Part shown: piece after piece, positions 1 through 64,000 of the stretch
How the letters are laid out: each line of letters starts with the position of its first letter
Position numbering within the stretch: position 1 is the first letter of the stretch
Made by a program: the position numbers and the translations under genes
Source of the DNA: Ilumatobacteraceae bacterium
GTDB taxonomy: Bacteria; Actinomycetota; Acidimicrobiia; Acidimicrobiales; Ilumatobacteraceae
Reading direction: 5' to 3'
Length of the DNA stretch: 64,000 bases
Assembly (NCBI GenBank): GCA_033344875.1
Contig: JAWPMO010000001.1
Location: 1,079,595-1,143,594, forward strand
The notes under the pieces: generated by a model
The model's database searches: none
Seen by the model: only the letters and a program-made list of their open reading frames with translations
Told to the model about the DNA's origin: nothing

Positions 1-2
1 AC

Positions 3-194
3 TACCTCACCCACGAGGACCTCGGCGAGTGGAAGGGTTTCCAGCCGATCGTCTGGGAGCGCGAGCCCACGGTCGAGGAGATCGCCCGCTACCTGTGGCA
101 CCAGGTCCGTGAGCGCGTCCCGCAGCTCGAGTCGATCGCGCTCACCGAGAGCACCGAGTTCGACCGCTGCCGCACCGTGCGCCTCGCTGCCTGA
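3..194 (+). CDS. 6-pyruvoyl-tetrahydropterin synthase / QueD-like protein, C-terminal fragment
   Basis: Only the last 63 codons are in the window, in frame 3 from base 3 and ending at TGA 192-194. The visible part has PTVEEIARYLW, then a strand ending in ALTESTEFD. This matches the C-terminal half of the QueD/PTPS fold, where a PT-x-E-N/E-IA helix is followed by a strand with the conserved ET/ES that binds the pterin. Such enzymes make 6-carboxy- or 6-pyruvoyl-tetrahydropterin for queuosine, folate or biopterin routes. The metal-binding histidines lie outside the window, so the exact subfamily cannot be decided. Confidence 0.6.
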   Translation, partial: YLTHEDLGEWKGFQPIVWEREPTVEEIARYLWHQVRERVPQLESIALTESTEFDRCRTVRLAA

Positions 195-220
195 CCAGGC
201 GGGCCGTCGGCGGCCGGGAG

Positions 221-226
221 TACGAT
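221..226 (+). promoter_or_regulatory. Leaderless-type -10 hexamer TACGAT
   Basis: TACGAT ends exactly 6 bases before ATG 233. It follows the TAnnnT-N6-start pattern seen before many first genes in this window, so transcription probably begins at the start codon. Confidence 0.55.
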
Positions 227-232
227 GCGCCC

Positions 233-745
233 ATGTACGGCGATGACCGCGGAGCGAGGCGACGGCGCCGGTACCTGATCGCGGCGGTCGCCACGCTCGC
301 CGGGTCGGCGTGCAGCAGCGGCGACGACCCCCGGCCGATCGGGGTCGAGGGCTACAGCACGGTGATCGACGGCTTCTTGCCGGCGGTCCCTGCCGACGGC
401 AGCCGGCCGGTCGTGTACGTCGCCCGACTCGGCGACGAGCCGTTCCCGCTCGACGACCAGGTCGCGATGATCGAACTCGTCGAGGAGAGCCACGACCTCC
501 GCTTCGTCGACGACGTCGAGGCAGCGGTCGACGACGAGGACACCGACGCTCCCCCGCGCGACGACGGGCTCCTGATCGGGGTGGGCACCATCTCGGTCTC
601 GGTGCCGCACGTCGTCAGGGTCGAGGTGTACACCACCGCCGGTGCGGTCGATGCACACAAGGTCACCCTCTCGGTCCGCGACGACGTGTGGCGGGTGGAC
701 ACCAGCGAACCGGTCGACCCGGAGGTGTTCGTCGGTGACGAGTGA
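233..745 (+). CDS. Putative secreted lipoprotein, unknown function
   Basis: A 170-residue protein. It starts with an Arg-rich n-region (residues 7-13), a short hydrophobic stretch and a lipobox-like GSAC near residue 27, which suggests export and lipid anchoring; the -3 position is not the usual Leu. The mature part is acidic and Val-rich, and I recognise no domain. The 3' end overlaps the MFS gene by 11 bases, so the two are probably co-expressed. A TACGAT hexamer 6 bases before the ATG supports this start. Confidence 0.65.
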   Translation: MYGDDRGARRRRRYLIAAVATLAGSACSSGDDPRPIGVEGYSTVIDGFLPAVPADGSRPVVYVARLGDEPFPLDDQVAMIELVEESHDLRFVDDVEAAVDDEDTDAPPRDDGLLIGVGTISVSVPHVVRVEVYTTAGAVDAHKVTLSVRDDVWRVDTSEPVDPEVFVGDE

Positions 746-2228
746 ACCGCTCGACGTCGCCACGACCCGATCGACTGGCGCCGGACTGCGCCGCTGGTTC
801 CTGGGGCCACCACACGTCGATCGGCTGACGGTCACCCACTGCGTCCACGCTGCCGCCGAAGCCTTCTTCACGGTGTCGATGGCCGGATCGATCTTCTTCA
901 GCGTCTCGCCGGATGCAGCGCGGCCTCGCGTGCTGCTGTTCCTCGTCGTGACCCTGGCGCCGTTCCTCGTCATGGCGCCGCTCGTCGGGCCGGTCGTCGA
1001 CCGGATCCGCGGCGGTCTGGCGTCGACGATGGTCGCGACGTTCGGCATCCGTGCCGTGCTCGCACTGCTCCTGGCCGAGAACCTGCGATCGCTGTTCCTG
1101 TTCCCGCTGGTGTTCGGCATCCTCGTGGTCGCCAAGACCTACACGGTCGCCCGGAATGCGCTGGTGCCGTCGCTCGTCGAGGACGAACACGACCTCGTCG
1201 CCGCCAACGCCCGACTGTCACGGACGGCGACGTTCGCCGGCGGGATCGCCGCCGCGCTAGCGGTCGCCTTGTACGCAGGTACGTCGGGCGTCTGGTCGTT
1301 GCGGGTCGCTGCGCTGATCTACGTCGGAGGCGTCGTGGTGGCGTGGCGTGTCCGATCGGTGGCACCACGGCTCGAGCCGGTCGGCCGCGATGCATTCGTC
1401 GAGATGGTCCGGCCGGATGTCTCGGGCGCCGTCTGGGACATGGTGGTGCTCCGCGCCGCGCTCGGGTTCGCGCTGTTCCAGTTCGGCTTCTCGCTGCGCG
1501 CCGAAGGTGAGCCGGCGTGGGTGCTCGGTGCCCTCCTGCTGGCGAACGGCACCGGCGGGTTCGTCGGCACCGTCGTGTCGCCCTGGCTCCGCCGGCACAC
1601 CAACGAGCGATCGATGTTCACGGTCGCCCTGGTGGGGTCTGCGTTGGTCGCGCTCGCGGCCGGCGTCGTGTTCAGCCGCATCACGCTGACCATCGCGATC
1701 TTCGTGCTCGGCATGTCGGTGAGCGTCGGGCGACGCGCCCTCGACGCGACCATTCAGCGCCAGGCGCCGCACGCGAGGAGCGGGCAGGTGTACGCCGGCC
1801 TCGAGACCCGGCTGGAGCTCGCCTGGGTCAGCGCGGCCTGTCTCGCCGTGGCGCTCCGGGTCGCCACGTGGATCGGGATGCTGGCGCTCGCGATCTTCCT
1901 GGCGCTGGTCGCGATCGTCCACCTCCGTCGGCGGGGTGGGCTGCTGTCGGTGCGGCCGGTCGGGTCGATGCCGCTCGCCGACCGGCTGCTCCTGCGCGCC
2001 GAGACGCTCGCCGACCACCACTACTACGACGAGGCGATCGTGGTGGCGCTCGCGGCGCTCGAGGAGGGCCTCGGCGACGGTGGCACCGCACCGTTGACCC
2101 GTGCCGAGCGGTTGGCGCTCGCCGACCCGGCGACGCTCGTCACGGCCGAACGGGCCGCCGACGTCATCGAGACCGTGCGGCATCAGCTCGATGCCACCCC
2201 TCGCCCGGCCACCGACGCCTGCGGGTAG
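735..2228 (+). CDS. MFS transporter with C-terminal cytosolic extension
   Basis: A 497-residue membrane protein from GTG 735, which overlaps the lipoprotein gene by 11 bases. It has about 10-12 hydrophobic segments. After the second segment comes a loop (GPVVDRIRGG) like motif A of the major facilitator superfamily, and the layout resembles the EntS/MFS_3 exporter group. The last ~90 residues, after the final membrane segment, form a charged helical tail rich in Leu, Ala and Glu (DRLLLRAETLADHHYYDEA and onward). A longer upstream start in the same frame is possible, but it would overlap the lipoprotein gene by about 100 bases and lacks signals. The substrate is unknown. Confidence 0.75.
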   Translation: MTSEPLDVATTRSTGAGLRRWFLGPPHVDRLTVTHCVHAAAEAFFTVSMAGSIFFSVSPDAARPRVLLFLVVTLAPFLVMAPLVGPVVDRIRGGLASTMVATFGIRAVLALLLAENLRSLFLFPLVFGILVVAKTYTVARNALVPSLVEDEHDLVAANARLSRTATFAGGIAAALAVALYAGTSGVWSLRVAALIYVGGVVVAWRVRSVAPRLEPVGRDAFVEMVRPDVSGAVWDMVVLRAALGFALFQFGFSLRAEGEPAWVLGALLLANGTGGFVGTVVSPWLRRHTNERSMFTVALVGSALVALAAGVVFSRITLTIAIFVLGMSVSVGRRALDATIQRQAPHARSGQVYAGLETRLELAWVSAACLAVALRVATWIGMLALAIFLALVAIVHLRRRGGLLSVRPVGSMPLADRLLLRAETLADHHYYDEAIVVALAALEEGLGDGGTAPLTRAERLALADPATLVTAERAADVIETVRHQLDATPRPATDACG

Positions 2229-2231
2229 CTT
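2226..2231 (+). promoter_or_regulatory. Leaderless-type -10 hexamer TAGCTT
   Basis: TAGCTT overlaps the stop of the MFS gene and ends 6 bases before GTG 2238, which supports that start and independent transcription of the lipoprotein. Confidence 0.55.
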
Positions 2232-2237
2232 CGACGC

Positions 2238-3176
2238 GTGCGTACTCGGGCTGCCCTGATCATCGTCTCGCTGCTGGCGGCAGCGTGCGGCGGTGATCCC
2301 GAAACGACGCTCACCGACACGACGACGACCGACACGACGATCACCGACACCAGCGAGCCGACGACGACCGACCCTCCGACCTCGGCGACCACCACCGCGC
2401 CGGCGACGACCGCCCCCTCGACCGTCTCGTCGACCGATGCGCCGACGACGGTTCCGACCAGCGCTCCCTCCGACGACGTCCTCGGCGAGGAGCTCGTCGG
2501 TCGCTGGGCCCACTACGACGTGGTCGCCTACGAGGACGGCGTCCTGAAGACGCTCATCATCAGCTACGGGTTCAACGACTTCACGCTGGACGACGGCAAG
2601 GTGATCGATGCAGCGAGTTTCTGCTTCTCCGAGCAGCGGACCGACCAACCGATCGAGACGTCACTGTCCGACGCCGCCACCCAGGCGATCAGGCCGCCGG
2701 CGACGCCGATCGAGGCCACCGAGGTCGACGGCCGGCTGCGGATCAGCCGAGCGGCCACGCCGACACCGGTCGGTATCCGGCTCGACGATCCGGCCAACGA
2801 GTCACTGCCCACCGACCCGACCGACCCGCGCATCGTCGACGACGACGGCGACGGCCAACCGGGTATCACGGTGACCATCCGGGTCAGCGACGATCTGTCG
2901 GGCGAGCTGTACATCGCCCGACGCGAGGTGTTCGCCTACGAGGCCGAGTTGGTCGAGCCCGATCGGCTGGTCGGCACGGTCACCGACGACTCCGAGCAGC
3001 TGGTCATCGGAGCGAGCGATCCGATCTTCGCGAGCTCCGATGCGAACTGGGCCCAGCATCCCGACCTGACGAAGAGCCCGATCATCCTCGTCCGCGTCGA
3101 ACCCGACTGGGACTGTGCCCGCCTCGCAGCGGAGCGAGACGACCTGTTCCCACCAACCCCCGACGTCGACTGGTAA
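2238..3176 (+). CDS. Secreted lipoprotein with Thr-rich linker, unknown function
   Basis: A 312-residue protein. It has a signal peptide, a lipobox (LLAAAC, Cys near residue 17) and then about 55 residues of Thr/Pro/Ser/Ala linker. Such linkers are common in actinobacterial lipoproteins that must span the wall. The globular part (from about residue 80) is acidic, with DDDGDGQPG near residue 205, a Ca-binding-like turn that also occurs in non-EF-hand surface proteins. I do not recognise the domain. It is convergent with the hydrolase gene, with only 4 bases between stops. Confidence 0.7.
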   Translation: MRTRAALIIVSLLAAACGGDPETTLTDTTTTDTTITDTSEPTTTDPPTSATTTAPATTAPSTVSSTDAPTTVPTSAPSDDVLGEELVGRWAHYDVVAYEDGVLKTLIISYGFNDFTLDDGKVIDAASFCFSEQRTDQPIETSLSDAATQAIRPPATPIEATEVDGRLRISRAATPTPVGIRLDDPANESLPTDPTDPRIVDDDGDGQPGITVTIRVSDDLSGELYIARREVFAYEAELVEPDRLVGTVTDDSEQLVIGASDPIFASSDANWAQHPDLTKSPIILVRVEPDWDCARLAAERDDLFPPTPDVDW

Positions 3177-3180
3177 CCAC

Positions 3181-4371
3181 TCACCCCACGTGATCGTCGA
3201 GGAAGCGGCCGATGACGTCGATCGCTTCGGCGAGGTGGGCGCGGCCGTTCTTCCCGGTGTAGTAGTGCGTCGCACCCTGCACCTGGTGGAGGAGCTTGCG
3301 GTCGTGCGAGATCGCTTCGTACAGCCGAGCGGTGTGGCTGGGAGTGCAGGCGTCGTCGGCGGTGTTGCCGACGACGAGGACCGGCTGGGTCACGCTCGGC
3401 AACGACTGCTGGGCGTCGCCGCGGGCGTCGTCGACGCTCCATTGGCTGAGCCAGCTCCGCAGGGTGCAGAACCTGGCCAGCCCGACCGGACCGTCGTTGA
3501 CCACCTTCGGGTCGCCCAGGAAGCAGGTGCCGGGCTCCCGATCGCTCGGATCGATCGTCGGGTCGAGCCAGCGCGGATCGGCCATCGTCCCATGCACGAC
3601 GAACGCCCGCTCGGCATGTGGCTCCCCCGCCTCGCGGAGCGTCGCGAGTTCGTCGCGGACCCACGCCGTGATCCGACGGTTCCTGGCGTGCTGGGCCGCC
3701 CGGTATCGCGCGACGAACCCGGTGGTGTACGGCGGGTGGTTCGGGTTGGAGGGGTCGTACAGGTTCAGTGCCGGATCGCGATCGAACGGGTGGACCTCGT
3801 CGGTGATCGAGGCATCCATCCACTCGGTCAGCGTCTCGTGGCGGGAGACGTGCGCCGCCAGCATCATCAGCGCGTCGGCGGGCGGCAGCTGCTCGGGCGG
3901 GACGACGTACGGATCGCCGGCCGGTGTGTCGGCGATCCCCTCCCCCGCGTTCGCGACCGCCTGGTAGTACGCCGACAGCGAACCACCGCCCGACCATCCG
4001 GCGAGCACCACGTGCCGGTAGCCCAGACGTTCGCGGGCGTCGCGGACCACCTGCCCGAGGTCGGCGACCACCTTCTCCATGATCAACGCCGAGTCGGTAC
4101 CGCGGTAGCGCGAGTTGGCCCAGATGACGTGATGACCCGACGCGGCCAGTCCCGACACGATCGGGAGGTACATGCCCCCTCCGGTCGGGTGCATGAACAC
4201 GAGCACCCGCTCCGCCGGCGACTCGGTCGGTCGCACGAGGTGGCAGTCGAGGCCGACGACGTTGCCGCCACCCCCGTACGTGTCGCTGAACGCCGCGTCT
4301 TCGCGATGCACGAGCACGTATGCGACGCGCTCGCAGCCGGGCGGCGTACCCGGTACGGGCAGATCGGACAC
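3181..4371 (-). CDS. Alpha/beta hydrolase
   Basis: A 396-residue soluble protein with a full alpha/beta-hydrolase triad. The nucleophile elbow is GWSGGG (Ser127), the acid is probably in NTADDACTP, and the His is in GATHYYTG near the C terminus. An oxyanion-loop-like HPTGGG is near residue 60. A ~150-residue cap lies between the nucleophile and the acid, longer than in simple esterases. It starts with GTG one base after the stop of the upstream VOC gene, so both are read from one mRNA. The substrate is unknown; an ester- or thioester-cleaving step with the VOC protein is possible but unproven. Confidence 0.75.
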   Translation of the reverse strand: MSDLPVPGTPPGCERVAYVLVHREDAAFSDTYGGGGNVVGLDCHLVRPTESPAERVLVFMHPTGGGMYLPIVSGLAASGHHVIWANSRYRGTDSALIMEKVVADLGQVVRDARERLGYRHVVLAGWSGGGSLSAYYQAVANAGEGIADTPAGDPYVVPPEQLPPADALMMLAAHVSRHETLTEWMDASITDEVHPFDRDPALNLYDPSNPNHPPYTTGFVARYRAAQHARNRRITAWVRDELATLREAGEPHAERAFVVHGTMADPRWLDPTIDPSDREPGTCFLGDPKVVNDGPVGLARFCTLRSWLSQWSVDDARGDAQQSLPSVTQPVLVVGNTADDACTPSHTARLYEAISHDRKLLHQVQGATHYYTGKNGRAHLAEAIDVIGRFLDDHVG

Positions 4372-4372
4372 G

Positions 4373-5077
4373 TCAGACCCGGACGGGCGGCTCGGCGTAG
4401 CTGCTCAGCTTCGTGATCTCGGCGTCGGAGAGCGCGAGCACCTGCTCGTATCGCTTCGGCGGATATGGGAGGTGCGGCTTGGTCGGGTCGACCGGTGGCT
4501 GCGGGACGGATCCGCCCTCGCCGGCAAACAGGGCGGGCGCCCTGAACCGCTCGAGTTCCTCGGGAGAGATGCCGGCGAGCGCCACGACCTCCGGGTCGAT
4601 CCACGCGTCGGGGTTCATCGCCGCCGAGGAGGTCGCGACCTCGAGCGCCAATCCCTCCGGGCCGGCGAAGTAGATCGACTCGCACATGCCGTGATCGATG
4701 TGGCCGATCACGTTGACGCCCTTGGAGCGGATGCGGTCGCGGATCGCCAACAGTTCGTCGTGGGTGTCGACGTTGAACGCCACGTGCTGCATCGTGCCGG
4801 GGGCCGACGTGCCGGCGCCGGTCCCGGCGTGGGTGACCCCGAGTTCGGACTCGATCTCGGCATTGCCCTGCAGCTGCACGAACGCGACCGAGCAGAAGTC
4901 GTTCAGGCGACAGAACCCGTGCCAGCCACCGGGCACACCGTGCATCCAGAACAGCGCCTCGAGTTCGGCGCCGAGCACGTCGGAGAAGAACTCGATCTGT
5001 GCCTTGATGTCCGCCGTGCTGATCGCGAGGTGGTGCACCCCGTTGATCCGCACGTTCGACAGCCCCTGCGTTGTCAT
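4373..5077 (-). CDS. VOC-family (glyoxalase/extradiol dioxygenase fold) protein
   Basis: A 234-residue protein. Two beta-alpha-beta-beta-beta modules are recognisable. The first begins INGVHHLAISTADIKAQIEFF, typical of VOC metalloenzymes, with the first metal His in GVHHLA. The second has MQHVAFNV and a Glu in GLALEVA, which fits a His/His/Glu metal site. The last ~70 residues are a Pro-rich tail. I chose ATG 5077 because it begins the conserved strand and has a GAGGGGG ribosome site just upstream. The longer in-frame extension upstream has no domain sense. It is translationally linked to the alpha/beta hydrolase, which suggests degradation of a small organic compound. Confidence 0.75.
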   Translation of the reverse strand: MTTQGLSNVRINGVHHLAISTADIKAQIEFFSDVLGAELEALFWMHGVPGGWHGFCRLNDFCSVAFVQLQGNAEIESELGVTHAGTGAGTSAPGTMQHVAFNVDTHDELLAIRDRIRSKGVNVIGHIDHGMCESIYFAGPEGLALEVATSSAAMNPDAWIDPEVVALAGISPEELERFRAPALFAGEGGSVPQPPVDPTKPHLPYPPKRYEQVLALSDAEITKLSSYAEPPVRV

Positions 5078-5151
5078 GACGACCCCCTCGTCGATCGGTC
5101 CGATCAGCTTCGCACCGATCGGGCGGCGCCGACCAGTCGCACGGCGGTCGG

Positions 5152-6387
5152 TCAGCGAACCCGGCGCGCCGCGAAGCGTTCGGCGCGCCGGACGACCGTC
5201 AGGTACAGATTGCGGGACGGCACGGCGGGGAGCGCCGACGCGTCGCACACGTACACGCCGTCGTAGCCACGGACCGCGCCGTCGCCGTCGAGCACGGTGC
5301 CGGAGCGGCACGAGGCAGCAACGTGGTGGAAACCGCCCAGGTGATCGGGCAGCCAGGCTCGGAGCGCTCCCTCGTCGCGCATGATCGCGTCGGGCGACGT
5401 GCCGTGCTCGTCGACGTATCGGGCGCCGACGACCTCGCCGAGCGCCGGGTCGTCGAGCAGCGCGACCGCTTCCCTGAGCACGCCGGCGAGCGCCTCGCCG
5501 TCGGCCGGATCAGTGAGCTGGCGGAGTTCGACGAGCGGTGGACCGTCCGGATCCGGCAGCGACACTCGTCCGGTGCTGCGCACGGTCAGGTGACCGGCGA
5601 TCAACGCTCCCATGTCGGTCCGACCGGGCAGGCGGTCCATGACCACGATCTGCCGGTGCGGTCGTGCGACGATCGCACCGATCGCCACACCGTCGGACGG
5701 CCCGGCCGCCAGGTCGAACGAGATGGCGATGCCGGCATGGTCCTGGATCCCGTCGCCGACCCCCGGGGTGTCGACACCGGAGCGGAGCAGCAGCGCCGGC
5801 GTCTCGATCGCTCCGGCGCACACGACGACGCGGTCGGCCGGTATCTGCTCGCCCGCTGTGGTCTCGACACCGATCGCCCGACGATCGTCGAACACGATGC
5901 GGGCGACGTTCGTCTCACACCGCACTCGCAGGTTGTCCCGGGCGAGCGCCGGTCGCAGGTACGCATCGACCACGGTGACCCGTCGCCCGCCGCGGCGGAC
6001 GAGGCCGACACGGGCGCCGTCGCCGGCGACGGCGAGCACGGCCCGGGCGACCGGGCCGAGGTCGTCGGCCGGCTCGATCGGGAGTTGGTGGCCACGTGCC
6101 TCGACCACCGGGTCGCCGACGACCACGGCACCGTTGACGAGGGACGAACCTCCCAAGCCGGATCCCTGCAGATAGGGCACCGGGTCGGCACCGGGTCGCC
6201 GCACGACCGTCACGTCCGATCGCAGCATCGAGGCACGATCGACGACGGGCTGGCCCGGAGCGCCCGACACCGCCCCCTGGTCGGATCCCGCCTCGAGCAG
6301 GGTCACCTCGTCGGAGGGCACCTCGCTCAGCCGGGCGGCCACGACACATCCGGCCGATCCACCGCCGACCACCAGCCAGCGGGTCAC
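5152..6387 (-). CDS. GMC-family FAD-dependent oxidoreductase
   Basis: A 411-residue enzyme. The N-terminal Rossmann motif is VVGGGSAGCVVAARL, followed by GSGLGGSSLVNGAV near residue 80. The typical GMC C-terminal block is HHVAASCRSG, then VCDASALPAVPSRN. The motif His is in HHVA; the second catalytic His/Asn is probably the Asn of PSRN. It is ~100 residues shorter than choline-dehydrogenase-type GMC enzymes, mainly in the substrate domain. GTG 6387 overlaps the phosphatase stop by 4 bases (GTGA), fixing the start. Such enzymes oxidise alcohols or sugars; the substrate is unknown. Confidence 0.8.
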   Translation of the reverse strand: MTRWLVVGGGSAGCVVAARLSEVPSDEVTLLEAGSDQGAVSGAPGQPVVDRASMLRSDVTVVRRPGADPVPYLQGSGLGGSSLVNGAVVVGDPVVEARGHQLPIEPADDLGPVARAVLAVAGDGARVGLVRRGGRRVTVVDAYLRPALARDNLRVRCETNVARIVFDDRRAIGVETTAGEQIPADRVVVCAGAIETPALLLRSGVDTPGVGDGIQDHAGIAISFDLAAGPSDGVAIGAIVARPHRQIVVMDRLPGRTDMGALIAGHLTVRSTGRVSLPDPDGPPLVELRQLTDPADGEALAGVLREAVALLDDPALGEVVGARYVDEHGTSPDAIMRDEGALRAWLPDHLGGFHHVAASCRSGTVLDGDGAVRGYDGVYVCDASALPAVPSRNLYLTVVRRAERFAARRVR

Positions 6388-7055
6388 TCCCGGGGGGTCT
6401 CTTTCATGAGGCCGTGCAGGTGGGCGGCGTCGTTGTAGCGAGCGAGCCGCCAGCGACCCGGCTTGGTCAGCACGAACTCGGTCAGCGAGGTGTTGAGCGT
6501 GTGCAGGTCGAACGCCCCGGTCTGGGGAAGCCGCAGGAGTGAGCGGAAGGCAGCGTCGACGACGCCGCCGTGACACGAGATGACCACGAGACCACCCTCG
6601 TGTCGGCGCACCGCTTCCGACAACGCTTCGCCGACTCGATGGTGGAACGTCGCCAGCGTCTCGCCCTCGGGGAACGTGACGGCGTGCGGGTCGCCGTGCC
6701 AGTCGGGCATCCCGTAGCGGTCGACGAACTCCTGGAACGTCAGGCCGTCGCAGACCGGGCCGGGATCGTGTTCGCCGAAGCGGGCGTCGGTCTGCACGGT
6801 GAGCCCGAGCGAGGGTGCGAAGATCTCGGCGGTCTCGACGGCTCGCGGGTACTCGCTCGCCAGCAGCACCGTGGCGTCGGCGAGTTCCCCCGTGTCGGCC
6901 AGGCGATCGCGGAGCCGAGCCGACTGTTCGACCCCGAGCGGTGACAAGCCGCTACACGTCCGGGGGCCTCCGATCACGCGTCTGACCGTCACCTTCGATT
7001 CGCCGTGTCGGACGAGGACGACGCGGGTCGGTCGGAAGTCGGACGAGTCGCTCAT
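6384..7055 (-). CDS. Histidine phosphatase family protein (phosphoglycerate-mutase-like)
   Basis: A 223-residue protein with the VRHGES motif at residues 15-20, whose His would be phosphorylated, SEYPRAVETAEIF (second Arg) and ISCHGGVV (second His). This is the branch-1 histidine phosphatase fold. It could act on phosphosugars, nucleotides or cofactors; the sequence does not decide. Its start overlaps the EVE gene stop by ATGA and its stop overlaps the GMC gene start by GTGA, so the three genes are translationally coupled. Confidence 0.85.
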   Translation of the reverse strand: MSDSSDFRPTRVVLVRHGESKVTVRRVIGGPRTCSGLSPLGVEQSARLRDRLADTGELADATVLLASEYPRAVETAEIFAPSLGLTVQTDARFGEHDPGPVCDGLTFQEFVDRYGMPDWHGDPHAVTFPEGETLATFHHRVGEALSEAVRRHEGGLVVISCHGGVVDAAFRSLLRLPQTGAFDLHTLNTSLTEFVLTKPGRWRLARYNDAAHLHGLMKETPRE

Positions 7056-7519
7056 GTCCGGGCCCGTTTTGCGTCGGCCGCGGCGACGATGGCGTCGAAC
7101 TCGGCGTCGGTGAGCGGCATGACCGACAGGCGGTTGCCGCGGGCGAGCAGCTTGCAGTCGACCAGTTCGGGCATCTGCTTCAGTTCATCGAGCGACACGA
7201 ACTCGAGCGGTCGGTCCGGCGCCACGGTCACCCAGTCCCATCGCGGGTCGTCGGGGTCGGATGCCGGGTCGTGGTACTTGGCGGACGGATCGAACTGCGT
7301 CGGATCGGGTTCGGCGCCCTTGACGATCTTGCAGATGCCGGCGACACCTGGCGGTTTCGCGTTGGAGTGGTAGAAGATCGCCCGGTCGCCACGACGCATC
7401 TCCCGCATGAAGTTGCGAGCCTGGTAGTTCCGCACGCCGTCCCAGCCCTCCCGCTTGTTGCGGACCAGGTCGTCGTATCCGAAGACGTCGGGTTCCGATT
7501 TCAACAGCCATTTCGCCAC
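7052..7519 (-). CDS. EVE domain protein
   Basis: A 155-residue protein matching a whole EVE domain: KWLLKSEPDVFGYDDL at the N terminus, GVRNYQARNFMREM, then GDRAIFYHSN, with the conserved SEP and aromatic cage positions. EVE domains have a PUA/YTH-like fold and are thought to read modified bases in DNA or RNA. Here it heads a leftward operon of oxidoreductase and phosphatase genes. GTG 7519 is chosen because a TACGGT hexamer ends 7 bases upstream and the domain begins at the next codon. Longer upstream readings run antisense to purL and are not real. Confidence 0.85.
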   Translation of the reverse strand: MAKWLLKSEPDVFGYDDLVRNKREGWDGVRNYQARNFMREMRRGDRAIFYHSNAKPPGVAGICKIVKGAEPDPTQFDPSAKYHDPASDPDDPRWDWVTVAPDRPLEFVSLDELKQMPELVDCKLLARGNRLSVMPLTDAEFDAIVAAADAKRART

Positions 7520-7526
7520 GACGACG

Positions 7527-7532
7527 ACCGTA
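7527..7532 (-). promoter_or_regulatory. -10 hexamer TACGGT for the EVE operon
   Basis: On the minus strand TACGGT ends 7 bases before GTG 7519. It lies back to back with the purL promoter, about 95 bases away. Confidence 0.5.
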
Positions 7533-7623
7533 GCGGCACGGCGAGCCGTCGTGAGTCGTCCAAGTTCGCGTGATCGCGCGCAAATATTTCGTTCAAACAC
7601 CACTCGTCGGGTGCTCCACGTCC

Positions 7624-7629
7624 TAGGTT
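7624..7629 (+). promoter_or_regulatory. -10 hexamer TAGGTT for the pur cluster
   Basis: TAGGTT ends 7 bases before GTG 7637. No Shine-Dalgarno sequence precedes the start, which fits a leaderless purL mRNA. Confidence 0.5.
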
Positions 7630-7636
7630 CGCGCCA

Positions 7637-10456
7637 GTGGCCCCACGGCACCGTCTGACGATCCGCTCCATCGAACCCGATCCCCGAGCGGCAGCCATCG
7701 CGGCGGCCGCCGACCAACTCGGCACCGACCTCCAGCGTCCCGATGAGGTGCAGGTCGCGGACCTGTACTTCCTGGAGGGCGACCTCGACCAGGAGCAACG
7801 CAACCGACTGCACGGTTTCCTCGTCGATCCGCTGCTCCAGAAGGGCTCGTGGAACGAGCCGACCACGGACGGCACCGAGATCGCGTTCCTGCCCGGCGTC
7901 ACCGACAATGCGGCCGGCACGCTCCTCCGGGCCTGCGAGCGGCTCGGCTTCGACGTGACCGGAGCGGCGACCGGACGCCGGATCGAGTTCGGGACGTCCG
8001 TCGACCCGACCCGACGCGAGGGTCTCATCAAGCGGGTCGTCGCCAACCCGGTGATCGAACGATGGGAACACGGCTGCATCGAGCCGACGTTCCACCCGCA
8101 GGCGCACGCCACCGGCACGCCGGAGGTCGTCGAGATCGCCGGCAGCACACGTGACGAACTGGTCGAGATCGGGCGCCGGCGCGCCCTGGCCCTCGACCCG
8201 GAAGAGCTCGTCGTGATCCAGGCGTACTACGCCGAACAGGGCCGCGAGCCGACCGATATCGAACTCGAGACCCTCGCTCAGACGTGGAGCGAGCACTGCG
8301 CTCACAAGACGTTCCGGGCCGCGATCACCACCGACGACGGCGAAGACCGGTCGCCGCTGATCGCCATGCTTCGTGAGACCACCGAGTCGATCGATGCGCC
8401 GTTCGTGAAGTCCGCGTTCGTCGGCAATGCCGGGATCATCGGGTTCGAGGGCGACACGACGCTGGCGCTCAAGGCCGAGACCCACAACCACCCGTCGGCG
8501 GTCGAACCGTTCGGTGGGGCGAACACCGGCGTCGGCGGCGTGATCCGCGACGTGCTCGGGATCGGCCATCGCCCGATCGCGATCACCGATGTCCTGTGCT
8601 TCGGCCCGCCGGAGACCCGCCTCGAAGACGTGCCCGACGGCGCGCTCCACCCGCTGCGCATCCGCGAAGGTGTGATCGCCGGCGTCGCCGACTACGGCAA
8701 CAAGATCGGCCTGCCGACCGTGGCCGGCGCGATCGTGTACGACCCCGGGTACACCACCAATCCGCTCGTGTTCGCCGGTTGCATCGGCGCCGCCACGGGG
8801 TGGGAGCCCGATCGGGGGCCGTTCGCCGACGACCGGGTGATCCTGCTCGGAGGCCGCACCGGCCGCGACGGCATCCGCGGCGCCACGTTCAGTTCCCTGA
8901 CCATGGACGCGACGACCGGTGAGGTGGCCGGCGCCTCGGTCCAGATCGGCGACCCGATCGTCGAGAAGTTGCTCATCGACGTGCTCGTCGGCGCCGAAGA
9001 TCTGTACTCGGCGATCACCGACTGCGGGGCCGGCGGGCTCTCCTCGGCGGTCGGCGAGATGGCCGAAGGCGTCGGCGCCGAGATCGATCTCGACCTGGTG
9101 CCGCTCAAGTACGCCGGTCTCGAACCCTGGGAGATCTGGTTGTCCGAGGCACAGGAGCGGATGGTGATCTCCGTCCCACCCGCGAAGCTGGGTGAACTCG
9201 CCGATCGGTGTCGGCCGCACGGCGTCGAGATGTCCGACATCGGTCGGTTCACCGGCGACGGTGTCCTCACGGTGCGCAGCGGCGGCACCGACGTGCTGCA
9301 GATGACGACCGAGTTCCTGCACGACGGTCGACCGCAGCGTGAGATGGTCGCCGAGATGCCGCAGCCGCGCCGTGGCGAGTACGTCAACCGCGAGGTGTCC
9401 GACCACCGCGATGCGCTGCTGCGGTTGCTGTCGCACCGGAACATCGCTTCGAAGTTCCGCACGATCCACCGCTACGACCACGAGATCCTCGGAGCGACCG
9501 CCGTTCGGCCGCTCGTGGGCCGTCTGTCCGACGCCCCGGCCGACGGCGTGGTGATCGCCGACCCGACGGAGACCGCCGGCTTCGCGATCGGCATCGGGTT
9601 GAACCCGTGGCAGGGTCTGCACGATCCCGAGGCGATGGCGTACGGCGCCGTGGACGAGGCGATGCGCAACGTGGTGGCCGTCGGCGCCGACCCCGACCGG
9701 GTCGCACTGCTCGACAACTTCTCGTGGGGCGACCCACTGCGCGCCACGACGCTCGGGGAGCTGGTCGCGGCCGTCGACGGTTGCTGCGCCGCGGCGATGG
9801 CCTACCGGGCGCCGTTCGTGTCCGGCAAGGATTCGCTCAACAACGAGTACACGGGTGCCGACGGCCAGCGGCACTCGGTACCCCCGACGCTCGTGATCAC
9901 CGCGGTCGCCCACGTCCCCGACGCCGACCGTTGCGTCACCCCCGCGCTCGCCCAGGCCGGCAACGTGCTGATCCAGCTCGGGAGCACGAGCCGCGAGTTC
10001 GCCGGCAGCCACCTCGACCTGGTGTTCGGCGAGCCGGCGAAGGTCGGCAGCGCTCCCGCCCCCGACCCCGACGCACCCAGCCGGTACCGCCACCTGCACC
10101 AGGCGATCAACAGCGGGCTGGTGCGCGCCTGCCACGACATCAGCGAAGGGGGCTTGGCCGTCACGCTCGCCGAGATGTGCATCGGCGGTCGGCTGGGCGC
10201 CGAGATCACCGACCTGCCGCACGACCACCTCGCGGCCAGCCTGTTCGCCGAATCGCAGAGTCGGCTGGTGGTCGAGGTCGCCGAAGACGACGTCGAACGG
10301 TTCAGCGACGTCATGCACGAACCGGTCCACGTCCTCGGCCGGGTCATCGTCGAGCAGGAACTGCGTCTGGCCGGCGTCGACCCGATCCCGATCGAGACGT
10401 TGGCCGACGCGTTCAACAGGATCTCGTTCCCCGACCCGATCGGAGACGACGCATGA
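7637..10456 (+). CDS. purL: Phosphoribosylformylglycinamidine synthase, large PurL with PurS-like N terminus
   Basis: A 939-residue enzyme. It converts FGAR, glutamine-derived ammonia and ATP to FGAM (step 4 of IMP synthesis). Residues ~1-75 (ending VADLYFLEGDL and LVDPL) and ~85-170 (PGVTDNAAGTLLRACERLGF) look like two PurS-type modules. Then come the linker WSEHCAHKTF, the synthetase core with AETHNHPS and GGANTGVGGVIRDVLG, and a second AIRS-like half with SGKDSLNNEY. It is longer than the ~740-residue small PurL but lacks the glutaminase, which is the next gene. No separate purS was found nearby. Confidence 0.92.
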   Translation: MAPRHRLTIRSIEPDPRAAAIAAAADQLGTDLQRPDEVQVADLYFLEGDLDQEQRNRLHGFLVDPLLQKGSWNEPTTDGTEIAFLPGVTDNAAGTLLRACERLGFDVTGAATGRRIEFGTSVDPTRREGLIKRVVANPVIERWEHGCIEPTFHPQAHATGTPEVVEIAGSTRDELVEIGRRRALALDPEELVVIQAYYAEQGREPTDIELETLAQTWSEHCAHKTFRAAITTDDGEDRSPLIAMLRETTESIDAPFVKSAFVGNAGIIGFEGDTTLALKAETHNHPSAVEPFGGANTGVGGVIRDVLGIGHRPIAITDVLCFGPPETRLEDVPDGALHPLRIREGVIAGVADYGNKIGLPTVAGAIVYDPGYTTNPLVFAGCIGAATGWEPDRGPFADDRVILLGGRTGRDGIRGATFSSLTMDATTGEVAGASVQIGDPIVEKLLIDVLVGAEDLYSAITDCGAGGLSSAVGEMAEGVGAEIDLDLVPLKYAGLEPWEIWLSEAQERMVISVPPAKLGELADRCRPHGVEMSDIGRFTGDGVLTVRSGGTDVLQMTTEFLHDGRPQREMVAEMPQPRRGEYVNREVSDHRDALLRLLSHRNIASKFRTIHRYDHEILGATAVRPLVGRLSDAPADGVVIADPTETAGFAIGIGLNPWQGLHDPEAMAYGAVDEAMRNVVAVGADPDRVALLDNFSWGDPLRATTLGELVAAVDGCCAAAMAYRAPFVSGKDSLNNEYTGADGQRHSVPPTLVITAVAHVPDADRCVTPALAQAGNVLIQLGSTSREFAGSHLDLVFGEPAKVGSAPAPDPDAPSRYRHLHQAINSGLVRACHDISEGGLAVTLAEMCIGGRLGAEITDLPHDHLAASLFAESQSRLVVEVAEDDVERFSDVMHEPVHVLGRVIVEQELRLAGVDPIPIETLADAFNRISFPDPIGDDA

Positions 10457-11172
10457 CCGCGCCGAACGCGCTCGTGATCGCCGGCCCCGGCACCAACCGC
10501 GACCGCGATCTGGCGCTCGCGTTCGAGCTGGCCGGCGCCTCGGCGACCACGGTGCTCGTCGACGAGTTGATCGAACGGCCACAGTTGCTGAAGTCGGCCC
10601 AGCTGATCGGGGTCGCCGGCGGCTTCTCGTACGGCGACTCACTCGGGGCCGGACGCATGTTGGCGCTCGATCTGATGACCGGCATCGGTGACGAGATGCG
10701 CGACTTCGTGGCCACCGGCCGCCCCGTGATCGGTATCTGCAACGGTTTCCAGGTCCTGACCCGCTCGAAACTGCTGCCCGGTGCGCTCGGTCACAACAGC
10801 CACGGACGGTTCGACTGCCGCTGGGTCGTCCTCGAACCACAGCCGAAGTCGCGCTGCGTGTGGACCAAGGGTCTGGATGATCCGATCCACTGTCCGATCG
10901 CGCACGGCGAGGGTCGGTACGTCCACCCCGACCCCGATGCGCTCGCCGACGCCGGTCAGGTCGCGATTCGCTATCGCAGCACCAACCCCAACGGATCCGT
11001 CGCCGACATCGCCGGCGTGTGCAACGCGACCGGCAACGTGCTGGGTCTGATGCCACACCCCGAGAACTTCGTCATCGGCCGTCAGCACCCACACCATCTG
11101 CGCGGCGCCGGCCTCGACAACCTCGGATTGGCACTGTTCCGCAACGGTGTGGCCGCCGCCAAGGAGATGTGA
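10453..11172 (+). CDS. purQ: Phosphoribosylformylglycinamidine synthase glutaminase subunit
   Basis: A 239-residue class I glutamine amidotransferase that supplies ammonia to PurL. The nucleophile Cys96 lies in GICNGFQ, and His202/Glu204 lie in MPHPE, completing the triad. GGFSYGD near residue 57 is typical of PurQ. The ATGA overlap with purL fixes the start and implies coupled translation at equal amounts. Confidence 0.93.
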   Translation: MTAPNALVIAGPGTNRDRDLALAFELAGASATTVLVDELIERPQLLKSAQLIGVAGGFSYGDSLGAGRMLALDLMTGIGDEMRDFVATGRPVIGICNGFQVLTRSKLLPGALGHNSHGRFDCRWVVLEPQPKSRCVWTKGLDDPIHCPIAHGEGRYVHPDPDALADAGQVAIRYRSTNPNGSVADIAGVCNATGNVLGLMPHPENFVIGRQHPHHLRGAGLDNLGLALFRNGVAAAKEM

Positions 11173-11179
11173 TCGTCCG

Positions 11180-12133
11180 ATGCGCACGAGTCTGTTCGAC
11201 CCGTTCATGGAGATCGACCTCCCGCTGTCCGATCGCCGCGACGGCAAGGTGCGGGCCTCGTGGTCGGTCGGCGAACGGCAACGCCTGATCGTCACGACCG
11301 ACCGCCTCTCGGCGTTCGACCGGGTGCTCGCCGGGGTCCCGTACAAGGGCCAGGTCCTGAACCAGCTGTCGGCGTGGTGGTTCGAACGCACGGCCGACAT
11401 CGTGGCGAACCACGTGGTCTCGGTGCCCGACCCCAACGCGCTGCTCGCCGAGTCGGCGCGCCCGTTGCCGGTCGAGGTCGTCGTTCGTGGCCACATCACC
11501 GGCGTGACCGATACGTCGCTGTGGGGCATGTACGAGACCGGTGCCCGGTCGATGTACGGCTACGAGCTGCCCGACGGGCTCGTCAAGAACACCCCGCTCC
11601 CCCGGCACATCGTGACGCCCACCACCAAGGCCGAAGCGGGCGGCCACGACGAACCGTTGTCGTGCGCCGAGGTCACCGAACGTGGCCTGCTCGACCCCGA
11701 GCTGTGGGACCGTGTGGTCGAAGCCGCACTCGCTGTCTTCCGGCGCGGGGTCGAACTCGGTGCGGCCGCCGGGATGATCCTGGCCGACACCAAGTACGAG
11801 TTCGGCCTCACCGCCGACGACGAGTTGATCCTGATCGACGAGGTCCACACGCCCGACTCGTCCCGATGGTGGGTCGCCGACTCCTACGAGGCACGGCTCG
11901 CCGCGGGCGACGAGCCGGAGAGCCTCGACAAAGAGGTCGTGCGTCGGGCCTTCGCCGCCATCGGCTACAAAGGTGACGGCCCGGTACCCGACGTACCGGG
12001 CGAGGTCTGGTCGGCCACCACCGGGCGGTACATCGTCGCCTACGAACGCCTCACCGGCACCACATTCAGCCCCGGCGCCTATCCGGTCGCCGACCGATTG
12101 GTCGAGAACCTCACGAAAGCAGGCCTGCTGTGA
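11180..12133 (+). CDS. purC: SAICAR synthetase
   Basis: A 317-residue enzyme that joins CAIR and aspartate using ATP. Signature blocks seen are DRLSAFDRVL, VVRGHITGV, EPLSCAEVTERGL, ILADTKYEFGL and DEVHTPDSSRWW. The length is that of the longer (yeast Ade1-like) form rather than the ~240-residue Bacillus form. GKVRASW replaces the usual GKVRDLY in the first strand. It begins 7 bases after purQ. I chose ATG 11180 over a slightly longer reading because it starts at the first conserved block. Confidence 0.9.
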   Translation: MRTSLFDPFMEIDLPLSDRRDGKVRASWSVGERQRLIVTTDRLSAFDRVLAGVPYKGQVLNQLSAWWFERTADIVANHVVSVPDPNALLAESARPLPVEVVVRGHITGVTDTSLWGMYETGARSMYGYELPDGLVKNTPLPRHIVTPTTKAEAGGHDEPLSCAEVTERGLLDPELWDRVVEAALAVFRRGVELGAAAGMILADTKYEFGLTADDELILIDEVHTPDSSRWWVADSYEARLAAGDEPESLDKEVVRRAFAAIGYKGDGPVPDVPGEVWSATTGRYIVAYERLTGTTFSPGAYPVADRLVENLTKAGLL

Positions 12134-13560
12134 ACGAGACGCCCGTCAGCATCAGCGACGGTCCCAAGGAAGAGTGCGGCGTGATGGGGATCTCGACGCC
12201 GCACGGCGACGGCGTGGCGGAGCTGACGTTCTTCGGCCTGTTCGCGCTCCAGCACCGAGGGCAGGAGGCTGCCGGTATCGCCGTGAGCGACGGCCAGCGG
12301 GCGAGGGTCCACAAGGACGAAGGCCTCGTGGCCCACGTCTTCACGCCCGAGGCGATGGCGCCGCTGACCGGCTATCACTCGATCGGCCACACCAGGTACT
12401 CGACCACGGGCTCGAACGCCCAGCGCAACATCCAGCCGTTCCTCGTCGAGACCATGCACGGCCCGCTCGCCGTTGCGCACAACGGCAACATCGTCAACGC
12501 CAGCAGCCTGCGCGAAGAGCTCCTGAACCGTGGGTTCGGGCTCACGGCGACGAGCGACAGCGAGGTCATCGGTCTGATGCTCGCTGCCGCCGGCGGCCGC
12601 ACCTGGCAGGAGCGCCTCGAGCGCACGTTGCCGGCCTGGAAGGGCGCGTTCTCGCTGGTCATGCTCGCCGCCGACGAGGTCATCGCTGTCCGTGACCCGT
12701 GGGGCTTCCGCCCCCTGTCGATCGGACGCCTGCCCCAGGGCGGCCACGCGGTGGCGAGTGAGACATGTGCGCTCCAGACGCTCGGTTGTGTGGAGATCAG
12801 CGAGGTCCAGCCGGGCGAGATCATCACGCTGCGAGGGGCGGAGATCGAACGCCACCAGGCGTTGGCGCCGGCGGCCAGGAGCGCACGCTGCACGTTCGAG
12901 TTCGTGTACTTCTCCCGGCCCGACTCGGTGTGGGACGGCCAGAACGTGCACCACGTGCGCCAGCGGCTCGGTGTCGAACTCGCCCGCGAGAGCGGCGTCG
13001 ACGCCGATGTGGTGATCCCGGTGCCCGACTCCTCGATCCCGGCCGCCATCGGCTATTCCGCCGAGAGCGGCATCCCGCACAACGACGGCCTGATCAAGAA
13101 CCGCTACATCGGCCGCACGTTCATCGAGCCGACCCAGTCGATGCGCGAACGTGGCGTGGCGCTGAAGTTCAACGCCCTGAGCGAGAACCTCGCCGGGAAG
13201 CGGGTGCTGATGATCGACGACTCTCTCGTACGCGGCACCACGGCAGGTCCGTTGGTCAAGATGCTGCGCGATGCGGGAGCGACCGAGGTGCACATGCGCA
13301 TCACGTGCCCACCGATCACGCACGCCTGCCACTTCGGCGTCGACATGGGCCACGACGGTGACCTGATGGCTGCGCAGCGCACCGTCGACGAGATCCGCGA
13401 TCACATCGGCGCCGACAGCCTGGCCTTCCTGTCGCTCGACGGCATGATGCGCGCGGTCGGCGCCGAGGACGGCTACTGCAACGCCTGCTTCACCGGCGAC
13501 TACCCGATCGCCGTCGGTGACGCGCAGGCCAAGCTGTCGTTCGAGGGAGCGATCGCCTGA
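12130..13560 (+). CDS. purF: Amidophosphoribosyltransferase
   Basis: A 476-residue enzyme for the committed step, PRPP plus glutamine to phosphoribosylamine. Cys16 in EECGVMGI would be the nucleophile after removal of a 15-residue propeptide. The glutaminase half has LQHRGQEAAG and HTRYSTTG. The phosphoribosyltransferase half has the PRPP loop LMIDDSLVRGTT. Late Cys residues (YCNACFTG) resemble the Fe-S ligands of Bacillus-type PurF. GTG 12130 overlaps the purC stop (GTGA). Confidence 0.93.
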   Translation: MNETPVSISDGPKEECGVMGISTPHGDGVAELTFFGLFALQHRGQEAAGIAVSDGQRARVHKDEGLVAHVFTPEAMAPLTGYHSIGHTRYSTTGSNAQRNIQPFLVETMHGPLAVAHNGNIVNASSLREELLNRGFGLTATSDSEVIGLMLAAAGGRTWQERLERTLPAWKGAFSLVMLAADEVIAVRDPWGFRPLSIGRLPQGGHAVASETCALQTLGCVEISEVQPGEIITLRGAEIERHQALAPAARSARCTFEFVYFSRPDSVWDGQNVHHVRQRLGVELARESGVDADVVIPVPDSSIPAAIGYSAESGIPHNDGLIKNRYIGRTFIEPTQSMRERGVALKFNALSENLAGKRVLMIDDSLVRGTTAGPLVKMLRDAGATEVHMRITCPPITHACHFGVDMGHDGDLMAAQRTVDEIRDHIGADSLAFLSLDGMMRAVGAEDGYCNACFTGDYPIAVGDAQAKLSFEGAIA

Positions 13561-15776
13561 TGCGCGTCCTGGTCGTCGGCGGAGGCGGGCGCGAACACGC
13601 CATCGCCTGGGCGTGCGAGCAGCACGGGCACACGGTCACCATGGCGAGCGAACTCGGCGAGGTCACGGCCGCCGACGTGGACCTGGTGATCCCCGGACCC
13701 GAATCCGCACTGGTCGCCGGCATCGCCGACGAGTGCGCGTTCCGCAAGATCCCGTGCTTCGGACCCACGTCGAAGCAGGCACGGATCGAGTCGTCGAAGG
13801 GGTTCAGTCGGCAGCTCGCCGACGGCCTCGGCGTGCCGGGACCGAGCTTCGAACGGTTCGAGGAGAACGACGACCGGGGAGCGATCGCCTGGTGGCGTCA
13901 GTTCGGGCGTCCGGTCGTCGTCAAGCTCGACGGGCTCGCAGCCGGCAAGGGCGTCATCGTGCCGACGACCGCCGAGGAGACCGAGGCCGCGATCCGCAGC
14001 ACCGCACTGCTCGGCCCGTTCGTGCTCGAGGAGCTGTTGACCGGCCCCGAGTGCTCGCTGCTCGCGCTGTGCGACGGGTCCACTGCGGTGGCGCTGCCGA
14101 TCGCCCAGGACCACAAGCGTGTCGGCGAAGGCGACACCGGCCCCAACACGGGCGGCATGGGCGCGTATGCACCGGCGCCGATCCGCGAGCGGGCCGACGA
14201 GCTGCTCGCCACCTTCGTGCAACCGATCCTCGACTACTACGCATCGTCGGGCACGCCGTACGTCGGCGTGCTCTACGCCGGGCTGATGCTGACCGCCGAC
14301 GGCCCTCGCCTGATCGAGTACAACTGCCGGTTCGGTGATCCCGAGACGCAGGCGGTGCTGCCGCTGCTCGAATCCGACCTGGCCGAGCTGCTCCTCGCCT
14401 GCACCGCCGACGGGATCGGCGAGCACGAGCTGACGCTGCGCGACGGCGCGGCGTGCACGGTCGTCGCAGCGGCGCCGGGGTATCCGTCGAGTCCCAACAC
14501 CGGCAGTTCGATCAAGCTCGACGGGTTCTCGACGACCGAGTGGGCGAACCGCTCCACGATCGAGCCCGACGCGATCCTGTTCCCCGCCGGGGTCACCGGC
14601 GGCAAGACCTCGGGTGGCCGGGTCCTCGCCGTGACCGGTGTCGGCGTCGACCTGGCGTCGGCCCGCGCTGCGGCATACCGGGGGATGGACGGTGTGTCGT
14701 TCTCGAACATGCACGTGCGTCGCGACATCGGGTGGCGTGCACCGGGCGCGCTGCTCAGGTCGTACGCCGACACCGGCGTCGACATCGACGAGGGGACGCG
14801 AGCCGTCGAGCGGATGACCGGGGCGGTCGAACGCACCCTCGGTGACGACGTGCTGCGGGGCGTCGGCAGCTTCGGTGGAGTCATGTCGGCCAGGCGGATC
14901 CTCGAGATGACCGATCCGGTCCTCGTCGCATCGGCCGACGGCGTCGGCACCAAGGTCGAGCTCGCTGCCCGGCTGGGCAAGGTCCGCGGCGTCGGTATGG
15001 ACATCGTGAACCACTGCATCGACGACGTGCTCGTGCAGTCGGCGAAGCCCCTGTTCTTCCTCGACTACATCGCCGCCAGCACGCTCGACGCCGATCTCGT
15101 CGCCGACGTGGTGACCGGCATGGCCGAGGCGTGCGAGGCATCCGGATGTGTGCTGCTCGGCGGGGAGACCGCCGAGATGCCCGGCGTGTACACGGCCGGT
15201 TCGTTCGACGTGGCCGGCACGCTGGTGGGCATCGCCGAGCGGGGCGAACTCCTTCCACGCGACGACGTGGCACCCGGCGACGTGCTGATCGGTGTGGCGT
15301 CGAGCGGACCGCACACCAACGGGTTCTCGTTCCTGCGCAAGCTCTTCGACTGGGTCCCGATGGACGCCACCCCGCCAGGCTTCGATCGCACGTTGGGCGA
15401 CGCCCTGCTCGAGCCGCATCGTTCGTACCTGCCGGTGCTCGAACACGCGCTCGCGAGCGGGCGCGTCAAGGCGCTCGCCCACATCACCGGCGGTGGGCTG
15501 CCCGAGAACCTCCCGCGCGTCCTGCCCGATGGCGTCGACGCGGAGATCTCACTCGGTTCGTGGCCGCGTGGGCCGCTGTTCGAGCTGATCGCCGAGTTGG
15601 CGATCGGCGTCGACACGCACGAGTTGCACCGGATGCTCAACATGGGCATCGGCATGGTCGTGGTGTGCTCGCCCGACGACGCCGATGAGGTGCAGGCGAG
15701 CATCGGCGAGGAGACCTGGGTGATCGGTGCGCTGGTCGGCAGCGAGGCCGGGAGTCGAACGGTCCACCTCGTCTGA
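13560..15776 (+). CDS. purDM: Bifunctional GAR synthetase - AIR synthetase (PurD-PurM fusion)
   Basis: A 738-residue fusion. Residues 1-~392 are PurD (GGGGREHA, KLDGLAAGKGVIV, DTGPNTGGMGAYAPAP, EYNCRFGDPETQ, ending RRDIGWRA). Residues ~396-738 are PurM (SYADTGVDIDEGTRAVERM, SADGVGTKVELA, GGETAEMPG, ASSGPHTNGFS). It would make GAR from phosphoribosylamine and close FGAM to AIR, the order found in fungal Ade5,7 and in the animal trifunctional protein. The PurD N-domain is about 30 residues shorter than E. coli PurD and lacks the GNAGT block. The start shares one base with the purF stop (TGATG). Confidence 0.92.
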   Translation: MRVLVVGGGGREHAIAWACEQHGHTVTMASELGEVTAADVDLVIPGPESALVAGIADECAFRKIPCFGPTSKQARIESSKGFSRQLADGLGVPGPSFERFEENDDRGAIAWWRQFGRPVVVKLDGLAAGKGVIVPTTAEETEAAIRSTALLGPFVLEELLTGPECSLLALCDGSTAVALPIAQDHKRVGEGDTGPNTGGMGAYAPAPIRERADELLATFVQPILDYYASSGTPYVGVLYAGLMLTADGPRLIEYNCRFGDPETQAVLPLLESDLAELLLACTADGIGEHELTLRDGAACTVVAAAPGYPSSPNTGSSIKLDGFSTTEWANRSTIEPDAILFPAGVTGGKTSGGRVLAVTGVGVDLASARAAAYRGMDGVSFSNMHVRRDIGWRAPGALLRSYADTGVDIDEGTRAVERMTGAVERTLGDDVLRGVGSFGGVMSARRILEMTDPVLVASADGVGTKVELAARLGKVRGVGMDIVNHCIDDVLVQSAKPLFFLDYIAASTLDADLVADVVTGMAEACEASGCVLLGGETAEMPGVYTAGSFDVAGTLVGIAERGELLPRDDVAPGDVLIGVASSGPHTNGFSFLRKLFDWVPMDATPPGFDRTLGDALLEPHRSYLPVLEHALASGRVKALAHITGGGLPENLPRVLPDGVDAEISLGSWPRGPLFELIAELAIGVDTHELHRMLNMGIGMVVVCSPDDADEVQASIGEETWVIGALVGSEAGSRTVHLV

Positions 15777-15780
15777 ACTC

Positions 15781-15797
15781 CTGCCGGCGTCCGGCAG
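15781..15797 (+). terminator. Short GC hairpin after the pur cluster
   Basis: CTGCCGG and CCGGCAG form a 7-bp stem with a CGT loop just after the purDM stop. There is no T-run, so termination is likely but weak. Confidence 0.45.
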
Positions 15798-15800
15798 CCT

Positions 15801-15826
15801 GACATATTCCTTGACAGGAATATGTC
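15801..15826 (+). promoter_or_regulatory. Palindromic operator enclosing a -35 TTGACA
   Basis: GACATATTCC (15801-15810) and GGAATATGTC (15817-15826) are perfect 10-bp inverted arms. The 6 bases between them are exactly TTGACA. A TACGTT -10 follows with 17-bp spacing (15834-15839). The protein of the next gene, an ArsR-type repressor, is the obvious candidate to bind here and block RNA polymerase. Confidence 0.7.
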
Positions 15827-15833
15827 GGGTCGT

Positions 15834-15839
15834 TACGTT
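15834..15839 (+). promoter_or_regulatory. -10 hexamer TACGTT of the ArsR operon
   Basis: It has 17-bp spacing from the TTGACA and ends 6 bases before ATG 15846. Together with the -35 this is the best-formed promoter in the window. Confidence 0.65.
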
Positions 15840-15845
15840 GGGTTC

Positions 15846-16187
15846 ATGGTCGCTGCGACGTTCGTTGCCCTCGGTGAGCCGAGCCGGTTTCGCATCGTCG
15901 AGTTGCTCCGGACCGGCCCGTCGTCGGTCGGCGAAATCGCCGAGGCGCTCGGGATCCGCCAACCGCAAGTGTCCAAGCACCTGCGTGCGCTCAGCGATGC
16001 CGGCGTCGTGGCGGTCGATGCGATCGCCCGCCGGCGGATCTACCGGTTGGAGGCCCAGGCATTCGAGGAGATCGCCGACTGGGTGGGCTCGTTCGAACGA
16101 CTGTGGGAGACGCGCCTCGACTCGCTCGGTCATTTCCTCGAATCGATCGACACGGAAGGAGCACGACATGGCCGACAAGAAGCCTGA
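15846..16187 (+). CDS. ArsR-family transcriptional regulator
   Basis: A 113-residue winged-helix protein. The N terminus LGEPSRFRIVELL leads to SVGEIAEALGIRQPQVSKHLRALSDAGVV, the classic ArsR recognition helix and wing, then RRRIYRLEAQAFEEI. No metal-binding Cys pair is visible. It therefore probably belongs to the metal-independent ArsR group that sits next to SRPBCC genes. ATG 15846 rather than 15822 is chosen because the promoter places the transcript start there and the earlier ATG lies inside the operator. It probably represses its own operon. Confidence 0.85.
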   Translation: MVAATFVALGEPSRFRIVELLRTGPSSVGEIAEALGIRQPQVSKHLRALSDAGVVAVDAIARRRIYRLEAQAFEEIADWVGSFERLWETRLDSLGHFLESIDTEGARHGRQEA

Positions 16188-16521
16188 CGGCGACGAGGTG
16201 CGCGACAAGATCGCCGGGCTCCCGGCGTTCCGCGACGTCGCCGAGCGGTTGCACGAGATCATCATGGAAGCAGCCCCCGATCTGAAGCCGCGACTCTGGT
16301 ACGGGATGCCCGGGTACGCACCGGCCAAGAGCAAGCCGGTCGTCTGCTTCTTCCGGGTCGACGACGACCAGTACGTCACCTTCGGACTGACCGAGAAGGC
16401 CACGCTCGTCGCCGACGAGGGCGGCCCCGAGCATCTCCTGCCGTCGGCGTGGTTCCTCACCGGGCTCGACGCCGCCACCGAGCAACGAATCGCCTCCATC
16501 GTCGAGACCGCGGCGAGCTGA
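16168..16521 (+). CDS. DUF1801 (YdhG-like) protein
   Basis: A 117-residue protein with the family blocks LHEIIMEAAPDLKPRLWYGMPGYA and VCFFRVDDDQYVTFGL. The fold is related to frataxin-like/YdhG proteins of uncertain biochemical role. The start overlaps the ArsR gene by 20 bases, and GGAAGGA lies 8 bases upstream, so it is part of the ArsR operon. Confidence 0.75.
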   Translation: MADKKPDGDEVRDKIAGLPAFRDVAERLHEIIMEAAPDLKPRLWYGMPGYAPAKSKPVVCFFRVDDDQYVTFGLTEKATLVADEGGPEHLLPSAWFLTGLDAATEQRIASIVETAAS

Positions 16522-16530
16522 AGGGACACC

Positions 16531-17028
16531 ATGATCACCAACCTGTTGCGACGCAAGAAGGACCTCCACTTCGAACGGTCGTACGCCGCATCCATCGACG
16601 CCGTCTGGCAGGCGTGGACTCGTCCGGAGATGCTCCGCGAGTGGTGGGGCCCGGAGAAGACGACGATCGCGGAGTGCGAGATCGACCTGACCATCGGCGG
16701 CGAGATCCGTGTCGTCACCGAGGCCGGCGAGGCGATGGGCAAGTACCAGGGCACGCGCTGGCCGATGGTCGGCACGTTCTCCACGATCGACGAGCCGAAC
16801 CGCCTGATCTACGACGCCCGTTCGTGGACGGAGGGCGACGAGGACACCACGACGATCCGCCACCGCAACGACGTGACGCTGGTCGAGGCCGGCGGCACGA
16901 CCACGGTGACACTGCACGTCGAGATCACCGAGATCGGCCCGAAGGCCAAGATGGCGGCGTTCGGCATGAAGTGGGGCTACAAGCAGCAGCTCGACCATCT
17001 CGAGGGCTTCCTGCGCTCGACGAGCTGA
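16531..17028 (+). CDS. SRPBCC (AHSA1-type) ligand-binding protein
   Basis: A 165-residue protein. FERSYAASIDAVWQAWTRPEMLREWWGPE is the classic opening of Activator-of-Hsp90-like START-fold proteins, followed by a beta sheet and a C-terminal helix GYKQQLDHLEGFL. Such proteins bind small hydrophobic ligands. They are often paired with an ArsR regulator, as here, where three genes are tightly spaced. The ligand is unknown. Confidence 0.85.
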   Translation: MITNLLRRKKDLHFERSYAASIDAVWQAWTRPEMLREWWGPEKTTIAECEIDLTIGGEIRVVTEAGEAMGKYQGTRWPMVGTFSTIDEPNRLIYDARSWTEGDEDTTTIRHRNDVTLVEAGGTTTVTLHVEITEIGPKAKMAAFGMKWGYKQQLDHLEGFLRSTS

Positions 17029-17041
17029 CCGGCTGCGTCCG

Positions 17042-17078
17042 TCGGCCATGCCGGCTGCCAGACTGCCGGCATGGCCGA
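17042..17078 (+). repeat. 14-bp perfect inverted repeat covering a start codon
   Basis: Arms 17042-17055 and 17065-17078 are perfectly complementary (core CGGCCATGCCGGC), with a 9-base loop. The second arm contains ATG 17071. In RNA the hairpin would hide the start; in DNA it could be an operator. Confidence 0.7.
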
Positions 17079-17439
17079 GAGCTTCATCAACCCGTCCGCC
17101 GACAACATCGCTGCGCTGCGCGAACTCGGCCTCGATGGCCCGGTCGTGATGGTGAACATGCTGCGATTCCGCCCCGACGGCGGCGCCGCGCAGTACGAGC
17201 GCTACGCCGCCGCGGCCACACCGTTCCTCGCGAAGGCCGGCGCCACGCTGCGATACCTGGGCGACGGCATGGCGACCGTGATCGGGGCCGACCACTGGGA
17301 CGAGGTGCTGCTGGTCGAGTACCCCGACATCCAGGCGTTCTTCAACATGACCTCCGACCCGGAGTATCCGTCGGACCTCCGTGCCGAGGGGCTGCTCGAC
17401 TCACGTCTCTACTGCACGCAGCAGCGCCGCTCGTCGTAG
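17071..17439 (+). CDS. DUF1330-like small protein
   Basis: A 122-residue protein. VVMVNMLRFRPDGGAAQYERYAAAATPFLAKAGATLRYLGDG and EVLLVEYPDIQAFFNMTSDPEY match the dimeric alpha-beta barrel DUF1330 family. Its members are soluble and have no firm function. It has a CAGACT hexamer ending 6 bases before the ATG and is separated from the SRPBCC gene by 42 bases. It may therefore have its own promoter. Confidence 0.7.
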   Translation: MAESFINPSADNIAALRELGLDGPVVMVNMLRFRPDGGAAQYERYAAAATPFLAKAGATLRYLGDGMATVIGADHWDEVLLVEYPDIQAFFNMTSDPEYPSDLRAEGLLDSRLYCTQQRRSS

Positions 17440-17534
17440 CGGTCGAGCCCTGTGGGGACCACCAGTTCGGCCGGTCGGATCGGCGAGATTGAACAGTCGG
17501 ACTGCGTCGGCCATCCGGCGGAGCGCATCGATCG

Positions 17535-18446
17535 TCAACGAAGTGACGGTGGGCGCTGCGCGTTCGCAGACGGATCCTCACCGAGATGCTGGGCGAGCAG
17601 CGGCGAATTCGTGAATCGATCGCGGGTCCGGTACCACCCTCCGGCGGCCAACGTGCCCCCGTCGGCGACCATCGATCGTCCAACCACGAAGTCACCCAAC
17701 TCGCTCACCAGGAACAGCACGATGCCGGCGATGTCGCGACCCTCGCCGTATCGCCCCGCCGGCACCCAGATGGGGATGTGCTCGTCGTACTCGTCGCCGA
17801 TGTCGTAGAACCCGACCTGATAGGCACGCGTCTTGTCGACCGCGATGGCGTTCACGTTGATCCCCGATCGGGCGACGTCGATCGCCAGGCTCTTCGTGAA
17901 TCCGTCGATCGCCGCCTTGAACGCTGCGTAGACCGAGAAGTTCGGCGCAGCACGCATGCCTTCGACCGACGAGAAGTTGACGATCCGACCCCAACCCCGC
18001 TCCATCATTCCCGGCAGCACTGCTCGGCACGCCTCGAACACGTGCAGCACGTTGGCGCGGTAGAGCCGATCCCAGTCCGTTGGCGTCGACTCCACGAACC
18101 GTCCGGAGACCCCGCAGTGGTCGCCGAGCGCATTCACCAACACCTCGATCGACCCGAGTTCTGTCATCGCCGTGTCGACCGCCTCGGTGATGGCCCCCTC
18201 GGCGGTCGCGTCACAAACGATCGGCACCGCTCGTCCACCGACCGCTTCGACGGCGTCGACCACCGCTGACAGGCGCGGCTCGTCATTGTCGAGCAGTGCA
18301 ACGGCTACGCCGCGTTCAGCGAGCGCGACCGCCGTGCTACTGGCGATTGCACCGCCACCACCGGTGATCATCGCGGTGCGACCCCGGACGCTGAGGTCGA
18401 TGCCCTGTGCGTCGGAGGGATTGAAGCTGTCGGCCCGGGCGCTCAT
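17535..18446 (-). CDS. Short-chain dehydrogenase/reductase
   Basis: A 303-residue SDR. The NAD(P) motif is ITGGGGAIA near residue 28, an unusual glycine spacing against the normal TGxxxGxG. Then come ALLDNDE, VNALGD (for NNAG), the catalytic Ser in IVNFSSVEG, and YAAFK as YxxxK. The C terminus has VVGRSMVADGG, typical of classical SDRs, plus a 25-residue tail. It is probably a hydroxysteroid- or alicyclic-alcohol-type dehydrogenase. Nearby monooxygenase and SnoaL genes suggest one catabolic or tailoring unit. Codons are less GC3-biased than in neighbouring housekeeping genes. Confidence 0.8.
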   Translation of the reverse strand: MSARADSFNPSDAQGIDLSVRGRTAMITGGGGAIASSTAVALAERGVAVALLDNDEPRLSAVVDAVEAVGGRAVPIVCDATAEGAITEAVDTAMTELGSIEVLVNALGDHCGVSGRFVESTPTDWDRLYRANVLHVFEACRAVLPGMMERGWGRIVNFSSVEGMRAAPNFSVYAAFKAAIDGFTKSLAIDVARSGINVNAIAVDKTRAYQVGFYDIGDEYDEHIPIWVPAGRYGEGRDIAGIVLFLVSELGDFVVGRSMVADGGTLAAGGWYRTRDRFTNSPLLAQHLGEDPSANAQRPPSLR

Positions 18447-18664
18447 CGTCCGACGACCCCGCGGGAGGCGGCGACGACATGCACCAGAACCTCGGTGGGC
18501 TCGGAAACTGTCCTGTTCCGGTCGGTACCTGCCTCGTCGGCCGCCCGGGCCGACTCCACGAACCCGAACCATGAACCGGGCTGCATCACCGCATCATCAG
18601 TCAGCTGGAACGACACGGTTGGCGAGCGCAGCGACCCTACGGTCGCTCCCCCAGGTCTCGGCAT
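18443..18664 (-). CDS. Small uncertain reading frame before the SDR gene
   Basis: A 73-residue frame whose TGA overlaps the SDR ATG (ATGA), the pattern used by real gene pairs in this window. The sequence (PTVSFQLTDDAVMQPGSWFGFVESA and so on) matches no family I know. It could be a small protein, the tail of a decayed gene, or chance. There is no ribosome site at its ATG. Confidence 0.25.
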   Translation of the reverse strand: MPRPGGATVGSLRSPTVSFQLTDDAVMQPGSWFGFVESARAADEAGTDRNRTVSEPTEVLVHVVAASRGVVGR

Positions 18665-18682
18665 GACAGGATCGGCATGTAC

Positions 18683-18703
18683 CGATCATAGAGAACATGA
18701 TCG
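18683..18703. promoter_or_regulatory. Inverted repeat CGATCAT-N7-ATGATCG
   Basis: Perfect 7-bp arms (18683-18689 and 18697-18703) lie about 240 bases upstream of the SDR gene, in the longest gene-poor stretch of the island (18447-18818). The GATCAT/ATGATC half-sites recur before the SnoaL/monooxygenase pair. A TATGAT hexamer on the minus strand overlaps one arm and ends 6 bases before an ATG that opens only a 13-codon frame. Confidence 0.45.
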
Positions 18704-18818
18704 TCGGCGGTACGACCGGACATGAAGCCGTTGCCACCGTCGAGACGCCCGAAACGCGGTGACAGCGTGGTTGACGCGGTGCCGAGGTCGGCGGGCACGA
18801 CGGATCGGTCACCATGGG

Positions 18819-19253
18819 TCAATCGAGCGAGTCCATGCGGATGCGGGTGAGTCTCAGCACCCGGATCCGCCACGTGCCGTCGTCACACCGCTGATACTCC
18901 TCATGGTAGAAGCCGTAGCCCCGCCACCCCCGATCGCCGATCGCTCCGGTCACGTAGTCGGACATCGCCCAGACGCCGGTAGCGGTCCGGTCGCCGGTGA
19001 TCTCGAGGTCGGGAGTGTGGCTGTGATGAACGGTGAGAGCACCAGCGAAACGCTCTGCGACCCGGTGGACGAACTCCTCACGACCCGTGGTCGTCGGGTC
19101 CGTTGCGGGTGGCCCGGTGAGAGAATCCGCATAGTACCTCATGTCCGCCGTCAGGAGATCGCGGAGCCCATCCCACTCCTTGCAGTCCACGAACCGGCCG
19201 TACCGGGCCTTGAGACGATGGAGAGAGTTGAAGTCGTCGAATTCGAGTGTCAT
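18819..19253 (-). CDS. SnoaL-like (NTF2-fold) protein
   Basis: A 144-residue protein. The opening helix FDDFNSLHRLKARYGRFVDCKEWDGLRDLLTADM and the strand pattern GVWAMSDYV and GYGFYHEEYQRCDDGTWRI fit the SnoaL_4 group of cone-shaped NTF2-fold proteins (ring hydroxylating beta-subunit-like or small isomerase/dehydratase). GAGGAG lies 2-3 bases before the ATG. It is divergent from the Baeyer-Villiger monooxygenase gene and probably shares its control region. Confidence 0.75.
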   Translation of the reverse strand: MTLEFDDFNSLHRLKARYGRFVDCKEWDGLRDLLTADMRYYADSLTGPPATDPTTTGREEFVHRVAERFAGALTVHHSHTPDLEITGDRTATGVWAMSDYVTGAIGDRGWRGYGFYHEEYQRCDDGTWRIRVLRLTRIRMDSLD

Positions 19254-19295
19254 GGCTCCTCGTTCGCAGCTCGCTGCGATGCAGCATGTAGAATT

Positions 19296-19320
19296 ATCCG
19301 ATCATTATGATGATCCGATC
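19296..19320. promoter_or_regulatory. AT-rich divergent operator candidate
   Basis: GATCAT-TATG-ATGATC (19300-19315) is an inverted repeat. ATCCGATC is also directly repeated at 19296-19303 and 19313-19320. It sits between the SnoaL and monooxygenase genes and is notably AT-rich for this genome. Confidence 0.5.
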
Positions 19321-19411
19321 TTTCAGACAGTAGAGCAGCGTTCGCCGCCGTTGTCGACCCTGGAAGGCCAAGTGGCACGGTTCGCAACGACACCGGCCGG
19401 AGAACACCACC

Positions 19412-21043
19412 ATGGAATCGCAACCGACTACCGATCATCATCCCGACGGCCACTACGACGTCATCGTGGTGGGTGCGGGATTCGCGGGGTTGTACATGCT
19501 GCACCGATGCCGCCAGGCTGGACTACGCACCGTCGTCATCGAGGCGGGCGGCGGCCCCGGGGGCACGTGGTACTGGAACCGGTATCCGGGAGCGCGATGT
19601 GACGTCGACAGCCTCGACTACTGCTACGGATTCGATCCCGATCTGCTACAGGAGTGGGAGTGGTCCGAGCGGTTCGCGACCCAACCAGAGATCCTGCGAT
19701 ACATCGAGCACGTCGTCGAGCGTTTCGACCTCGGTCGCAACATCGTCTTCGACACGCGCGTCAGTGCACTCGAGTTCGATGAAGCTTCGTCGACGTGGCA
19801 CGTCACGACGAGTCATGGCTCCCGTCCCACCTCGCGTTTCTGTGTCATGGCGACCGGGAGCCTCTCCCACTCGAACACGCCCGACTTCCCGGGGTTTCGA
19901 GCCTTTGCTGGATCCGTCCATCACACCGGACGATGGCCGCAGGATCCAGTCGATTTTTCCGGCAAGCGGGTCGGCGTCATCGGCACCGGGTCATCGGGTA
20001 TTCAAGCAATCCCCGAGATCGCCGAGACAGCGGAACACCTGTACGTCTTCCAACGCACACCGAACTTCACCATTCCGGCGCGCAATGCCCCACTCGACCC
20101 GGACTTCGTCGACGAGCGGAAGCGGAACTACGCCGACTACAAGCGTGCAGCGATGCGAACGCGGGCGGGCTACATTCCACAGATTCCCCCTGCGGGGCCC
20201 TCTGCAGCCGCAGATGACGAGGAGCGGCGCACACGAGAACTCGAACTGCGCTGGCAGCACGGCGGAAACCTGCTCGTCTGGTCGTACGAGGATCTTCTGC
20301 GCAACAGCGAGTCGAACGACCTCGTCGCCGACTTCGTACGATCCAAGATCGCAGAGATCGTCGACTCACCCGAGACAGCCGCACTGCTCACACCGACGGA
20401 TCATCACATCGCGACGAAGCGCATCTGCGTCGATACCGACTACTACGCCACCTTCAACCGACCCGATGTCACGCTGGTCGATCTTCGATCCGACCCGATC
20501 GCGACCTTCACCCAATATGGACTCGTTACCGAGCAGCAGGCCTATCACCTCGACATGATCGTGCTGGCGACCGGCTACGACGCGATGACGGGTGCGCTGA
20601 TGAACATTCCAACGATCGGCCGAAACGGAACCACCATCCAATCAGCATGGGCGGATGGACCAGCGACCTATCTCGGCCTCGGTATTCACGGGTTGCCCAA
20701 CTACTTCGTCGTCGCCGGTCCGGGAAGCCCATCCGTCCGAGCGAACATGGTCGCAGCGATCGAACAACACGTGGACTGGATCACGAGGTGCATCGCGTAC
20801 CTCGATGAGTACGGGTTCAAGACCATCGAGGCAACCGCCGAGGCGCAGGAGAAGTGGGTCGACCACGTCGCAGCGCTCGCCGACGACACCCTCTTTGCCA
20901 CGACACGGTCGTGGTACTCGGGATCGAACATCGAGGGAAAGCCGAATGTGTTCGCTCCCTACCTCGGCGGCCTGGACGTCTATGGGGACGAAATCGACGC
21001 TGCCGCCGGCGCTGGTTACAGCGGCTTCTCCCTCGAGCGCTGA
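19412..21043 (+). CDS. Flavin-dependent Baeyer-Villiger-type monooxygenase
   Basis: A 543-residue enzyme with two Rossmann motifs, VVGAGFAGLYML (FAD, near residue 21) and VIGTGSSGIQAIPEIA (NADPH, near residue 190). The type I BVMO fingerprint FxGxxxHTxxWP is seen intact at residues 165-176 (FAGSVHHTGRWP). GGTWYWNRYPGARCD is the conserved FAD-loop block. It should insert oxygen next to a ketone, on a cyclic or steroid-like substrate. GGAG is 9 bases before the ATG. Codon use is visibly more AT at third positions than the pur genes, suggesting transfer. Confidence 0.88.
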   Translation: MESQPTTDHHPDGHYDVIVVGAGFAGLYMLHRCRQAGLRTVVIEAGGGPGGTWYWNRYPGARCDVDSLDYCYGFDPDLLQEWEWSERFATQPEILRYIEHVVERFDLGRNIVFDTRVSALEFDEASSTWHVTTSHGSRPTSRFCVMATGSLSHSNTPDFPGFRAFAGSVHHTGRWPQDPVDFSGKRVGVIGTGSSGIQAIPEIAETAEHLYVFQRTPNFTIPARNAPLDPDFVDERKRNYADYKRAAMRTRAGYIPQIPPAGPSAAADDEERRTRELELRWQHGGNLLVWSYEDLLRNSESNDLVADFVRSKIAEIVDSPETAALLTPTDHHIATKRICVDTDYYATFNRPDVTLVDLRSDPIATFTQYGLVTEQQAYHLDMIVLATGYDAMTGALMNIPTIGRNGTTIQSAWADGPATYLGLGIHGLPNYFVVAGPGSPSVRANMVAAIEQHVDWITRCIAYLDEYGFKTIEATAEAQEKWVDHVAALADDTLFATTRSWYSGSNIEGKPNVFAPYLGGLDVYGDEIDAAAGAGYSGFSLER

Positions 21044-21204
21044 CACACGCGGCCGGGGTTGCACCGCGGACCACGGGGGCGACCAACACGGCGCGATCCG
21101 CGCTGCCACAGGCGTTGACGACGCCGACACGGTCGTCGGAGGCTACGCCGCTCGTCGGCCGACCGAGACCTCGTCGTCCTCGAACAGGGGACGCCTGACG
21201 GGCC

Positions 21205-22344
21205 TCAGGCCTGCGGGGCGATCAGGGCCTTCTCGCCGGTGGCGACCTTGCTGTAGCGCTTGACCATCTCGGGGTCGACCGCTTCGCGGAGGGTGACCTT
21301 CATGCCGTAGTCGCTGGCGAACGTCGTGGTGATCTCGTCGGCCACGCGCTGCCGCAGACGGTCGGCGCCCTCCTGGCCGAGTTGCACGAGGAACGGGATG
21401 AGCAGCCAGCCGCCGACGCTCCACCTCGCGCCGAAGTCGCGGTTGAGGGTGGTCGGGCGACGATCGAGCCCGCCGTAGATGTAGACCTGCTTGTGCACGT
21501 TCGAGCCGTATCGACTGAACTCGCCACCGGCACTGGCGACCTGCTCCATCGACGACAGGATGATGCCCGCCATCTCGCCGCCGCCGATCGCATCGAATGC
21601 GATGGTCGCGCCGGTTGCGCTCAGTGCCGCGATGAGATCGTCACGGAAGGATTCGCTGCTCGAATCGACGACGTGCTCGGCGCCGGCCGCATGGAGGAGT
21701 TCGACCTGCTCCGGCTTGCGCACGATGTTGACGAGGCCGATGCCGTCGGCGAGGCAGATGCGGTTGAGCATCTGACCGAGGTTGGAGGCCCCGACCGTGT
21801 GCACGAGCGCCGTGTGCCCTTCGGCCCGCATCGTCTCGACCATGCCGAGCGCGGTCAGCGGGTTGACGAAGCAGGCGGCAGCCTGTTCTCCCGTGGTGCC
21901 GTCGTGCATCGGCAGGCAGGTCGCGGCCTCGATGGTCCGGTAGGTCGCATACGTGTTGCGTGACAGGAAACCGACCACCTTGCCCAGGAGCGCCTGGGCC
22001 GCGTCGGAGGAGCCGGCGGCGACGACGGTGCCGCCGCCTTCGTTCCCGACGTACATCGCCTGACCGAGCCGGGCCTGCTGCGCCTGGAAGACGGCGTCGG
22101 GCAAGGGCGCCGAGACGGCCGGGAGCTCGTCGGTGCCGGCGGACTCGGCGGCGCCGAGGTCGGCACCGGCGAAGAGCATCCCGAGGTCGGACGGGTTGAT
22201 CGGCGAGGCCTCGATCCGCACGACGACTTCGTCGGGGCCGGGCTCGGCGATGTCGAACTCGCGCATCGCCAAGGTGACGCGCCCGTCATCGGAGACGGTC
22301 GATCGGAGTTCGTGGCCGGTGGCGGGGAGGGAGGTGTCATTCAT
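21205..22344 (-). CDS. Zinc-independent MDR (quinone-oxidoreductase-like) dehydrogenase
   Basis: A 379-residue medium-chain dehydrogenase/reductase. EPGPDEVVVRIEASPINPSDLGML is the GroES-like domain, NEGGGTVVAAG the joint, and VNPLTALGMVE with VHTVGASNLGQML the cofactor domain, ending in a nucleotide fold. The zinc-binding Cys cluster is absent. ATG 22344 has GGGGAAG 8 bases upstream; longer readings into the opposite repeat gene are spurious. It faces the monooxygenase gene and may belong to the same island, but its codons are as GC-rich as the core genes. Confidence 0.8.
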   Translation of the reverse strand: MNDTSLPATGHELRSTVSDDGRVTLAMREFDIAEPGPDEVVVRIEASPINPSDLGMLFAGADLGAAESAGTDELPAVSAPLPDAVFQAQQARLGQAMYVGNEGGGTVVAAGSSDAAQALLGKVVGFLSRNTYATYRTIEAATCLPMHDGTTGEQAAACFVNPLTALGMVETMRAEGHTALVHTVGASNLGQMLNRICLADGIGLVNIVRKPEQVELLHAAGAEHVVDSSSESFRDDLIAALSATGATIAFDAIGGGEMAGIILSSMEQVASAGGEFSRYGSNVHKQVYIYGGLDRRPTTLNRDFGARWSVGGWLLIPFLVQLGQEGADRLRQRVADEITTTFASDYGMKVTLREAVDPEMVKRYSKVATGEKALIAPQA

Positions 22345-22475
22345 GTGGCCATCTTCCCCGATCGACCGGACGTCCGGGCAACCGAACATCACGTTTCCGA
22401 ACAGCTCGATCAGGAGGCGGCTCCGGGGATCACCTCGCCGTGTGAGGCCCTGTCCTGCGGGTCGGCGACTCGCAC

Positions 22476-22481
22476 TATGGT
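22476..22481 (+). promoter_or_regulatory. -10 hexamer TATGGT
   Basis: Ends 8 bases before ATG 22490 of the repeat protein. A TATGGT also precedes the other secreted repeat-protein gene at about 38270, there with a longer leader. Confidence 0.45.
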
Positions 22482-22489
22482 CTCTGCTC

Positions 22490-24715
22490 ATGAAATTCCG
22501 GATGGTCAGTTTGGTCGTTGGTGCGTTCGTGTTCGCCGGTGGAACGGCCACTTCACCTGTGGCCGAAGCGATCGTCGCTCCGTCGGGTCGGGTGTGTTTC
22601 TCGGTGGCCGGGTCACCGGGCGACGCCGCGATCGTGAACCTGACACCGGTCCAGGCCTCCGGGCCCGGGTTCGGTCTCTTGGTCTCATCCGACATCACGA
22701 ATCCACCCGCCGGATCGAACGTCAACTTCACCGGTCCGGCATCGGTCGACCCGAACGTCGCCGTCGGCGTGATTGGCGACGACGGAGAAGTGTGCTTCGT
22801 CAACTCCGACCTCTCCTCGGTCGATCTCGTCGCCGACCACCTGGGCACGATCGACGGCGACGCGTACACACCCGCCAAGACCGACGGCACACCCGCCCGC
22901 AAAGTCGACACCCGCGACAGTGTCGGAGGCAACCGCATGGCTCCGTCGGGTCGGGTCTGTTTCTCGGTGGCCGGGTCACCGGGCGACGCCGCGATCGTGA
23001 ACCTGACACCGGTCCAGGCCTCCGGGCCCGGGTTCGGCCTCTTGGTCTCATCCGACATCACGAATCCACCCGCCGGATCGAACGTCAACTTCACCGGTCC
23101 GGCATCGGTCGACCCGAACGTCGCCGTCGGCGTGATCGGCGACGACGGAGAAGTGTGCTTCATCAACTCCGACCTCTCCTCGGTCGATCTCGTCGCCGAC
23201 CACCTGGGCACGATCGACGGCGACGCGTACACACCCGCCAAGACCGACGGCACACCCGCCCGCAAAGTCGACACCCGCGACAGTGTCGGAGGCAACCGCA
23301 TGGCTCCGTCGGGTCGGGTCTGTTTCTCGGTGGCCGGGTCACCGGGCGACGCCGCGATCGTGAACCTGACACCGGTCCAGGCCTCCGGGCCCGGGTTCGG
23401 CCTCTTGGTCTCATCCGACATCACGAATCCACCCGCCGGATCGAACGTCAACTTCACCGGTCCGGCATCGGTCGACCCGAACGTCGCCGTCGGCGTGATC
23501 GGCGACGACGGAGAAGTGTGCTTCATCAACTCCGACCTCTCCTCGGTCGATCTCGTCGCCGACCACCTGGGCACGATCGACGGCGACGCGTACACACCCG
23601 CCAAGACCGACGGCACACCCGCCCGCAAAGTCGACACCCGCAACGACCCCGTGCCCGCGGCGTTGTTCGAAGCAGGCAACACGGGTCGCAACCCGGCGGT
23701 CGTCGTAGCCGCCAACGGCAACCCGGTGATCGGCTTCTTCGACTACACCAACGGCATCCAGCTGAAGGTCACGACGTGCAACGATCCCGCCTGCTCGTCG
23801 GCCGGTGTCAGCATCGTTGATGCGATCGACCGCATTCCCGGATCCCTGTCGATGGCCCTCGGGGCCACGGGCAATCCTGTCCTCACGTACGACTACAGCG
23901 GGGGCCCGGTCTTCGCGGGTTCACCGCCGGTCGGGTTCAGGATCGCGGTGTGCAACAACCCGGCCTGCTCGGCGGCGACCATCACCACCCTCGACGAGGT
24001 GTCCGGAGCGGGTTATGGCCCCTCGGTCGCGATCGGAGCCGACGGGAATCCGGTGGTCGGTTACGTCGACGGTGTCAACGACGAGGTCAAGGTTGCCGCC
24101 TGCAGCAATCCGGCCTGTACCGCCAGTTCCATCTCCACGATCGACGACACCGGGTTCATCGGTTCGTCGAGCGCGTCGATTGCGATCGGCGCCGATGACA
24201 ACCCCGTCGTGAGCTATGCGAGGGGGAACCGACTCAAGGTCACCTCGTGCACCAACTCGACGTGCTCGGCATCGACCGGCGCCGTCGTCGACTCCGACCC
24301 GGTGATCGGTGGGGTGCTCTCGACATCGATCGCGGTGGGCACCAACGGCAAGCCCGTCGTGGCGTATGTCGACGCGACCAACGATCGCCTCGTGGTGGCG
24401 GCCTGTGATGACTCGATGTGCACCACGGCCACCGACACGATTCTCGACGACGGGGCATCGCTGTTCGACGCCGACATCGTGATCGGTGCCGGTGGGCTGC
24501 CGGTGATCGGCTACGTCATGGACCTGCAAGCGAGAGTTGCGGCATGCGACGACGTCACGTGTTCCGCCGCAGCACTGACGACCCTCGACGCCGACGGTCG
24601 GATGTTCCACCCGGACATCGCCATCGGGGCCACAGGGAACCCGGTGATGGTGTACCACGAGAATCGGAACGCGGACCTTCGGTTCGTGGGGTGCGCCAGC
24701 TCCACGTGCAAATAG
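22490..24715 (+). CDS. Secreted protein with three 121-residue repeats and a beta-propeller-like C-terminal region
   Basis: A 741-residue protein. Residues 1-~28 form a signal peptide. Then three almost identical 121-residue repeats follow (each opening APSGRVCFSVAGSPGD and ending TPARKVDTR). Within each, GSNVNFTGPASVDPNVAVGVIGDDGEVCFVN echoes the beta domain of the RCC1-type protein at 38.4 kb. From residue ~385 come about six ~50-residue units of the form GNPVVGYVDxxNDxxKVAACxNPxC, which fit blades of a propeller or ladder, each with a Cys pair. A surface or matrix role is likely; no catalytic motif is seen. Confidence 0.75.
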   Translation: MKFRMVSLVVGAFVFAGGTATSPVAEAIVAPSGRVCFSVAGSPGDAAIVNLTPVQASGPGFGLLVSSDITNPPAGSNVNFTGPASVDPNVAVGVIGDDGEVCFVNSDLSSVDLVADHLGTIDGDAYTPAKTDGTPARKVDTRDSVGGNRMAPSGRVCFSVAGSPGDAAIVNLTPVQASGPGFGLLVSSDITNPPAGSNVNFTGPASVDPNVAVGVIGDDGEVCFINSDLSSVDLVADHLGTIDGDAYTPAKTDGTPARKVDTRDSVGGNRMAPSGRVCFSVAGSPGDAAIVNLTPVQASGPGFGLLVSSDITNPPAGSNVNFTGPASVDPNVAVGVIGDDGEVCFINSDLSSVDLVADHLGTIDGDAYTPAKTDGTPARKVDTRNDPVPAALFEAGNTGRNPAVVVAANGNPVIGFFDYTNGIQLKVTTCNDPACSSAGVSIVDAIDRIPGSLSMALGATGNPVLTYDYSGGPVFAGSPPVGFRIAVCNNPACSAATITTLDEVSGAGYGPSVAIGADGNPVVGYVDGVNDEVKVAACSNPACTASSISTIDDTGFIGSSSASIAIGADDNPVVSYARGNRLKVTSCTNSTCSASTGAVVDSDPVIGGVLSTSIAVGTNGKPVVAYVDATNDRLVVAACDDSMCTTATDTILDDGASLFDADIVIGAGGLPVIGYVMDLQARVAACDDVTCSAAALTTLDADGRMFHPDIAIGATGNPVMVYHENRNADLRFVGCASSTCK
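22577..23642 (+). repeat. Three tandem 363-bp repeats
   Basis: Units begin at 22577, 22940 and 23303; the period is exactly 363 bases. The third unit diverges after about 23641. I see only a handful of base differences between units, for example GTGTGT to GTCTGT and GTCAAC to ATCAAC. Confidence 0.95.
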
Positions 24716-24745
24716 GTCAGCGGCGTCGCAGTCGCGATCGGCCCT

Positions 24746-24790
24746 CCGTGTCGCTGTTTCGGGTCATCGAGCCCCCGGAGCGCGACACGG
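24746..24790 (+). terminator. Long hairpin after the repeat-protein gene
   Basis: CCGTGTCGC (24746-24754) pairs with GCGACACGG (24782-24790), and a shorter inner CGGG/CCCG stem is possible. There is no T-run. It sits 30 bases after the stop. Confidence 0.4.
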
Positions 24791-24893
24791 CGCTTCGAGA
24801 CGATCTCCACATCTGGTGACGGCCCGAGCATCCGATTCGGCCGGAACGCCGAAACTTTTCGTTCAGGCGCGCCGCTCACCCGACGCTCGCGTC

Positions 24894-24899
24894 TACGTT
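24894..24899 (+). promoter_or_regulatory. -10 hexamer TACGTT for purN-guaB
   Basis: Ends exactly 6 bases before ATG 24906, the same hexamer and spacing as in the ArsR promoter. Confidence 0.6.
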
Positions 24900-24905
24900 C
24901 GTCAC

Positions 24906-25544
24906 ATGGAAGCGTTGCGCACCCCCGACACACGGGTGGTGGTGCTCGCTTCGGGGAACGGGTCCAACCTCCAGGCGATCCTCGACGCCTGCGCGACCGG
25001 CACGCTGCACGGCCGGGCCACGGTCGTGGCGGTCGTCTCGGACCAATCGAGTGCCTACGCGCTGCAGCGGGCAGCGACCGCCGGCGTCCCGTCCGTCCAC
25101 ATCGGCCGCCACGAGGGCGAGGCCCGCGCCGACTACGACGCTCGGCTCGCCGACATCGTCGCCGGGTTCGAGCCGGACGTCGTCGTACTCGCCGGATGGA
25201 TGCGGATCCTCACCACCAGCTTCCTCGGCTGGTTCCCTGATCGTGTCGTCAATCTCCACCCGGCCCGACCCGGCGAGCTCCCCGGCACCCATGCGATCGA
25301 GCGCGCCTGGCACGAGGCGCTCGCCGGCGAACGCGACACCACGGGCGTGATGGTCCACCTCGTCCCCGACGAGGGCGTCGACGACGGCCCCGTCCTCGCG
25401 ACCGAAGACGTGCCGATCCACCCCGACGACACCCTCGAGACGCTCGAGGCACGCATCCACACCGTCGAGCATCGACTGCTCGTCGACACCATCGCCCACC
25501 TCTGCGACCAGCGCACGACCCACAGCACGGAGATCCACGCATGA
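24906..25544 (+). CDS. purN: Phosphoribosylglycinamide formyltransferase
   Basis: A 212-residue enzyme converting GAR to FGAR with 10-formyl-THF (step 3 of IMP synthesis). [14 protein letters not shown] is the phosphate loop, and [38 protein letters not shown] holds the catalytic Asn and His; the usual HPS/HPA-LLP stretch reads [10 protein letters not shown] here. The Asp is in [11 protein letters not shown]. It is kept apart from the main pur cluster but coupled by ATGA to guaB. The first codons after the -10 define the start. Confidence 0.93.
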
Positions 25545-27037
25545 GCCACGTCAACGACGGCCTGTTCGACCGCTACGAAGCACTCACCTTCGACGACGTC
25601 GTCGTCATCCCCGGCTACTCCGAGACGCTCCCTAACGCGGTCGACACGACCGCGGTGTTCGCCCGCGACATCGAATTGTCCGTGCCGCTCGTGTCCGCCG
25701 CCATGGACAAGGTCACCGAGGGTCGCATGGCGATCGCGATGGCCCGCCACGGCGGGATCGGCGTGATCCACCGCAACATGTCGATCGACGACCAAGCCGC
25801 CGAGGTCCAGAAGGTCAAGCGCAGCCAGAGCGGGATGATCTCCGACCCCGTCACCCTCACCAAGGACTCGAAGCTGTTCGAGGCCGAGGAACTGATGAAC
25901 CGCTTCAAGTTCTCCGGCGTGCCGATCACGAACGCCTCGGGCGAACTCGTGGGCATCCTCACCAACCGTGACATCCGCTTCTGCGAGGGCAGCGACTACG
26001 AACGCCCGATCAGCGAGTTCATGACCAGCGAGAACCTGGTCACCGCGAAGGTCGGCACGTCGCTCGACGAGGCGAAGCTCCTGCTCCAGCAGTACCGCAT
26101 CGAGAAGCTCCCGCTGGTCGACGACCACGGCAAGCTCGCCGGGCTGATCACCGTCAAAGACATCCAGAAGCGGCTCGACTACCCCAACGCTTCCCGCGAC
26201 GACCGAGGTCGCCTGCGTGCTGCCGCCGCGTGCGGTGTCGGCGACGACGTCGAGGATCGTGTCGAGGCGCTGGTCGCGATGGGTGTCGACGCGGTGGCGA
26301 TCGACACGGCACACGGCCACTCCGCCGGTGTCGTCAAGACGATCGAGCGGATCAAGGCCTCGTGGCCCGAGCTCGCCGTCACGGCGGGCAACGTCGTCAC
26401 TGCCGAGGGCGTCGAAGCACTCGCCAAGGCGGGCGCCGATGCCGTCAAGGTCGGCGTCGGCGCCGGATCGATCTGCACCACCCGGATCATCTCCGGTGCC
26501 GGCATGCCGCAGCTGTCGGCAATCTACGAGACCGCCAAGAAGGCCCGTTCGATCGGCGTCCCGATCATCGGTGACGGCGGCATCACGTACTCCGGCGACG
26601 TCGTGAAGGCGATCGCCGCCGGCTCGTCGACCGTGATGCTCGGCTCGCTCCTGGCCGGCACCGAGGAGAGCCCCGGCGAGACCGAACTGTTCGAGGGCCG
26701 CCGCTTCAAGAGCTACCGGGGGATGGGGTCGATGGGCGCCATGCAGGGCCTCGGCGCCGACCGCTACGCCACGGCGCAGTCGTCGGTCGCGGCGACCAGC
26801 CGCAAGCTCGTGCCCGAGGGCATCGAGGGTCGCGTGCCCTACTCCGGCCCGCTCGGCGACACGATCTACCAACTCGTCGGTGGTCTCCGCTCGGGCATGG
26901 GCTACGCCGGCGCCGCCGACCTCGAGGCGCTCCGCACGGGTGCCCGTTTCATGCGGGTCACCACCGCCGGGCGTGAAGAGAGCCACCCGCACGACGTGAC
27001 GATCACCAAGGAAGCGCCGAACTACCAGCGCAGCTGA
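25541..27037 (+). CDS. guaB: IMP dehydrogenase
   Basis: A 498-residue enzyme, IMP to XMP with NAD, the rate-limiting step to [17 protein letters not shown] opens the barrel. Two CBS domains occupy about residues 100-220. The catalytic Cys312 lies in GSICTTRI, and the flap has GMGSMGAM. The C terminus includes [25 protein letters not shown]. The ATG overlaps the purN stop by ATGA, so formyl transfer to GAR and the GMP branch are expressed together. Confidence 0.95.
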
Positions 27038-27082
27038 TCGGGGTCACGTGTCGGTGCCCCCCATTTGACCCCACCTCGGCCG

Positions 27083-27088
27083 TAGCCT
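27083..27088 (+). promoter_or_regulatory. -10 hexamer TAGCCT
   Basis: Ends 6 bases before GTG 27095 of the membrane protein gene; supports GTG 27095 over the next-codon ATG. Confidence 0.45.
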
Positions 27089-27094
27089 CCGCTG

Positions 27095-28804
27095 GTGATG
27101 TTCGAGAGACGACTCCCGCGCGCTGTGATGGCGTACGTCGTCGCACTGGTCACGGCGGGCCGTTGGTGGTTCGCGATGGACCGCAACATCTTCCACGTCT
27201 CCCCCGACGAACCGGCCCAGCTCGCCGTCGCCAGGTGGCTGTCGGGGCGCACCCACTGGAACATGTTCGACCACGCCACGTGGCAGCCGGCACTGGCGAT
27301 CCTGATCACGCCGGCCTACTGGGTCACCGACAACGGCACCCACGTGGTGCGCTACGCCTTGTTCGTCAACTGTCTGCTCGGCGGTGTCGCCGCCGCGCTG
27401 CTGGCCGTGCTCGTGTACCGCGTCACCGACATCGGCGTGTGGGGATCGGCCGTGATCGCGGTCCTCGTCGGCGTCGCTCCGGCGTCGCTGTCGGCCTCGT
27501 CGTTCGTGTGGGCCGAGTCGCTGGTGTCGCTCATGTTCCTGGCCACCATCCTCGCCCTCCTGCGCTACTACGACATCTCCACCTTCGCCGCCGGAGCCGT
27601 TGCGGTCGCCGCTGCCGTGGGTGGCTACGCCGTGCACTCGCGCCTGCTGCCGTTGGTCGGCACGACACTCCTCGTCACGGTCGGCCGCGAGCTCTGGAGG
27701 CACCGCTGGGTTCGCGGCGCCGGATTGCTCGCCGTCGCCGGCGGCTTGTTCGCCATCACGTCGGCGTGGAAGCACTGGGTGCTCACGCAGGTCTGGGAGG
27801 ATCCCGCCAACCAGAACACGGTCGGCGCCGTGTGGTCGCGGGCCCAACATCCGATCGAGGTGCTCGACTCGATCCTCGGTCAGGCCTGGTACCAGATGGC
27901 GGCGACGTTCGGCCTGGCCGCGATCGGCGCCGCGATCATCGCCGCCGCGTGCGTCCGGGCGGGACGCATCCCCACGGTCGCCGCCCGCGTGATCACGATC
28001 ACGACGGTGCCGCTGCTCCTGCTCTCCGCGATCTTCATGTCCGATCGTCCCCGGGCCGACCAGTTCATCTACGGCCGGTACAACGACGCCGTGATGTGGC
28101 CGATCATCGCCGTGGGCATGGCCTGGCTCGCGAACCGGTTCCGACTCGGGCTCGGCCGCAACGACCGCCGGCTCGCCGTGGGCACCGTCGTCGCGATGCT
28201 CGTCTCCGGTTGGGGCGTCGACCGGTTGCACGGCGACTTCATCGAGGAGCGCTACGGCGTCCGCGGCATGATCGCCGGGTTGCTGGCGTACGTCGACGGC
28301 AGCGACACGTTGCACATCTGGCAGGTCACGCTGATCACGACCGGGCTGACCGCGCTGATGCTGACGTTCGTGGTGATCGCCGACTGGACCGGGCCCGGCC
28401 GTTCCGGTGTCGTCGCCGTCGCCTCGGTGTTGGCGATCGTGCTCGGCGTCGTCGGGGTCCAACGCACGAAGGACGTCGCCGACCTGCGGCTCAACGGGTG
28501 GGAGGCATCCAGTCCCGTGACGGAGGTCGACGACATCGTCCCCGCCGGCGTGCCGCTCGCGGTGCGCACGATCCCGACCTCACAGGACCCGATCGTCAGC
28601 TGGACCACCCAGCGCCAGCGCTACCAGGTGTACCAGTTCCATCTCTCCGATCGGATCGTGCTCCGCGACCGCGGGCTCGACGACGACATCGGTCCGTACG
28701 TGTTCGCACCACTCGGCACGGACGACCTCGTCGATGCCGGCGCCGAACTGCTGTGGACCGACCCAAGCGTCCGGATCGGCCTGTGGCGAGAGCCCGACCG
28801 CTGA
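27095..28804 (+). CDS. Polytopic membrane protein, GT-C glycosyltransferase-like
   Basis: A 569-residue protein with about 11-12 membrane segments and a ~110-residue C-terminal outer domain. The first extracytoplasmic loop has SPDEPAQLAVARWLSG, and WNMFDHATWQPAL follows. An acidic D-E pair in that loop after segment 1 is the hallmark of GT-C enzymes using polyprenyl-phosphate sugars. No closer family is recognised. It has its own -10 hexamer and is followed 17 bases later by the nitroreductase gene. Confidence 0.6.
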   Translation: MMFERRLPRAVMAYVVALVTAGRWWFAMDRNIFHVSPDEPAQLAVARWLSGRTHWNMFDHATWQPALAILITPAYWVTDNGTHVVRYALFVNCLLGGVAAALLAVLVYRVTDIGVWGSAVIAVLVGVAPASLSASSFVWAESLVSLMFLATILALLRYYDISTFAAGAVAVAAAVGGYAVHSRLLPLVGTTLLVTVGRELWRHRWVRGAGLLAVAGGLFAITSAWKHWVLTQVWEDPANQNTVGAVWSRAQHPIEVLDSILGQAWYQMAATFGLAAIGAAIIAAACVRAGRIPTVAARVITITTVPLLLLSAIFMSDRPRADQFIYGRYNDAVMWPIIAVGMAWLANRFRLGLGRNDRRLAVGTVVAMLVSGWGVDRLHGDFIEERYGVRGMIAGLLAYVDGSDTLHIWQVTLITTGLTALMLTFVVIADWTGPGRSGVVAVASVLAIVLGVVGVQRTKDVADLRLNGWEASSPVTEVDDIVPAGVPLAVRTIPTSQDPIVSWTTQRQRYQVYQFHLSDRIVLRDRGLDDDIGPYVFAPLGTDDLVDAGAELLWTDPSVRIGLWREPDR

Positions 28805-28821
28805 TCTGACAGCATCCGGGG

Positions 28822-29541
28822 GTGAGTCGCTACGAGCACCCCTACCCGTCGCCGGACATCCTGGAGCGCCATCCGTTCGTCCCGCTCGAGTTCGAGCGGC
28901 GTCCCGAGCACGAGATGAGGGCCCGCGCCACCGAGTTCCACGACGAGCTCGATCGACGCCGCTCGGTGCGGATGCTCTCCGACGAGCCGGTGCCGATCGA
29001 TCTGATCGAACAGGCGATCCGCACCGCGAGCACGGCACCGTCGGGGGCTCACCATCAACCGTGGCGGTTCGTGGTCACCGGAGACCCGGCGATCAAGGAG
29101 CAGATCAGGGCTGCTGCCGAGGCCGAGGAACGTACCAACTACGAAGACGGCCGCATCAACGACGAGTGGCGCCGCGAACTCGAGCCGCTCGGGACCGACT
29201 GGCACAAGGAGTTCCTCGAGATCGCCCCGTGGATCGTCGTGCTGTTCGAGGAGCGCTACGGCCTCGCCGACACCGGCGAGCGGCGCCACCACTACTACGT
29301 GAAGGAGTCGTGCGGTATCGCGGCCGGCATGTTCATCACGGCACTCCACCACATGGGGCTCGCCACGCTGACGCACACCCCGAGCCCGATGGCGTTCCTC
29401 ACGAAGGTGCTGGGGCGGCCCGTCAACGAACGGCCGTTCGTGCTGTTCCCGGTCGGCTACCCCGAAGCGGGGTGCCTCGTGCCCGACCTCGCCCGCAAGC
29501 CGCTCGACCAGGTCATGACCCTGGTCGGCGAACTCCCCTGA
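28822..29541 (+). CDS. Iodotyrosine-deiodinase-like nitroreductase-family flavoprotein
   Basis: A 239-residue FMN-dependent protein. RRRSVRMLSDEPVP binds FMN phosphate. ASTAPSGAHHQPWRFVV, then ESCGIAAGMFITALHHMGLATLTHTPSPMAFL, LGRPVNERPFVLFPVGYP and VPDLARKPLDQVM closely follow the layout of animal and bacterial IYD. The Glu/Tyr/Lys lid that grips the zwitterion of iodotyrosine appears as Glu103, Tyr107 and Lys129 (spacing from memory of the human enzyme, one residue different). It would reductively dehalogenate halotyrosines. GTG 28822 follows a CAGCAT hexamer at 6 bases. Confidence 0.82.
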   Translation: MSRYEHPYPSPDILERHPFVPLEFERRPEHEMRARATEFHDELDRRRSVRMLSDEPVPIDLIEQAIRTASTAPSGAHHQPWRFVVTGDPAIKEQIRAAAEAEERTNYEDGRINDEWRRELEPLGTDWHKEFLEIAPWIVVLFEERYGLADTGERRHHYYVKESCGIAAGMFITALHHMGLATLTHTPSPMAFLTKVLGRPVNERPFVLFPVGYPEAGCLVPDLARKPLDQVMTLVGELP

Positions 29542-29559
29542 TCGGACGCACGCCGGCCG

Positions 29560-31041
29560 TCAGGCCAGCTTTTCGACGAACGCTTCGAGTTGCCGCAGGT
29601 TGCGGCACTCGTACACACCGTCGGTGTGCGCGCCGTAATCGCCGACGATCGAGTCGCCGGTGTTCCAGTACGACTTCGGTTCGGGGTTGAGCCAGTACAC
29701 GTGGCGAGCCTTGTGCTGGATCTCCTTGACGACCCACGAGGCGCTCGCGTGGTAGTTGTTGCGGGCGTCGCCCAGCAGGAGCACGGTCGTCTTGGGCCCC
29801 ACGTCCTTGCCGTAGCGCTCCCAGAACACCTCGAAGGCATGGCCGTAGTCGGAGTGGCCGTCGACCCAGACGACGTCGGCTTCGGTGTTGACCCGGTGGA
29901 TCGCCGCCTGGATGTCGTCGGTCTGACGGAAGTAGTCGGTGACCTCGTCGATCCCGTCGATGAACACGAACGACCGCACCTTGGAGAACTGTCCGGAGAT
30001 GGCGTACACCAGCATCAACGTGAAGCGGGCGAACGCCGCCACCGACCCGGAGATGTCGGCCACGACCATCAGCTCGGGCTTGGCCGGTCGCGGGTACTTG
30101 AACTTGGGCTCGGCCGGGACGCCGCCGTAGCTGAGCGAGTGGCGGACCGTGTTGCGGAAGTCGAGCGGACCCTTGCGGCCGTGCTTGCGCTTGCGGGCCA
30201 GGCGGGCGGCCAGCTTGCGCGTGAGCGGCTGCAGCGCCTTCTTGAGCGACTGCATCTCGTCGCGTGACGCATGCATGAACTCGACGTCTTCGGGCAGCGG
30301 CTTGCGGAGTGTCTTGGCCATCGCCTCGACACCGCGGTCGGCGACGAGCCGACGCCTGATCTCGGCCTCGATCTCCTTCTTGAACTCGTCGATCCGGTGT
30401 TCGAACTCGTCGCGCTCGAGCCGCTCTTCGAGGTGCGTCAGCTCGCCGCCGTCGGCGTCCTGGGCCGACTGGTCCATGAGCTGTTCGAGCATGCCGTCGA
30501 GATCGAGGTTCCGCAGGGTGCGGTACAGGTAGTACGTGCCGCCGACCGGGCGACCCGGCTCCATCCCGGCGAAGCGTTTGACGGCCTGTTTGGCCATCGC
30601 CCGCATCATCGCCTGGTCGCCGTTGAGGAGCGCCTGCATGAGCATCTGGGCGATCTCCTCGGGCGTGAGCGCGTCCATCGCTCCCCCGCCCTCGGTGCCC
30701 TCGCCCTGCTGATCGGCCTCCTGCATCTCGCGCCACAGGTCGTCGATCGCGCTCTCGTCGCCTTCGGCGAGCCGGTACTCGGGTCCGCGCAGCGAGAAGT
30801 ACACCTCGAACACGGTCTCGAACGCACGCCAGTGGGCGTTGTTCTTGATCAGGGTCGCGCCGAGGGCGTACTTGAACGCATCACGATCCTCGATCGGGAT
30901 GAACTGCACCGCCTCCATCGCGTCGAGGTTCTCCGTGAGGCTCACGGGCAACCCGGCGTTGCGCAGCTCGACGACGAACCCGTTGAGCAGGTCGACCATC
31001 GACTTCGGCTGGCTGCCGGACAGCGGCTTCGTGTCGCTCAT
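29560..31041 (-). CDS. VWA-domain (CoxE-like) protein
   Basis: A 493-residue protein. The N-terminal half is helical and charged (NLDAMEAVQFIPIEDRDAF), with a Gly/Glu-rich linker near residue 115 and a long Arg/Lys coil near residues 240-300. The C-terminal ~200 residues form a von Willebrand A domain whose MIDAS starts as VVADISGSVAAF (DxSxS), with a later Thr/Asp in DGHSDYG. MoxR-linked VWA proteins of the CoxE group act with the ATPase as a metallo-chaperone for enzyme maturation. It is ATGA-coupled behind the MoxR gene. No client enzyme is adjacent. Confidence 0.85.
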   Translation of the reverse strand: MSDTKPLSGSQPKSMVDLLNGFVVELRNAGLPVSLTENLDAMEAVQFIPIEDRDAFKYALGATLIKNNAHWRAFETVFEVYFSLRGPEYRLAEGDESAIDDLWREMQEADQQGEGTEGGGAMDALTPEEIAQMLMQALLNGDQAMMRAMAKQAVKRFAGMEPGRPVGGTYYLYRTLRNLDLDGMLEQLMDQSAQDADGGELTHLEERLERDEFEHRIDEFKKEIEAEIRRRLVADRGVEAMAKTLRKPLPEDVEFMHASRDEMQSLKKALQPLTRKLAARLARKRKHGRKGPLDFRNTVRHSLSYGGVPAEPKFKYPRPAKPELMVVADISGSVAAFARFTLMLVYAISGQFSKVRSFVFIDGIDEVTDYFRQTDDIQAAIHRVNTEADVVWVDGHSDYGHAFEVFWERYGKDVGPKTTVLLLGDARNNYHASASWVVKEIQHKARHVYWLNPEPKSYWNTGDSIVGDYGAHTDGVYECRNLRQLEAFVEKLA

Positions 31042-31919
31042 GACTCTTCGACCGTGAGCTCCTTGGTGGCCTTCGCGATGTCGGTCTGGTACTTGAGGAG
31101 GATGTGGAGCGTCTCCTTGGCGACCTGCTCGTCGATCGTGTCGATGTTGAGCAGCAGCAGGGTCCGGGTCCAGTCGATGGTCTCCGAGACGCTCGGCGCC
31201 TTCTTGAGATCGAGCTGTCGGATCGAGCGGACGATGCGGCTGACCTGGTCGGCGAGGTGCTCGGTCACTCCGGGGACCTTGGTGAGCACGATCTCCTTCT
31301 CGCGCTCCATCGTCGGATAGTCGACGTGGAGGTACAGGCATCGCCGCTTGAGCGCCTCGGAGAGCTCACGGGTGTTGTTCGAGGTCAGGAACACCAGCGG
31401 GATCTGCTTGGCCTCGATCGTGCCGAGCTCGGGAATCGAGACCTGGTAGTCGGAGAGGATCTCGAGCAGCAGCGCTTCGGTCTCGACCTCGACGCGGTCG
31501 ACCTCGTCGATGAGGAGCACCACGGGGTCGTCGGCGCTGATCGCCTCGAGCAGCGGCCGGGTCAGGAGGAAGTCGTCGGAGAAGATGTCGTCGTGGACGT
31601 CGGACCACGAGTCGGAGCTCTTGTCGGCCTGGATGCGGAGGAGCTGCTTCTTGTAGTTCCACTCGTACAGCGCACGGCTCTCGTCGAGCCCCTCGTAGCA
31701 CTGGAGTCGAATCAGACGGGAGCCGGTCATCTCGGCGACCGACTTGGCGAGCTGCGTCTTGCCGGTGCCGGCAGGACCTTCGACCAGGACCGGCTTGCCG
31801 AGGCGGTCGGCGAGGAACGCGACGCCCGAGATACCGTCATCAGCCAGGTAGTTGACGTCCTTGAGGCCCTCGCGGACCTGCTGGACGCTCTCGAAACGGT
31901 TCGCGACCTCTGCTGCCAT
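31038..31919 (-). CDS. MoxR-family AAA+ ATPase
   Basis: A 293-residue ATPase. The Walker A is GPAGTGKTQLA near residue 48, the Walker B is VVLLIDEVDRVE, and sensor 1 is PLVFLTSNNTRELS, ending with a helical lid. It matches the MoxR subgroup that works with CoxE-type VWA proteins. ATG 31919 follows a TAGCGT hexamer at 7 bases. It probably remodels or activates a target complex together with the downstream VWA protein. Confidence 0.9.
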   Translation of the reverse strand: MAAEVANRFESVQQVREGLKDVNYLADDGISGVAFLADRLGKPVLVEGPAGTGKTQLAKSVAEMTGSRLIRLQCYEGLDESRALYEWNYKKQLLRIQADKSSDSWSDVHDDIFSDDFLLTRPLLEAISADDPVVLLIDEVDRVEVETEALLLEILSDYQVSIPELGTIEAKQIPLVFLTSNNTRELSEALKRRCLYLHVDYPTMEREKEIVLTKVPGVTEHLADQVSRIVRSIRQLDLKKAPSVSETIDWTRTLLLLNIDTIDEQVAKETLHILLKYQTDIAKATKELTVEES

Positions 31920-31926
31920 GCCGAAG

Positions 31927-31957
31927 ACGCTACAACCCATCTTGACCCGACGGTCAA
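31927..31957 (-). promoter_or_regulatory. MoxR-VWA promoter with TTGACC inverted repeat
   Basis: On the minus strand TAGCGT (31927-31932) ends 7 bases before ATG 31919. Upstream, TTGACC and GGTCAA form a 6-bp inverted repeat with 4 bases between (31942-31957). Its distal TTGACC could serve as a -35 box at 19-bp spacing. Confidence 0.45.
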
Positions 31958-32006
31958 TCGGAATCGACGCGGAGCCGTGCGCCCCCTGGCACCCGCGACG
32001 ACGGTG

Positions 32007-32012
32007 CATACT
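32007..32012 (+). promoter_or_regulatory. -10 hexamer CATACT
   Basis: Ends 6 bases before ATG 32019 of the EF-hand gene; divergent from the MoxR promoter. Confidence 0.45.
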
Positions 32013-32018
32013 GGAGTC

Positions 32019-32330
32019 ATGAGCGACGAGCCCACCACGCCGGCCGATCCCGACGACGCTGATCACGACGAGGGCATCGTCCAGCCCGTCGGCAGCCCCG
32101 AACACGCGACCGCTGAGCAGATCGAGGCGTACGACCTCGACGGCGACGGCAAGATCTCGCTGATGGAGAACGAGCGGGCCCGGCTCGGCATCATCGATGC
32201 CCGCCTCGAGCAGATCGCCGAGGAGGGCGGGGTCAAGGGCGCGGTCGCCGACGCCGCCCATCACATCGTCGACCGTCTCGACAACGACGACGACGGCGAC
32301 GACGACGGCGACGACGACCCGTCCGAATGA
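32019..32330 (+). CDS. Small acidic EF-hand protein
   Basis: A 103-residue, strongly acidic protein. Residues ~39-50 read DLDGDGKISLME, a perfect EF-hand loop (DxDGDGxIxxxE) with flanking helices. A second canonical loop is not visible; the C-terminal Asp-rich tail (DDDGDDDGDDD) could bind further cations non-specifically. There is no signal peptide, so it should be cytosolic. Its TGA overlaps the ATG of the AAA ATPase (ATGA), suggesting a Ca-responsive partner of that ATPase, which is inference. Confidence 0.75.
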   Translation: MSDEPTTPADPDDADHDEGIVQPVGSPEHATAEQIEAYDLDGDGKISLMENERARLGIIDARLEQIAEEGGVKGAVADAAHHIVDRLDNDDDGDDDGDDDPSE

Positions 32331-33685
32331 GCGGGGCGCTCGGCAGTTACGTCGAGGCATTCGTCGACGGGGTCGACGCCGAACTCACCGAGCTGTCGGG
32401 CAAGCACCACCGGCACGAGTGCCTCGTCGACGCGGCCGACCTCGTCTCGGCGATCCTGGCCGCAGACGGACGCCTCACCACCAGCGAACTCGAAGCCTGG
32501 CTCGACGACATCGGGTCGCAGCTCACTCCCCCGGTCGCCGTCACACCTCAGCGGCTGCGCGAGAGCGAACTGATCACCTCGAAGCACACCTGGCTGTCCA
32601 CGCCGAGCACGCTGTTCGAGCTGCTGGTCGGCGCCGATGTCCGGCACGGCACCCGACGCGCCGTCACGTACTACGAACTCGCCATCAAGTTGGCCCACGC
32701 GTCGGCAGCACTCGACCTCGTGCCGTCGCCCGACGAGATCGCCGCCATCGACCGCTTCCGCAGCATGTTGCTCGGCACGCTCGACTCCGCCGGCCTGGCA
32801 CGACCGGGGCAACCGGCCGCGGCCGTAGCCGCCGCCGACCGCCCCGCGATGACGACACCCGAACCCGACCTGCCGCCCGAGCGACCGGTCGACGAGATCC
32901 TGGCCGAACTCGACGCGCTGATCGGTCTCGACCACGTCAAGACCGAGGTCCGGCGGCTCACCAGCCTGTTGCGGATCCAGAAGCTGCGGGCCGAACACGA
33001 GCTCCCGGTGATGGAGACCAGCCGGCACCTCGTGTTCGTCGGCAACCCCGGCACCGGCAAGACCACCGTCGCCCGGCTCCTCAGCGAGCTGTACCGAAGC
33101 CTCGACGTCGTCACCAAGGGCCACCTCGTCGAGACCGATCGCGCCGATCTCGTGGCCGGCTTCGTCGGCCAGACCGCCGCCAAGACCCAAGAGGTCCTCA
33201 CCTCCGCACTCGGCGGCACGCTCCTGATCGACGAGGCGTACTCGCTCGCCCGCGGCGGCGAGAACGACTTCGGCCGTGAGGCGATCGACACCCTGGTCAA
33301 GTTCATGGAGGACCATCGCGACGACCTCGCCGTGGTCGTCGCCGGCTACCCGGCCGAGATGCAGCAGCTGATCGACACCAACCCGGGCCTCGACAGCCGG
33401 TTCGCCCGCACCCTCGAATTCCCCGACTACACGACCGCCGAACTGCTCGCGATCTTCGAGCTGATCGCGGGCAAGCAGCGCTACGAGCTGGACGATTCCG
33501 CCCGGACACGCCTCAACGAGGTGATCGAGGACGAACCTCGCGGCCGCGGATTCGGCAACGCCCGTTTCACCCGCAACGTCTTCGAACAGGCGGTGTCGAT
33601 GCAGGCCGTCCGTCTCGGCGACGTCGAACATCCGACCGTCGAGCAGCTCACCACGCTCGACGCCGCGGACATCGCCCCCGTCTGA
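32327..33685 (+). CDS. CbbX/SpoVK-type AAA+ ATPase with N-terminal TerB-like region
   Basis: A 452-residue protein. The N-terminal ~170 residues are helical, with LVDAADLVSAILAADGRLTTSELEAWL resembling TerB-type tellurite-resistance helices. After a Pro-rich linker, residues ~185-440 form an AAA domain of the CbxX/CfqX group: Walker A GNPGTGKTT (Lys245), Walker B GTLLIDEAYSLA, pore-side FVGQTA and sensor VVVAGYP. Relatives activate RuBisCO, act in sporulation, or serve type VII secretion (EccA); none of those partners is nearby. It is coupled to the EF-hand gene. Confidence 0.8.
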   Translation: MSGALGSYVEAFVDGVDAELTELSGKHHRHECLVDAADLVSAILAADGRLTTSELEAWLDDIGSQLTPPVAVTPQRLRESELITSKHTWLSTPSTLFELLVGADVRHGTRRAVTYYELAIKLAHASAALDLVPSPDEIAAIDRFRSMLLGTLDSAGLARPGQPAAAVAAADRPAMTTPEPDLPPERPVDEILAELDALIGLDHVKTEVRRLTSLLRIQKLRAEHELPVMETSRHLVFVGNPGTGKTTVARLLSELYRSLDVVTKGHLVETDRADLVAGFVGQTAAKTQEVLTSALGGTLLIDEAYSLARGGENDFGREAIDTLVKFMEDHRDDLAVVVAGYPAEMQQLIDTNPGLDSRFARTLEFPDYTTAELLAIFELIAGKQRYELDDSARTRLNEVIEDEPRGRGFGNARFTRNVFEQAVSMQAVRLGDVEHPTVEQLTTLDAADIAPV

Positions 33686-33695
33686 CGCCGCCAGG

Positions 33696-33711
33696 AGGGC
33701 CCATCGGCCCT
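33696..33711 (+). terminator. Hairpin after the AAA ATPase gene
   Basis: AGGGCC-CATC-GGCCCT, a 6-bp stem (extendable by CC/GG across a bulge), begins 11 bases after the stop. There is no T-run. Confidence 0.4.
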
Positions 33712-33762
33712 GGTCGAGCCGCGCCACCGGTTCGTACCGTGGCAGCGACGAAAGGTGAACCG

Positions 33763-34965
33763 ATGGACTTCGAGATGTCGGCCGAGATGACGACGATGCT
33801 GGGGATGATCCGCGAGTTCATGGACCGCGAGGTCATCCCGCTCGAGAACGAGATGCTCCACGGCGACCCGGACACGCTGGCGGCCGGCGTCGCCGCCGCC
33901 CAGGCGAAGGTCAAGCAGATGGGCCTGTGGGCACCCAACCATCCGGTCGAGTTCGGGGGGCTCGGGCTGTCGATGGTCGATCACGGCCTGTTCGCCGAGG
34001 CGGTCGGTCGGAGCCCGCTCGGGATGACCGTGTTCGGCACGCAGGCACCCGACGCCGGCAACATCGAGATCCTCCACAAGTGGGGGACGCCGGAGCAGCA
34101 GGAGACCTGGCTTCGACCGCTCGTCGACGGCACGATCCGCAGCTGCTTCTCGATGACCGAGCCCGAGACCGCCGGCTCCAACCCGACCCTGCTCGCCACA
34201 CGGGCCGAGGTCGACGGTGACGACTACGTGATCAACGGTCAGAAGTGGTTCACCTCGTCGGCCGACGGTGCCGCCGTCGCGATCGTGATGGCCGTCACCG
34301 ACCCCGATGCCCCTCCCCACCAGCGGGCGAGCATGATCCTCGTCCCGACCGACACGCCCGGGTTCAACCTCGTGCGCAACGTGAGCGTCATGGGCCACGC
34401 GGGGAGCGGACACGCGAGCCACGGTGAGGTGATCTACCAATCGTGCCGGGTCCCGCGCACCAACCTGCTCGGCCCGGAGGGCAGCGGATTCCTGATCGCG
34501 CAGGACCGACTCGGCCCCGGCCGGATCCACCACTGCATGCGCTGGCTCGGCGTCGCCTCCCGAGCATTCGACATGATGTGCGAACGAGCGAACGCCCGCG
34601 TGATCGACGGTGACGGCGGCACGCTCGCCGACCGCCAGGTCATCCAGCACTGGGTCGCCGAACTCGACGCCGAGATCCGTAGCGTTCGGCTCCTCACGCT
34701 GCACGCCGCCTGGCAGATCGACCGGTACGGCGCCAAGGCCGCTCGCGACGAGATCTCCGCGATCAAGTTCGCGGTCGCGAACACGATGCTCGAGGCGGTC
34801 GACACCGCGATCCAGGTGCATGGAGCGCTCGGCGTCACCGACGACACCGTCCTCGCGTACTGGTATCGACACGAGCGCGCCGCCCGGATCTACGACGGGG
34901 CCGACGAAGTCCACAAGTCGAGCTTGGGCCGTCGGATCCTGCGGCGGTACGCCACCACGGGGTGA
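33763..34965 (+). CDS. Acyl-CoA dehydrogenase family protein
   Basis: A 400-residue flavoenzyme. CFSMTEPETAGSNPTLL and GQKWFTSSADGA are the FAD/acyl-CoA strands. Later, GPGRIHHCMRWLGVA and VHGALGVTDDTVLAYWYRHERAARIYDGADEVHK match the long-chain ACAD11-like group, in which the catalytic acid lies near the YDGADEVH block. It oxidises an acyl-CoA at alpha-beta carbons, passing electrons to ETF. ATG 33763 has AAAGGTG upstream and a TACCGT hexamer at 33735-33740; an upstream in-frame GTG is less well placed. Confidence 0.88.
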   Translation: MDFEMSAEMTTMLGMIREFMDREVIPLENEMLHGDPDTLAAGVAAAQAKVKQMGLWAPNHPVEFGGLGLSMVDHGLFAEAVGRSPLGMTVFGTQAPDAGNIEILHKWGTPEQQETWLRPLVDGTIRSCFSMTEPETAGSNPTLLATRAEVDGDDYVINGQKWFTSSADGAAVAIVMAVTDPDAPPHQRASMILVPTDTPGFNLVRNVSVMGHAGSGHASHGEVIYQSCRVPRTNLLGPEGSGFLIAQDRLGPGRIHHCMRWLGVASRAFDMMCERANARVIDGDGGTLADRQVIQHWVAELDAEIRSVRLLTLHAAWQIDRYGAKAARDEISAIKFAVANTMLEAVDTAIQVHGALGVTDDTVLAYWYRHERAARIYDGADEVHKSSLGRRILRRYATTG

Positions 34966-35023
34966 CGACCGCTTGCGACATCTCGGCACCTCCATCATCT
35001 CCACACGACCGGTGATGAAGCGT

Positions 35024-35029
35024 TAGCGT
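35024..35029 (+). promoter_or_regulatory. -10 hexamer TAGCGT
   Basis: Ends 9 bases before ATG 35039, giving at most a 2-3 base leader. Confidence 0.4.
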
Positions 35030-35038
35030 CGGGGCACC

Positions 35039-35758
35039 ATGGGGTTTCGTGACCGGTTCTACACACCGACGACAGCCAAAGCGTTGCTCTCCTGGCGGAT
35101 CCTGCTCGGACTCGGTATCGGAACCGCCATGGCCGTCGCCGGCCTCCCGATCGGCGTCGCGATCGGCGTCGGCGTGGCGATCTACGCCGCATCGGTCGGG
35201 GCCGCGATGCCCGACGGTGTCGAGCGGGCGAACATCGATCCGTTCGTGCTCAGCGAGCCGTGGCGGCAGATCATGCAGCAGGCCCAGGGTGCCGGGCGCA
35301 AACTCAGGTCGACCGTGGCATCGGCCGACGGCGGCCCCCTGAAGACCACTCTCCAGGGCATCGCCGACCAACTCGAACGCGGCCTGGCCGAGGCCTGGGC
35401 GGTCGCACAACGCGGCGACGAGATCGACGACGCCGTCCGCCGTCTCGACCCGACCGCACTTCGCTCCAAGCTCGCCACCCTGCAGGCCCAGGCGGCGGCC
35501 TCACCGTCACTCGAGCACGCGGCCGCCATCGCATCGGTCGAGCGCCAGATCGCGACGACCGACCGGTTGAAGGCGCAATCGGCCGAGACGGCCGCCTCGC
35601 TGCAGCTGACGCAAACTCAGCTCGACGAGCTGGTCGCCCGCGCCAGCGAGGTCCGGATCGGGGCCGTCGACACCGCCGCGTACCAGCGCGACGTCGACGA
35701 CCTCGTGATCAAGCTCGAGGCGCTCCACCAGGCCGTCGAGGAAACCCGCACCGCGTGA
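35039..35758 (+). CDS. Membrane-anchored coiled-coil protein, unknown function
   Basis: A 239-residue protein. Residues ~18-60 form one or two hydrophobic segments rich in Gly, Ala and Val (GIGTAMAVAGLPIGVAIGVGVAIYAASVG). The remaining ~170 residues are an Ala/Glu/Gln-rich helix with heptad-like spacing, probably a cytosolic coiled coil. I recognise no family. Its stop overlaps the MurJ start by GTGA, so it may help peptidoglycan-precursor flipping or membrane organisation. That is inference from context only. Confidence 0.65.
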   Translation: MGFRDRFYTPTTAKALLSWRILLGLGIGTAMAVAGLPIGVAIGVGVAIYAASVGAAMPDGVERANIDPFVLSEPWRQIMQQAQGAGRKLRSTVASADGGPLKTTLQGIADQLERGLAEAWAVAQRGDEIDDAVRRLDPTALRSKLATLQAQAAASPSLEHAAAIASVERQIATTDRLKAQSAETAASLQLTQTQLDELVARASEVRIGAVDTAAYQRDVDDLVIKLEALHQAVEETRTA

Positions 35759-37347
35759 CCAGCCTGCTCAAGTCGAACGTCACCGTCGCACTCGGCACCG
35801 CGCTGTCCCGCGTCTCGGGGTTGCTCCGGGTCTTCGTGTTCGCGGCGGTCATCGGCCAGACGCTGTTGGCCGACAGCTACAAGATCGCGAACGAGACACC
35901 GAACATCGTCTACGACCTGCTGCTCGGCGGCGTGCTGTCCGCCACCTTGGTCCCGATGTTCTCGGCGTTCCTCGGCAGCGACGACGACGACCGGGACGAT
36001 CACGCGACCAACGTGGTCATCACCATCTCGGCGACGCTGATGGTCGGGCTCACCGTCGTCGCCGTGGCGCTCGCGCCGATCGTCTTCCGGCTCTACAGCC
36101 TCAACCTCGCCCCCGAGATCGACGCCGAACTGTTCCGGAGCGTCGGCAGCACGCTCACCCGGATCTTCATGGTGCAGATCCTGTTCTACGGTCTGACCGG
36201 GATCGCCAACGCGTACCTCAACAGTCGACGGCGCTTCTTCGCCGCTGCCTGGAGCCCGATCCTGCCGAACCTGATCATCATCATCACGCTGCTGTCACTG
36301 CCCGGGCCCGGCGACACGGGATGGGAACTCGGCGATGTCCTGACCAACGACCGGCTGCGATGGACCCTCGGATTCGGCGCCACCGCCGGCATCGCCGCGA
36401 TGGCGATCGCCGTCATTCCGGCGATGACGGCAGCAGGGCTCAGGTTCCGGCCTGCATTCGAGTGGCGTCACCCGGCCGTACGCAAGCTGCTCGTGCTGTC
36501 GGTGTGGACGATCGGGTTCGTGGCCGCCAACCAGGTTGCGCTGCTGGTCATCCGCAACCTGGCGCTCGGCGAGGGCGAGGGCATCGCGTCCGCCTACTTC
36601 GACGCCTTCACGTGGTTCGTATTGCCGCACGGTCTCCTCGCCGTGTCGATCGCCACCACCTTCCAGCCCGAAATGGCGCGGGCGGTCGTGCGGCGCAGCC
36701 GAACCGACTTCGTCCGTCAGACGTCGCTCGGGGTCCGGCTGATCGCCCTCCTCACCCTGCCGGCCGCCGCCGGCATGTTCGTGCTGCGCGGCCCGATCAT
36801 CGGCCTCATGCAACGCGGCCAGTTCGACGCCGTCGACACGCTCAACACCTCGCGGGCGCTCGCCGGACTCTCGATCGGGCTGGTCGGCTTCTCGGTCTAC
36901 CTGTTCGTCCTGCGCGGGTTCTACGCCCACCAGGACACCCGCTCCCCGTTCGTCCTCAACGTCGGCGAGAACCTGCTCAACATCGTGTTCGCACTGCTGC
37001 TCGTCGGCCGGTGGGGCGTGCTGGGGCTCGGGTTGGCCTACGCGTTCGCCTACCTGCTGTCGTCGGTCTGGGCCCTCTCGGTGCTGCGCACCAAGGTCGG
37101 GGCATTCCCGCTCAGGCCGATCGTGTCGAGCATCTGGCGCATGCTGCTCGCCGCCGTGCTGATGGCCGAGGCGATGTGGTTCGTGACCCGCAACGTCGAC
37201 GACGACACCGGATGGTCCGCGCTCGGTCAGATCGTCGTCGGCGGCATCGTCGGCATCGTCGTGTACCTCGCGGTCGCGGTGGCGCTACGGGTCCCCGAGC
37301 TCGACTGGGTTCGGCGGAGACTCCCCCGCGGACCGGCGCCCGCATGA
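35755..37347 (+). CDS. murJ: MurJ-type lipid II flippase (MVF family)
   Basis: A 530-residue protein with about 14 membrane segments. It starts SLLKSNVTVALGTALSRVSGLLRVFVFAAVIG, with the conserved Arg-containing first helix and SYKIANETPNIVYDLLLGGVLSATLVPMF. LRGFYAHQDTRSPF near residue 390 is a MurJ/MVF block. It flips lipid-linked peptidoglycan precursor to the outside. GTG 35755 overlaps the preceding gene. No kinase-like extension as in mycobacterial MviN is present. Confidence 0.9.
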   Translation: MTSLLKSNVTVALGTALSRVSGLLRVFVFAAVIGQTLLADSYKIANETPNIVYDLLLGGVLSATLVPMFSAFLGSDDDDRDDHATNVVITISATLMVGLTVVAVALAPIVFRLYSLNLAPEIDAELFRSVGSTLTRIFMVQILFYGLTGIANAYLNSRRRFFAAAWSPILPNLIIIITLLSLPGPGDTGWELGDVLTNDRLRWTLGFGATAGIAAMAIAVIPAMTAAGLRFRPAFEWRHPAVRKLLVLSVWTIGFVAANQVALLVIRNLALGEGEGIASAYFDAFTWFVLPHGLLAVSIATTFQPEMARAVVRRSRTDFVRQTSLGVRLIALLTLPAAAGMFVLRGPIIGLMQRGQFDAVDTLNTSRALAGLSIGLVGFSVYLFVLRGFYAHQDTRSPFVLNVGENLLNIVFALLLVGRWGVLGLGLAYAFAYLLSSVWALSVLRTKVGAFPLRPIVSSIWRMLLAAVLMAEAMWFVTRNVDDDTGWSALGQIVVGGIVGIVVYLAVAVALRVPELDWVRRRLPRGPAPA

Positions 37348-37352
37348 TCGAG

Positions 37353-37383
37353 CGAACGGAGCCAACCAGGTTCGCTCCGTTCG
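37353..37383 (+). terminator. Strong hairpin after murJ
   Basis: CGAACGGAGC (37353-37362) and GCTCCGTTCG (37374-37383) give a perfect 10-bp stem with an 11-base loop, 5 bases after the stop. It is followed by a short pyrimidine run, not a long T tract. Confidence 0.65.
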
Positions 37384-37412
37384 TCTCCATCGATCGGAAC
37401 GGCACCAACGAG

Positions 37413-37418
37413 TAGGCT
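37413..37418 (+). promoter_or_regulatory. -10 hexamer TAGGCT
   Basis: Ends 6 bases before ATG 37425 of the PspA gene. Confidence 0.5.
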
Positions 37419-37424
37419 GCTCCC

Positions 37425-38192
37425 ATGTTCAAGCTCCTCAAGAAGTGGTGGAAGTACACGACGGCGAAGCTCACCGGCTCGTTCAACGAGCGGGCCGACC
37501 CCAAGGTGCAGCTGGAGCAGGCGATCACCGAGGCCCAGTCGCAGCACAAGCGGCTCAAGGAGCAGGCGGTCAACGTCATCGCCGGGCAGAAGCAGTCCGA
37601 GATCCGCCTCAACGGCAAGATGTCCGAACTCGAGAAGCTCAACGCCAACGCTCGCCAGGCACTGATCATGGCTGCCGACGCCGAGAAGGCCGGCGACGCC
37701 GCCAAGGCAGCGCAGTACACCACCGCCGCCGAGGCCATCGCCAATCAGCTCATCCAGGTCGAGCGCGACGTCGAGAGCCTGAAGTCGATGGTGCTCGAGA
37801 GCACCGAGGCCGCCGACGCAGCGAAGGCCGCAGTCCAGCAGAACAGCCGCCTCCTGCAGGAGCGCATCGCCGAGAAGTCCAAGCTGGTCAGCCAGCTCGA
37901 GCAGGCGAAGATGCAGGAAGAGATGAACGTCGCGATGGATCAGCTCAACGAGACCGTCGGCGACGACGTCCCGACGCTGAAAGAGGTCGAGGAGAAGATC
38001 CAGGCCCGCTACGCCAAGGCCAAGGCGTCGGCCGAACTGACCGAGACGTCGGTCGCCTCACGCGTCCTCGAGGTCGAGCAGGCCACCGCCAACGTCGAAG
38101 CCCACAGCCGGCTGTCCGAGCTGCGGGCCGAGCTCGGCCTCGACGCCGCCTCCGAGGCAGCACCCCAGGTCGAGGGCGGCACCTCCACCTAG
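37425..38192 (+). CDS. pspA: PspA/IM30-family membrane-stress protein
   Basis: A 255-residue, almost wholly helical protein. The amphipathic N terminus FKLLKKWWKYTTAKL should sit on the membrane. Long coiled coils follow, with the family pattern DPKVQLEQAITEAQSQHKRLKEQA and later LEEKIQARYAKAKA-like segments. PspA/Vipp1 proteins assemble into ESCRT-III-like rings that protect the membrane. No PspF or LiaRS-type regulator is next to it. The start is fixed by the TAGGCT hexamer. Confidence 0.85.
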   Translation: MFKLLKKWWKYTTAKLTGSFNERADPKVQLEQAITEAQSQHKRLKEQAVNVIAGQKQSEIRLNGKMSELEKLNANARQALIMAADAEKAGDAAKAAQYTTAAEAIANQLIQVERDVESLKSMVLESTEAADAAKAAVQQNSRLLQERIAEKSKLVSQLEQAKMQEEMNVAMDQLNETVGDDVPTLKEVEEKIQARYAKAKASAELTETSVASRVLEVEQATANVEAHSRLSELRAELGLDAASEAAPQVEGGTST

Positions 38193-38359
38193 GGAGCCGA
38201 TGTCGGGCAACGGCGAGCACACCGCTCCGCCGTTTCGCGAGAACCCTGGCGCGACGACGCTCGAGTCTTCTATGGTCGTGCAGCGAAGGAGACCACCGGC
38301 GAGCGACCACACCTCGGCGGATGCTGTCGGTGGTTCGACACGACCACAGGGGGTTCCCA

Positions 38360-40753
38360 ATGACGCTTGCACGTTCGAAGTGCCGCTCACTTGCCGTCGC
38401 CGCGGCGCTGATCGCTTCGATTTCGATCACGACTGCACTCAACTCCCCGCCTGCATCAGCTGCGGCCGACGCCAACATGGTGCCGGTCGTCGCCGCCCGT
38501 CTGCTGGACACCCGACCGGGACAGACCACGGTCGACGGGCAGCATGCGGGCGCGGGTCGCGTGGACGCCGGCACGTTCTACCGTCTGCCCGTTGCCGGAC
38601 GCGGCGGGGTTGCGCCTGATGCCGAGGCGGTCATGCTCAACGTCACCGCCGTCGTGCCGGACGAACTCGGCTACCTGACGGTCTACCCGTGCTCAGCGAC
38701 ACCCCCGAACACATCGAACGTCAACTACTTCGCTGGCCAGGTGATCCCGAACTCGGTCCTCGCCAAGGTTGCTTCCGACGGAAGCGTCTGCATCTTCTCG
38801 CTCGCGACCACCGACATCGTGGTCGACGTGACCGGCTACGTGCCCGTCGCCGGTTCACCCGTCGCCGTCGACCCGGCACGCCTCGTCGAGACCCGGCCGG
38901 CGAGCCCGGTCCACACGACGATCGACGGCGAGTCACAGAACATCGGGCGGGCCGAGGCAGGCGAGACGATCTCCTTCGTCGCCGCCGGGCGCGGTGGCGT
39001 GCCGGCCGACGCCGAAGCCGTCTACTTGAACGTCACTGCCATCTTTCCCAGCGGTCCCGGCTTCCTGACCGTCCACCCGTGCGGATCGGATCGTCCGGAG
39101 ACGAGCAACGTCAACTACGGCGCCGGCGACGTGCGACCCAATGCGGTGCTCGCCACGGTCGGTACCGGAGGGCGAGTCTGCATCTACACGCTGGTCGACG
39201 CCGACATCATCGCCGACGTCAACGGCTACTTGCCGCCTGGCGGCAACCGCGTCGCCATCGAACCGGCCCGTTGCGCGGACACCCGGCCCGACGGCGAGAC
39301 CTTCGACGGCCTCTTCGCCGGTGACGGCAAGATCGCCGCCGGCGGCATGTACGCCGTCAGAGTTGCCGGCCGGTGCAATATCGACGCCGACGCATCCGCG
39401 GCGTACCTGAACGTCACTGCAGTCAATCCAGAAGCACCCGGATTCCTCACGATCTGGCCCTGCGACCAGCCTCGCCCAACCGCCAGCAACGTCAACTACC
39501 AGACCGGTGAAGTCAGTCCCAACGCCGTGCTCTCCAAGGTCAGCCTCGACGGCGACGGGCAGATCTGCATCTACTCGCTCGCCCGCACCGACGTCATCGT
39601 CGACGTCAACGGTTATGTACCCGAACCCGGGTTGTTCGGCGTGACCCAACTCGCTTCCGGTTCGCGGATCACATGCGCACTCATGTCCGACCGGACGGTG
39701 CGCTGCGCCGGCCAGAGTGGCTACACCGGCACGGGTGACTACGGCGACCAGTTCGACCCGGCACTCGTGGCCGACATCGACGACGCCGTGATCCTCGAAG
39801 CCGGTGGGAGCGCAGCGTGTGCGGTGCTGGCCGATACGACGGCACGATGCTGGGGCTCGAACGGCAACGGCCAGTTGGGCAACGGCACCGATGTCGGCAC
39901 CGGCGACGATGCCTTCGACCGGCAGCTCTCCCCGACCGCCGTCGAAGGCCTCGACCAGATCGTCGACCTCTCACTGTGGGACGACCACACATGCGCCATC
40001 ACCGACGACGACCAGAACGGCGTCAACGACGGCGTCTGGTGCTGGGGCCGCAACAACTACGACCAGCTCGGCGACGCGTCCGACACCGAGCAGTGGTCGC
40101 CCGTGCCGGTGCTCGGGCTCCCCGGAGCGAAAGAGCCCATCGACGTCGAAGCCGGCGGGAGCCACACCTGCCTGCTCTACGACGACGGCACGGTCTGGTG
40201 CTGGGGCCACGGCGGGCGAGTGGGACGCGTCACCGGCTCCTCGTCCGGGCAGACGCCACAACAGGTCGACGGCCTGTCGACCGCATCGCAGCTGAGCGCA
40301 GGAGGGAGCCACACCTGCGCGCTCATCACCGACGGGACCGTCGAATGCTGGGGTCTCGACGAGTCCGAGGCGCTCGGGCCCCGCGACGGTGCCATCTCCA
40401 ATCTGCTGCCCGCCACCGTCACCGGTGTCGCCGGCGTCGTCGAGGTCATCGCCGGCGACGACCTCACGTGCGTGCGGCACGCCGACCGCAGCGTCGAGTG
40501 CTGGGGCAGCAACGGCTACGGGCAGACCGGCGACCTCTCGCCGCAGGACGTCGAAGCGACCCCTGTTCCGATGCGCACGCAACGTGACGCGGACATCATG
40601 CAGGTCACCAACAACGGGCTTCACTCGTGCGCCCTGCTCGCTGACAGCTCGGTCGTCTGCTGGGGGTACAACTTCCATGGCAACCTCGGCGTCCGGTTGA
40701 ACAACCACACCGCGACACCGGTGGTCTACGGCAGCGGCGACCTGCGCGACTGA
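38360..40753 (+). CDS. Secreted protein with three beta domains and RCC1-like repeats
   Basis: A 797-residue protein. The signal peptide ends near residue 36 (PPASAAA). Three ~130-residue domains follow, each with a DTRP/ETRP start, an LNVTAVxPxxxGFLTVxPC core, TSNVNY, and VCIYSL-D-VDVNGYxP at the end, with paired Cys. Residues ~420-797 contain RCC1-like repeats (CWGSNGNGQLGNGT, CWGRNNYDQLGDAS and others), predicted to close into a propeller. The leader is ~78 bases downstream of a TATGGT hexamer near 38270. Extracellular binding is likely; no enzyme motif is seen. It shares its beta domain with the 22.5-kb repeat protein. Confidence 0.8.
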   Translation: MTLARSKCRSLAVAAALIASISITTALNSPPASAAADANMVPVVAARLLDTRPGQTTVDGQHAGAGRVDAGTFYRLPVAGRGGVAPDAEAVMLNVTAVVPDELGYLTVYPCSATPPNTSNVNYFAGQVIPNSVLAKVASDGSVCIFSLATTDIVVDVTGYVPVAGSPVAVDPARLVETRPASPVHTTIDGESQNIGRAEAGETISFVAAGRGGVPADAEAVYLNVTAIFPSGPGFLTVHPCGSDRPETSNVNYGAGDVRPNAVLATVGTGGRVCIYTLVDADIIADVNGYLPPGGNRVAIEPARCADTRPDGETFDGLFAGDGKIAAGGMYAVRVAGRCNIDADASAAYLNVTAVNPEAPGFLTIWPCDQPRPTASNVNYQTGEVSPNAVLSKVSLDGDGQICIYSLARTDVIVDVNGYVPEPGLFGVTQLASGSRITCALMSDRTVRCAGQSGYTGTGDYGDQFDPALVADIDDAVILEAGGSAACAVLADTTARCWGSNGNGQLGNGTDVGTGDDAFDRQLSPTAVEGLDQIVDLSLWDDHTCAITDDDQNGVNDGVWCWGRNNYDQLGDASDTEQWSPVPVLGLPGAKEPIDVEAGGSHTCLLYDDGTVWCWGHGGRVGRVTGSSSGQTPQQVDGLSTASQLSAGGSHTCALITDGTVECWGLDESEALGPRDGAISNLLPATVTGVAGVVEVIAGDDLTCVRHADRSVECWGSNGYGQTGDLSPQDVEATPVPMRTQRDADIMQVTNNGLHSCALLADSSVVCWGYNFHGNLGVRLNNHTATPVVYGSGDLRD

Positions 40754-40754
40754 G

Positions 40755-41876
40755 TCAACGCTGATAGAACCGGTCACCGACCGCGGTGACCGGTTCGAGC
40801 ACGACCAGGTCGTCGCGGTGCACGACCGCGTTCGGCATGCCCACCGGGAGGTCCCGGGTCTTGCGGCCGAGCACCGAGCGCAGGTCACCGGCCGAGATCG
40901 ACACCCGACCGCGTGCGAAGCGTTGGCCGTCGTGGTCGACCACATCGACCACCTGGCCGGGATCGAATGCCCCGTCGGCGCCCGTGACACCGGCCGGCAG
41001 CAGGCTGTTCGGTCGTTCCACGAGCGCCCGGCGAGCGCCTTCGTCGACACTGATCACGCCGCTCACGTCGGCGGCGAATGCGATCCACAGCTTGCGCGCC
41101 GACATCACCCGATCGTGCGGCGCGAACGTGGTGCCGACGAGTTCGTCGGAGGCGGCACCGGCCAGCACACCGGGTTGCGACGCGCGGGCGATCACACACC
41201 GGATCCCGGACCACGATGCCATCCGTGCCGCGGTGAGCTTGCTGGCCATGCCGCCGCTCCCCCGCCCACTGCCGCCCGCGCCGGCGCTGATCGCCACGAG
41301 GGCGTCGTCATCGGCGACCAGTTGCACCAGTTCGGCGTCGGCGTCGCGCCGGGGATCGGATGTGTAGACACCGTCCATGTCGGTGAGCAGCACCAGCACG
41401 TCGGCCCGGACGCTGTTGGCGATCAACGCGGCGATTCGATCGTTGTCGCCGTAGCGCAGTTCGTCGTTCGCGATCGCGTCGTTCTCGTTGACGATCGGCA
41501 CGACGCCGAGTTCGAGCAGGCGATCGATCGTCACCCGGAGGTGGAGGTACTGCGATCGTTCGACGAAGTCGTAGGGGTCGACGAGGAGCTGGGCCCCGAC
41601 GAGATCGTGTCGGGCGAACTCGGCGTCGTACGCCTGCACGAGGCGCCCCTGCCCGACGGCCGACACGGCCTGCAGGGTGCGCATGTCGGCGGGGCGGGCC
41701 GCCAGGCCCAGGGCTGCCACGCCGGCGGCGACGGCGCCGGACGACACGACCAGGACCTCATGACCGTCCCGACGGAGCCCCGCCACCTCGTCGACCAGCT
41801 TGGCGATCGCGGCGGTCGAGATGTGCCCGTGGTCGTCGGTGACGGACGCGGTGCCGATCTTGGCGACGACTCTCAT
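40755..41876 (-). CDS. proB: Glutamate 5-kinase
   Basis: A 373-residue enzyme for the first step of proline synthesis. It has an amino-acid kinase domain (VAKIGTASVTDDHG; VVSSGAVAAGVAALG; PIVNENDAI; LLTDMDGVYTSDPR; GGMASKLTAARMA) and a C-terminal PUA domain from about residue 280 (ALVERPNSLLPAGVTGADGAFDPG). KIGTAS replaces the common KIGSS. It follows obg by 10 bases in the conserved obg-proB order. Its stop is only 1 base from the convergent RCC1-protein stop, so there is no room for a separate terminator. Confidence 0.93.
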   Translation of the reverse strand: MRVVAKIGTASVTDDHGHISTAAIAKLVDEVAGLRRDGHEVLVVSSGAVAAGVAALGLAARPADMRTLQAVSAVGQGRLVQAYDAEFARHDLVGAQLLVDPYDFVERSQYLHLRVTIDRLLELGVVPIVNENDAIANDELRYGDNDRIAALIANSVRADVLVLLTDMDGVYTSDPRRDADAELVQLVADDDALVAISAGAGGSGRGSGGMASKLTAARMASWSGIRCVIARASQPGVLAGAASDELVGTTFAPHDRVMSARKLWIAFAADVSGVISVDEGARRALVERPNSLLPAGVTGADGAFDPGQVVDVVDHDGQRFARGRVSISAGDLRSVLGRKTRDLPVGMPNAVVHRDDLVVLEPVTAVGDRFYQR

Positions 41877-41886
41877 GTCTGCTCCG

Positions 41887-43146
41887 TCACAGGTCGGGCT
41901 GGTACTCGAAGCTGAAGTTGCCGATCCAGACGATGTCGCCCTCGACCGCGCCGGCGCGGGCGAGCATCTTGAACACGCCCATGCGCTTCAGCTGGTAGTC
42001 GATGTAGCCGAGCGCAACCGGTGTGGTCACATCGTTGAGCGCGACGACCCGTTCGACGTCGCGGCCGACGAGGCGGAACTCGCCTTCTTCCTCGAGCCGT
42101 TCGACGACCGCACCCTCGATCTCGGGACGGATCACCACGAGACCCTCGGGTTCGGGCATGTCCTGGCGCGCCTCGTGCACCAGGGCCGCCATCCGACCCA
42201 CGAGCTCGCGGACCCCTTGGCCGGTGACCGCGGAGATGACCGGATGCTCCCATCCGATCTCGTCGAGCGTCTCCTGCTGGACGGCATCGGCCTTGGTCCC
42301 GACGATCAGTCGAGGACGGTCGAGGAGGTCGGGTTGGTAGGCACCCAATTCGTGGAGCAGGACGCGCTCCTGCTCGGCGGCAGGGGTTTCGTCCATCGGC
42401 GCGAGATCGATCAGCAGACACAGCACCCGAGCCCGTTCGATGTGACGGAGGAACTGGTGGCCCAGGCCCCTGCCTTCGCTGGCGCCCTCGATGAGTCCGG
42501 GGATGTCGGCGACCACGAAGTTCGTGTCGTCGTCGAGGCTGACGACTCCGAGGTTGGGCACGAGCGTGGTGAACGGGTAGTCGGCGATCTTGGGTTTGGC
42601 CGCCGAGATCACGCTGATCAGGGTGCTCTTGCCGGCGCTCGGGAACCCGACGAGTGCGACGTCGGCCATGAGATGGATCTCGAGTTTGAGCCAGCGCTCC
42701 TCGCCGTGCTCGCCCTGCTCGGCGAACGTGGGTTCGCGGCGCTTGTTGGAGAGGAACTTGGCGTTGCCGCGGCCGCCTCGGCCGCCAGCGGCCGCCAGGA
42801 AACGGTCGCCGTGGCGGTACAGCTCAGCGATCACGTCGCCGGTGTACATGTCGCTCACGACGGTGCCCTCGGGGACCCGGATCTCGAGCGATTCGCCGCG
42901 GGCCCCGTGCATGTCCTTCCCCTTGCCGTGCACGCCGCTCTCCGCACGGCGGTGGGGATAGTCGCGGAAGGCGATCAGCGACGACACGTTGTGGTCGGCG
43001 ATCAGCCAGACGTCGCCACCCTTGCCACCGTCGCCACCGTTGGGACCACCCATGACGACCGGGCCCTCCCGCCGGAACGAGACGCAGCCCGCGCCACCGT
43101 CGCCGCCGCGAACATTGAGTTGGGCCTCGTCGACGAACTGGGACAT
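41887..43146 (-). CDS. obg: Obg GTPase
   Basis: A 419-residue GTPase in ribosome assembly and stress control. The Gly-rich Obg fold is at the N terminus (RGGDGGAGCVSFRRE, GGPNGGDGGKGGDV). The G domain has GFPSAGKSTL, switch DYPFTTLVPN, VADIPGLIEGA and GTKAD. A C-terminal OCT domain ends in NFSFEYQPDL. On the minus strand TAGGCT ends 8 bases before the ATG (43155-43160). It is separated from rpmA by a gene on the other strand, breaking the usual rplU-rpmA-obg operon. Confidence 0.95.
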   Translation of the reverse strand: MSQFVDEAQLNVRGGDGGAGCVSFRREGPVVMGGPNGGDGGKGGDVWLIADHNVSSLIAFRDYPHRRAESGVHGKGKDMHGARGESLEIRVPEGTVVSDMYTGDVIAELYRHGDRFLAAAGGRGGRGNAKFLSNKRREPTFAEQGEHGEERWLKLEIHLMADVALVGFPSAGKSTLISVISAAKPKIADYPFTTLVPNLGVVSLDDDTNFVVADIPGLIEGASEGRGLGHQFLRHIERARVLCLLIDLAPMDETPAAEQERVLLHELGAYQPDLLDRPRLIVGTKADAVQQETLDEIGWEHPVISAVTGQGVRELVGRMAALVHEARQDMPEPEGLVVIRPEIEGAVVERLEEEGEFRLVGRDVERVVALNDVTTPVALGYIDYQLKRMGVFKMLARAGAVEGDIVWIGNFSFEYQPDL

Positions 43147-43154
43147 GGGTCACG

Positions 43155-43160
43155 AGCCTA
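43155..43160 (-). promoter_or_regulatory. -10 hexamer TAGGCT for obg-proB
   Basis: Ends 8 bases before ATG 43146. Divergent from the dNTPase promoter (43219-43224). Confidence 0.45.
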
Positions 43161-43218
43161 CCGACGCTCCGGCACGGCGGTGATGGACGATGTCGGTGGC
43201 CGAGCGAGCAGCGGCCCC

Positions 43219-43224
43219 TAGTGT
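43219..43224 (+). promoter_or_regulatory. -10 hexamer TAGTGT
   Basis: Ends exactly 6 bases before ATG 43231. Confidence 0.5.
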
Positions 43225-43230
43225 GACCAC

Positions 43231-44364
43231 ATGGAGCACGCAGACGACGCGATGCAAGAACGCGCCGAACGGTGGGCGTCGACGATGCGCGGCCACATGG
43301 CCGACGGTGTCGCGCTCGCCCACGAAGACTCGTGGGCCGGGCCGGGCAGCACGGCGACGCTCGACCGGCACGCTCGTGAGGAGCGCGATCAGGAGACCTT
43401 GGCACCGCTGGCCACGAAGGCGTCGGGCAGCGGCGACCGACCGACCGAGGAGGAGCCCGACCCGTTCCGCACCTGTTTCGAGCGGGATCGGGACCGGATC
43501 CTCCACGACTCGTCGTTCCGCCGTCTCGCCGGCAAGACCCAGGTCTTCGTGTTCCCGGACGACCACCAACGCACACGGCTCACCCACGCCCTCGAGGTCG
43601 CTCAGGTCGCGCGGTCGGTGTCCGGCGCGATCGGTCTCAACGTGGCGCTCACCGAGGCCATCGCGATCGGACACGACTGCGGCCACGGCCCTGGCGGCCA
43701 CGCGAGCGAGGACGCCCTGTCGCCCTACGTCGAGGAAGGCTTCGACCATGCGGTGTGGGGCGCCGATGTGACGCTGGCACCGCTCAACCTGTGCAGCGAG
43801 ACGATCGACGGGGTGCGCAACCACTCGTGGAGCCGCCCGGCTCCGGCGACGCCCGAGGGTGAGGTGGTCTCGTGGGCCGACCGGATCGCCTACGTGTGCC
43901 ACGACTTCGAAGATGCCGTCGCCGCCGGCATCGTCACTCCCGACATGCTCCCGGCGCTCGTGCGCGACCGCGTCGGCACCGACCGGTCACAGCAGCTGGG
44001 CACCTTCGTCCGAGCGATGATCCGGGCCACCGCCGAGACCGGCCGGATCGGCATGGTCGAACACGTCGCAGAGGCACTCGCGATGTTCCGCCGGTTCAAC
44101 TACGAACTCGTGTACATGCGGCCCGCCAGCGTCGCCCAGGCCGACAGTGTGATCGCGCTCCTCCGCGCACTGGTCGAGTACTACGCCGATCGGCCGAACC
44201 TGCTCCCCGATGCCCAGGGTCACGGTCTCGATGCCGGGTCGGCGGACGCCTTGCGGGCTGCGGTCGCCTACGTCGGCGGGATGACCGACCGATTCGCCTG
44301 CCGTCAGGCCTTGGCGCTGCTGGGTTGGGAGCGCCACCGTCTCCCGGTCGGCATCGACGTCTGA
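43231..44364 (+). CDS. dgt: dGTPase-like HD-domain triphosphohydrolase
   Basis: A 377-residue enzyme. FERDRDRILHDSSFRRLAGKTQVF and RTRLTHALEVAQVARSV are diagnostic of Dgt-type dNTP triphosphohydrolases. The metal-binding HD is in GHDCGHGPGGHASE (His148, Asp149, His152), and VVSWADRIAYVCHDFEDA supplies the last Asp. It would cut dNTPs to nucleoside and triphosphate, for pool control or phage defence. An extra ~70-residue acidic N terminus precedes the domain. It stands alone on the plus strand inside an otherwise conserved minus-strand ribosomal/obg operon. Confidence 0.88.
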   Translation: MEHADDAMQERAERWASTMRGHMADGVALAHEDSWAGPGSTATLDRHAREERDQETLAPLATKASGSGDRPTEEEPDPFRTCFERDRDRILHDSSFRRLAGKTQVFVFPDDHQRTRLTHALEVAQVARSVSGAIGLNVALTEAIAIGHDCGHGPGGHASEDALSPYVEEGFDHAVWGADVTLAPLNLCSETIDGVRNHSWSRPAPATPEGEVVSWADRIAYVCHDFEDAVAAGIVTPDMLPALVRDRVGTDRSQQLGTFVRAMIRATAETGRIGMVEHVAEALAMFRRFNYELVYMRPASVAQADSVIALLRALVEYYADRPNLLPDAQGHGLDAGSADALRAAVAYVGGMTDRFACRQALALLGWERHRLPVGIDV

Positions 44365-44387
44365 CGCACGTTCGGGCACGAGAACGA

Positions 44388-44419
44388 CGAAGGCGGGGCG
44401 CCGGAGCGCCCCGCCTTCG
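44388..44419. terminator. Strong bidirectional hairpin terminator
   Basis: CGAAGGCGGGGCG (44388-44400) and CGCCCCGCCTTCG (44407-44419) make a perfect 13-bp stem with a 6-base loop. It lies between the convergent dgt and rpmA stops and can serve both strands. There is no T tract. Confidence 0.8.
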
Positions 44420-44439
44420 ATCAGATCGTGTTGGTGGTG

Positions 44440-44694
44440 TCAGCCCACCGGGTTGACGTCGATCACCTTCCGGCCCTTGCGGGTCCCGAACTCGACCGAA
44501 CCGTCGACGAGCGCGAACAGCGTGTCGTCGCCGCCCTTGCCGACGTTCTTGCCGGCGTGGAACTTCGTGCCACGCTGACGGATGAGGATCGTTCCGGCGG
44601 TGATCTCTTCGCCACCGAACGCCTTCACGCCGAGGCGCTGCGCGTTGGAATCGCGCCCGTTGCGGGTTGAACCGCCACCCTTGGTCTTCGACAT
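44440..44694 (-). CDS. rpmA: 50S ribosomal protein L27
   Basis: 84 residues. [46 protein letters not shown] and [14 protein letters not shown] are the L27 signature. The N terminus lies near the peptidyl-transferase centre and needs no cleavage here, unlike Firmicutes L27. It is placed 9 bases after rplU. Confidence 0.97.
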
Positions 44695-44703
44695 GTCAGT
44701 CCC

Positions 44704-45015
44704 TCAGCTCTTCTTGATCGAGGTGATCTCGACCACCGTGTAATTCTGACGGTGGCCGTATCGGCGGCGGTTGTTGGTGCGGCGCTTGTAGGTGAACCCG
44801 TTGATCTTCGGGCCCTTCGTGGTTCCGACGATCTTCCCGGTAACCGAGGCGCCCGAGAGCGCATCGCCGCCGGCGATGACGTCGTCGCCATCGACCAGCA
44901 TCACGGGGGTCAGCGAAACCTCGCTGCCCTCGTCACCTTTGAGCAGTTCGAGTTCGACCTGCTGACCTTCGGTCACTTTTTCCTGTTTGCCGCCAGAGGC
45001 GATCACTGCGTACAT
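44704..45015 (-). CDS. rplU: 50S ribosomal protein L21
   Basis: 103 residues. MYAVIASGGKQEKV and GFTYKRRTNNRRRYGHRQNYTVVEITSI are the L21 signature. On the minus strand TAGCAT ends 10 bases before the ATG (45026-45031), so it probably has its own promoter just after the candidate selenoprotein gene. Confidence 0.97.
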   Translation of the reverse strand: MYAVIASGGKQEKVTEGQQVELELLKGDEGSEVSLTPVMLVDGDDVIAGGDALSGASVTGKIVGTTKGPKINGFTYKRRTNNRRRYGHRQNYTVVEITSIKKS

Positions 45016-45025
45016 AGCTCATGGA

Positions 45026-45031
45026 ATGCTA
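45026..45031 (-). promoter_or_regulatory. -10 hexamer TAGCAT for rplU-rpmA
   Basis: Ends 10 bases before ATG 45015, leaving at most a few bases of leader. Confidence 0.4.
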
Positions 45032-45059
45032 ACGGTCCGCGGTGACCGCTCCAACCGGA

Positions 45060-45377
45060 TCAGCAGCAATCATCGCCGCCGGCGTAGACCGGCCGGTGGC
45101 GCTCGTCGGACAGCTCGACGACCAGGTTCTTCACGAACCGGCCCTTGGTGGTGATCCGCATGCGCGATGCCATGCCGCTGAGCACCGGCGTGACCAGGAT
45201 CCGGTACTCGGGGTGCCTGACCCGGCTGTACGGCGCGAGGTTCTTGTTCTTCGTGTTGGTGTCGACCGACACCTCTGCGACCTTGCCTCAACCGGTGGGC
45301 TTGATGAAGTCGATCGTCATCGTGCCGCCGCGCTTGTCGAGCAGCGCCTTGGCGTCGTCGGTGATGTCGAGTTCCAT
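45060..45377 (-). CDS. Candidate selenoprotein with in-frame TGA at codon 30 and C-terminal Cys-Cys
   Basis: Reading from ATG 45377 gives MELDITDDAKALLDKRGG-TMTIDFIKPTG, then TGA (45290-45288), then GKVAEVSVDTNTKNKN and onward for 75 more codons, ending GGDDCC. With Sec at position 30 the protein has 105 residues. Evidence: (1) TAGGTT ends exactly 6 bases before the ATG; (2) about 27 of 29 codons before the TGA and nearly all after it end in G or C, like real genes here; (3) a GGUC-loop hairpin follows the TGA at SECIS distance. The layout (short beta-strand domain, Gly-Sec) recalls small HesB-like or CC/Se-motif (seleno)proteins, from memory. A stand-alone 70-residue gene starting at a GTG or ATG after the TGA, or a pseudogene, are the alternatives. 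Confidence 0.7.
45258..45273 (-). promoter_or_regulatory. Putative bacterial SECIS hairpin
   Basis: In the mRNA GGUGUC-GGUC-GACACC folds into a perfect 6-bp stem with a four-base GGUC loop. The stem starts 14 bases, and the loop 20 bases, after the UGA. The E. coli fdhF SECIS also presents GGUC in its apical loop at nearly the same distance (known from the SelB literature, recalled). Confidence 0.6.
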
Positions 45378-45383
45378 ACCCGG

Positions 45384-45389
45384 AACCTA
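45384..45389 (-). promoter_or_regulatory. -10 hexamer TAGGTT of the candidate selenoprotein
   Basis: Ends exactly 6 bases before ATG 45377, matching the leaderless pattern and marking the 29-codon segment before the TGA as a real gene start. Confidence 0.55.
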
Positions 45390-45417
45390 CCGACTCGACG
45401 TTGACGGTGCGACGTGC

Positions 45418-48000
45418 TCAGTCGACCCGGTCGTAGCGCAGTTCCATGCCGTCGCTCGTGATGAACATCTGGCCGTTCTTGCAGTAGTACGGCCCGCCGA
45501 CGAACTCGGCTCCGAGTGGCGCCTCGTCGGTCGACGAGGTGATGTTCCCTGCCGAGGTGCCGATCGTGACGGCGAGTGTGAACGCCGTGGTCTCGATCGC
45601 CTGGATCTCGGACGCCGTGGCGATGATGTTGCCGGCCTGCGAGCCGGTCATCGTCATCGTGCCGCTGACTCCACCACCCTCGACCAGGATCGCGAAGTCG
45701 GCGAGGGTCGTGGTGAAGGACCTGTCCTCGGCGATGGTGATCTCCCAGTAGCCGCCGGCCGGTGATGCCTGCACCTCGCTGTCGGAGACCAGCTCGGTGA
45801 AGTGCTCGGCGTTGACCCGCCACGTGCCGGTCAGGCAGTACTCGCCGACGACCACCGGCACGGTGACGGACACGGTCGGGTTCGATGCCAACGTCGCCGT
45901 GACCGTGTACGTCCCCGGCTCGCCGCCGGCGGTGTACACCGCCCCGGACGACGGCCCGCTGGTGATGTTGCCCCCGGTGGCCGACCACAGCACGTCGACC
46001 GGCGTGCCGTTCCGGTCGGTCGCCAGGTACTCGAGTTGCTTGCGGACCTCGACGTTGCCATTCTCGGGCGTCACCACGATCTTCGCCAGCTCGAACACGA
46101 CGGTGTCGTTGCGGACATCGGTGGCCCTCGCCCGGAGTCCGGTCGTGCTGGTGGACGCGATCTCCATGACGTACGGATAGTCGTCGGGGTCCGACGGGGT
46201 CACGTACGGGCGGGACCCGGCATCGTTCGTGTCGTCACCGGTGCCGTCACCCCACGCACCGGGGCCGCTGTGCCACACCAGCGTTGTGGTGTCGGCGTGA
46301 TCGAGACGGGTCGTGATCGACACGGTCTCACCGGGCCGCTGCACCGACACCGTCTCCGGCGTCGACACGACCCCGAGCCGTTTCGTCTCGATCGGGATGA
46401 TCACCTCGGTGCTCCGCCCGGAGAACACCTCGGCGTCGGCGCGGAGGCGAAGTCGGCCGGTGCCGAGGTCGGTCGGCCGATAGGCGAGGGTCGCGTCGTC
46501 GGCTTCGACGTTGCCGGACGCCCGCTCGAGCACCACGTACTTCGTGTCGCTGACGTCGACCTCCCACCGCTGTGGGCAGACGCTGTAGTTGCCGGGGGTG
46601 ACCGCGTCGATGTACTTGTTCGTGACGGTGTCTCGCACGTTGCCACCCTCGTCGATGACGTCCTTGCCGAAGTCGTCGGGGACACGATCCTTCAGTCTCC
46701 CGGTCAACTTGTCGCTCAACGCACTGGTGATCGCCTTGGTCGCCGTCGCCACGAGCGCCGATGCGTCCCAACCGGTCGACGCCGCGTGGAGCGTGATCCC
46801 CTGGACGGAACCGTCCTTCTCGAAGTCCTCGTTGAACTCGGTGATGGTGACCCCGGCATCGATGCTCTCGAGGATCGTCGGGTACTGACCGGCGACACTG
46901 CTCTTGTAGGTCTCGAGCAGCGAGAACATGTCGGCGACGACGCCGATGATGGTGCCGTACGCTCCGAGCGGCAGCGAACCGAGCACGGACGCGATCGACT
47001 GGATTCCGGCGAGCACCTGCGCCTCGGCGCCGCCCTCGCGCAAGATCGCGTCGGTGCCCTTGGCCATCGCTTCGATCAGTTGCTCGGCGTTGTCCGCCTC
47101 GACGTTGCCGTCGGTGCAGTTGTCGCCGACCTGCCCGGGCGCGGGCCAGGCCGGAGCGGCGAGCGAGGCGAGTGCCCGCTCGGGGGGTGCCCGGAAACCT
47201 CTCACGCGTGATGGAGCGCCGATCGAGTCGATCAGCCCCAACCCCACCACGAGCGCGTCGAGTCGTTCACGTTCGTCGGCGGTGAGTCCGAGGGCGTCGG
47301 GCAGGCTCTCGAGGTCGTTCTCGGTGCCGTCGTCGACGTACCCGAGCACGAGCCGCAGCGGACGCAGCTCCGGAGCGACCTCGTCGATGGCGGTCTCGCG
47401 GAGCTCGGCGACGCTGCTGCCCGACGTCGCCGCCGAAGCGTCGATCGCTGTGAGGAGCGCCTCGACGGCGTCGTCGAACCCGCCGGCTGCCGCCGGCAGC
47501 GCGGCGACCTGCATCGGGATGACGCCGCTGCGGCTGTCGGCGGCCACGAACCGGAACTCGACGTCGGCGATCTCGCCGGCCGCCTCGACGAACACCGGCA
47601 CGACGCTCGTGAGCCCGTCGTCGTCCAGGTAGAGCGGGAGCGAGACGGTGCCGTCGTCCGTTGCCATCAACAGTTCGAGTTCGCCGAGATCGGCCGACGT
47701 GTCGATGCCGTCGACGTGGAGCACACCGAGTTCGGTGACGGCATCCTCGGCGAACGATGCGTCGGCCAGCCAACCGGACGCGACCGACGCCGTGTCGACC
47801 GGCGTCGTGCCCGCTGTCGTCGTGCCCGCCGCCGTGGTGCTCGGCGTCGACGGTTCCTCTGCCGGCGCCGTGTCGCTCACCGACGCGTCGTCTCCCGAGG
47901 CGCACGCGGCGACGAGCAGCGATGCGGTGGCGATCAGGGCGGTCCCGCTGCGGGTGCGGGCGCGCCGCGCCGCCGCGGGGGTCGATTCCGTGGTGGTCAT
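45418..48000 (-). CDS. Large lipoprotein with Ig-like region, unknown function
   Basis: An 860-residue protein. It has a signal peptide, a lipobox-like LLVAACAS (Cys near residue 33), and a Thr/Ser/Ala linker to residue ~75. The middle (~80-480) is helical and acidic. Residues ~620-760 contain an Ig-like/BIG domain with the typical VDVLWSATGGN and TYTVTATLASNPTVSVTVPVVV strands. The last ~100 residues form a lipocalin-like or CHU-type beta sheet opening CLTGTWRVNAEHF. ATG 48000 is the first start before the signal peptide. It sits between rne and rplU, where Actinobacteria usually have nothing. Confidence 0.7.
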   Translation of the reverse strand: MTTTESTPAAARRARTRSGTALIATASLLVAACASGDDASVSDTAPAEEPSTPSTTAAGTTTAGTTPVDTASVASGWLADASFAEDAVTELGVLHVDGIDTSADLGELELLMATDDGTVSLPLYLDDDGLTSVVPVFVEAAGEIADVEFRFVAADSRSGVIPMQVAALPAAAGGFDDAVEALLTAIDASAATSGSSVAELRETAIDEVAPELRPLRLVLGYVDDGTENDLESLPDALGLTADERERLDALVVGLGLIDSIGAPSRVRGFRAPPERALASLAAPAWPAPGQVGDNCTDGNVEADNAEQLIEAMAKGTDAILREGGAEAQVLAGIQSIASVLGSLPLGAYGTIIGVVADMFSLLETYKSSVAGQYPTILESIDAGVTITEFNEDFEKDGSVQGITLHAASTGWDASALVATATKAITSALSDKLTGRLKDRVPDDFGKDVIDEGGNVRDTVTNKYIDAVTPGNYSVCPQRWEVDVSDTKYVVLERASGNVEADDATLAYRPTDLGTGRLRLRADAEVFSGRSTEVIIPIETKRLGVVSTPETVSVQRPGETVSITTRLDHADTTTLVWHSGPGAWGDGTGDDTNDAGSRPYVTPSDPDDYPYVMEIASTSTTGLRARATDVRNDTVVFELAKIVVTPENGNVEVRKQLEYLATDRNGTPVDVLWSATGGNITSGPSSGAVYTAGGEPGTYTVTATLASNPTVSVTVPVVVGEYCLTGTWRVNAEHFTELVSDSEVQASPAGGYWEITIAEDRSFTTTLADFAILVEGGGVSGTMTMTGSQAGNIIATASEIQAIETTAFTLAVTIGTSAGNITSSTDEAPLGAEFVGGPYYCKNGQMFITSDGMELRYDRVD

Positions 48001-48065
48001 GTGGTCCAGTCCACCACGTCGAGATGCAGGACACGGCCGACGCGGGGCCTCGTCCGACGAATTGA

Positions 48066-48095
48066 GTAGTGCCCGGGCACCGACTGGGTAGTGCC
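48066..48095. promoter_or_regulatory. Direct repeat GTAGTGCC and palindrome upstream of the lipoprotein
   Basis: GTAGTGCC occurs at 48066-48073 and 48088-48095, exactly 22 bp (two helical turns) apart. GTGCCCGGGCAC (48069-48080) is a perfect 12-bp palindrome. This is a good shape for a regulator site. Confidence 0.4.
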
Positions 48096-48124
48096 GTCGG
48101 GTGATCCGGTCGAGCCGGGTCGAG

Positions 48125-50017
48125 CTAGTCGAGCATCCCGTGGTCGATCTTGACCCCCCGGCCCTCACAATCCGGGCACGTCTCGGAGAACTCGGTGAGG
48201 AGGCCTTCGCCGATCCGCTTCCGAGTCATCTCCACCAGGCCGAGCTCGGTGATGTCGAACACCTGGGTCCGCGTCTTGTCGCGAGCGAGCGCCTCGCGGA
48301 ACGCCGTGACGACCTTGGCACGGTTCTCGCGGATCTCCATGTCGATGAAGTCGATCACGATGATGCCGCCGATGTCGCGGAGTCGGAGCTGCTTGGCGAT
48401 CTCCTCGGCCGCCTCCATGTTGTTGTGGAAGACCGTCTCTTCGAGGTTCGACTTGCCGACGTTCTTGCCCGTGTTCACGTCGATCACCGAGAGCGCCTCG
48501 GTGTGCTCGATGATCAGCGATCCGCCCGACGGCAACCAGACCTTGCGGTCGAGCGCTTTGTGCACCTGCTCGTGCACGTGGTGCCGCTCGAACAGCGACA
48601 GCCCTTCGGCTTCGGCGTCGTAGTACTCGATGCGGTCGGCCAGCTCGGGGTTGAACGCCGTGACGTAGTCGCGGACCTCTTCGAAGAGTCGCTGGTCATC
48701 GATCACGACGCCGCGGTAGTCGGGGTTGAACTCCTCGCGGATGACACGAACGGCGAGTTCGGGCTCGCGGTACAGCAGCGTCGGCTTGTTGGCCTTGGCC
48801 GCCTTGCGCTCGATGTCGCTCCACTGCTTGAGCAGCAGGTCCATGTCGGCTTCGAGGTCGGCCTCGGTGGCGTGTTCGGCGGCTGTGCGCACGATCAGAC
48901 CGTGCTGTTCGGGCTTCACCCGGTCGAGGATGTTGCGCAGCCGCTTGCGGGTGTCGTCGGGCAGTCGCTTCGAGATGCCGTACGTCTTGGAGTTCGGGAT
49001 CAACACGACGAAGCGTCCGGGCAGCGACACCTCTTGCGTGAGGCGAGCGCCCTTGGCACCGATCGGGTTCTTGGTCACCTGGCACATGATCATCTGCCGG
49101 GCTTTGAGGATGTCCTCGATGCGGGCGTTCTTGCCCTTCTGCTCGATGTCTTCCTGGTCGTACTGCACGTCGCCGCGGTACAGCACCGCGTTCTTGGGCG
49201 TTGCGATGTCGACGAACGCGGCCTCCATGCCCGGCAGCACGTTCTGCACGCGGCCGAGGTAGATGTTGCCGTGGATCTGACTCACGTCGTCGGCGGGCCG
49301 GCTGACGTAGTGCTCGATCAGGTTGCGGCCTTCCATCACGGCGACCTGGGCCATGCCGGGGCGCACTTGGACGCACATGAAGTAGCGACCGATCGGCTTG
49401 CCGTTGCGCTCGCGCCCGCTGCGCTGCTCGATCAGCTCCTGCTCGGCAGCGGACGGCTTGCCCTTGCCGCCGCGCCCGCCACGGCGACGCTTCTTGCCGT
49501 CGCCGGACTCGCCGCGCTGGTCGCTGCGGTCGGCCTTGGGCTTCGAGTTGCGGCCGCCGTCGTTCGACTGCCCGCCGCCCTTGCCGCCACGCTTGCGGCG
49601 CTTCTGGCCGGTCTTGCCCTCGCCGGACCCACCGTTCGCTCCGTCGCCGTCGTTCGACGTGGCGCGTCCGGGGGGCGGCTTGCTCGGTACGAGCGGTCGA
49701 GTGTCGCCGATCTGCGGTTTGCGCACGAGCGCACGCTCGGCGACAGCGGCGTCTTTGACCTTGCCCTCGCTGATCGGTTCGGGCAGCTCCTCGGGGTCGC
49801 GACCATCGTCGGCGCTCCCGGCGTCGTTCGAGTCACCGGCATTGCGGTTGTCGTCGCCGGACGGTGCGGCCTTCTTGCGGCCCTGGCCGCCGCGTGAGCC
49901 GCGGCGCCGCTTGTTCGACGAGTTACCCGAGGGCGAGCCCCCGGTGGAATCGTCGTTGGAATCGGTCGTCGCCGGAGCCTCGGAGGCATCGCCGGTGTCG
50001 GTCGTGGGTTCGTCCAT
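48125..50017 (-). CDS. rne: Ribonuclease E/G family endoribonuclease
   Basis: A 630-residue enzyme. The first ~200 residues are a disordered, Lys/Arg/Gly/Asp-rich region, unusual in being N-terminal, as in other Actinobacteria. The core has the S1 domain (GNIYLGRVQNVLPGMEAAFVDIATPKNAVLY), the RNase H-like and DNase-like parts (GLIVRTAAEHA; SLIIEHTEALSVIDVNTGKN; IIVIDFIDM with the Mg-binding Asp), and a Zn-link CPDCEGRG. It processes rRNA and turns over mRNA. GAAGGGA is ~9 bases before the ATG. It follows the DUF2344 gene by 15 bases. Confidence 0.93.
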   Translation of the reverse strand: MDEPTTDTGDASEAPATTDSNDDSTGGSPSGNSSNKRRRGSRGGQGRKKAAPSGDDNRNAGDSNDAGSADDGRDPEELPEPISEGKVKDAAVAERALVRKPQIGDTRPLVPSKPPPGRATSNDGDGANGGSGEGKTGQKRRKRGGKGGGQSNDGGRNSKPKADRSDQRGESGDGKKRRRGGRGGKGKPSAAEQELIEQRSGRERNGKPIGRYFMCVQVRPGMAQVAVMEGRNLIEHYVSRPADDVSQIHGNIYLGRVQNVLPGMEAAFVDIATPKNAVLYRGDVQYDQEDIEQKGKNARIEDILKARQMIMCQVTKNPIGAKGARLTQEVSLPGRFVVLIPNSKTYGISKRLPDDTRKRLRNILDRVKPEQHGLIVRTAAEHATEADLEADMDLLLKQWSDIERKAAKANKPTLLYREPELAVRVIREEFNPDYRGVVIDDQRLFEEVRDYVTAFNPELADRIEYYDAEAEGLSLFERHHVHEQVHKALDRKVWLPSGGSLIIEHTEALSVIDVNTGKNVGKSNLEETVFHNNMEAAEEIAKQLRLRDIGGIIVIDFIDMEIRENRAKVVTAFREALARDKTRTQVFDITELGLVEMTRKRIGEGLLTEFSETCPDCEGRGVKIDHGMLD

Positions 50018-50032
50018 GTCGGTGGTCCCTTC

Positions 50033-50746
50033 TCATGTGAGCACCGCCAGGGTGTTCACATCGACGTCGGCCGGCAGAGGGATGGCCTCGCGTCGTGTGC
50101 CGTCGTCGTCAAGCCATTGGTGAGTACGAAGTGCCCGGACATCGCGTGCATCGATGTTCGGATAGGCCAACTCGGCGAGCTCTCCGGGGCGGAGGGCGCG
50201 TCCGATGGTGACCAGATCGGCGATCAGTCGATCGCCGGTTGGATCGGGGCGCAGATCGATGATCATCGGGCGCACGTCGTCGGCGCTCCGTTTCCCCTTG
50301 CGTTCCCGCTCGAGCACGAGCTCGGTCGACTCGAGGAGTCGACAGGCATCGCGATGGTCCTCGGCGGTGAGCTGCGCGCTCCAGAGCTGCCACGTGCACG
50401 ACGTGACCGCTTCTTGGAGCGAGTCGACTCCCGGTTCCCGTTCACCGGCGGCGAGCACGTCGAAGCCGTTCGGGAGTGCGTCGGACAGACGCGCCGGGAG
50501 GGTGGTCAGATCGACATCGTCGGCCGCAACGTCGCGCTGCAACTCGATGTCGACATATTCCGCAATCGACTCGGCACCCGTGGGGAGAGCCAGGCCGAAG
50601 CTGATCTTGGCGCGGGGCGTGAACCCCTCGGTGAACGCCACCGGGAGGCCGGCGCGCCGAAGCGCTCGCTCCCACATCCGGGCGGCGTCGCGATGACTGG
50701 TGAAACGGACCTTGCCGACCTTGGTCGCCCGGACGCGCAGCTTCAC
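50033..50746 (-). CDS. DUF2344 (TIGR03936-type) protein
   Basis: A 237-residue protein starting with GTG. LRVRATKVGKVRFTSHRDAARMWERALRRAGLPVAFTEGFTPRAKISFGLALPTGAESIAEYVDIEL is the family signature. In many Actinobacteria and Clostridia it follows or is fused to the TIGR03960 radical SAM protein, and the two precede rne-rplU-rpmA. Its function is unproven; the context points to RNA or ribosome modification. Confidence 0.88.
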   Translation of the reverse strand: MKLRVRATKVGKVRFTSHRDAARMWERALRRAGLPVAFTEGFTPRAKISFGLALPTGAESIAEYVDIELQRDVAADDVDLTTLPARLSDALPNGFDVLAAGEREPGVDSLQEAVTSCTWQLWSAQLTAEDHRDACRLLESTELVLERERKGKRSADDVRPMIIDLRPDPTGDRLIADLVTIGRALRPGELAELAYPNIDARDVRALRTHQWLDDDGTRREAIPLPADVDVNTLAVLT

Positions 50747-50756
50747 GCGCGGGCCC

Positions 50757-52745
50757 TCACGAGACGACCCCGGCAGGTTCGCGGCGCGTCGGCATCAACG
50801 TGACCGGCACCTCGCCACCTCGCTCGAGATCCTGCCCGGTGCCCTGGCTGCCGCCTGCGGGAGCGATCGGCGAGGCCACGACATGCTCGATGCCGTAGCC
50901 GGTGCAGACGCCGCAGTCGTAACAGGGTGTCCAACGACAGTCTTCGACGCCGGATTCGGCGAGCGCCTCGAGCCAGTCGCCCCACAGGAAGTCTTTGTGG
51001 AGCCCTGCGGTGAGGTGATCCCACGGGAGGATCTCACCCTCTTCACGGTGCCGGTAGACGTACCAGTCCATCGAGAGCCCCTCGGCGTCCATCGCCGACT
51101 CCCAGCGACGGAGGTCGAAGTGTTCGCCCCACTCCTGGAACAGCCCGCCTTCGCGCCACACCCGTTCGATCACACGGCCGACACGGCGGTCGCCGCGGGT
51201 GGCGATGCCCTCGGCGACGCTGGCGTCGGGGTGGTGCCACTTGACGTTGACACCCTTGGCCTTCTTCGCGGCGTCGCGGACCAGATTGATCTTGCGCCGA
51301 AGTTCGTCTTCGGTGTTCTGCCCGAACCACTGGAACGGGGTGTGCGGCTTGGGCACGAACCCGCCGAGGCTCACGGTGACCGACGCCCGTGGCGTGTGGC
51401 GCTTGCCGATCTCGACACAGTTCTTGGCGAGCTCGACGATGCCGAGCGTGTCCTCGTCGGTCTCGGTGGGCAGACCGGTCAGGAAGTACAGCTTCATGCG
51501 GGTCCAGCCCTGACTGAACGCCGACTCGACGGCTCCGTACAGATCTTCTTCGAGGATCAGCTTGTTGATCACCTTGCGGAGGCGCCACGAACCCGCCTCC
51601 GGGGCGAACGTGAGTCCGCTGCGGCGACCGTTGTTGACCTCGCCGGCGAGGCCGACGGTGAACGCATCGACCCGCAGCGACGGCAGGTTGATCGTCATCG
51701 TGTTGCAGTTGCCGGGGATCTCCTGTGCATCTTCGAGCACGCCACGAACGACGGGCTCGATGTCGGAGAAGTCGGCGGTCGACAGCGACGTCAGGCTGAC
51801 CTCGTCGTAGCCGGTCGATCTCAGGCCCTCACGGATCATGGTCCGGACCTGCTCGGCCGGACGCTCGCGCACCGGACGGGTGATCATGCCCGCCTGGCAG
51901 AAACGGCAGCCACGGGTGCAGCCGCGGAACACTTCGACGCTGAGACGGTCGTGCACCACTTCGGTGAGCGGCACGATCGGGCTCTTCGGGTACGGCCACT
52001 CCCCCAGGTCGGCGACGGTGCGCTTGTCGACCGTCGCGGGGACGTCGTCGAATCGGGGTTCGACCGAGACGATGTGTTCGCCGGCGCCGTCGTAGGTGAC
52101 GTCGTACATCGACGGCACGTACACACCCGGCACCTTCGACAGCTCACGCAGGAAGGCGGCCCGATCGGTCCGACCGGCGAGTTTCCACGCCCGGACCGCC
52201 TCGGTGATGTCGGCGACGACCTCTTCGCCCTCGCCGAGCACCGCCGCGTCGATGAAGTCGGCCAACGGCTCGGGATTGAAGGCTGCGTGCCCTCCGACGA
52301 TGACGACGAGGTCGTCGTCGCCGCGTTCGTCGGCACGGACGGGCGCACCGGCCAGATCGATCATGTTGAGCACGTTGGTGTACACCAACTCGCTCGACAG
52401 GTTGAACGCCAGGACGTCGAAGTCGGCGGCGTCACGATGGTTGTCGACGCTGAACAGCGGCACCTCGGCGGCACGCATCTCGGCGTTCATGTCGGACCAT
52501 GGCGAGTACGTCCGCTCCGCGACGGAGTGATCGCTCTCGTTCAGGATTTCGAAGAGGATCTGAAGCCCCTGGTTGGGCAGACCGATCTCGTACGTGTCGG
52601 GATACGCGAGGAGCCACTCCACCACGTCCTGCCGACCGAACTTGTCGGCGAGCGGGGTGATGGCGCCGTCTTCGCAGCCGATGTAACGAGCTGGTTTCTG
52701 CACCCGGGCCAAGAGCGGTTCGATCCGCGCCCAGAGTGTTGACAT
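50757..52745 (-). CDS. TIGR03960-type B12-binding radical SAM protein
   Basis: A 662-residue protein. The N-terminal ~190 residues are a cobalamin-binding-like Rossmann domain (VEWLLAYPDTYEIGLPNQGLQIL; DLVVIVGGHAAFNPEPLADF). The radical SAM core has Cys276, Cys280 and Cys283 in RGCTRGCRFCQAG, holding a 4Fe-4S cluster. A C-terminal region has further Cys (RWTPCYDCGVCTGYG) that could hold a second cluster. The substrate is unknown; the conserved link to DUF2344, rne and ribosomal genes suggests an RNA or ribosomal target. TAGGCT ends 9 bases before the ATG (52755-52760). Confidence 0.88.
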   Translation of the reverse strand: MSTLWARIEPLLARVQKPARYIGCEDGAITPLADKFGRQDVVEWLLAYPDTYEIGLPNQGLQILFEILNESDHSVAERTYSPWSDMNAEMRAAEVPLFSVDNHRDAADFDVLAFNLSSELVYTNVLNMIDLAGAPVRADERGDDDLVVIVGGHAAFNPEPLADFIDAAVLGEGEEVVADITEAVRAWKLAGRTDRAAFLRELSKVPGVYVPSMYDVTYDGAGEHIVSVEPRFDDVPATVDKRTVADLGEWPYPKSPIVPLTEVVHDRLSVEVFRGCTRGCRFCQAGMITRPVRERPAEQVRTMIREGLRSTGYDEVSLTSLSTADFSDIEPVVRGVLEDAQEIPGNCNTMTINLPSLRVDAFTVGLAGEVNNGRRSGLTFAPEAGSWRLRKVINKLILEEDLYGAVESAFSQGWTRMKLYFLTGLPTETDEDTLGIVELAKNCVEIGKRHTPRASVTVSLGGFVPKPHTPFQWFGQNTEDELRRKINLVRDAAKKAKGVNVKWHHPDASVAEGIATRGDRRVGRVIERVWREGGLFQEWGEHFDLRRWESAMDAEGLSMDWYVYRHREEGEILPWDHLTAGLHKDFLWGDWLEALAESGVEDCRWTPCYDCGVCTGYGIEHVVASPIAPAGGSQGTGQDLERGGEVPVTLMPTRREPAGVVS

Positions 52746-52754
52746 ATCGTCACC

Positions 52755-52760
52755 AGCCTA
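52755..52760 (-). promoter_or_regulatory. -10 hexamer TAGGCT
   Basis: Ends 9 bases before ATG 52745; probable promoter of the radical SAM-DUF2344-rne operon. Confidence 0.4.
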
Positions 52761-53082
52761 CCGCGAGTGACTGATTTCACCCCGGATGGTCACTCGGCCT
52801 ACTCGTTCGCTGGCACCCACTCCGTTCGGTCCGAACGGCGCGACCTCGCGAACATGAGCGTGGAACCGGCCCGACTCCGTCGCCCTCCTGCGTCGACCCC
52901 TCTCCATGACACGACGCCCCACCCAACCCGAGGCCGAACCCGTCGAACGACCTGCCACGAATCAACCAATCAAGGATCTGAGGCGGGATCGGTTCGTTCG
53001 AGGGCAAGGCGCAGCGAACCCGAGTTGCCCCTTGGCAACGAGCGGTGAGATGCAACGCAGCCATCGGGCGAACCGGACCGCC
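52761..53082. other. Gene-free stretch between the rodA and radical SAM genes
   Basis: I find no convincing gene or RNA here. CCGTTCGG-T-CCGAACGG (52822-52838) is a perfect palindrome with 8-bp arms. GTTGCC-CCTT-GGCAAC (53024-53039) is a 6-bp hairpin about 45 bases after the rodA stop on the minus strand and could be its terminator. Confidence 0.5.
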
Positions 53083-54237
53083 TCAGCGCATTCTTCGCAT
53101 GTGGACGGACTGGACCATGCCGAACATCGCGAAGTACACCAGCAGGCTCGACCCCCCGTAACTGATGAACGGCAGCGGTAGACCGGTCACCGGCATGATG
53201 CCGAGCGTCATGCCCACGTTCTGGAACACCTGCCAGAGCAACATCGTGAACACGCCGACGCAGATGTAGGTGCCGAACAGGTCGCGCGAGAGCGTCGCGA
53301 TGCGCCAGATGCGCATCAGCGCCACGACGAACAGCGACAGCAACGCCGCACATCCGATCAGACCGAACTGCTCGCCCACGGCGGCGAACGGGAAGTCGGC
53401 CCACATCACCGGCACGTCGCGCCCGTTGGTCAGCGGCCCTTCGAGCCATCCCTTGCCCCAGACGCCTCCGGTTCCGACGGCGCGGATCGCGTTGCGCACC
53501 TGGAACACCGAGTTCTCGCTGGTCTCCTGTCCGAGGAACACGCGGAGCCGCTCGGTCTGGTAGCTGTTGACGAACCCGCCGAGGAACGCCGACGCGACCG
53601 TGGCGACCGAGAGGAACGAGATGAGGGCGATGTATTTCGGTTTGGCCCCGGCGACGAGCAGTACACCCATCGCGATCGTCACGACGACCGAGGCCGAGCC
53701 GAGGTCGGGTTGGAGGATGATCAGCACCGACGGCACGCCGACGAGGATCAATCCGCCCACGAACCGGGCGTAGCTGACCTCGTCGGTGCGCTCTTCGGCC
53801 AGGAACGCACAGAGCGCGATCAGGGTCGTCAGTTTGGCGAGCTCGGCCGGCTGGAAGTTGATCGGGCCGAGATCGAACGAGATGTCGCTGCGTTCGGGCG
53901 CGACGAATCTGACGACCAGGAGCAACAGCAGCAGCGCGATCGTGAACGCGTACAGGAAGCTCGCGTGGTCTTTGAAGAACTGGTAGTCGAGCGACATCAC
54001 CACGGTCATCACCACGGCGGCGACGATCGCGAACACCACCTGCCGGGTCACGAACGCGTACGGGTCGAGGTCGACCTTGGTCCACGACGCCGAGTACACG
54101 ATGCAGCACCCGATGACCGTCAACAGGGCCTGGGTGCCCATCAACACCCAGTCGACGTTGCGACTCGGATCGCCGGGGCTCGACCGGATGTTGCCGAGTC
54201 CGCTGTCGGGACGCCGGGCGAGGAAGGTGAGTGCCAT
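53083..54237 (-). CDS. rodA: RodA-type SEDS peptidoglycan polymerase
   Basis: A 384-residue membrane protein with about 10 segments. SASVVVTIAMGVLLVAG, the block LQPDLGSASV with the catalytic-type Asp, and the end TGLPLPFISYGGSSLLVYFAMFGMVQSV are SEDS signatures. It polymerises glycan strands for cell elongation together with PBP2. Its ATG directly abuts the mrdA stop. Confidence 0.93.
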   Translation of the reverse strand: MALTFLARRPDSGLGNIRSSPGDPSRNVDWVLMGTQALLTVIGCCIVYSASWTKVDLDPYAFVTRQVVFAIVAAVVMTVVMSLDYQFFKDHASFLYAFTIALLLLLLVVRFVAPERSDISFDLGPINFQPAELAKLTTLIALCAFLAEERTDEVSYARFVGGLILVGVPSVLIILQPDLGSASVVVTIAMGVLLVAGAKPKYIALISFLSVATVASAFLGGFVNSYQTERLRVFLGQETSENSVFQVRNAIRAVGTGGVWGKGWLEGPLTNGRDVPVMWADFPFAAVGEQFGLIGCAALLSLFVVALMRIWRIATLSRDLFGTYICVGVFTMLLWQVFQNVGMTLGIMPVTGLPLPFISYGGSSLLVYFAMFGMVQSVHMRRMR

Positions 54238-56493
54238 CTACTCGATCGCCCCCGGGCGAGCACCGGTCACGTAGTCGATCCCGAACTGGCCGACGTAGCA
54301 CGATGTGTCGTCGAGCCCGAGGGACGGCGCCGACGTCGTCGCGTCGAGGTCGAGCGGATCCGACGGCACGACCGGGTCGGCTTCGGTGATGCCCGACAGC
54401 ATCAGGAACATGCACTTGACGACCGGGGCAGCCGCCTGCGACCCGTACCCGGACTTCTCGAGGTAGGCCGCCACCACGTACGGATGCTCGTCGTCGGGCA
54501 GCAAGGCGTCGGTGGAAGGGTCGACCGCGAAGCCGGTGAACACCGACGAGTCGTTCCACGGGTAGTTGCCTTGGCCCTGGGCGGTGCCCGTCTTGCCGGC
54601 GACCTGGATCGCTTCGCTCGGGTAGCCGACGAACAGTTCCTCGGCCGTCGTGCTGCGGCCGTTCTTGCCGGGACCGGTGGTCACACGGCGCAGCCCGCTG
54701 ACCAAGGGGGTACGGATCGTCGACGGCATCGGAATCTGGCGGATCAGCTGTGGCTCGGATTCGTCGGAGAACACCGTGCCGCGCTCCGGGTCGGCGAAAC
54801 CCGGCTCGCCGTCGGGGGTGCCCGGCTGCCAGATGTTGGCGATGATCGACGGCTGGAACACGAAACCGCCGTTCGCGACCGTCGCGTAGCCGGTGGCGAG
54901 GTGGAGCGGCGTCGCGGACAGCAGCCCCTGTCCGATGGCGAGCTGCACGTTGTCGCCGACGAAGTAGCCGATGCCCTCGTCCTTGCTGATGACCCCGAGT
55001 TCGGCGTAGCGACGCTTGAGATCGGCGTCGGGCACGGTGCCGTCGAACTCGAAGGGCAGCTCGATGCCGGTGTCGGCACCGAACCCGAACAGTTCGACCT
55101 GATCCTGCAGCACCGGTTCGAAGTCGTTCTGCACCATGATCTGGTCGCCGATGCGGTAGAAGAACGCGTCGGACGACACCGCCAGCGCCTCTTCGACGTT
55201 GACCTCGCCGTACACACATGGCTTCCCGTTGAAGCTGCAGATCGCGTTCCGGTACTCGCAACGGATCAAGCCGGTTTCGCACGCGGCGCGGTTCGACACC
55301 GCCTCGTCGCTCAAGACGTAGGTACCGGTGTCGTTGAAGTACTCGGTGGCGCTGATCAGCCCGCTATTGAGCGCGGCGTACGCGGTGAACAGCTTGAAGG
55401 TGGAGCCGAGGTTGTAGCGGCCCTGGATCGCTCGGTTGACGAGGATCGAGCGATCGGGGTCGATCGGGTCGCCGAACTCGTCGACCGACGGGAACAGTTG
55501 CGAGAACTTCGAGCCCGACAGTCCTGCCTCGAACCAGCGGTTGTCGAAGGTCGGATAGCTCGCCATCGCGATCACTTCGCCGGTGTCGTAGTCCATCACC
55601 ACCGTCGAACCGGCCGGTGCCTTGTACCTGACCGTGTCGGGCCGGCTGGGGTCCATCTTGTCGAGCGAACCATCCGGCTTCTTCACGATCGGGTTGCGCA
55701 CCTCCTGCGTGCGCCGCGCCTCGAGCGTCGTCTCCAGGAGCTGTTCGGCGTACTGCTGCACGTCGAGGTCGATCGTGAGCTGCACGTCGAAGCCGTTGAC
55801 CGGCGGCACCTCCTCGATCACCCTGACCGGACGGTTGGCCCCGTCGACCTCGACCTTGCGGTACCCCCAGGCACCGTGCAGGACCTGCTCCATCTCCAGC
55901 TCGACGCCGAACTGACCGATCCGCTCGTTGCGGATGTAGCCCTCGTCGAGTTTCTCGTCGAGCTGCTCGGCGGTGATCGCTCCCATGTAGCCCACGACGT
56001 GGGCGGCGTGCGGCGCGTACGGATAGACGCGTCGCCACTCGGTCAGGATCTCGACGCCCGGGAAGTCTTCGATCCGCTCCAGCAGAGCGATCGCCGTCGG
56101 TTCGTCGATGTCCTCCTTGATCGGCATGGGGAGAAACGGGCTGTACACGTTGGACTGGAACCGGCGCTCCATCTCCTCGATCGGGACCTGCACCCAACCG
56201 GAGATCCGTTGGAAGATCTCGTCGCGCTGCGACTTGCGTCGGAGCACCTGCCAGTCGATCGCCACGGTGAGCACGCGCTCGTTGTCGGCGAGGATCCGCA
56301 TGTCGGCGTCGAAGACGCGCCCCCGCTCGGGAGCGAGCGGGATCGTTCTCGTCTTGGCGAACGTCACCGATTCCTGCAGCTCGTCGGCCTTCACCGTCTG
56401 GAGGAACCACAGGCGTACACCGAGCAGGGAGAACAGCGTGACGCCGACCAGGGCGAGAACGCCGAGTCGGGTCGCGCGACGGTCAATCGCCAT
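54238..56493 (-). CDS. mrdA: Penicillin-binding protein 2 (transpeptidase)
   Basis: A 751-residue protein. There is one N-terminal membrane helix (LGVLALVGVTLFSLLGVRLWFL), a pedestal domain with GRVFDADMRILADNE, and a transpeptidase domain with Ser364-T-F-Lys367 and AGKTGTAQGQG. An insert with several Cys (NRAACETGLIRCEYRNAICSFNGKPC) lies after the SxxK and may form disulfides outside the cell. It cross-links glycan strands made by RodA. It is in the order mreB-mreC-mreD-mrdA-rodA. Confidence 0.92.
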   Translation of the reverse strand: MAIDRRATRLGVLALVGVTLFSLLGVRLWFLQTVKADELQESVTFAKTRTIPLAPERGRVFDADMRILADNERVLTVAIDWQVLRRKSQRDEIFQRISGWVQVPIEEMERRFQSNVYSPFLPMPIKEDIDEPTAIALLERIEDFPGVEILTEWRRVYPYAPHAAHVVGYMGAITAEQLDEKLDEGYIRNERIGQFGVELEMEQVLHGAWGYRKVEVDGANRPVRVIEEVPPVNGFDVQLTIDLDVQQYAEQLLETTLEARRTQEVRNPIVKKPDGSLDKMDPSRPDTVRYKAPAGSTVVMDYDTGEVIAMASYPTFDNRWFEAGLSGSKFSQLFPSVDEFGDPIDPDRSILVNRAIQGRYNLGSTFKLFTAYAALNSGLISATEYFNDTGTYVLSDEAVSNRAACETGLIRCEYRNAICSFNGKPCVYGEVNVEEALAVSSDAFFYRIGDQIMVQNDFEPVLQDQVELFGFGADTGIELPFEFDGTVPDADLKRRYAELGVISKDEGIGYFVGDNVQLAIGQGLLSATPLHLATGYATVANGGFVFQPSIIANIWQPGTPDGEPGFADPERGTVFSDESEPQLIRQIPMPSTIRTPLVSGLRRVTTGPGKNGRSTTAEELFVGYPSEAIQVAGKTGTAQGQGNYPWNDSSVFTGFAVDPSTDALLPDDEHPYVVAAYLEKSGYGSQAAAPVVKCMFLMLSGITEADPVVPSDPLDLDATTSAPSLGLDDTSCYVGQFGIDYVTGARPGAIE

Positions 56494-56534
56494 GGGTCGA
56501 GTCTCGCGTGTTCGTCACCCGGATGGGTCGCGCG

Positions 56535-57065
56535 TCAGGCATCGGTGAGCACCTTCCACTCGGGTCGACCGAGCTTGAGCGCCCAGCGAGCGATGGGCAC
56601 GAGGGCGATGCTGAAGATCGCCGCAGCGACCGCGACCACCGGCACGATGGTCCACATCTCTGGCACGAAGGCGTCCTGTTCGCCGATGAAACGTCGGACC
56701 ACCGGGACGCCGGCCTCGCCCACCCCGGCACCGACACCCACGAAGATCGCGGCGAGCCACCAGGTGGTGTCGATCCGGATCACGTCGACCCAGCCGGCGA
56801 CCGCTCCGGCGAGGCCCATCGTGATCGCCGATGACCCCAGCGGCGACCCGACCGACAGGTCGAACATGATGCCGAGCACGAAGCCCGTGATCGCCCCACG
56901 CTCGGGCCCGCCGGCCGCGCCGGCCGCCGCGGCGAAGGCCAGCACCACCTGCACGATGACGCCGAACGGCTGGAGTTCGACGAAGAGCGTCTTCTGCAGG
57001 GCGAGCAGCATCATCCCCACCGGGATGACGCGCGTGAGCGAACTCGTCAGCAGCGCGGCGATCAT
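56535..57065 (-). CDS. mreD: MreD-like rod-shape membrane protein
   Basis: A 176-residue protein with five or six membrane segments and few polar motifs, as expected for MreD. ITGFVLGIMFDLSVGSPLGSSAITMGLAG is the most MreD-like part. The ATG overlaps the mreC stop by ATGA. Identification rests mainly on position. Confidence 0.8.
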   Translation of the reverse strand: MIAALLTSSLTRVIPVGMMLLALQKTLFVELQPFGVIVQVVLAFAAAAGAAGGPERGAITGFVLGIMFDLSVGSPLGSSAITMGLAGAVAGWVDVIRIDTTWWLAAIFVGVGAGVGEAGVPVVRRFIGEQDAFVPEMWTIVPVVAVAAAIFSIALVPIARWALKLGRPEWKVLTDA

Positions 57066-58135
57066 CGAAGCTCGGTCGGCGGCTGGTACAGGATGACCGA
57101 CAGGAAACTCAGCCGGCCGAGATCGACGTTGAGTTCGACCTCCAACTCCAGCCCGGCCGTCCCGGGGTTCTCGATCACGTTGGCGACCGTGCCGACCGGG
57201 ATTCCGGGAGGCGCCAGACTGAGGCTGCCGCCGGACGTCAGGATCTGGTCACCCACCTCGATCCGACCGAACTGCGGCGAGTCGGCGATGAACCTCACCC
57301 GCGGCAGGTCCTCGCTGCCGAAGCCGTTGAGGTCGCCCGTCTCACGGGTCTCCTCGATCGGTTCGGGCAGGGTGGTCGTCGTGGTGCTCGTCGACGTCGA
57401 GGTCGACGTCGTCGTGGTGCCCGGCTGCGGCGACGAGTCGGTCGGCAGGCTGTCGTCGGTCGGCAGTGTCGTCGAGGTGGTGCTGGTCGTGGTCGTGCTC
57501 GTCGTGGTGGTGACGTCGTCGACCGGGAGCCCACTCGGCACGGTGACCGGGGGCTCGGTCGTCGGGGTCGGGAAGACCTCGGCGACGACCTTGACCGGCA
57601 CGTGGTACTGGGGATCGGTGACGAGCATCACGATCGACGTCTCGGGATTCACCTGGGTGATCTTGCCGACGAGACCGGCCTCGTTGACGACGGGCATCCC
57701 GACCTTGATGCCGTTGAGCGACCCGCGGTTGATCTCGACCCGCTGGTCGAAGTTGCTGGGCGACGAACCGATGATCTCGCCGGTGACACGGTCGTACGCA
57801 GCGAGCGATTCGAGGTTGAGGAGCGCTCGCAGGTCGCGGTTCTCGATCATCGCGTTGAGCCCGCTGACACGGATGTTGAGCGACTCGTCGACGAGTCGTT
57901 GCAGACGTTCGTTCTCGGCCTTGAGGTCGTCGACCTCGGTGATCCCGCTCCACACCCGGGCCACCGGTGTCGTGACCACGTCACCGGCGATCTCGAACGG
58001 GCGCAGTGCGTAGCTGAAGCCGGTGCGCGCCGCGTTGAAGATCGCATTCCCGCGCAGATCGAGGGTGATGAGCAGGATCGACGTCAGCAACAGGATGATG
58101 ATGGTGCGCCGTCGACCGGCCGAGTAGATCGCCAT
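57062..58135 (-). CDS. mreC: MreC rod-shape protein with Thr-rich insert
   Basis: A 357-residue protein. It has an N-terminal membrane helix, a coiled coil (DLKAENERLQRLVDES), then the MreC beta barrels (GEIIGSSPSNFDQRVEINRGSLNGIKVGMPVVNEAGLVGKI; later SPQFGRIEVGDQILTSGGS). About 65 residues between the two barrels (near 195-260) are almost only Thr, Ser and Pro with Asp, an insertion not usual in MreC. It scaffolds the elongasome outside the membrane. Confidence 0.92.
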   Translation of the reverse strand: MAIYSAGRRRTIIILLLTSILLITLDLRGNAIFNAARTGFSYALRPFEIAGDVVTTPVARVWSGITEVDDLKAENERLQRLVDESLNIRVSGLNAMIENRDLRALLNLESLAAYDRVTGEIIGSSPSNFDQRVEINRGSLNGIKVGMPVVNEAGLVGKITQVNPETSIVMLVTDPQYHVPVKVVAEVFPTPTTEPPVTVPSGLPVDDVTTTTSTTTTSTTSTTLPTDDSLPTDSSPQPGTTTTSTSTSTSTTTTTLPEPIEETRETGDLNGFGSEDLPRVRFIADSPQFGRIEVGDQILTSGGSLSLAPPGIPVGTVANVIENPGTAGLELEVELNVDLGRLSFLSVILYQPPTELR

Positions 58136-58147
58136 CGGGCGCCCGGA

Positions 58148-59182
58148 TCAGTCGTCGCCGCCGAGCGACATCAGCCCCCGCATGGCGTCGATGTTCTCGA
58201 GGGCCCGCCCGGACCCGATGACCACGCTGTACAGCGGTTCGTCGGCGACCCGGATCGGCATCCCCGTCTCGTGCGACAGCCGCTGGTGCAGCCCACCGAG
58301 CAGCGCACCGCCGCCCGTGAGCATGATCCCGTCTTCCATGATGTCGGCCGCGAGCTCGGGCGGCGTCTTGTCGAGTGTCGTCTTCACGGCATCAACAATG
58401 GCACTGACCGGCTCGGCGAGGGCTTCGCGCACGTGCTCGGTGGTGAGCTGGATGGTGCGCGGCAGACCGGACACGAGGTCGCGACCGCGGATGTCGGCGG
58501 TCAACTCCTCCTCCATCGGCCAGGCCGAACCCATCTGGATCTTGATCTCCTCGGCGGTCCGGTCGCCGATAGCGAGCGAGTACTCCTTCTTGACGTACTG
58601 GAGGATCGCGTCGTCGAGTTCGTCGCCGGCCACCCGGACCGACTGCGCCGTGACGATGCCCCCGAGCGAGATGACGGCGACCTCGGTGGTGCCGCCACCG
58701 ATGTCGACGACCATGTTGCCGCTCGGCTCGTGGACGGGCAGGTCGGCGCCGATCGCCGCTGCCATGGGCTCTTCGATGATGTGGACGGGCTTGCGGGCGC
58801 CGGCGTACTCGGCCGCGTCCTTGACCGCTCGCTGCTCGACACCGGTGATGCCCGACGGCACGCAGATGATCATCCGCGGCTTGGACCACTTGCTGGCGTG
58901 CACCTTCTGGATGAAGTACCGCAGCATCTTCTCGCACACCTCGAAGTCGGCGATGACGCCGTCTTTGAGGGGGCGGATCGCCTTGATGTGGTTGGGTGTT
59001 CGACCCATCATCCGTTTGGCCTCGACGCCGACCGCGACCGGCCGACCGTCGTTGACGTTGATCGCGACCACCGACGGCTCGTCGAGGACGATGCCGGTGC
59101 CGCGCGCGTAGATGAGCGTGTTCGCCGTACCGAGGTCGATGGCCAGGTCACGACCGAGACTCAGTGGATTGCTCCGTGCCAT
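58148..59182 (-). CDS. mreB: MreB actin-like cell-shape protein
   Basis: A 344-residue protein. [30 protein letters not shown] is phosphate loop 1, [18 protein letters not shown] loop 2, and [16 protein letters not shown] the adenosine site. It assembles filaments that guide RodA/PBP2. A strong AAAGGAGGT lies 4 bases before the ATG. The same mRNA also carries a small upstream reading frame that overlaps this start. Confidence 0.95.
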
Positions 59183-59247
59183 GCCGACCTCCTTTCGGTG
59201 AGGACGCGGTGGTCGGCCGAGAGGCCGACGTCACCAGACTCGCTCAT
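59161..59247 (-). CDS. Possible 28-codon leader reading frame overlapping mreB
   Basis: ATG 59247 follows TAACAT (59255-59260) at 7 bases, so it would be leaderless. It codes for 28 residues ([20 protein letters not shown] and 8 more) and ends 21 bases inside mreB in another frame. Ribosomes translating it would pass over the mreB ribosome site. It could control mreB or simply be chance. Confidence 0.3.
59187..59195 (-). promoter_or_regulatory. Strong Shine-Dalgarno sequence of mreB
   Basis: AAAGGAGGT on the minus strand, the best ribosome site in the window, 4 bases from ATG 59182. Confidence 0.8.
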
Positions 59248-59257
59248 GGGAGCGATG

Positions 59258-59668
59258 TTACAGATTCGGGAAGAAGATGCTGATCTCGCGCTCCGCGCTG
59301 GCGAGCGAGTCGCTGCCGTGGACCAGGTTCTCGGTGAAGAGGATGCCGAGGTCACCACGGATCGTGCCGGGCTCGGCGGTGCGCGGGTTGGTGGCGCCCA
59401 TCATCTTGCGGACGACCTCCCAGGTGTCTTCCGGGCCCTCGACGACCATGGCCACGACCGGCCCACGGCTCATGAACTCGACGAGGTCGTCGTAGAAGCC
59501 CTTGCCGACGTGCTCTTCGTAGTGTCGGGCCAGGGTGTCGGCGTCGAGCTGACGGAGCTCCATCGCCACGATGTCGAGGTTCTTGGCCTCGAAACGGGAG
59601 ACGACCTCGCCGACCAGCTTGCGCTCGACGGTGTCCGGCTTGAGAAGGACGAGTGTGCGATCAGACAT
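59258..59668 (-). CDS. ndk: Nucleoside diphosphate kinase
   Basis: A 136-residue protein. RTLVLLKPDTVERKLVGEVVSRFE is the opening, MVVEGPEDTWEVVRKMMGATNPRTAEPGTIRGDLG the nucleotide site, and NLVHGSDSLASAE holds the phosphorylated His. It balances NTP pools, downstream of the purine genes in function. TAGCCT ends 8 bases before the ATG (59677-59682). Confidence 0.96.
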   Translation of the reverse strand: MSDRTLVLLKPDTVERKLVGEVVSRFEAKNLDIVAMELRQLDADTLARHYEEHVGKGFYDDLVEFMSRGPVVAMVVEGPEDTWEVVRKMMGATNPRTAEPGTIRGDLGILFTENLVHGSDSLASAEREISIFFPNL

Positions 59669-59737
59669 GGGCGCTGAGGCTACCGGCGATGTTGCCGACC
59701 GGGGCTCTCGCCCGCAGGGCGACTAGCTTCGGCGCGC

Positions 59738-60160
59738 ATCGACGCCGAACGCCGCAACGAGTTCATCCGTGGGCCGAAGTGGCGGACGCGCACGTCGCCG
59801 GAGCGGCGTCACCGAGCCGCGCTCGTGACGTTCGCGCTCGTGGTCGTGACCGGTGCGGTCATCCTCGGCGGGCTGATGTGGCTGCTCTCGTGGCTCGGTG
59901 CTCCGTCATGGGTGGTGATCGCCCCGTGGGCCGTGCCGACCGCAGCGACCATCCTGTGGGCGATCTTCACGCCGGTGCCGGCGGCCGTGACCGACGACGA
60001 CGACGACGCGTGGACCACCTACTCGATCCAGTACGTCCTCGTCGGCGAGGACCACCCTCGCTCGGGACCTGCCCGCGTCATCACCTCGACCCTGTTCGGG
60101 GCACCGATCCTGTGGTCGCTGCTGGTGTTCGGGCTCAGCACGCTCGTCGGCCTCTTCTGA
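59738..60160 (+). CDS. Small two- or three-helix membrane protein, possible ATC start
   Basis: The safe part runs from GTG 59825 (111 residues) with three hydrophobic segments. In frame upstream, 29 codons of basic, coding-like sequence (DAERRNEFIRGPKWRTRTSPERRHR) reach back to an ATC at 59738. TAGCTT (59724-59729) ends 8 bases before that ATC. No ATG, GTG or TTG lies between. The protein may therefore use a rare ATC start, or the real start may be GTG 59825. No family is recognised. Confidence 0.5.
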   Translation: MDAERRNEFIRGPKWRTRTSPERRHRAALVTFALVVVTGAVILGGLMWLLSWLGAPSWVVIAPWAVPTAATILWAIFTPVPAAVTDDDDDAWTTYSIQYVLVGEDHPRSGPARVITSTLFGAPILWSLLVFGLSTLVGLF

Positions 60161-60186
60161 CGCCGGCGATCCCGGCCCGACCATCG

Positions 60187-61122
60187 TCAGGCGGCGAGCA
60201 ACCGGTCGACGTCGGCGCGGTCCGCTTCGGTGACGACGGTCGCAGCCGCGTTCACGTTGGCCGCGATCTGGTCGGGGCGTGTGGCGCCGGCGATCACCGA
60301 CGCGACCAGCGGATGTGAGGTGTGCCAACCGATGGCGAGGTCGAGCAGCGAGATGCCGCGGTGATCGGTCCACTCGATGAGTCGCTCCACCTTGGCCAGC
60401 TTGTCGTCGTCGATGAACGGCTCGGCTCGATCCCCCCATTTCTCGAGCCGCGAGCCCTTCGGACGCGCTTCACCGAGCCGGTACTTGCCGGTCAGCAACC
60501 CGGACTCGAGCGGAAAGTAGGGAACGAAGGCCATACCGAGCCGCTCGCAAGCGTCGAAGACGCCGTCGGTCTCCGGGTCTCGGGTCAGAAGGCTGTAGTG
60601 GTTCTGCACCGACGGGTACGCGGCGACACCCCGCTCCCCCGCTGCAGCGTGCGCGGCGTCGAGCTGGTCGGCGGTGAAATGGGTACAGCCGATCTCGCGG
60701 ATCTTGCCCTCGGCGCGCAGTTCGGCGAGGCACCCCAACGTCTCCTCGTGCGGCGTGTCGGGATCGGGCCGGTGCAGTTGGTAGTGATCGATGTAGTCGG
60801 TACCGAGCCGCCGCAGGCTGTCGTCGAGACGCCGTCGGATCTGATCGGGCGCACCACCACGTTCGTCGTCGCCCAGGCTCGACGTGTGCCCCCATTTGCT
60901 GGCGATGACCACCTCGGACCGACGGGAGCCGAGCGCGCGGCCGAGCAGCTCCTCGGAGCTGCCCTGGCCGTAGCTCTCGGCGGTGTCGAAGTAGTTGATG
61001 CCGTGGTCGAGCGCGGCGTTGACCACGTCCTTCGTCTGGTCGGCGTCGATCCGCATGCCGAAGTTGTTGCAGCCGAGCCCGACCACGGACACCTCGAGCT
61101 CACCGATCCGTCGCATCTGCAT
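60187..61122 (-). CDS. Aldo/keto reductase
   Basis: A 311-residue enzyme. The catalytic set is Asp/Tyr in NYFDTAESYG, Lys in IASKWGH, and His in IDHYQLHRPDP. VIAGATRPDQIAANV near the end binds NADPH. It is close to the YghZ/general stress Gsp69-type AKRs. The substrate is unknown. TAAGTT ends exactly 6 bases before the ATG. Confidence 0.88.
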   Translation of the reverse strand: MQMRRIGELEVSVVGLGCNNFGMRIDADQTKDVVNAALDHGINYFDTAESYGQGSSEELLGRALGSRRSEVVIASKWGHTSSLGDDERGGAPDQIRRRLDDSLRRLGTDYIDHYQLHRPDPDTPHEETLGCLAELRAEGKIREIGCTHFTADQLDAAHAAAGERGVAAYPSVQNHYSLLTRDPETDGVFDACERLGMAFVPYFPLESGLLTGKYRLGEARPKGSRLEKWGDRAEPFIDDDKLAKVERLIEWTDHRGISLLDLAIGWHTSHPLVASVIAGATRPDQIAANVNAAATVVTEADRADVDRLLAA

Positions 61123-61128
61123 ACGACG

Positions 61129-61134
61129 AACTTA
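61129..61134 (-). promoter_or_regulatory. -10 hexamer TAAGTT
   Basis: Ends 6 bases before ATG 61122 of the aldo/keto reductase gene. Confidence 0.5.
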
Positions 61135-61226
61135 CCCCGCAACGATGCAGCACCACTGTCCGGGACGTCGGTGGGTCAGGGGGCGCCTACGTTCGGACCA
61201 CACAGCGGTCGGATCACGGAACGTGC

Positions 61227-62516
61227 TCAGTTGGCGTGGTGACGGAGCGCCGGGCGGGCGGCGCCGGCGACGTAGATGCTGCCGGTCGCGAGGATCGCGT
61301 CGTCGGCGTCGGCGTTGCTCATCGCCGCATGGCAGGCGGCACCGACCGAGTCGTGCACGTACACCTCTGCGCAGCCGAGATCGCGTGCCGCCTTGGCGAC
61401 GTCGGCGCCCGGAACGCCGCGCGGCGACGGTGCCGTACAGGCGTGGACGACGTCGAACTCGTCGGCCCGGAGCGCAGCGAGGATGCCGGCCGGCTCCCGC
61501 AAGGTCCCCACGACCAGGATCCTGCGGCCCTCGGGATGGAAGTCACCGAAGAACACGTCGGCGCAGACGTCGGCGCCCGGCGGGTTGTGCGCCCCGTCGA
61601 TGATCGCCAGCGGTTGCACCCCGAGCACCTCGAAGCGGCCCGGCATCTCGACGTTGGCGAAGCCCTCGTGGACGACGTCCTCGGCGAGCGGCGCCGCGAA
61701 GAACGTCTCGACGGCCGCCAGCGCCAGCGCGGCGTTGTCGCCCTGATGTGCACCGTGGAGCGGCAGGAACACGTCGGAGTAGATCGTGGTCGGTGTGCGC
61801 AGGTCGAGCGAACGCCCGCCGATCGCGAGCGAGTTGTCGACGGTCTCGAAGTCGTCGCCCCGCACCAGCATCGACGCCCCACCCTCCCGTCGGAAGATCT
61901 CGATCATGTCGGGGTCGGTGTCGCCGACGACGACCGCGCTGCCCTGCTTGATGATGCCGGCCTTCTCGGCGGCGATGTCGGCCGTGGTCGGCCCCGCGAA
62001 CTCGGTGTGGTCGAGCGCCACGTTGGTGACGACCGCGACCTGTGCGTCGACGACGTTGGTCGCGTCCCATCGACCGAGCATGCCGACCTCGATCACCGCG
62101 ACGTCGACGGCGACATCGGCGAACCAGCGGAACGCTGCTGCCGTCACCGCCTCGAAGTAGGTGGGGCGCACGCCGGTGATCGCTTCGATGTCGGCGATGC
62201 CGGCGATCTGCTCGGCGAAGTCGTCGTCGGAGATGGGCTCGCCGTTGCGCTTGATCCGTTCGTTGATGCGCTCGAGATGCGGGCTGGTGTAGGTGCCGAC
62301 CGTCAGCCCCTGCGAGATGAGGAGGCGGCTGATGATCTGCACCGTCGACCCCTTGCCGTTGGTGCCGGTGACGTGGATGACCGGTTGCGCCAACTGCGGG
62401 TCGCCCATGGCGGAGCACAGTTTCGCGATCGAGTCGGTCGACGGGTCGTCGACACGCCCCGTCTTGTCGTACGACGCATGGTCGTCGAGGTATGCGAGCG
62501 CGTCGGTGAACTCCAT
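61227..62516 (-). CDS. folC: Folylpolyglutamate / dihydrofolate synthase
   Basis: A 429-residue Mur-ligase-like enzyme. [15 protein letters not shown] is the P-loop; [30 protein letters not shown] and [12 protein letters not shown] hold Mg ligands and the carbamylated-Lys region; [11 protein letters not shown] starts the C-terminal domain. It adds glutamates to folate, supplying the formyl-THF that PurN uses. It follows clpX by 27 bases; in many Actinobacteria folC lies near valS, so this pairing is less usual. Confidence 0.93.
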
Positions 62517-62543
62517 GGCGGCGATCGGGCGGCTCTCGCCGCG

Positions 62544-63827
<1,284 letters not shown>

Positions 63828-63847
63828 CTGTGTCGCCCCCTCTCCGA

Positions 63848-63871
63848 GTGAGTCATGTCGTGAGTCATGTC
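63848..63871. repeat. Tandem 12-bp repeat in the clpX leader
   Basis: GTGAGTCATGTC occurs twice in direct succession (63848-63859 and 63860-63871). Each copy contains the palindrome TGAGTCA. On the clpX mRNA each copy reads GACATGACTCAC and so carries an ATG. The first opens a 24-codon frame that overlaps the clpX start out of frame. The rest of 63828-64000 holds no gene I can see. Confidence 0.6.
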
Positions 63872-64000
63872 GTCGATCGTGTCGTCGGCCACCGGCTCAG
63901 AGCTCGGGCACCCAGCGGAGACGTTAGTGAATGTGGTGACCGGATCAGCGGATCGCCGACGTCTGGTCGACGCCGGTCCTCGATGAGATCACCGTGTCGA

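Follow-up and report, generated by a model that had tools for sequence, protein, structure and literature searches.

A gene between rne/rng and rplU in an Ilumatobacteraceae bacterium very likely encodes a selenoprotein remotely related to A-type carriers

In the window, the 64,000-nt stretch of actinobacterial DNA analysed here, one reading frame of the minus strand runs from an ATG at 45377 to a TGA at 45060 and is interrupted by a single internal TGA. This arrangement raises the question of whether the internal TGA terminates a short protein or is read as selenocysteine (Sec) in a longer one. The original prediction, made from the sequence of the window, had proposed the latter and had placed the protein among small CC/Se-motif or HesB-like families.

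Conservation of the TGA at codon 30

The frame comprises 105 codons (45060-45377, minus strand; stop codon TGA 45062-45060), of which the internal TGA is codon 30 (45290-45288, minus strand), flanked by the codons for Gly29 and Gly31. The GC3 is high on both sides of this codon, 0.93 upstream and 0.97 downstream, as had been described. Standard annotation would split or miss such a gene.

We searched 100 genomes, that of the bacterium itself and those of 99 relatives, in six frames. The whole frame was present in 18 of these genomes (own included), with one TGA each in the main match. Placed on an alignment, this TGA was codon 30 in every one of the 18. Two further loci from a contig search and four genes from further families within the phylum brought the set to 24 TGA genes, the window gene included, and the TGA lies at exactly codon 30 in all 24. 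Identity to the window protein ranges from 85% down to about 38% and is lower still in the four TGA genes from other families. Four more distant homologues, L039, L040, L042 and L043, have an uninterrupted frame in which codon 30 is a Cys codon, TGC or TGT. Homologues with Sec or Cys at this position are what the original prediction had anticipated. Two weak matches with TAG stops, L028 and L045, were set aside. Phylogenetic analysis did not decide between Sec and Cys as the ancestral state. A plasmid search yielded no match, and a SECIS-pattern search of viral contigs found nothing.

Substitution patterns were also informative. The pN/pS ratio was 0.28-0.79 before the TGA and 0.15-0.54 after it, a synonymous excess on both sides. 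These values indicate purifying selection on both halves of the frame.

The protein terminates in Asp-Asp-Cys-Cys, the codons of Cys104 and Cys105 occupying 45063-45068 (minus strand). It had been suggested that Sec30 is paired with this Cys-Cys tail. The tail is present in the window protein and one of its Cys residues is conserved, but the adjacent pair is not: the conserved Cys occurs as CC, CxxC or a single C, depending on the member. According to the alignments, nearly all members have a Cys near the C-terminus, and three relatives have CxxC.

A hairpin that tracks the TGA

Downstream of codon 30 lies a putative bacterial SECIS block, GAGGUGUCGGUCGACACC (45258-45275, minus strand), in which nucleotides 45273-45268 pair with 45263-45258. 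The resulting hairpin comprises a 6-bp stem and a GGUC loop, with ~14 nt between the TGA and the stem. The SECIS of E. coli fdhF likewise shows GGUC in its apical loop.

The block is near-invariant in the 24 TGA genes and disrupted in the four Cys genes. More specifically, GAGGTGTCGGTCGACACC occurs in 24/24 TGA genes and begins 15 nt downstream of the T of the TGA, except in L026, where a one-codon insertion ahead of the hairpin places it 3 nt further on. The only two departures from GAGGTGTCGGTCGACACC both concern the outer pair and are both still paired: G-U in L024 and C-G in place of G-C in L026. Across all TGA genes, 100% of the paired cells are retained. By contrast, just 3-4 of the 6 hairpin pairs are left in the Cys genes (n = 4). 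Moreover, codons 35-40 are frozen, synonymous sites included, the commonest codon having a share of 0.99 versus 0.75 at other conserved residues. Because the hairpin is kept in the TGA genes and broken in the Cys genes, and because these codons are frozen, the hairpin tracks the TGA and not the protein.

Because the hairpin is nearly invariant, it offers little covariation as support, with a single double change. Folded on its own, the single sequence had an unremarkable energy (z of -0.95); the SECIS assignment therefore rests on the comparison. The hairpin core has three occurrences in the bacterium's own genome. On reading the other two sites, we saw no TGA gene comparable to this one.

Selenocysteine machinery

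The original prediction depended on the genome encoding the means to insert Sec. We found selA, selB, selD and the tRNA-Sec gene selC in the genome, the tRNA having the anticodon tca and SelA being encoded close to SelB. The bacterium's selD (L033, C1:4687734-4688651) carries an in-frame TGA (Sec) itself. A GC-rich inverted repeat is located 3' of that TGA.

Among the genomes of the relatives search, SelB was present in 17 of the 18 that bear the gene, the exception being a genome that is 79% complete. However, SelB is common among the relatives (76 of the 100 genomes overall), and its co-occurrence with the gene is thus weak on its own. SelB was also detected in three of the four further TGA genomes and two of the four Cys genomes. 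Elsewhere in the window, at approximately 15012-15290 of the plus strand, a weak SelD-like stretch (21 bits) occurs inside a long open frame; it probably represents another AIR-synthase-type enzyme.

Together, the 24 genes with TGA as codon 30, the four with a Cys codon at this position, the association of the hairpin with the TGA only and the full machinery make it very likely that codon 30 encodes selenocysteine. On the comparative evidence, UGA30 would be read as selenocysteine by SelB and tRNA-Sec via a bacterial SECIS whose stem begins 14 nt past the UGA.

Relationship to the CC/Se-motif family

In NCBIfam, the only relevant match to the window protein was NF041239, the 'CC/Se motif (seleno)protein', a family that a recent review counts among selenoproteins (PMC13188914). 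The match spans residues 1-88 of the window protein and positions 1-89 of the 91-position model, and its 18.8 bits do not reach the cut-off of 40. All 20 members tested matched NF041239, with a best E of 3.1e-6. In addition to this full-length profile match, the window protein has a length similar to that of NF041239 proteins of the Moorella type and shares their C/U-G column, and one of the relatives aligned has the tail Cys. Sec30 aligns with the second Cys of the CC in NF041239-type relatives. By contrast, the first Cys is replaced by Gly29: the adjacent Cys-Cys or Cys-Sec motif is absent from the window protein, which has Gly-Sec-Gly there.

The genomic settings also differ. Whereas the window gene is in an rne-rplU locus, the strict CC-motif members of NF041239 that we found, L046-L050, immediately follow an acr3 arsenite efflux gene in five of five cases. 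In L048 (about 1490-1761, minus strand), the stop and start codons of the two genes overlap as ATGA. Such adjacency suggests that the function of the CC/Se family is related to arsenic and gives a hint of metalloids as a ligand of the Sec30 site; the window gene itself lies in no comparable context.

A second family, TIGR01911, resembles the window protein in being HesB-like and selenocysteine-containing (PMC13188914, PMC1794560). Its motif is UxGP, however, versus U-G-K-V in the window protein, and none of the 20 members tested matched it.

Remote homology to A-type carriers

We then compared the family with a profile of 31 IscA-type proteins of the same order. This profile-profile comparison gave a Prob of 86.8% and a score of 36.4, and it aligned Sec30 with the PGGC cysteine that is the first ligand in these carriers. 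For the close family alone, the Prob was 92% and the score 40.9. In control comparisons, 100 column-shuffled IscA profiles scored at most 17.1 and unrelated ORFs or families at most 21. The alignment covers 73-79 columns, with the C-terminal CxC outside. The likeness to the A-type Fe-S carriers IscA, SufA and HesB (PF01521) consists of a Prob of 87-92% and the position of Sec30. The differences are that neither the window protein nor its relatives matched Pfam, PF01521 included, and that the window protein does not have the C-terminal CxC of these carriers. A sequence search of the PDB found no relative, and an AlphaFold model built from only four sequences had a pLDDT of 34. The profile data point to a remote homology to A-type carriers, which is a claim of homology and not of fold.

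Both families named at the outset were thereby recovered, NF041239 below its cut-off and IscA/HesB at the level of profiles. The window protein represents a new subfamily that none of the libraries used captures at its curated cut-offs, and we found no dedicated paper on it in the literature searched. It adds a selenoprotein subfamily in the Acidimicrobiia and related actinobacteria, with a clean Sec/Cys contrast and a near-invariant SECIS. A dedicated profile could be modelled on it, sparing the gene from being split in annotation. The subfamily further connects the HesB/IscA superfamily with the obscure CC/Se family, whose function thereby becomes testable.

Role of Sec30 and alternative readings

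We are confident, short of certainty, in the reading as a whole: a Sec30 selenoprotein with a SECIS, divergent from NF041239 and remotely related to IscA/HesB, in which Sec30 and the tail Cys contribute to a metal or redox site. According to the profiles, Sec30 would occupy the position of the first Fe-S ligand Cys of A-type carriers and of the second Cys of the NF041239 CC. We infer that Sec30 and the conserved C-terminal Cys most likely form one metal, Fe-S or metalloid site, or else a redox-active Se-S pair that may operate through a selenylsulfide cycle. In the most specific version, which we consider unlikely, the protein would be a Sec-ligated A-type carrier in which a selenolate takes the place of the first Fe-S ligand and which delivers Fe-S clusters or binds a metalloid. 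If true, the rne-rplU-rpmA-obg locus of actinobacteria would encode an A-type carrier with a Sec ligand.

A serious but not favoured possibility is that Sec30 is purely redox-active, of the thiol-disulfide or peroxidase-like type, and has the tail Cys as its resolving partner, without a bound metal. The conservation of a single tail Cys is consistent with such chemistry, as are the redox enzymes encoded near some relatives, namely an FMN reductase beside L041, and an Rv2466c-like mycothiol-dependent nitroreductase and an amine oxidoreductase near L030. Most uncharacterised selenoproteins are, moreover, thought to be redox proteins (PMC13188914). Nevertheless, the protein has no UxxC or CxxU motif, its sole fold link is to Fe-S carriers, and the CC relatives occur beside arsenite efflux genes.

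A selenoprotein with Sec30 is strongly preferred to a pair of independent short ORFs, or a pseudogene, in which the TGA would be a genuine stop or have arisen by nonsense mutation. From a single sequence such an arrangement is formally possible, and a 70-aa ORF with a GTG start follows the TGA. However, the same TGA recurs in 24 genes and is replaced by Cys in four, both halves of the frame are under purifying selection, and the hairpin is frozen only where the TGA is present, which makes this reading highly improbable. Remoter still is a TGA reassigned, for example to Trp, or subject to leaky readthrough, for which we found no support: genes here end in TGA, the window gene included, homologues have Cys and not Trp at codon 30, and the Sec machinery is complete.

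Locus and start region

The selenoprotein gene sits between rne/rng and rplU-rpmA-obg. The next gene downstream on the same strand is rplU, encoding L21 (44704-45015, minus strand; TIGR00061), which adjoins the gene in its own locus and in nine relatives; in these loci, rplU-rpmA is 3' of the gene. The Rne/Rng ribonuclease is encoded upstream (48125-50017, minus strand; TIGR00757). Its gene is 5' of the selenoprotein gene in nine relatives and is the direct neighbour in several. Since neighbours differ in more distant relatives, no function follows from this context. Between rne/rng and the selenoprotein gene of the window is a 916-codon lipoprotein-like ORF (45418-48168, minus strand) without a family match; it was not found beside the selenoprotein gene in relatives.

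A -10-like box, TAGGTT (45389-45384, minus strand), is separated from the ATG by exactly 6 nt, in agreement with the promoter-like element reported originally. The pattern TANNNT occurs at exactly the same spot, 12-7 nt 5' of the start codon, in 9 of the 24 TGA genes; in several of the remaining genes, a Shine-Dalgarno-like sequence takes its place. The placement of the TANNNT box 6 nt before the start suggests that the gene is transcribed without a leader.
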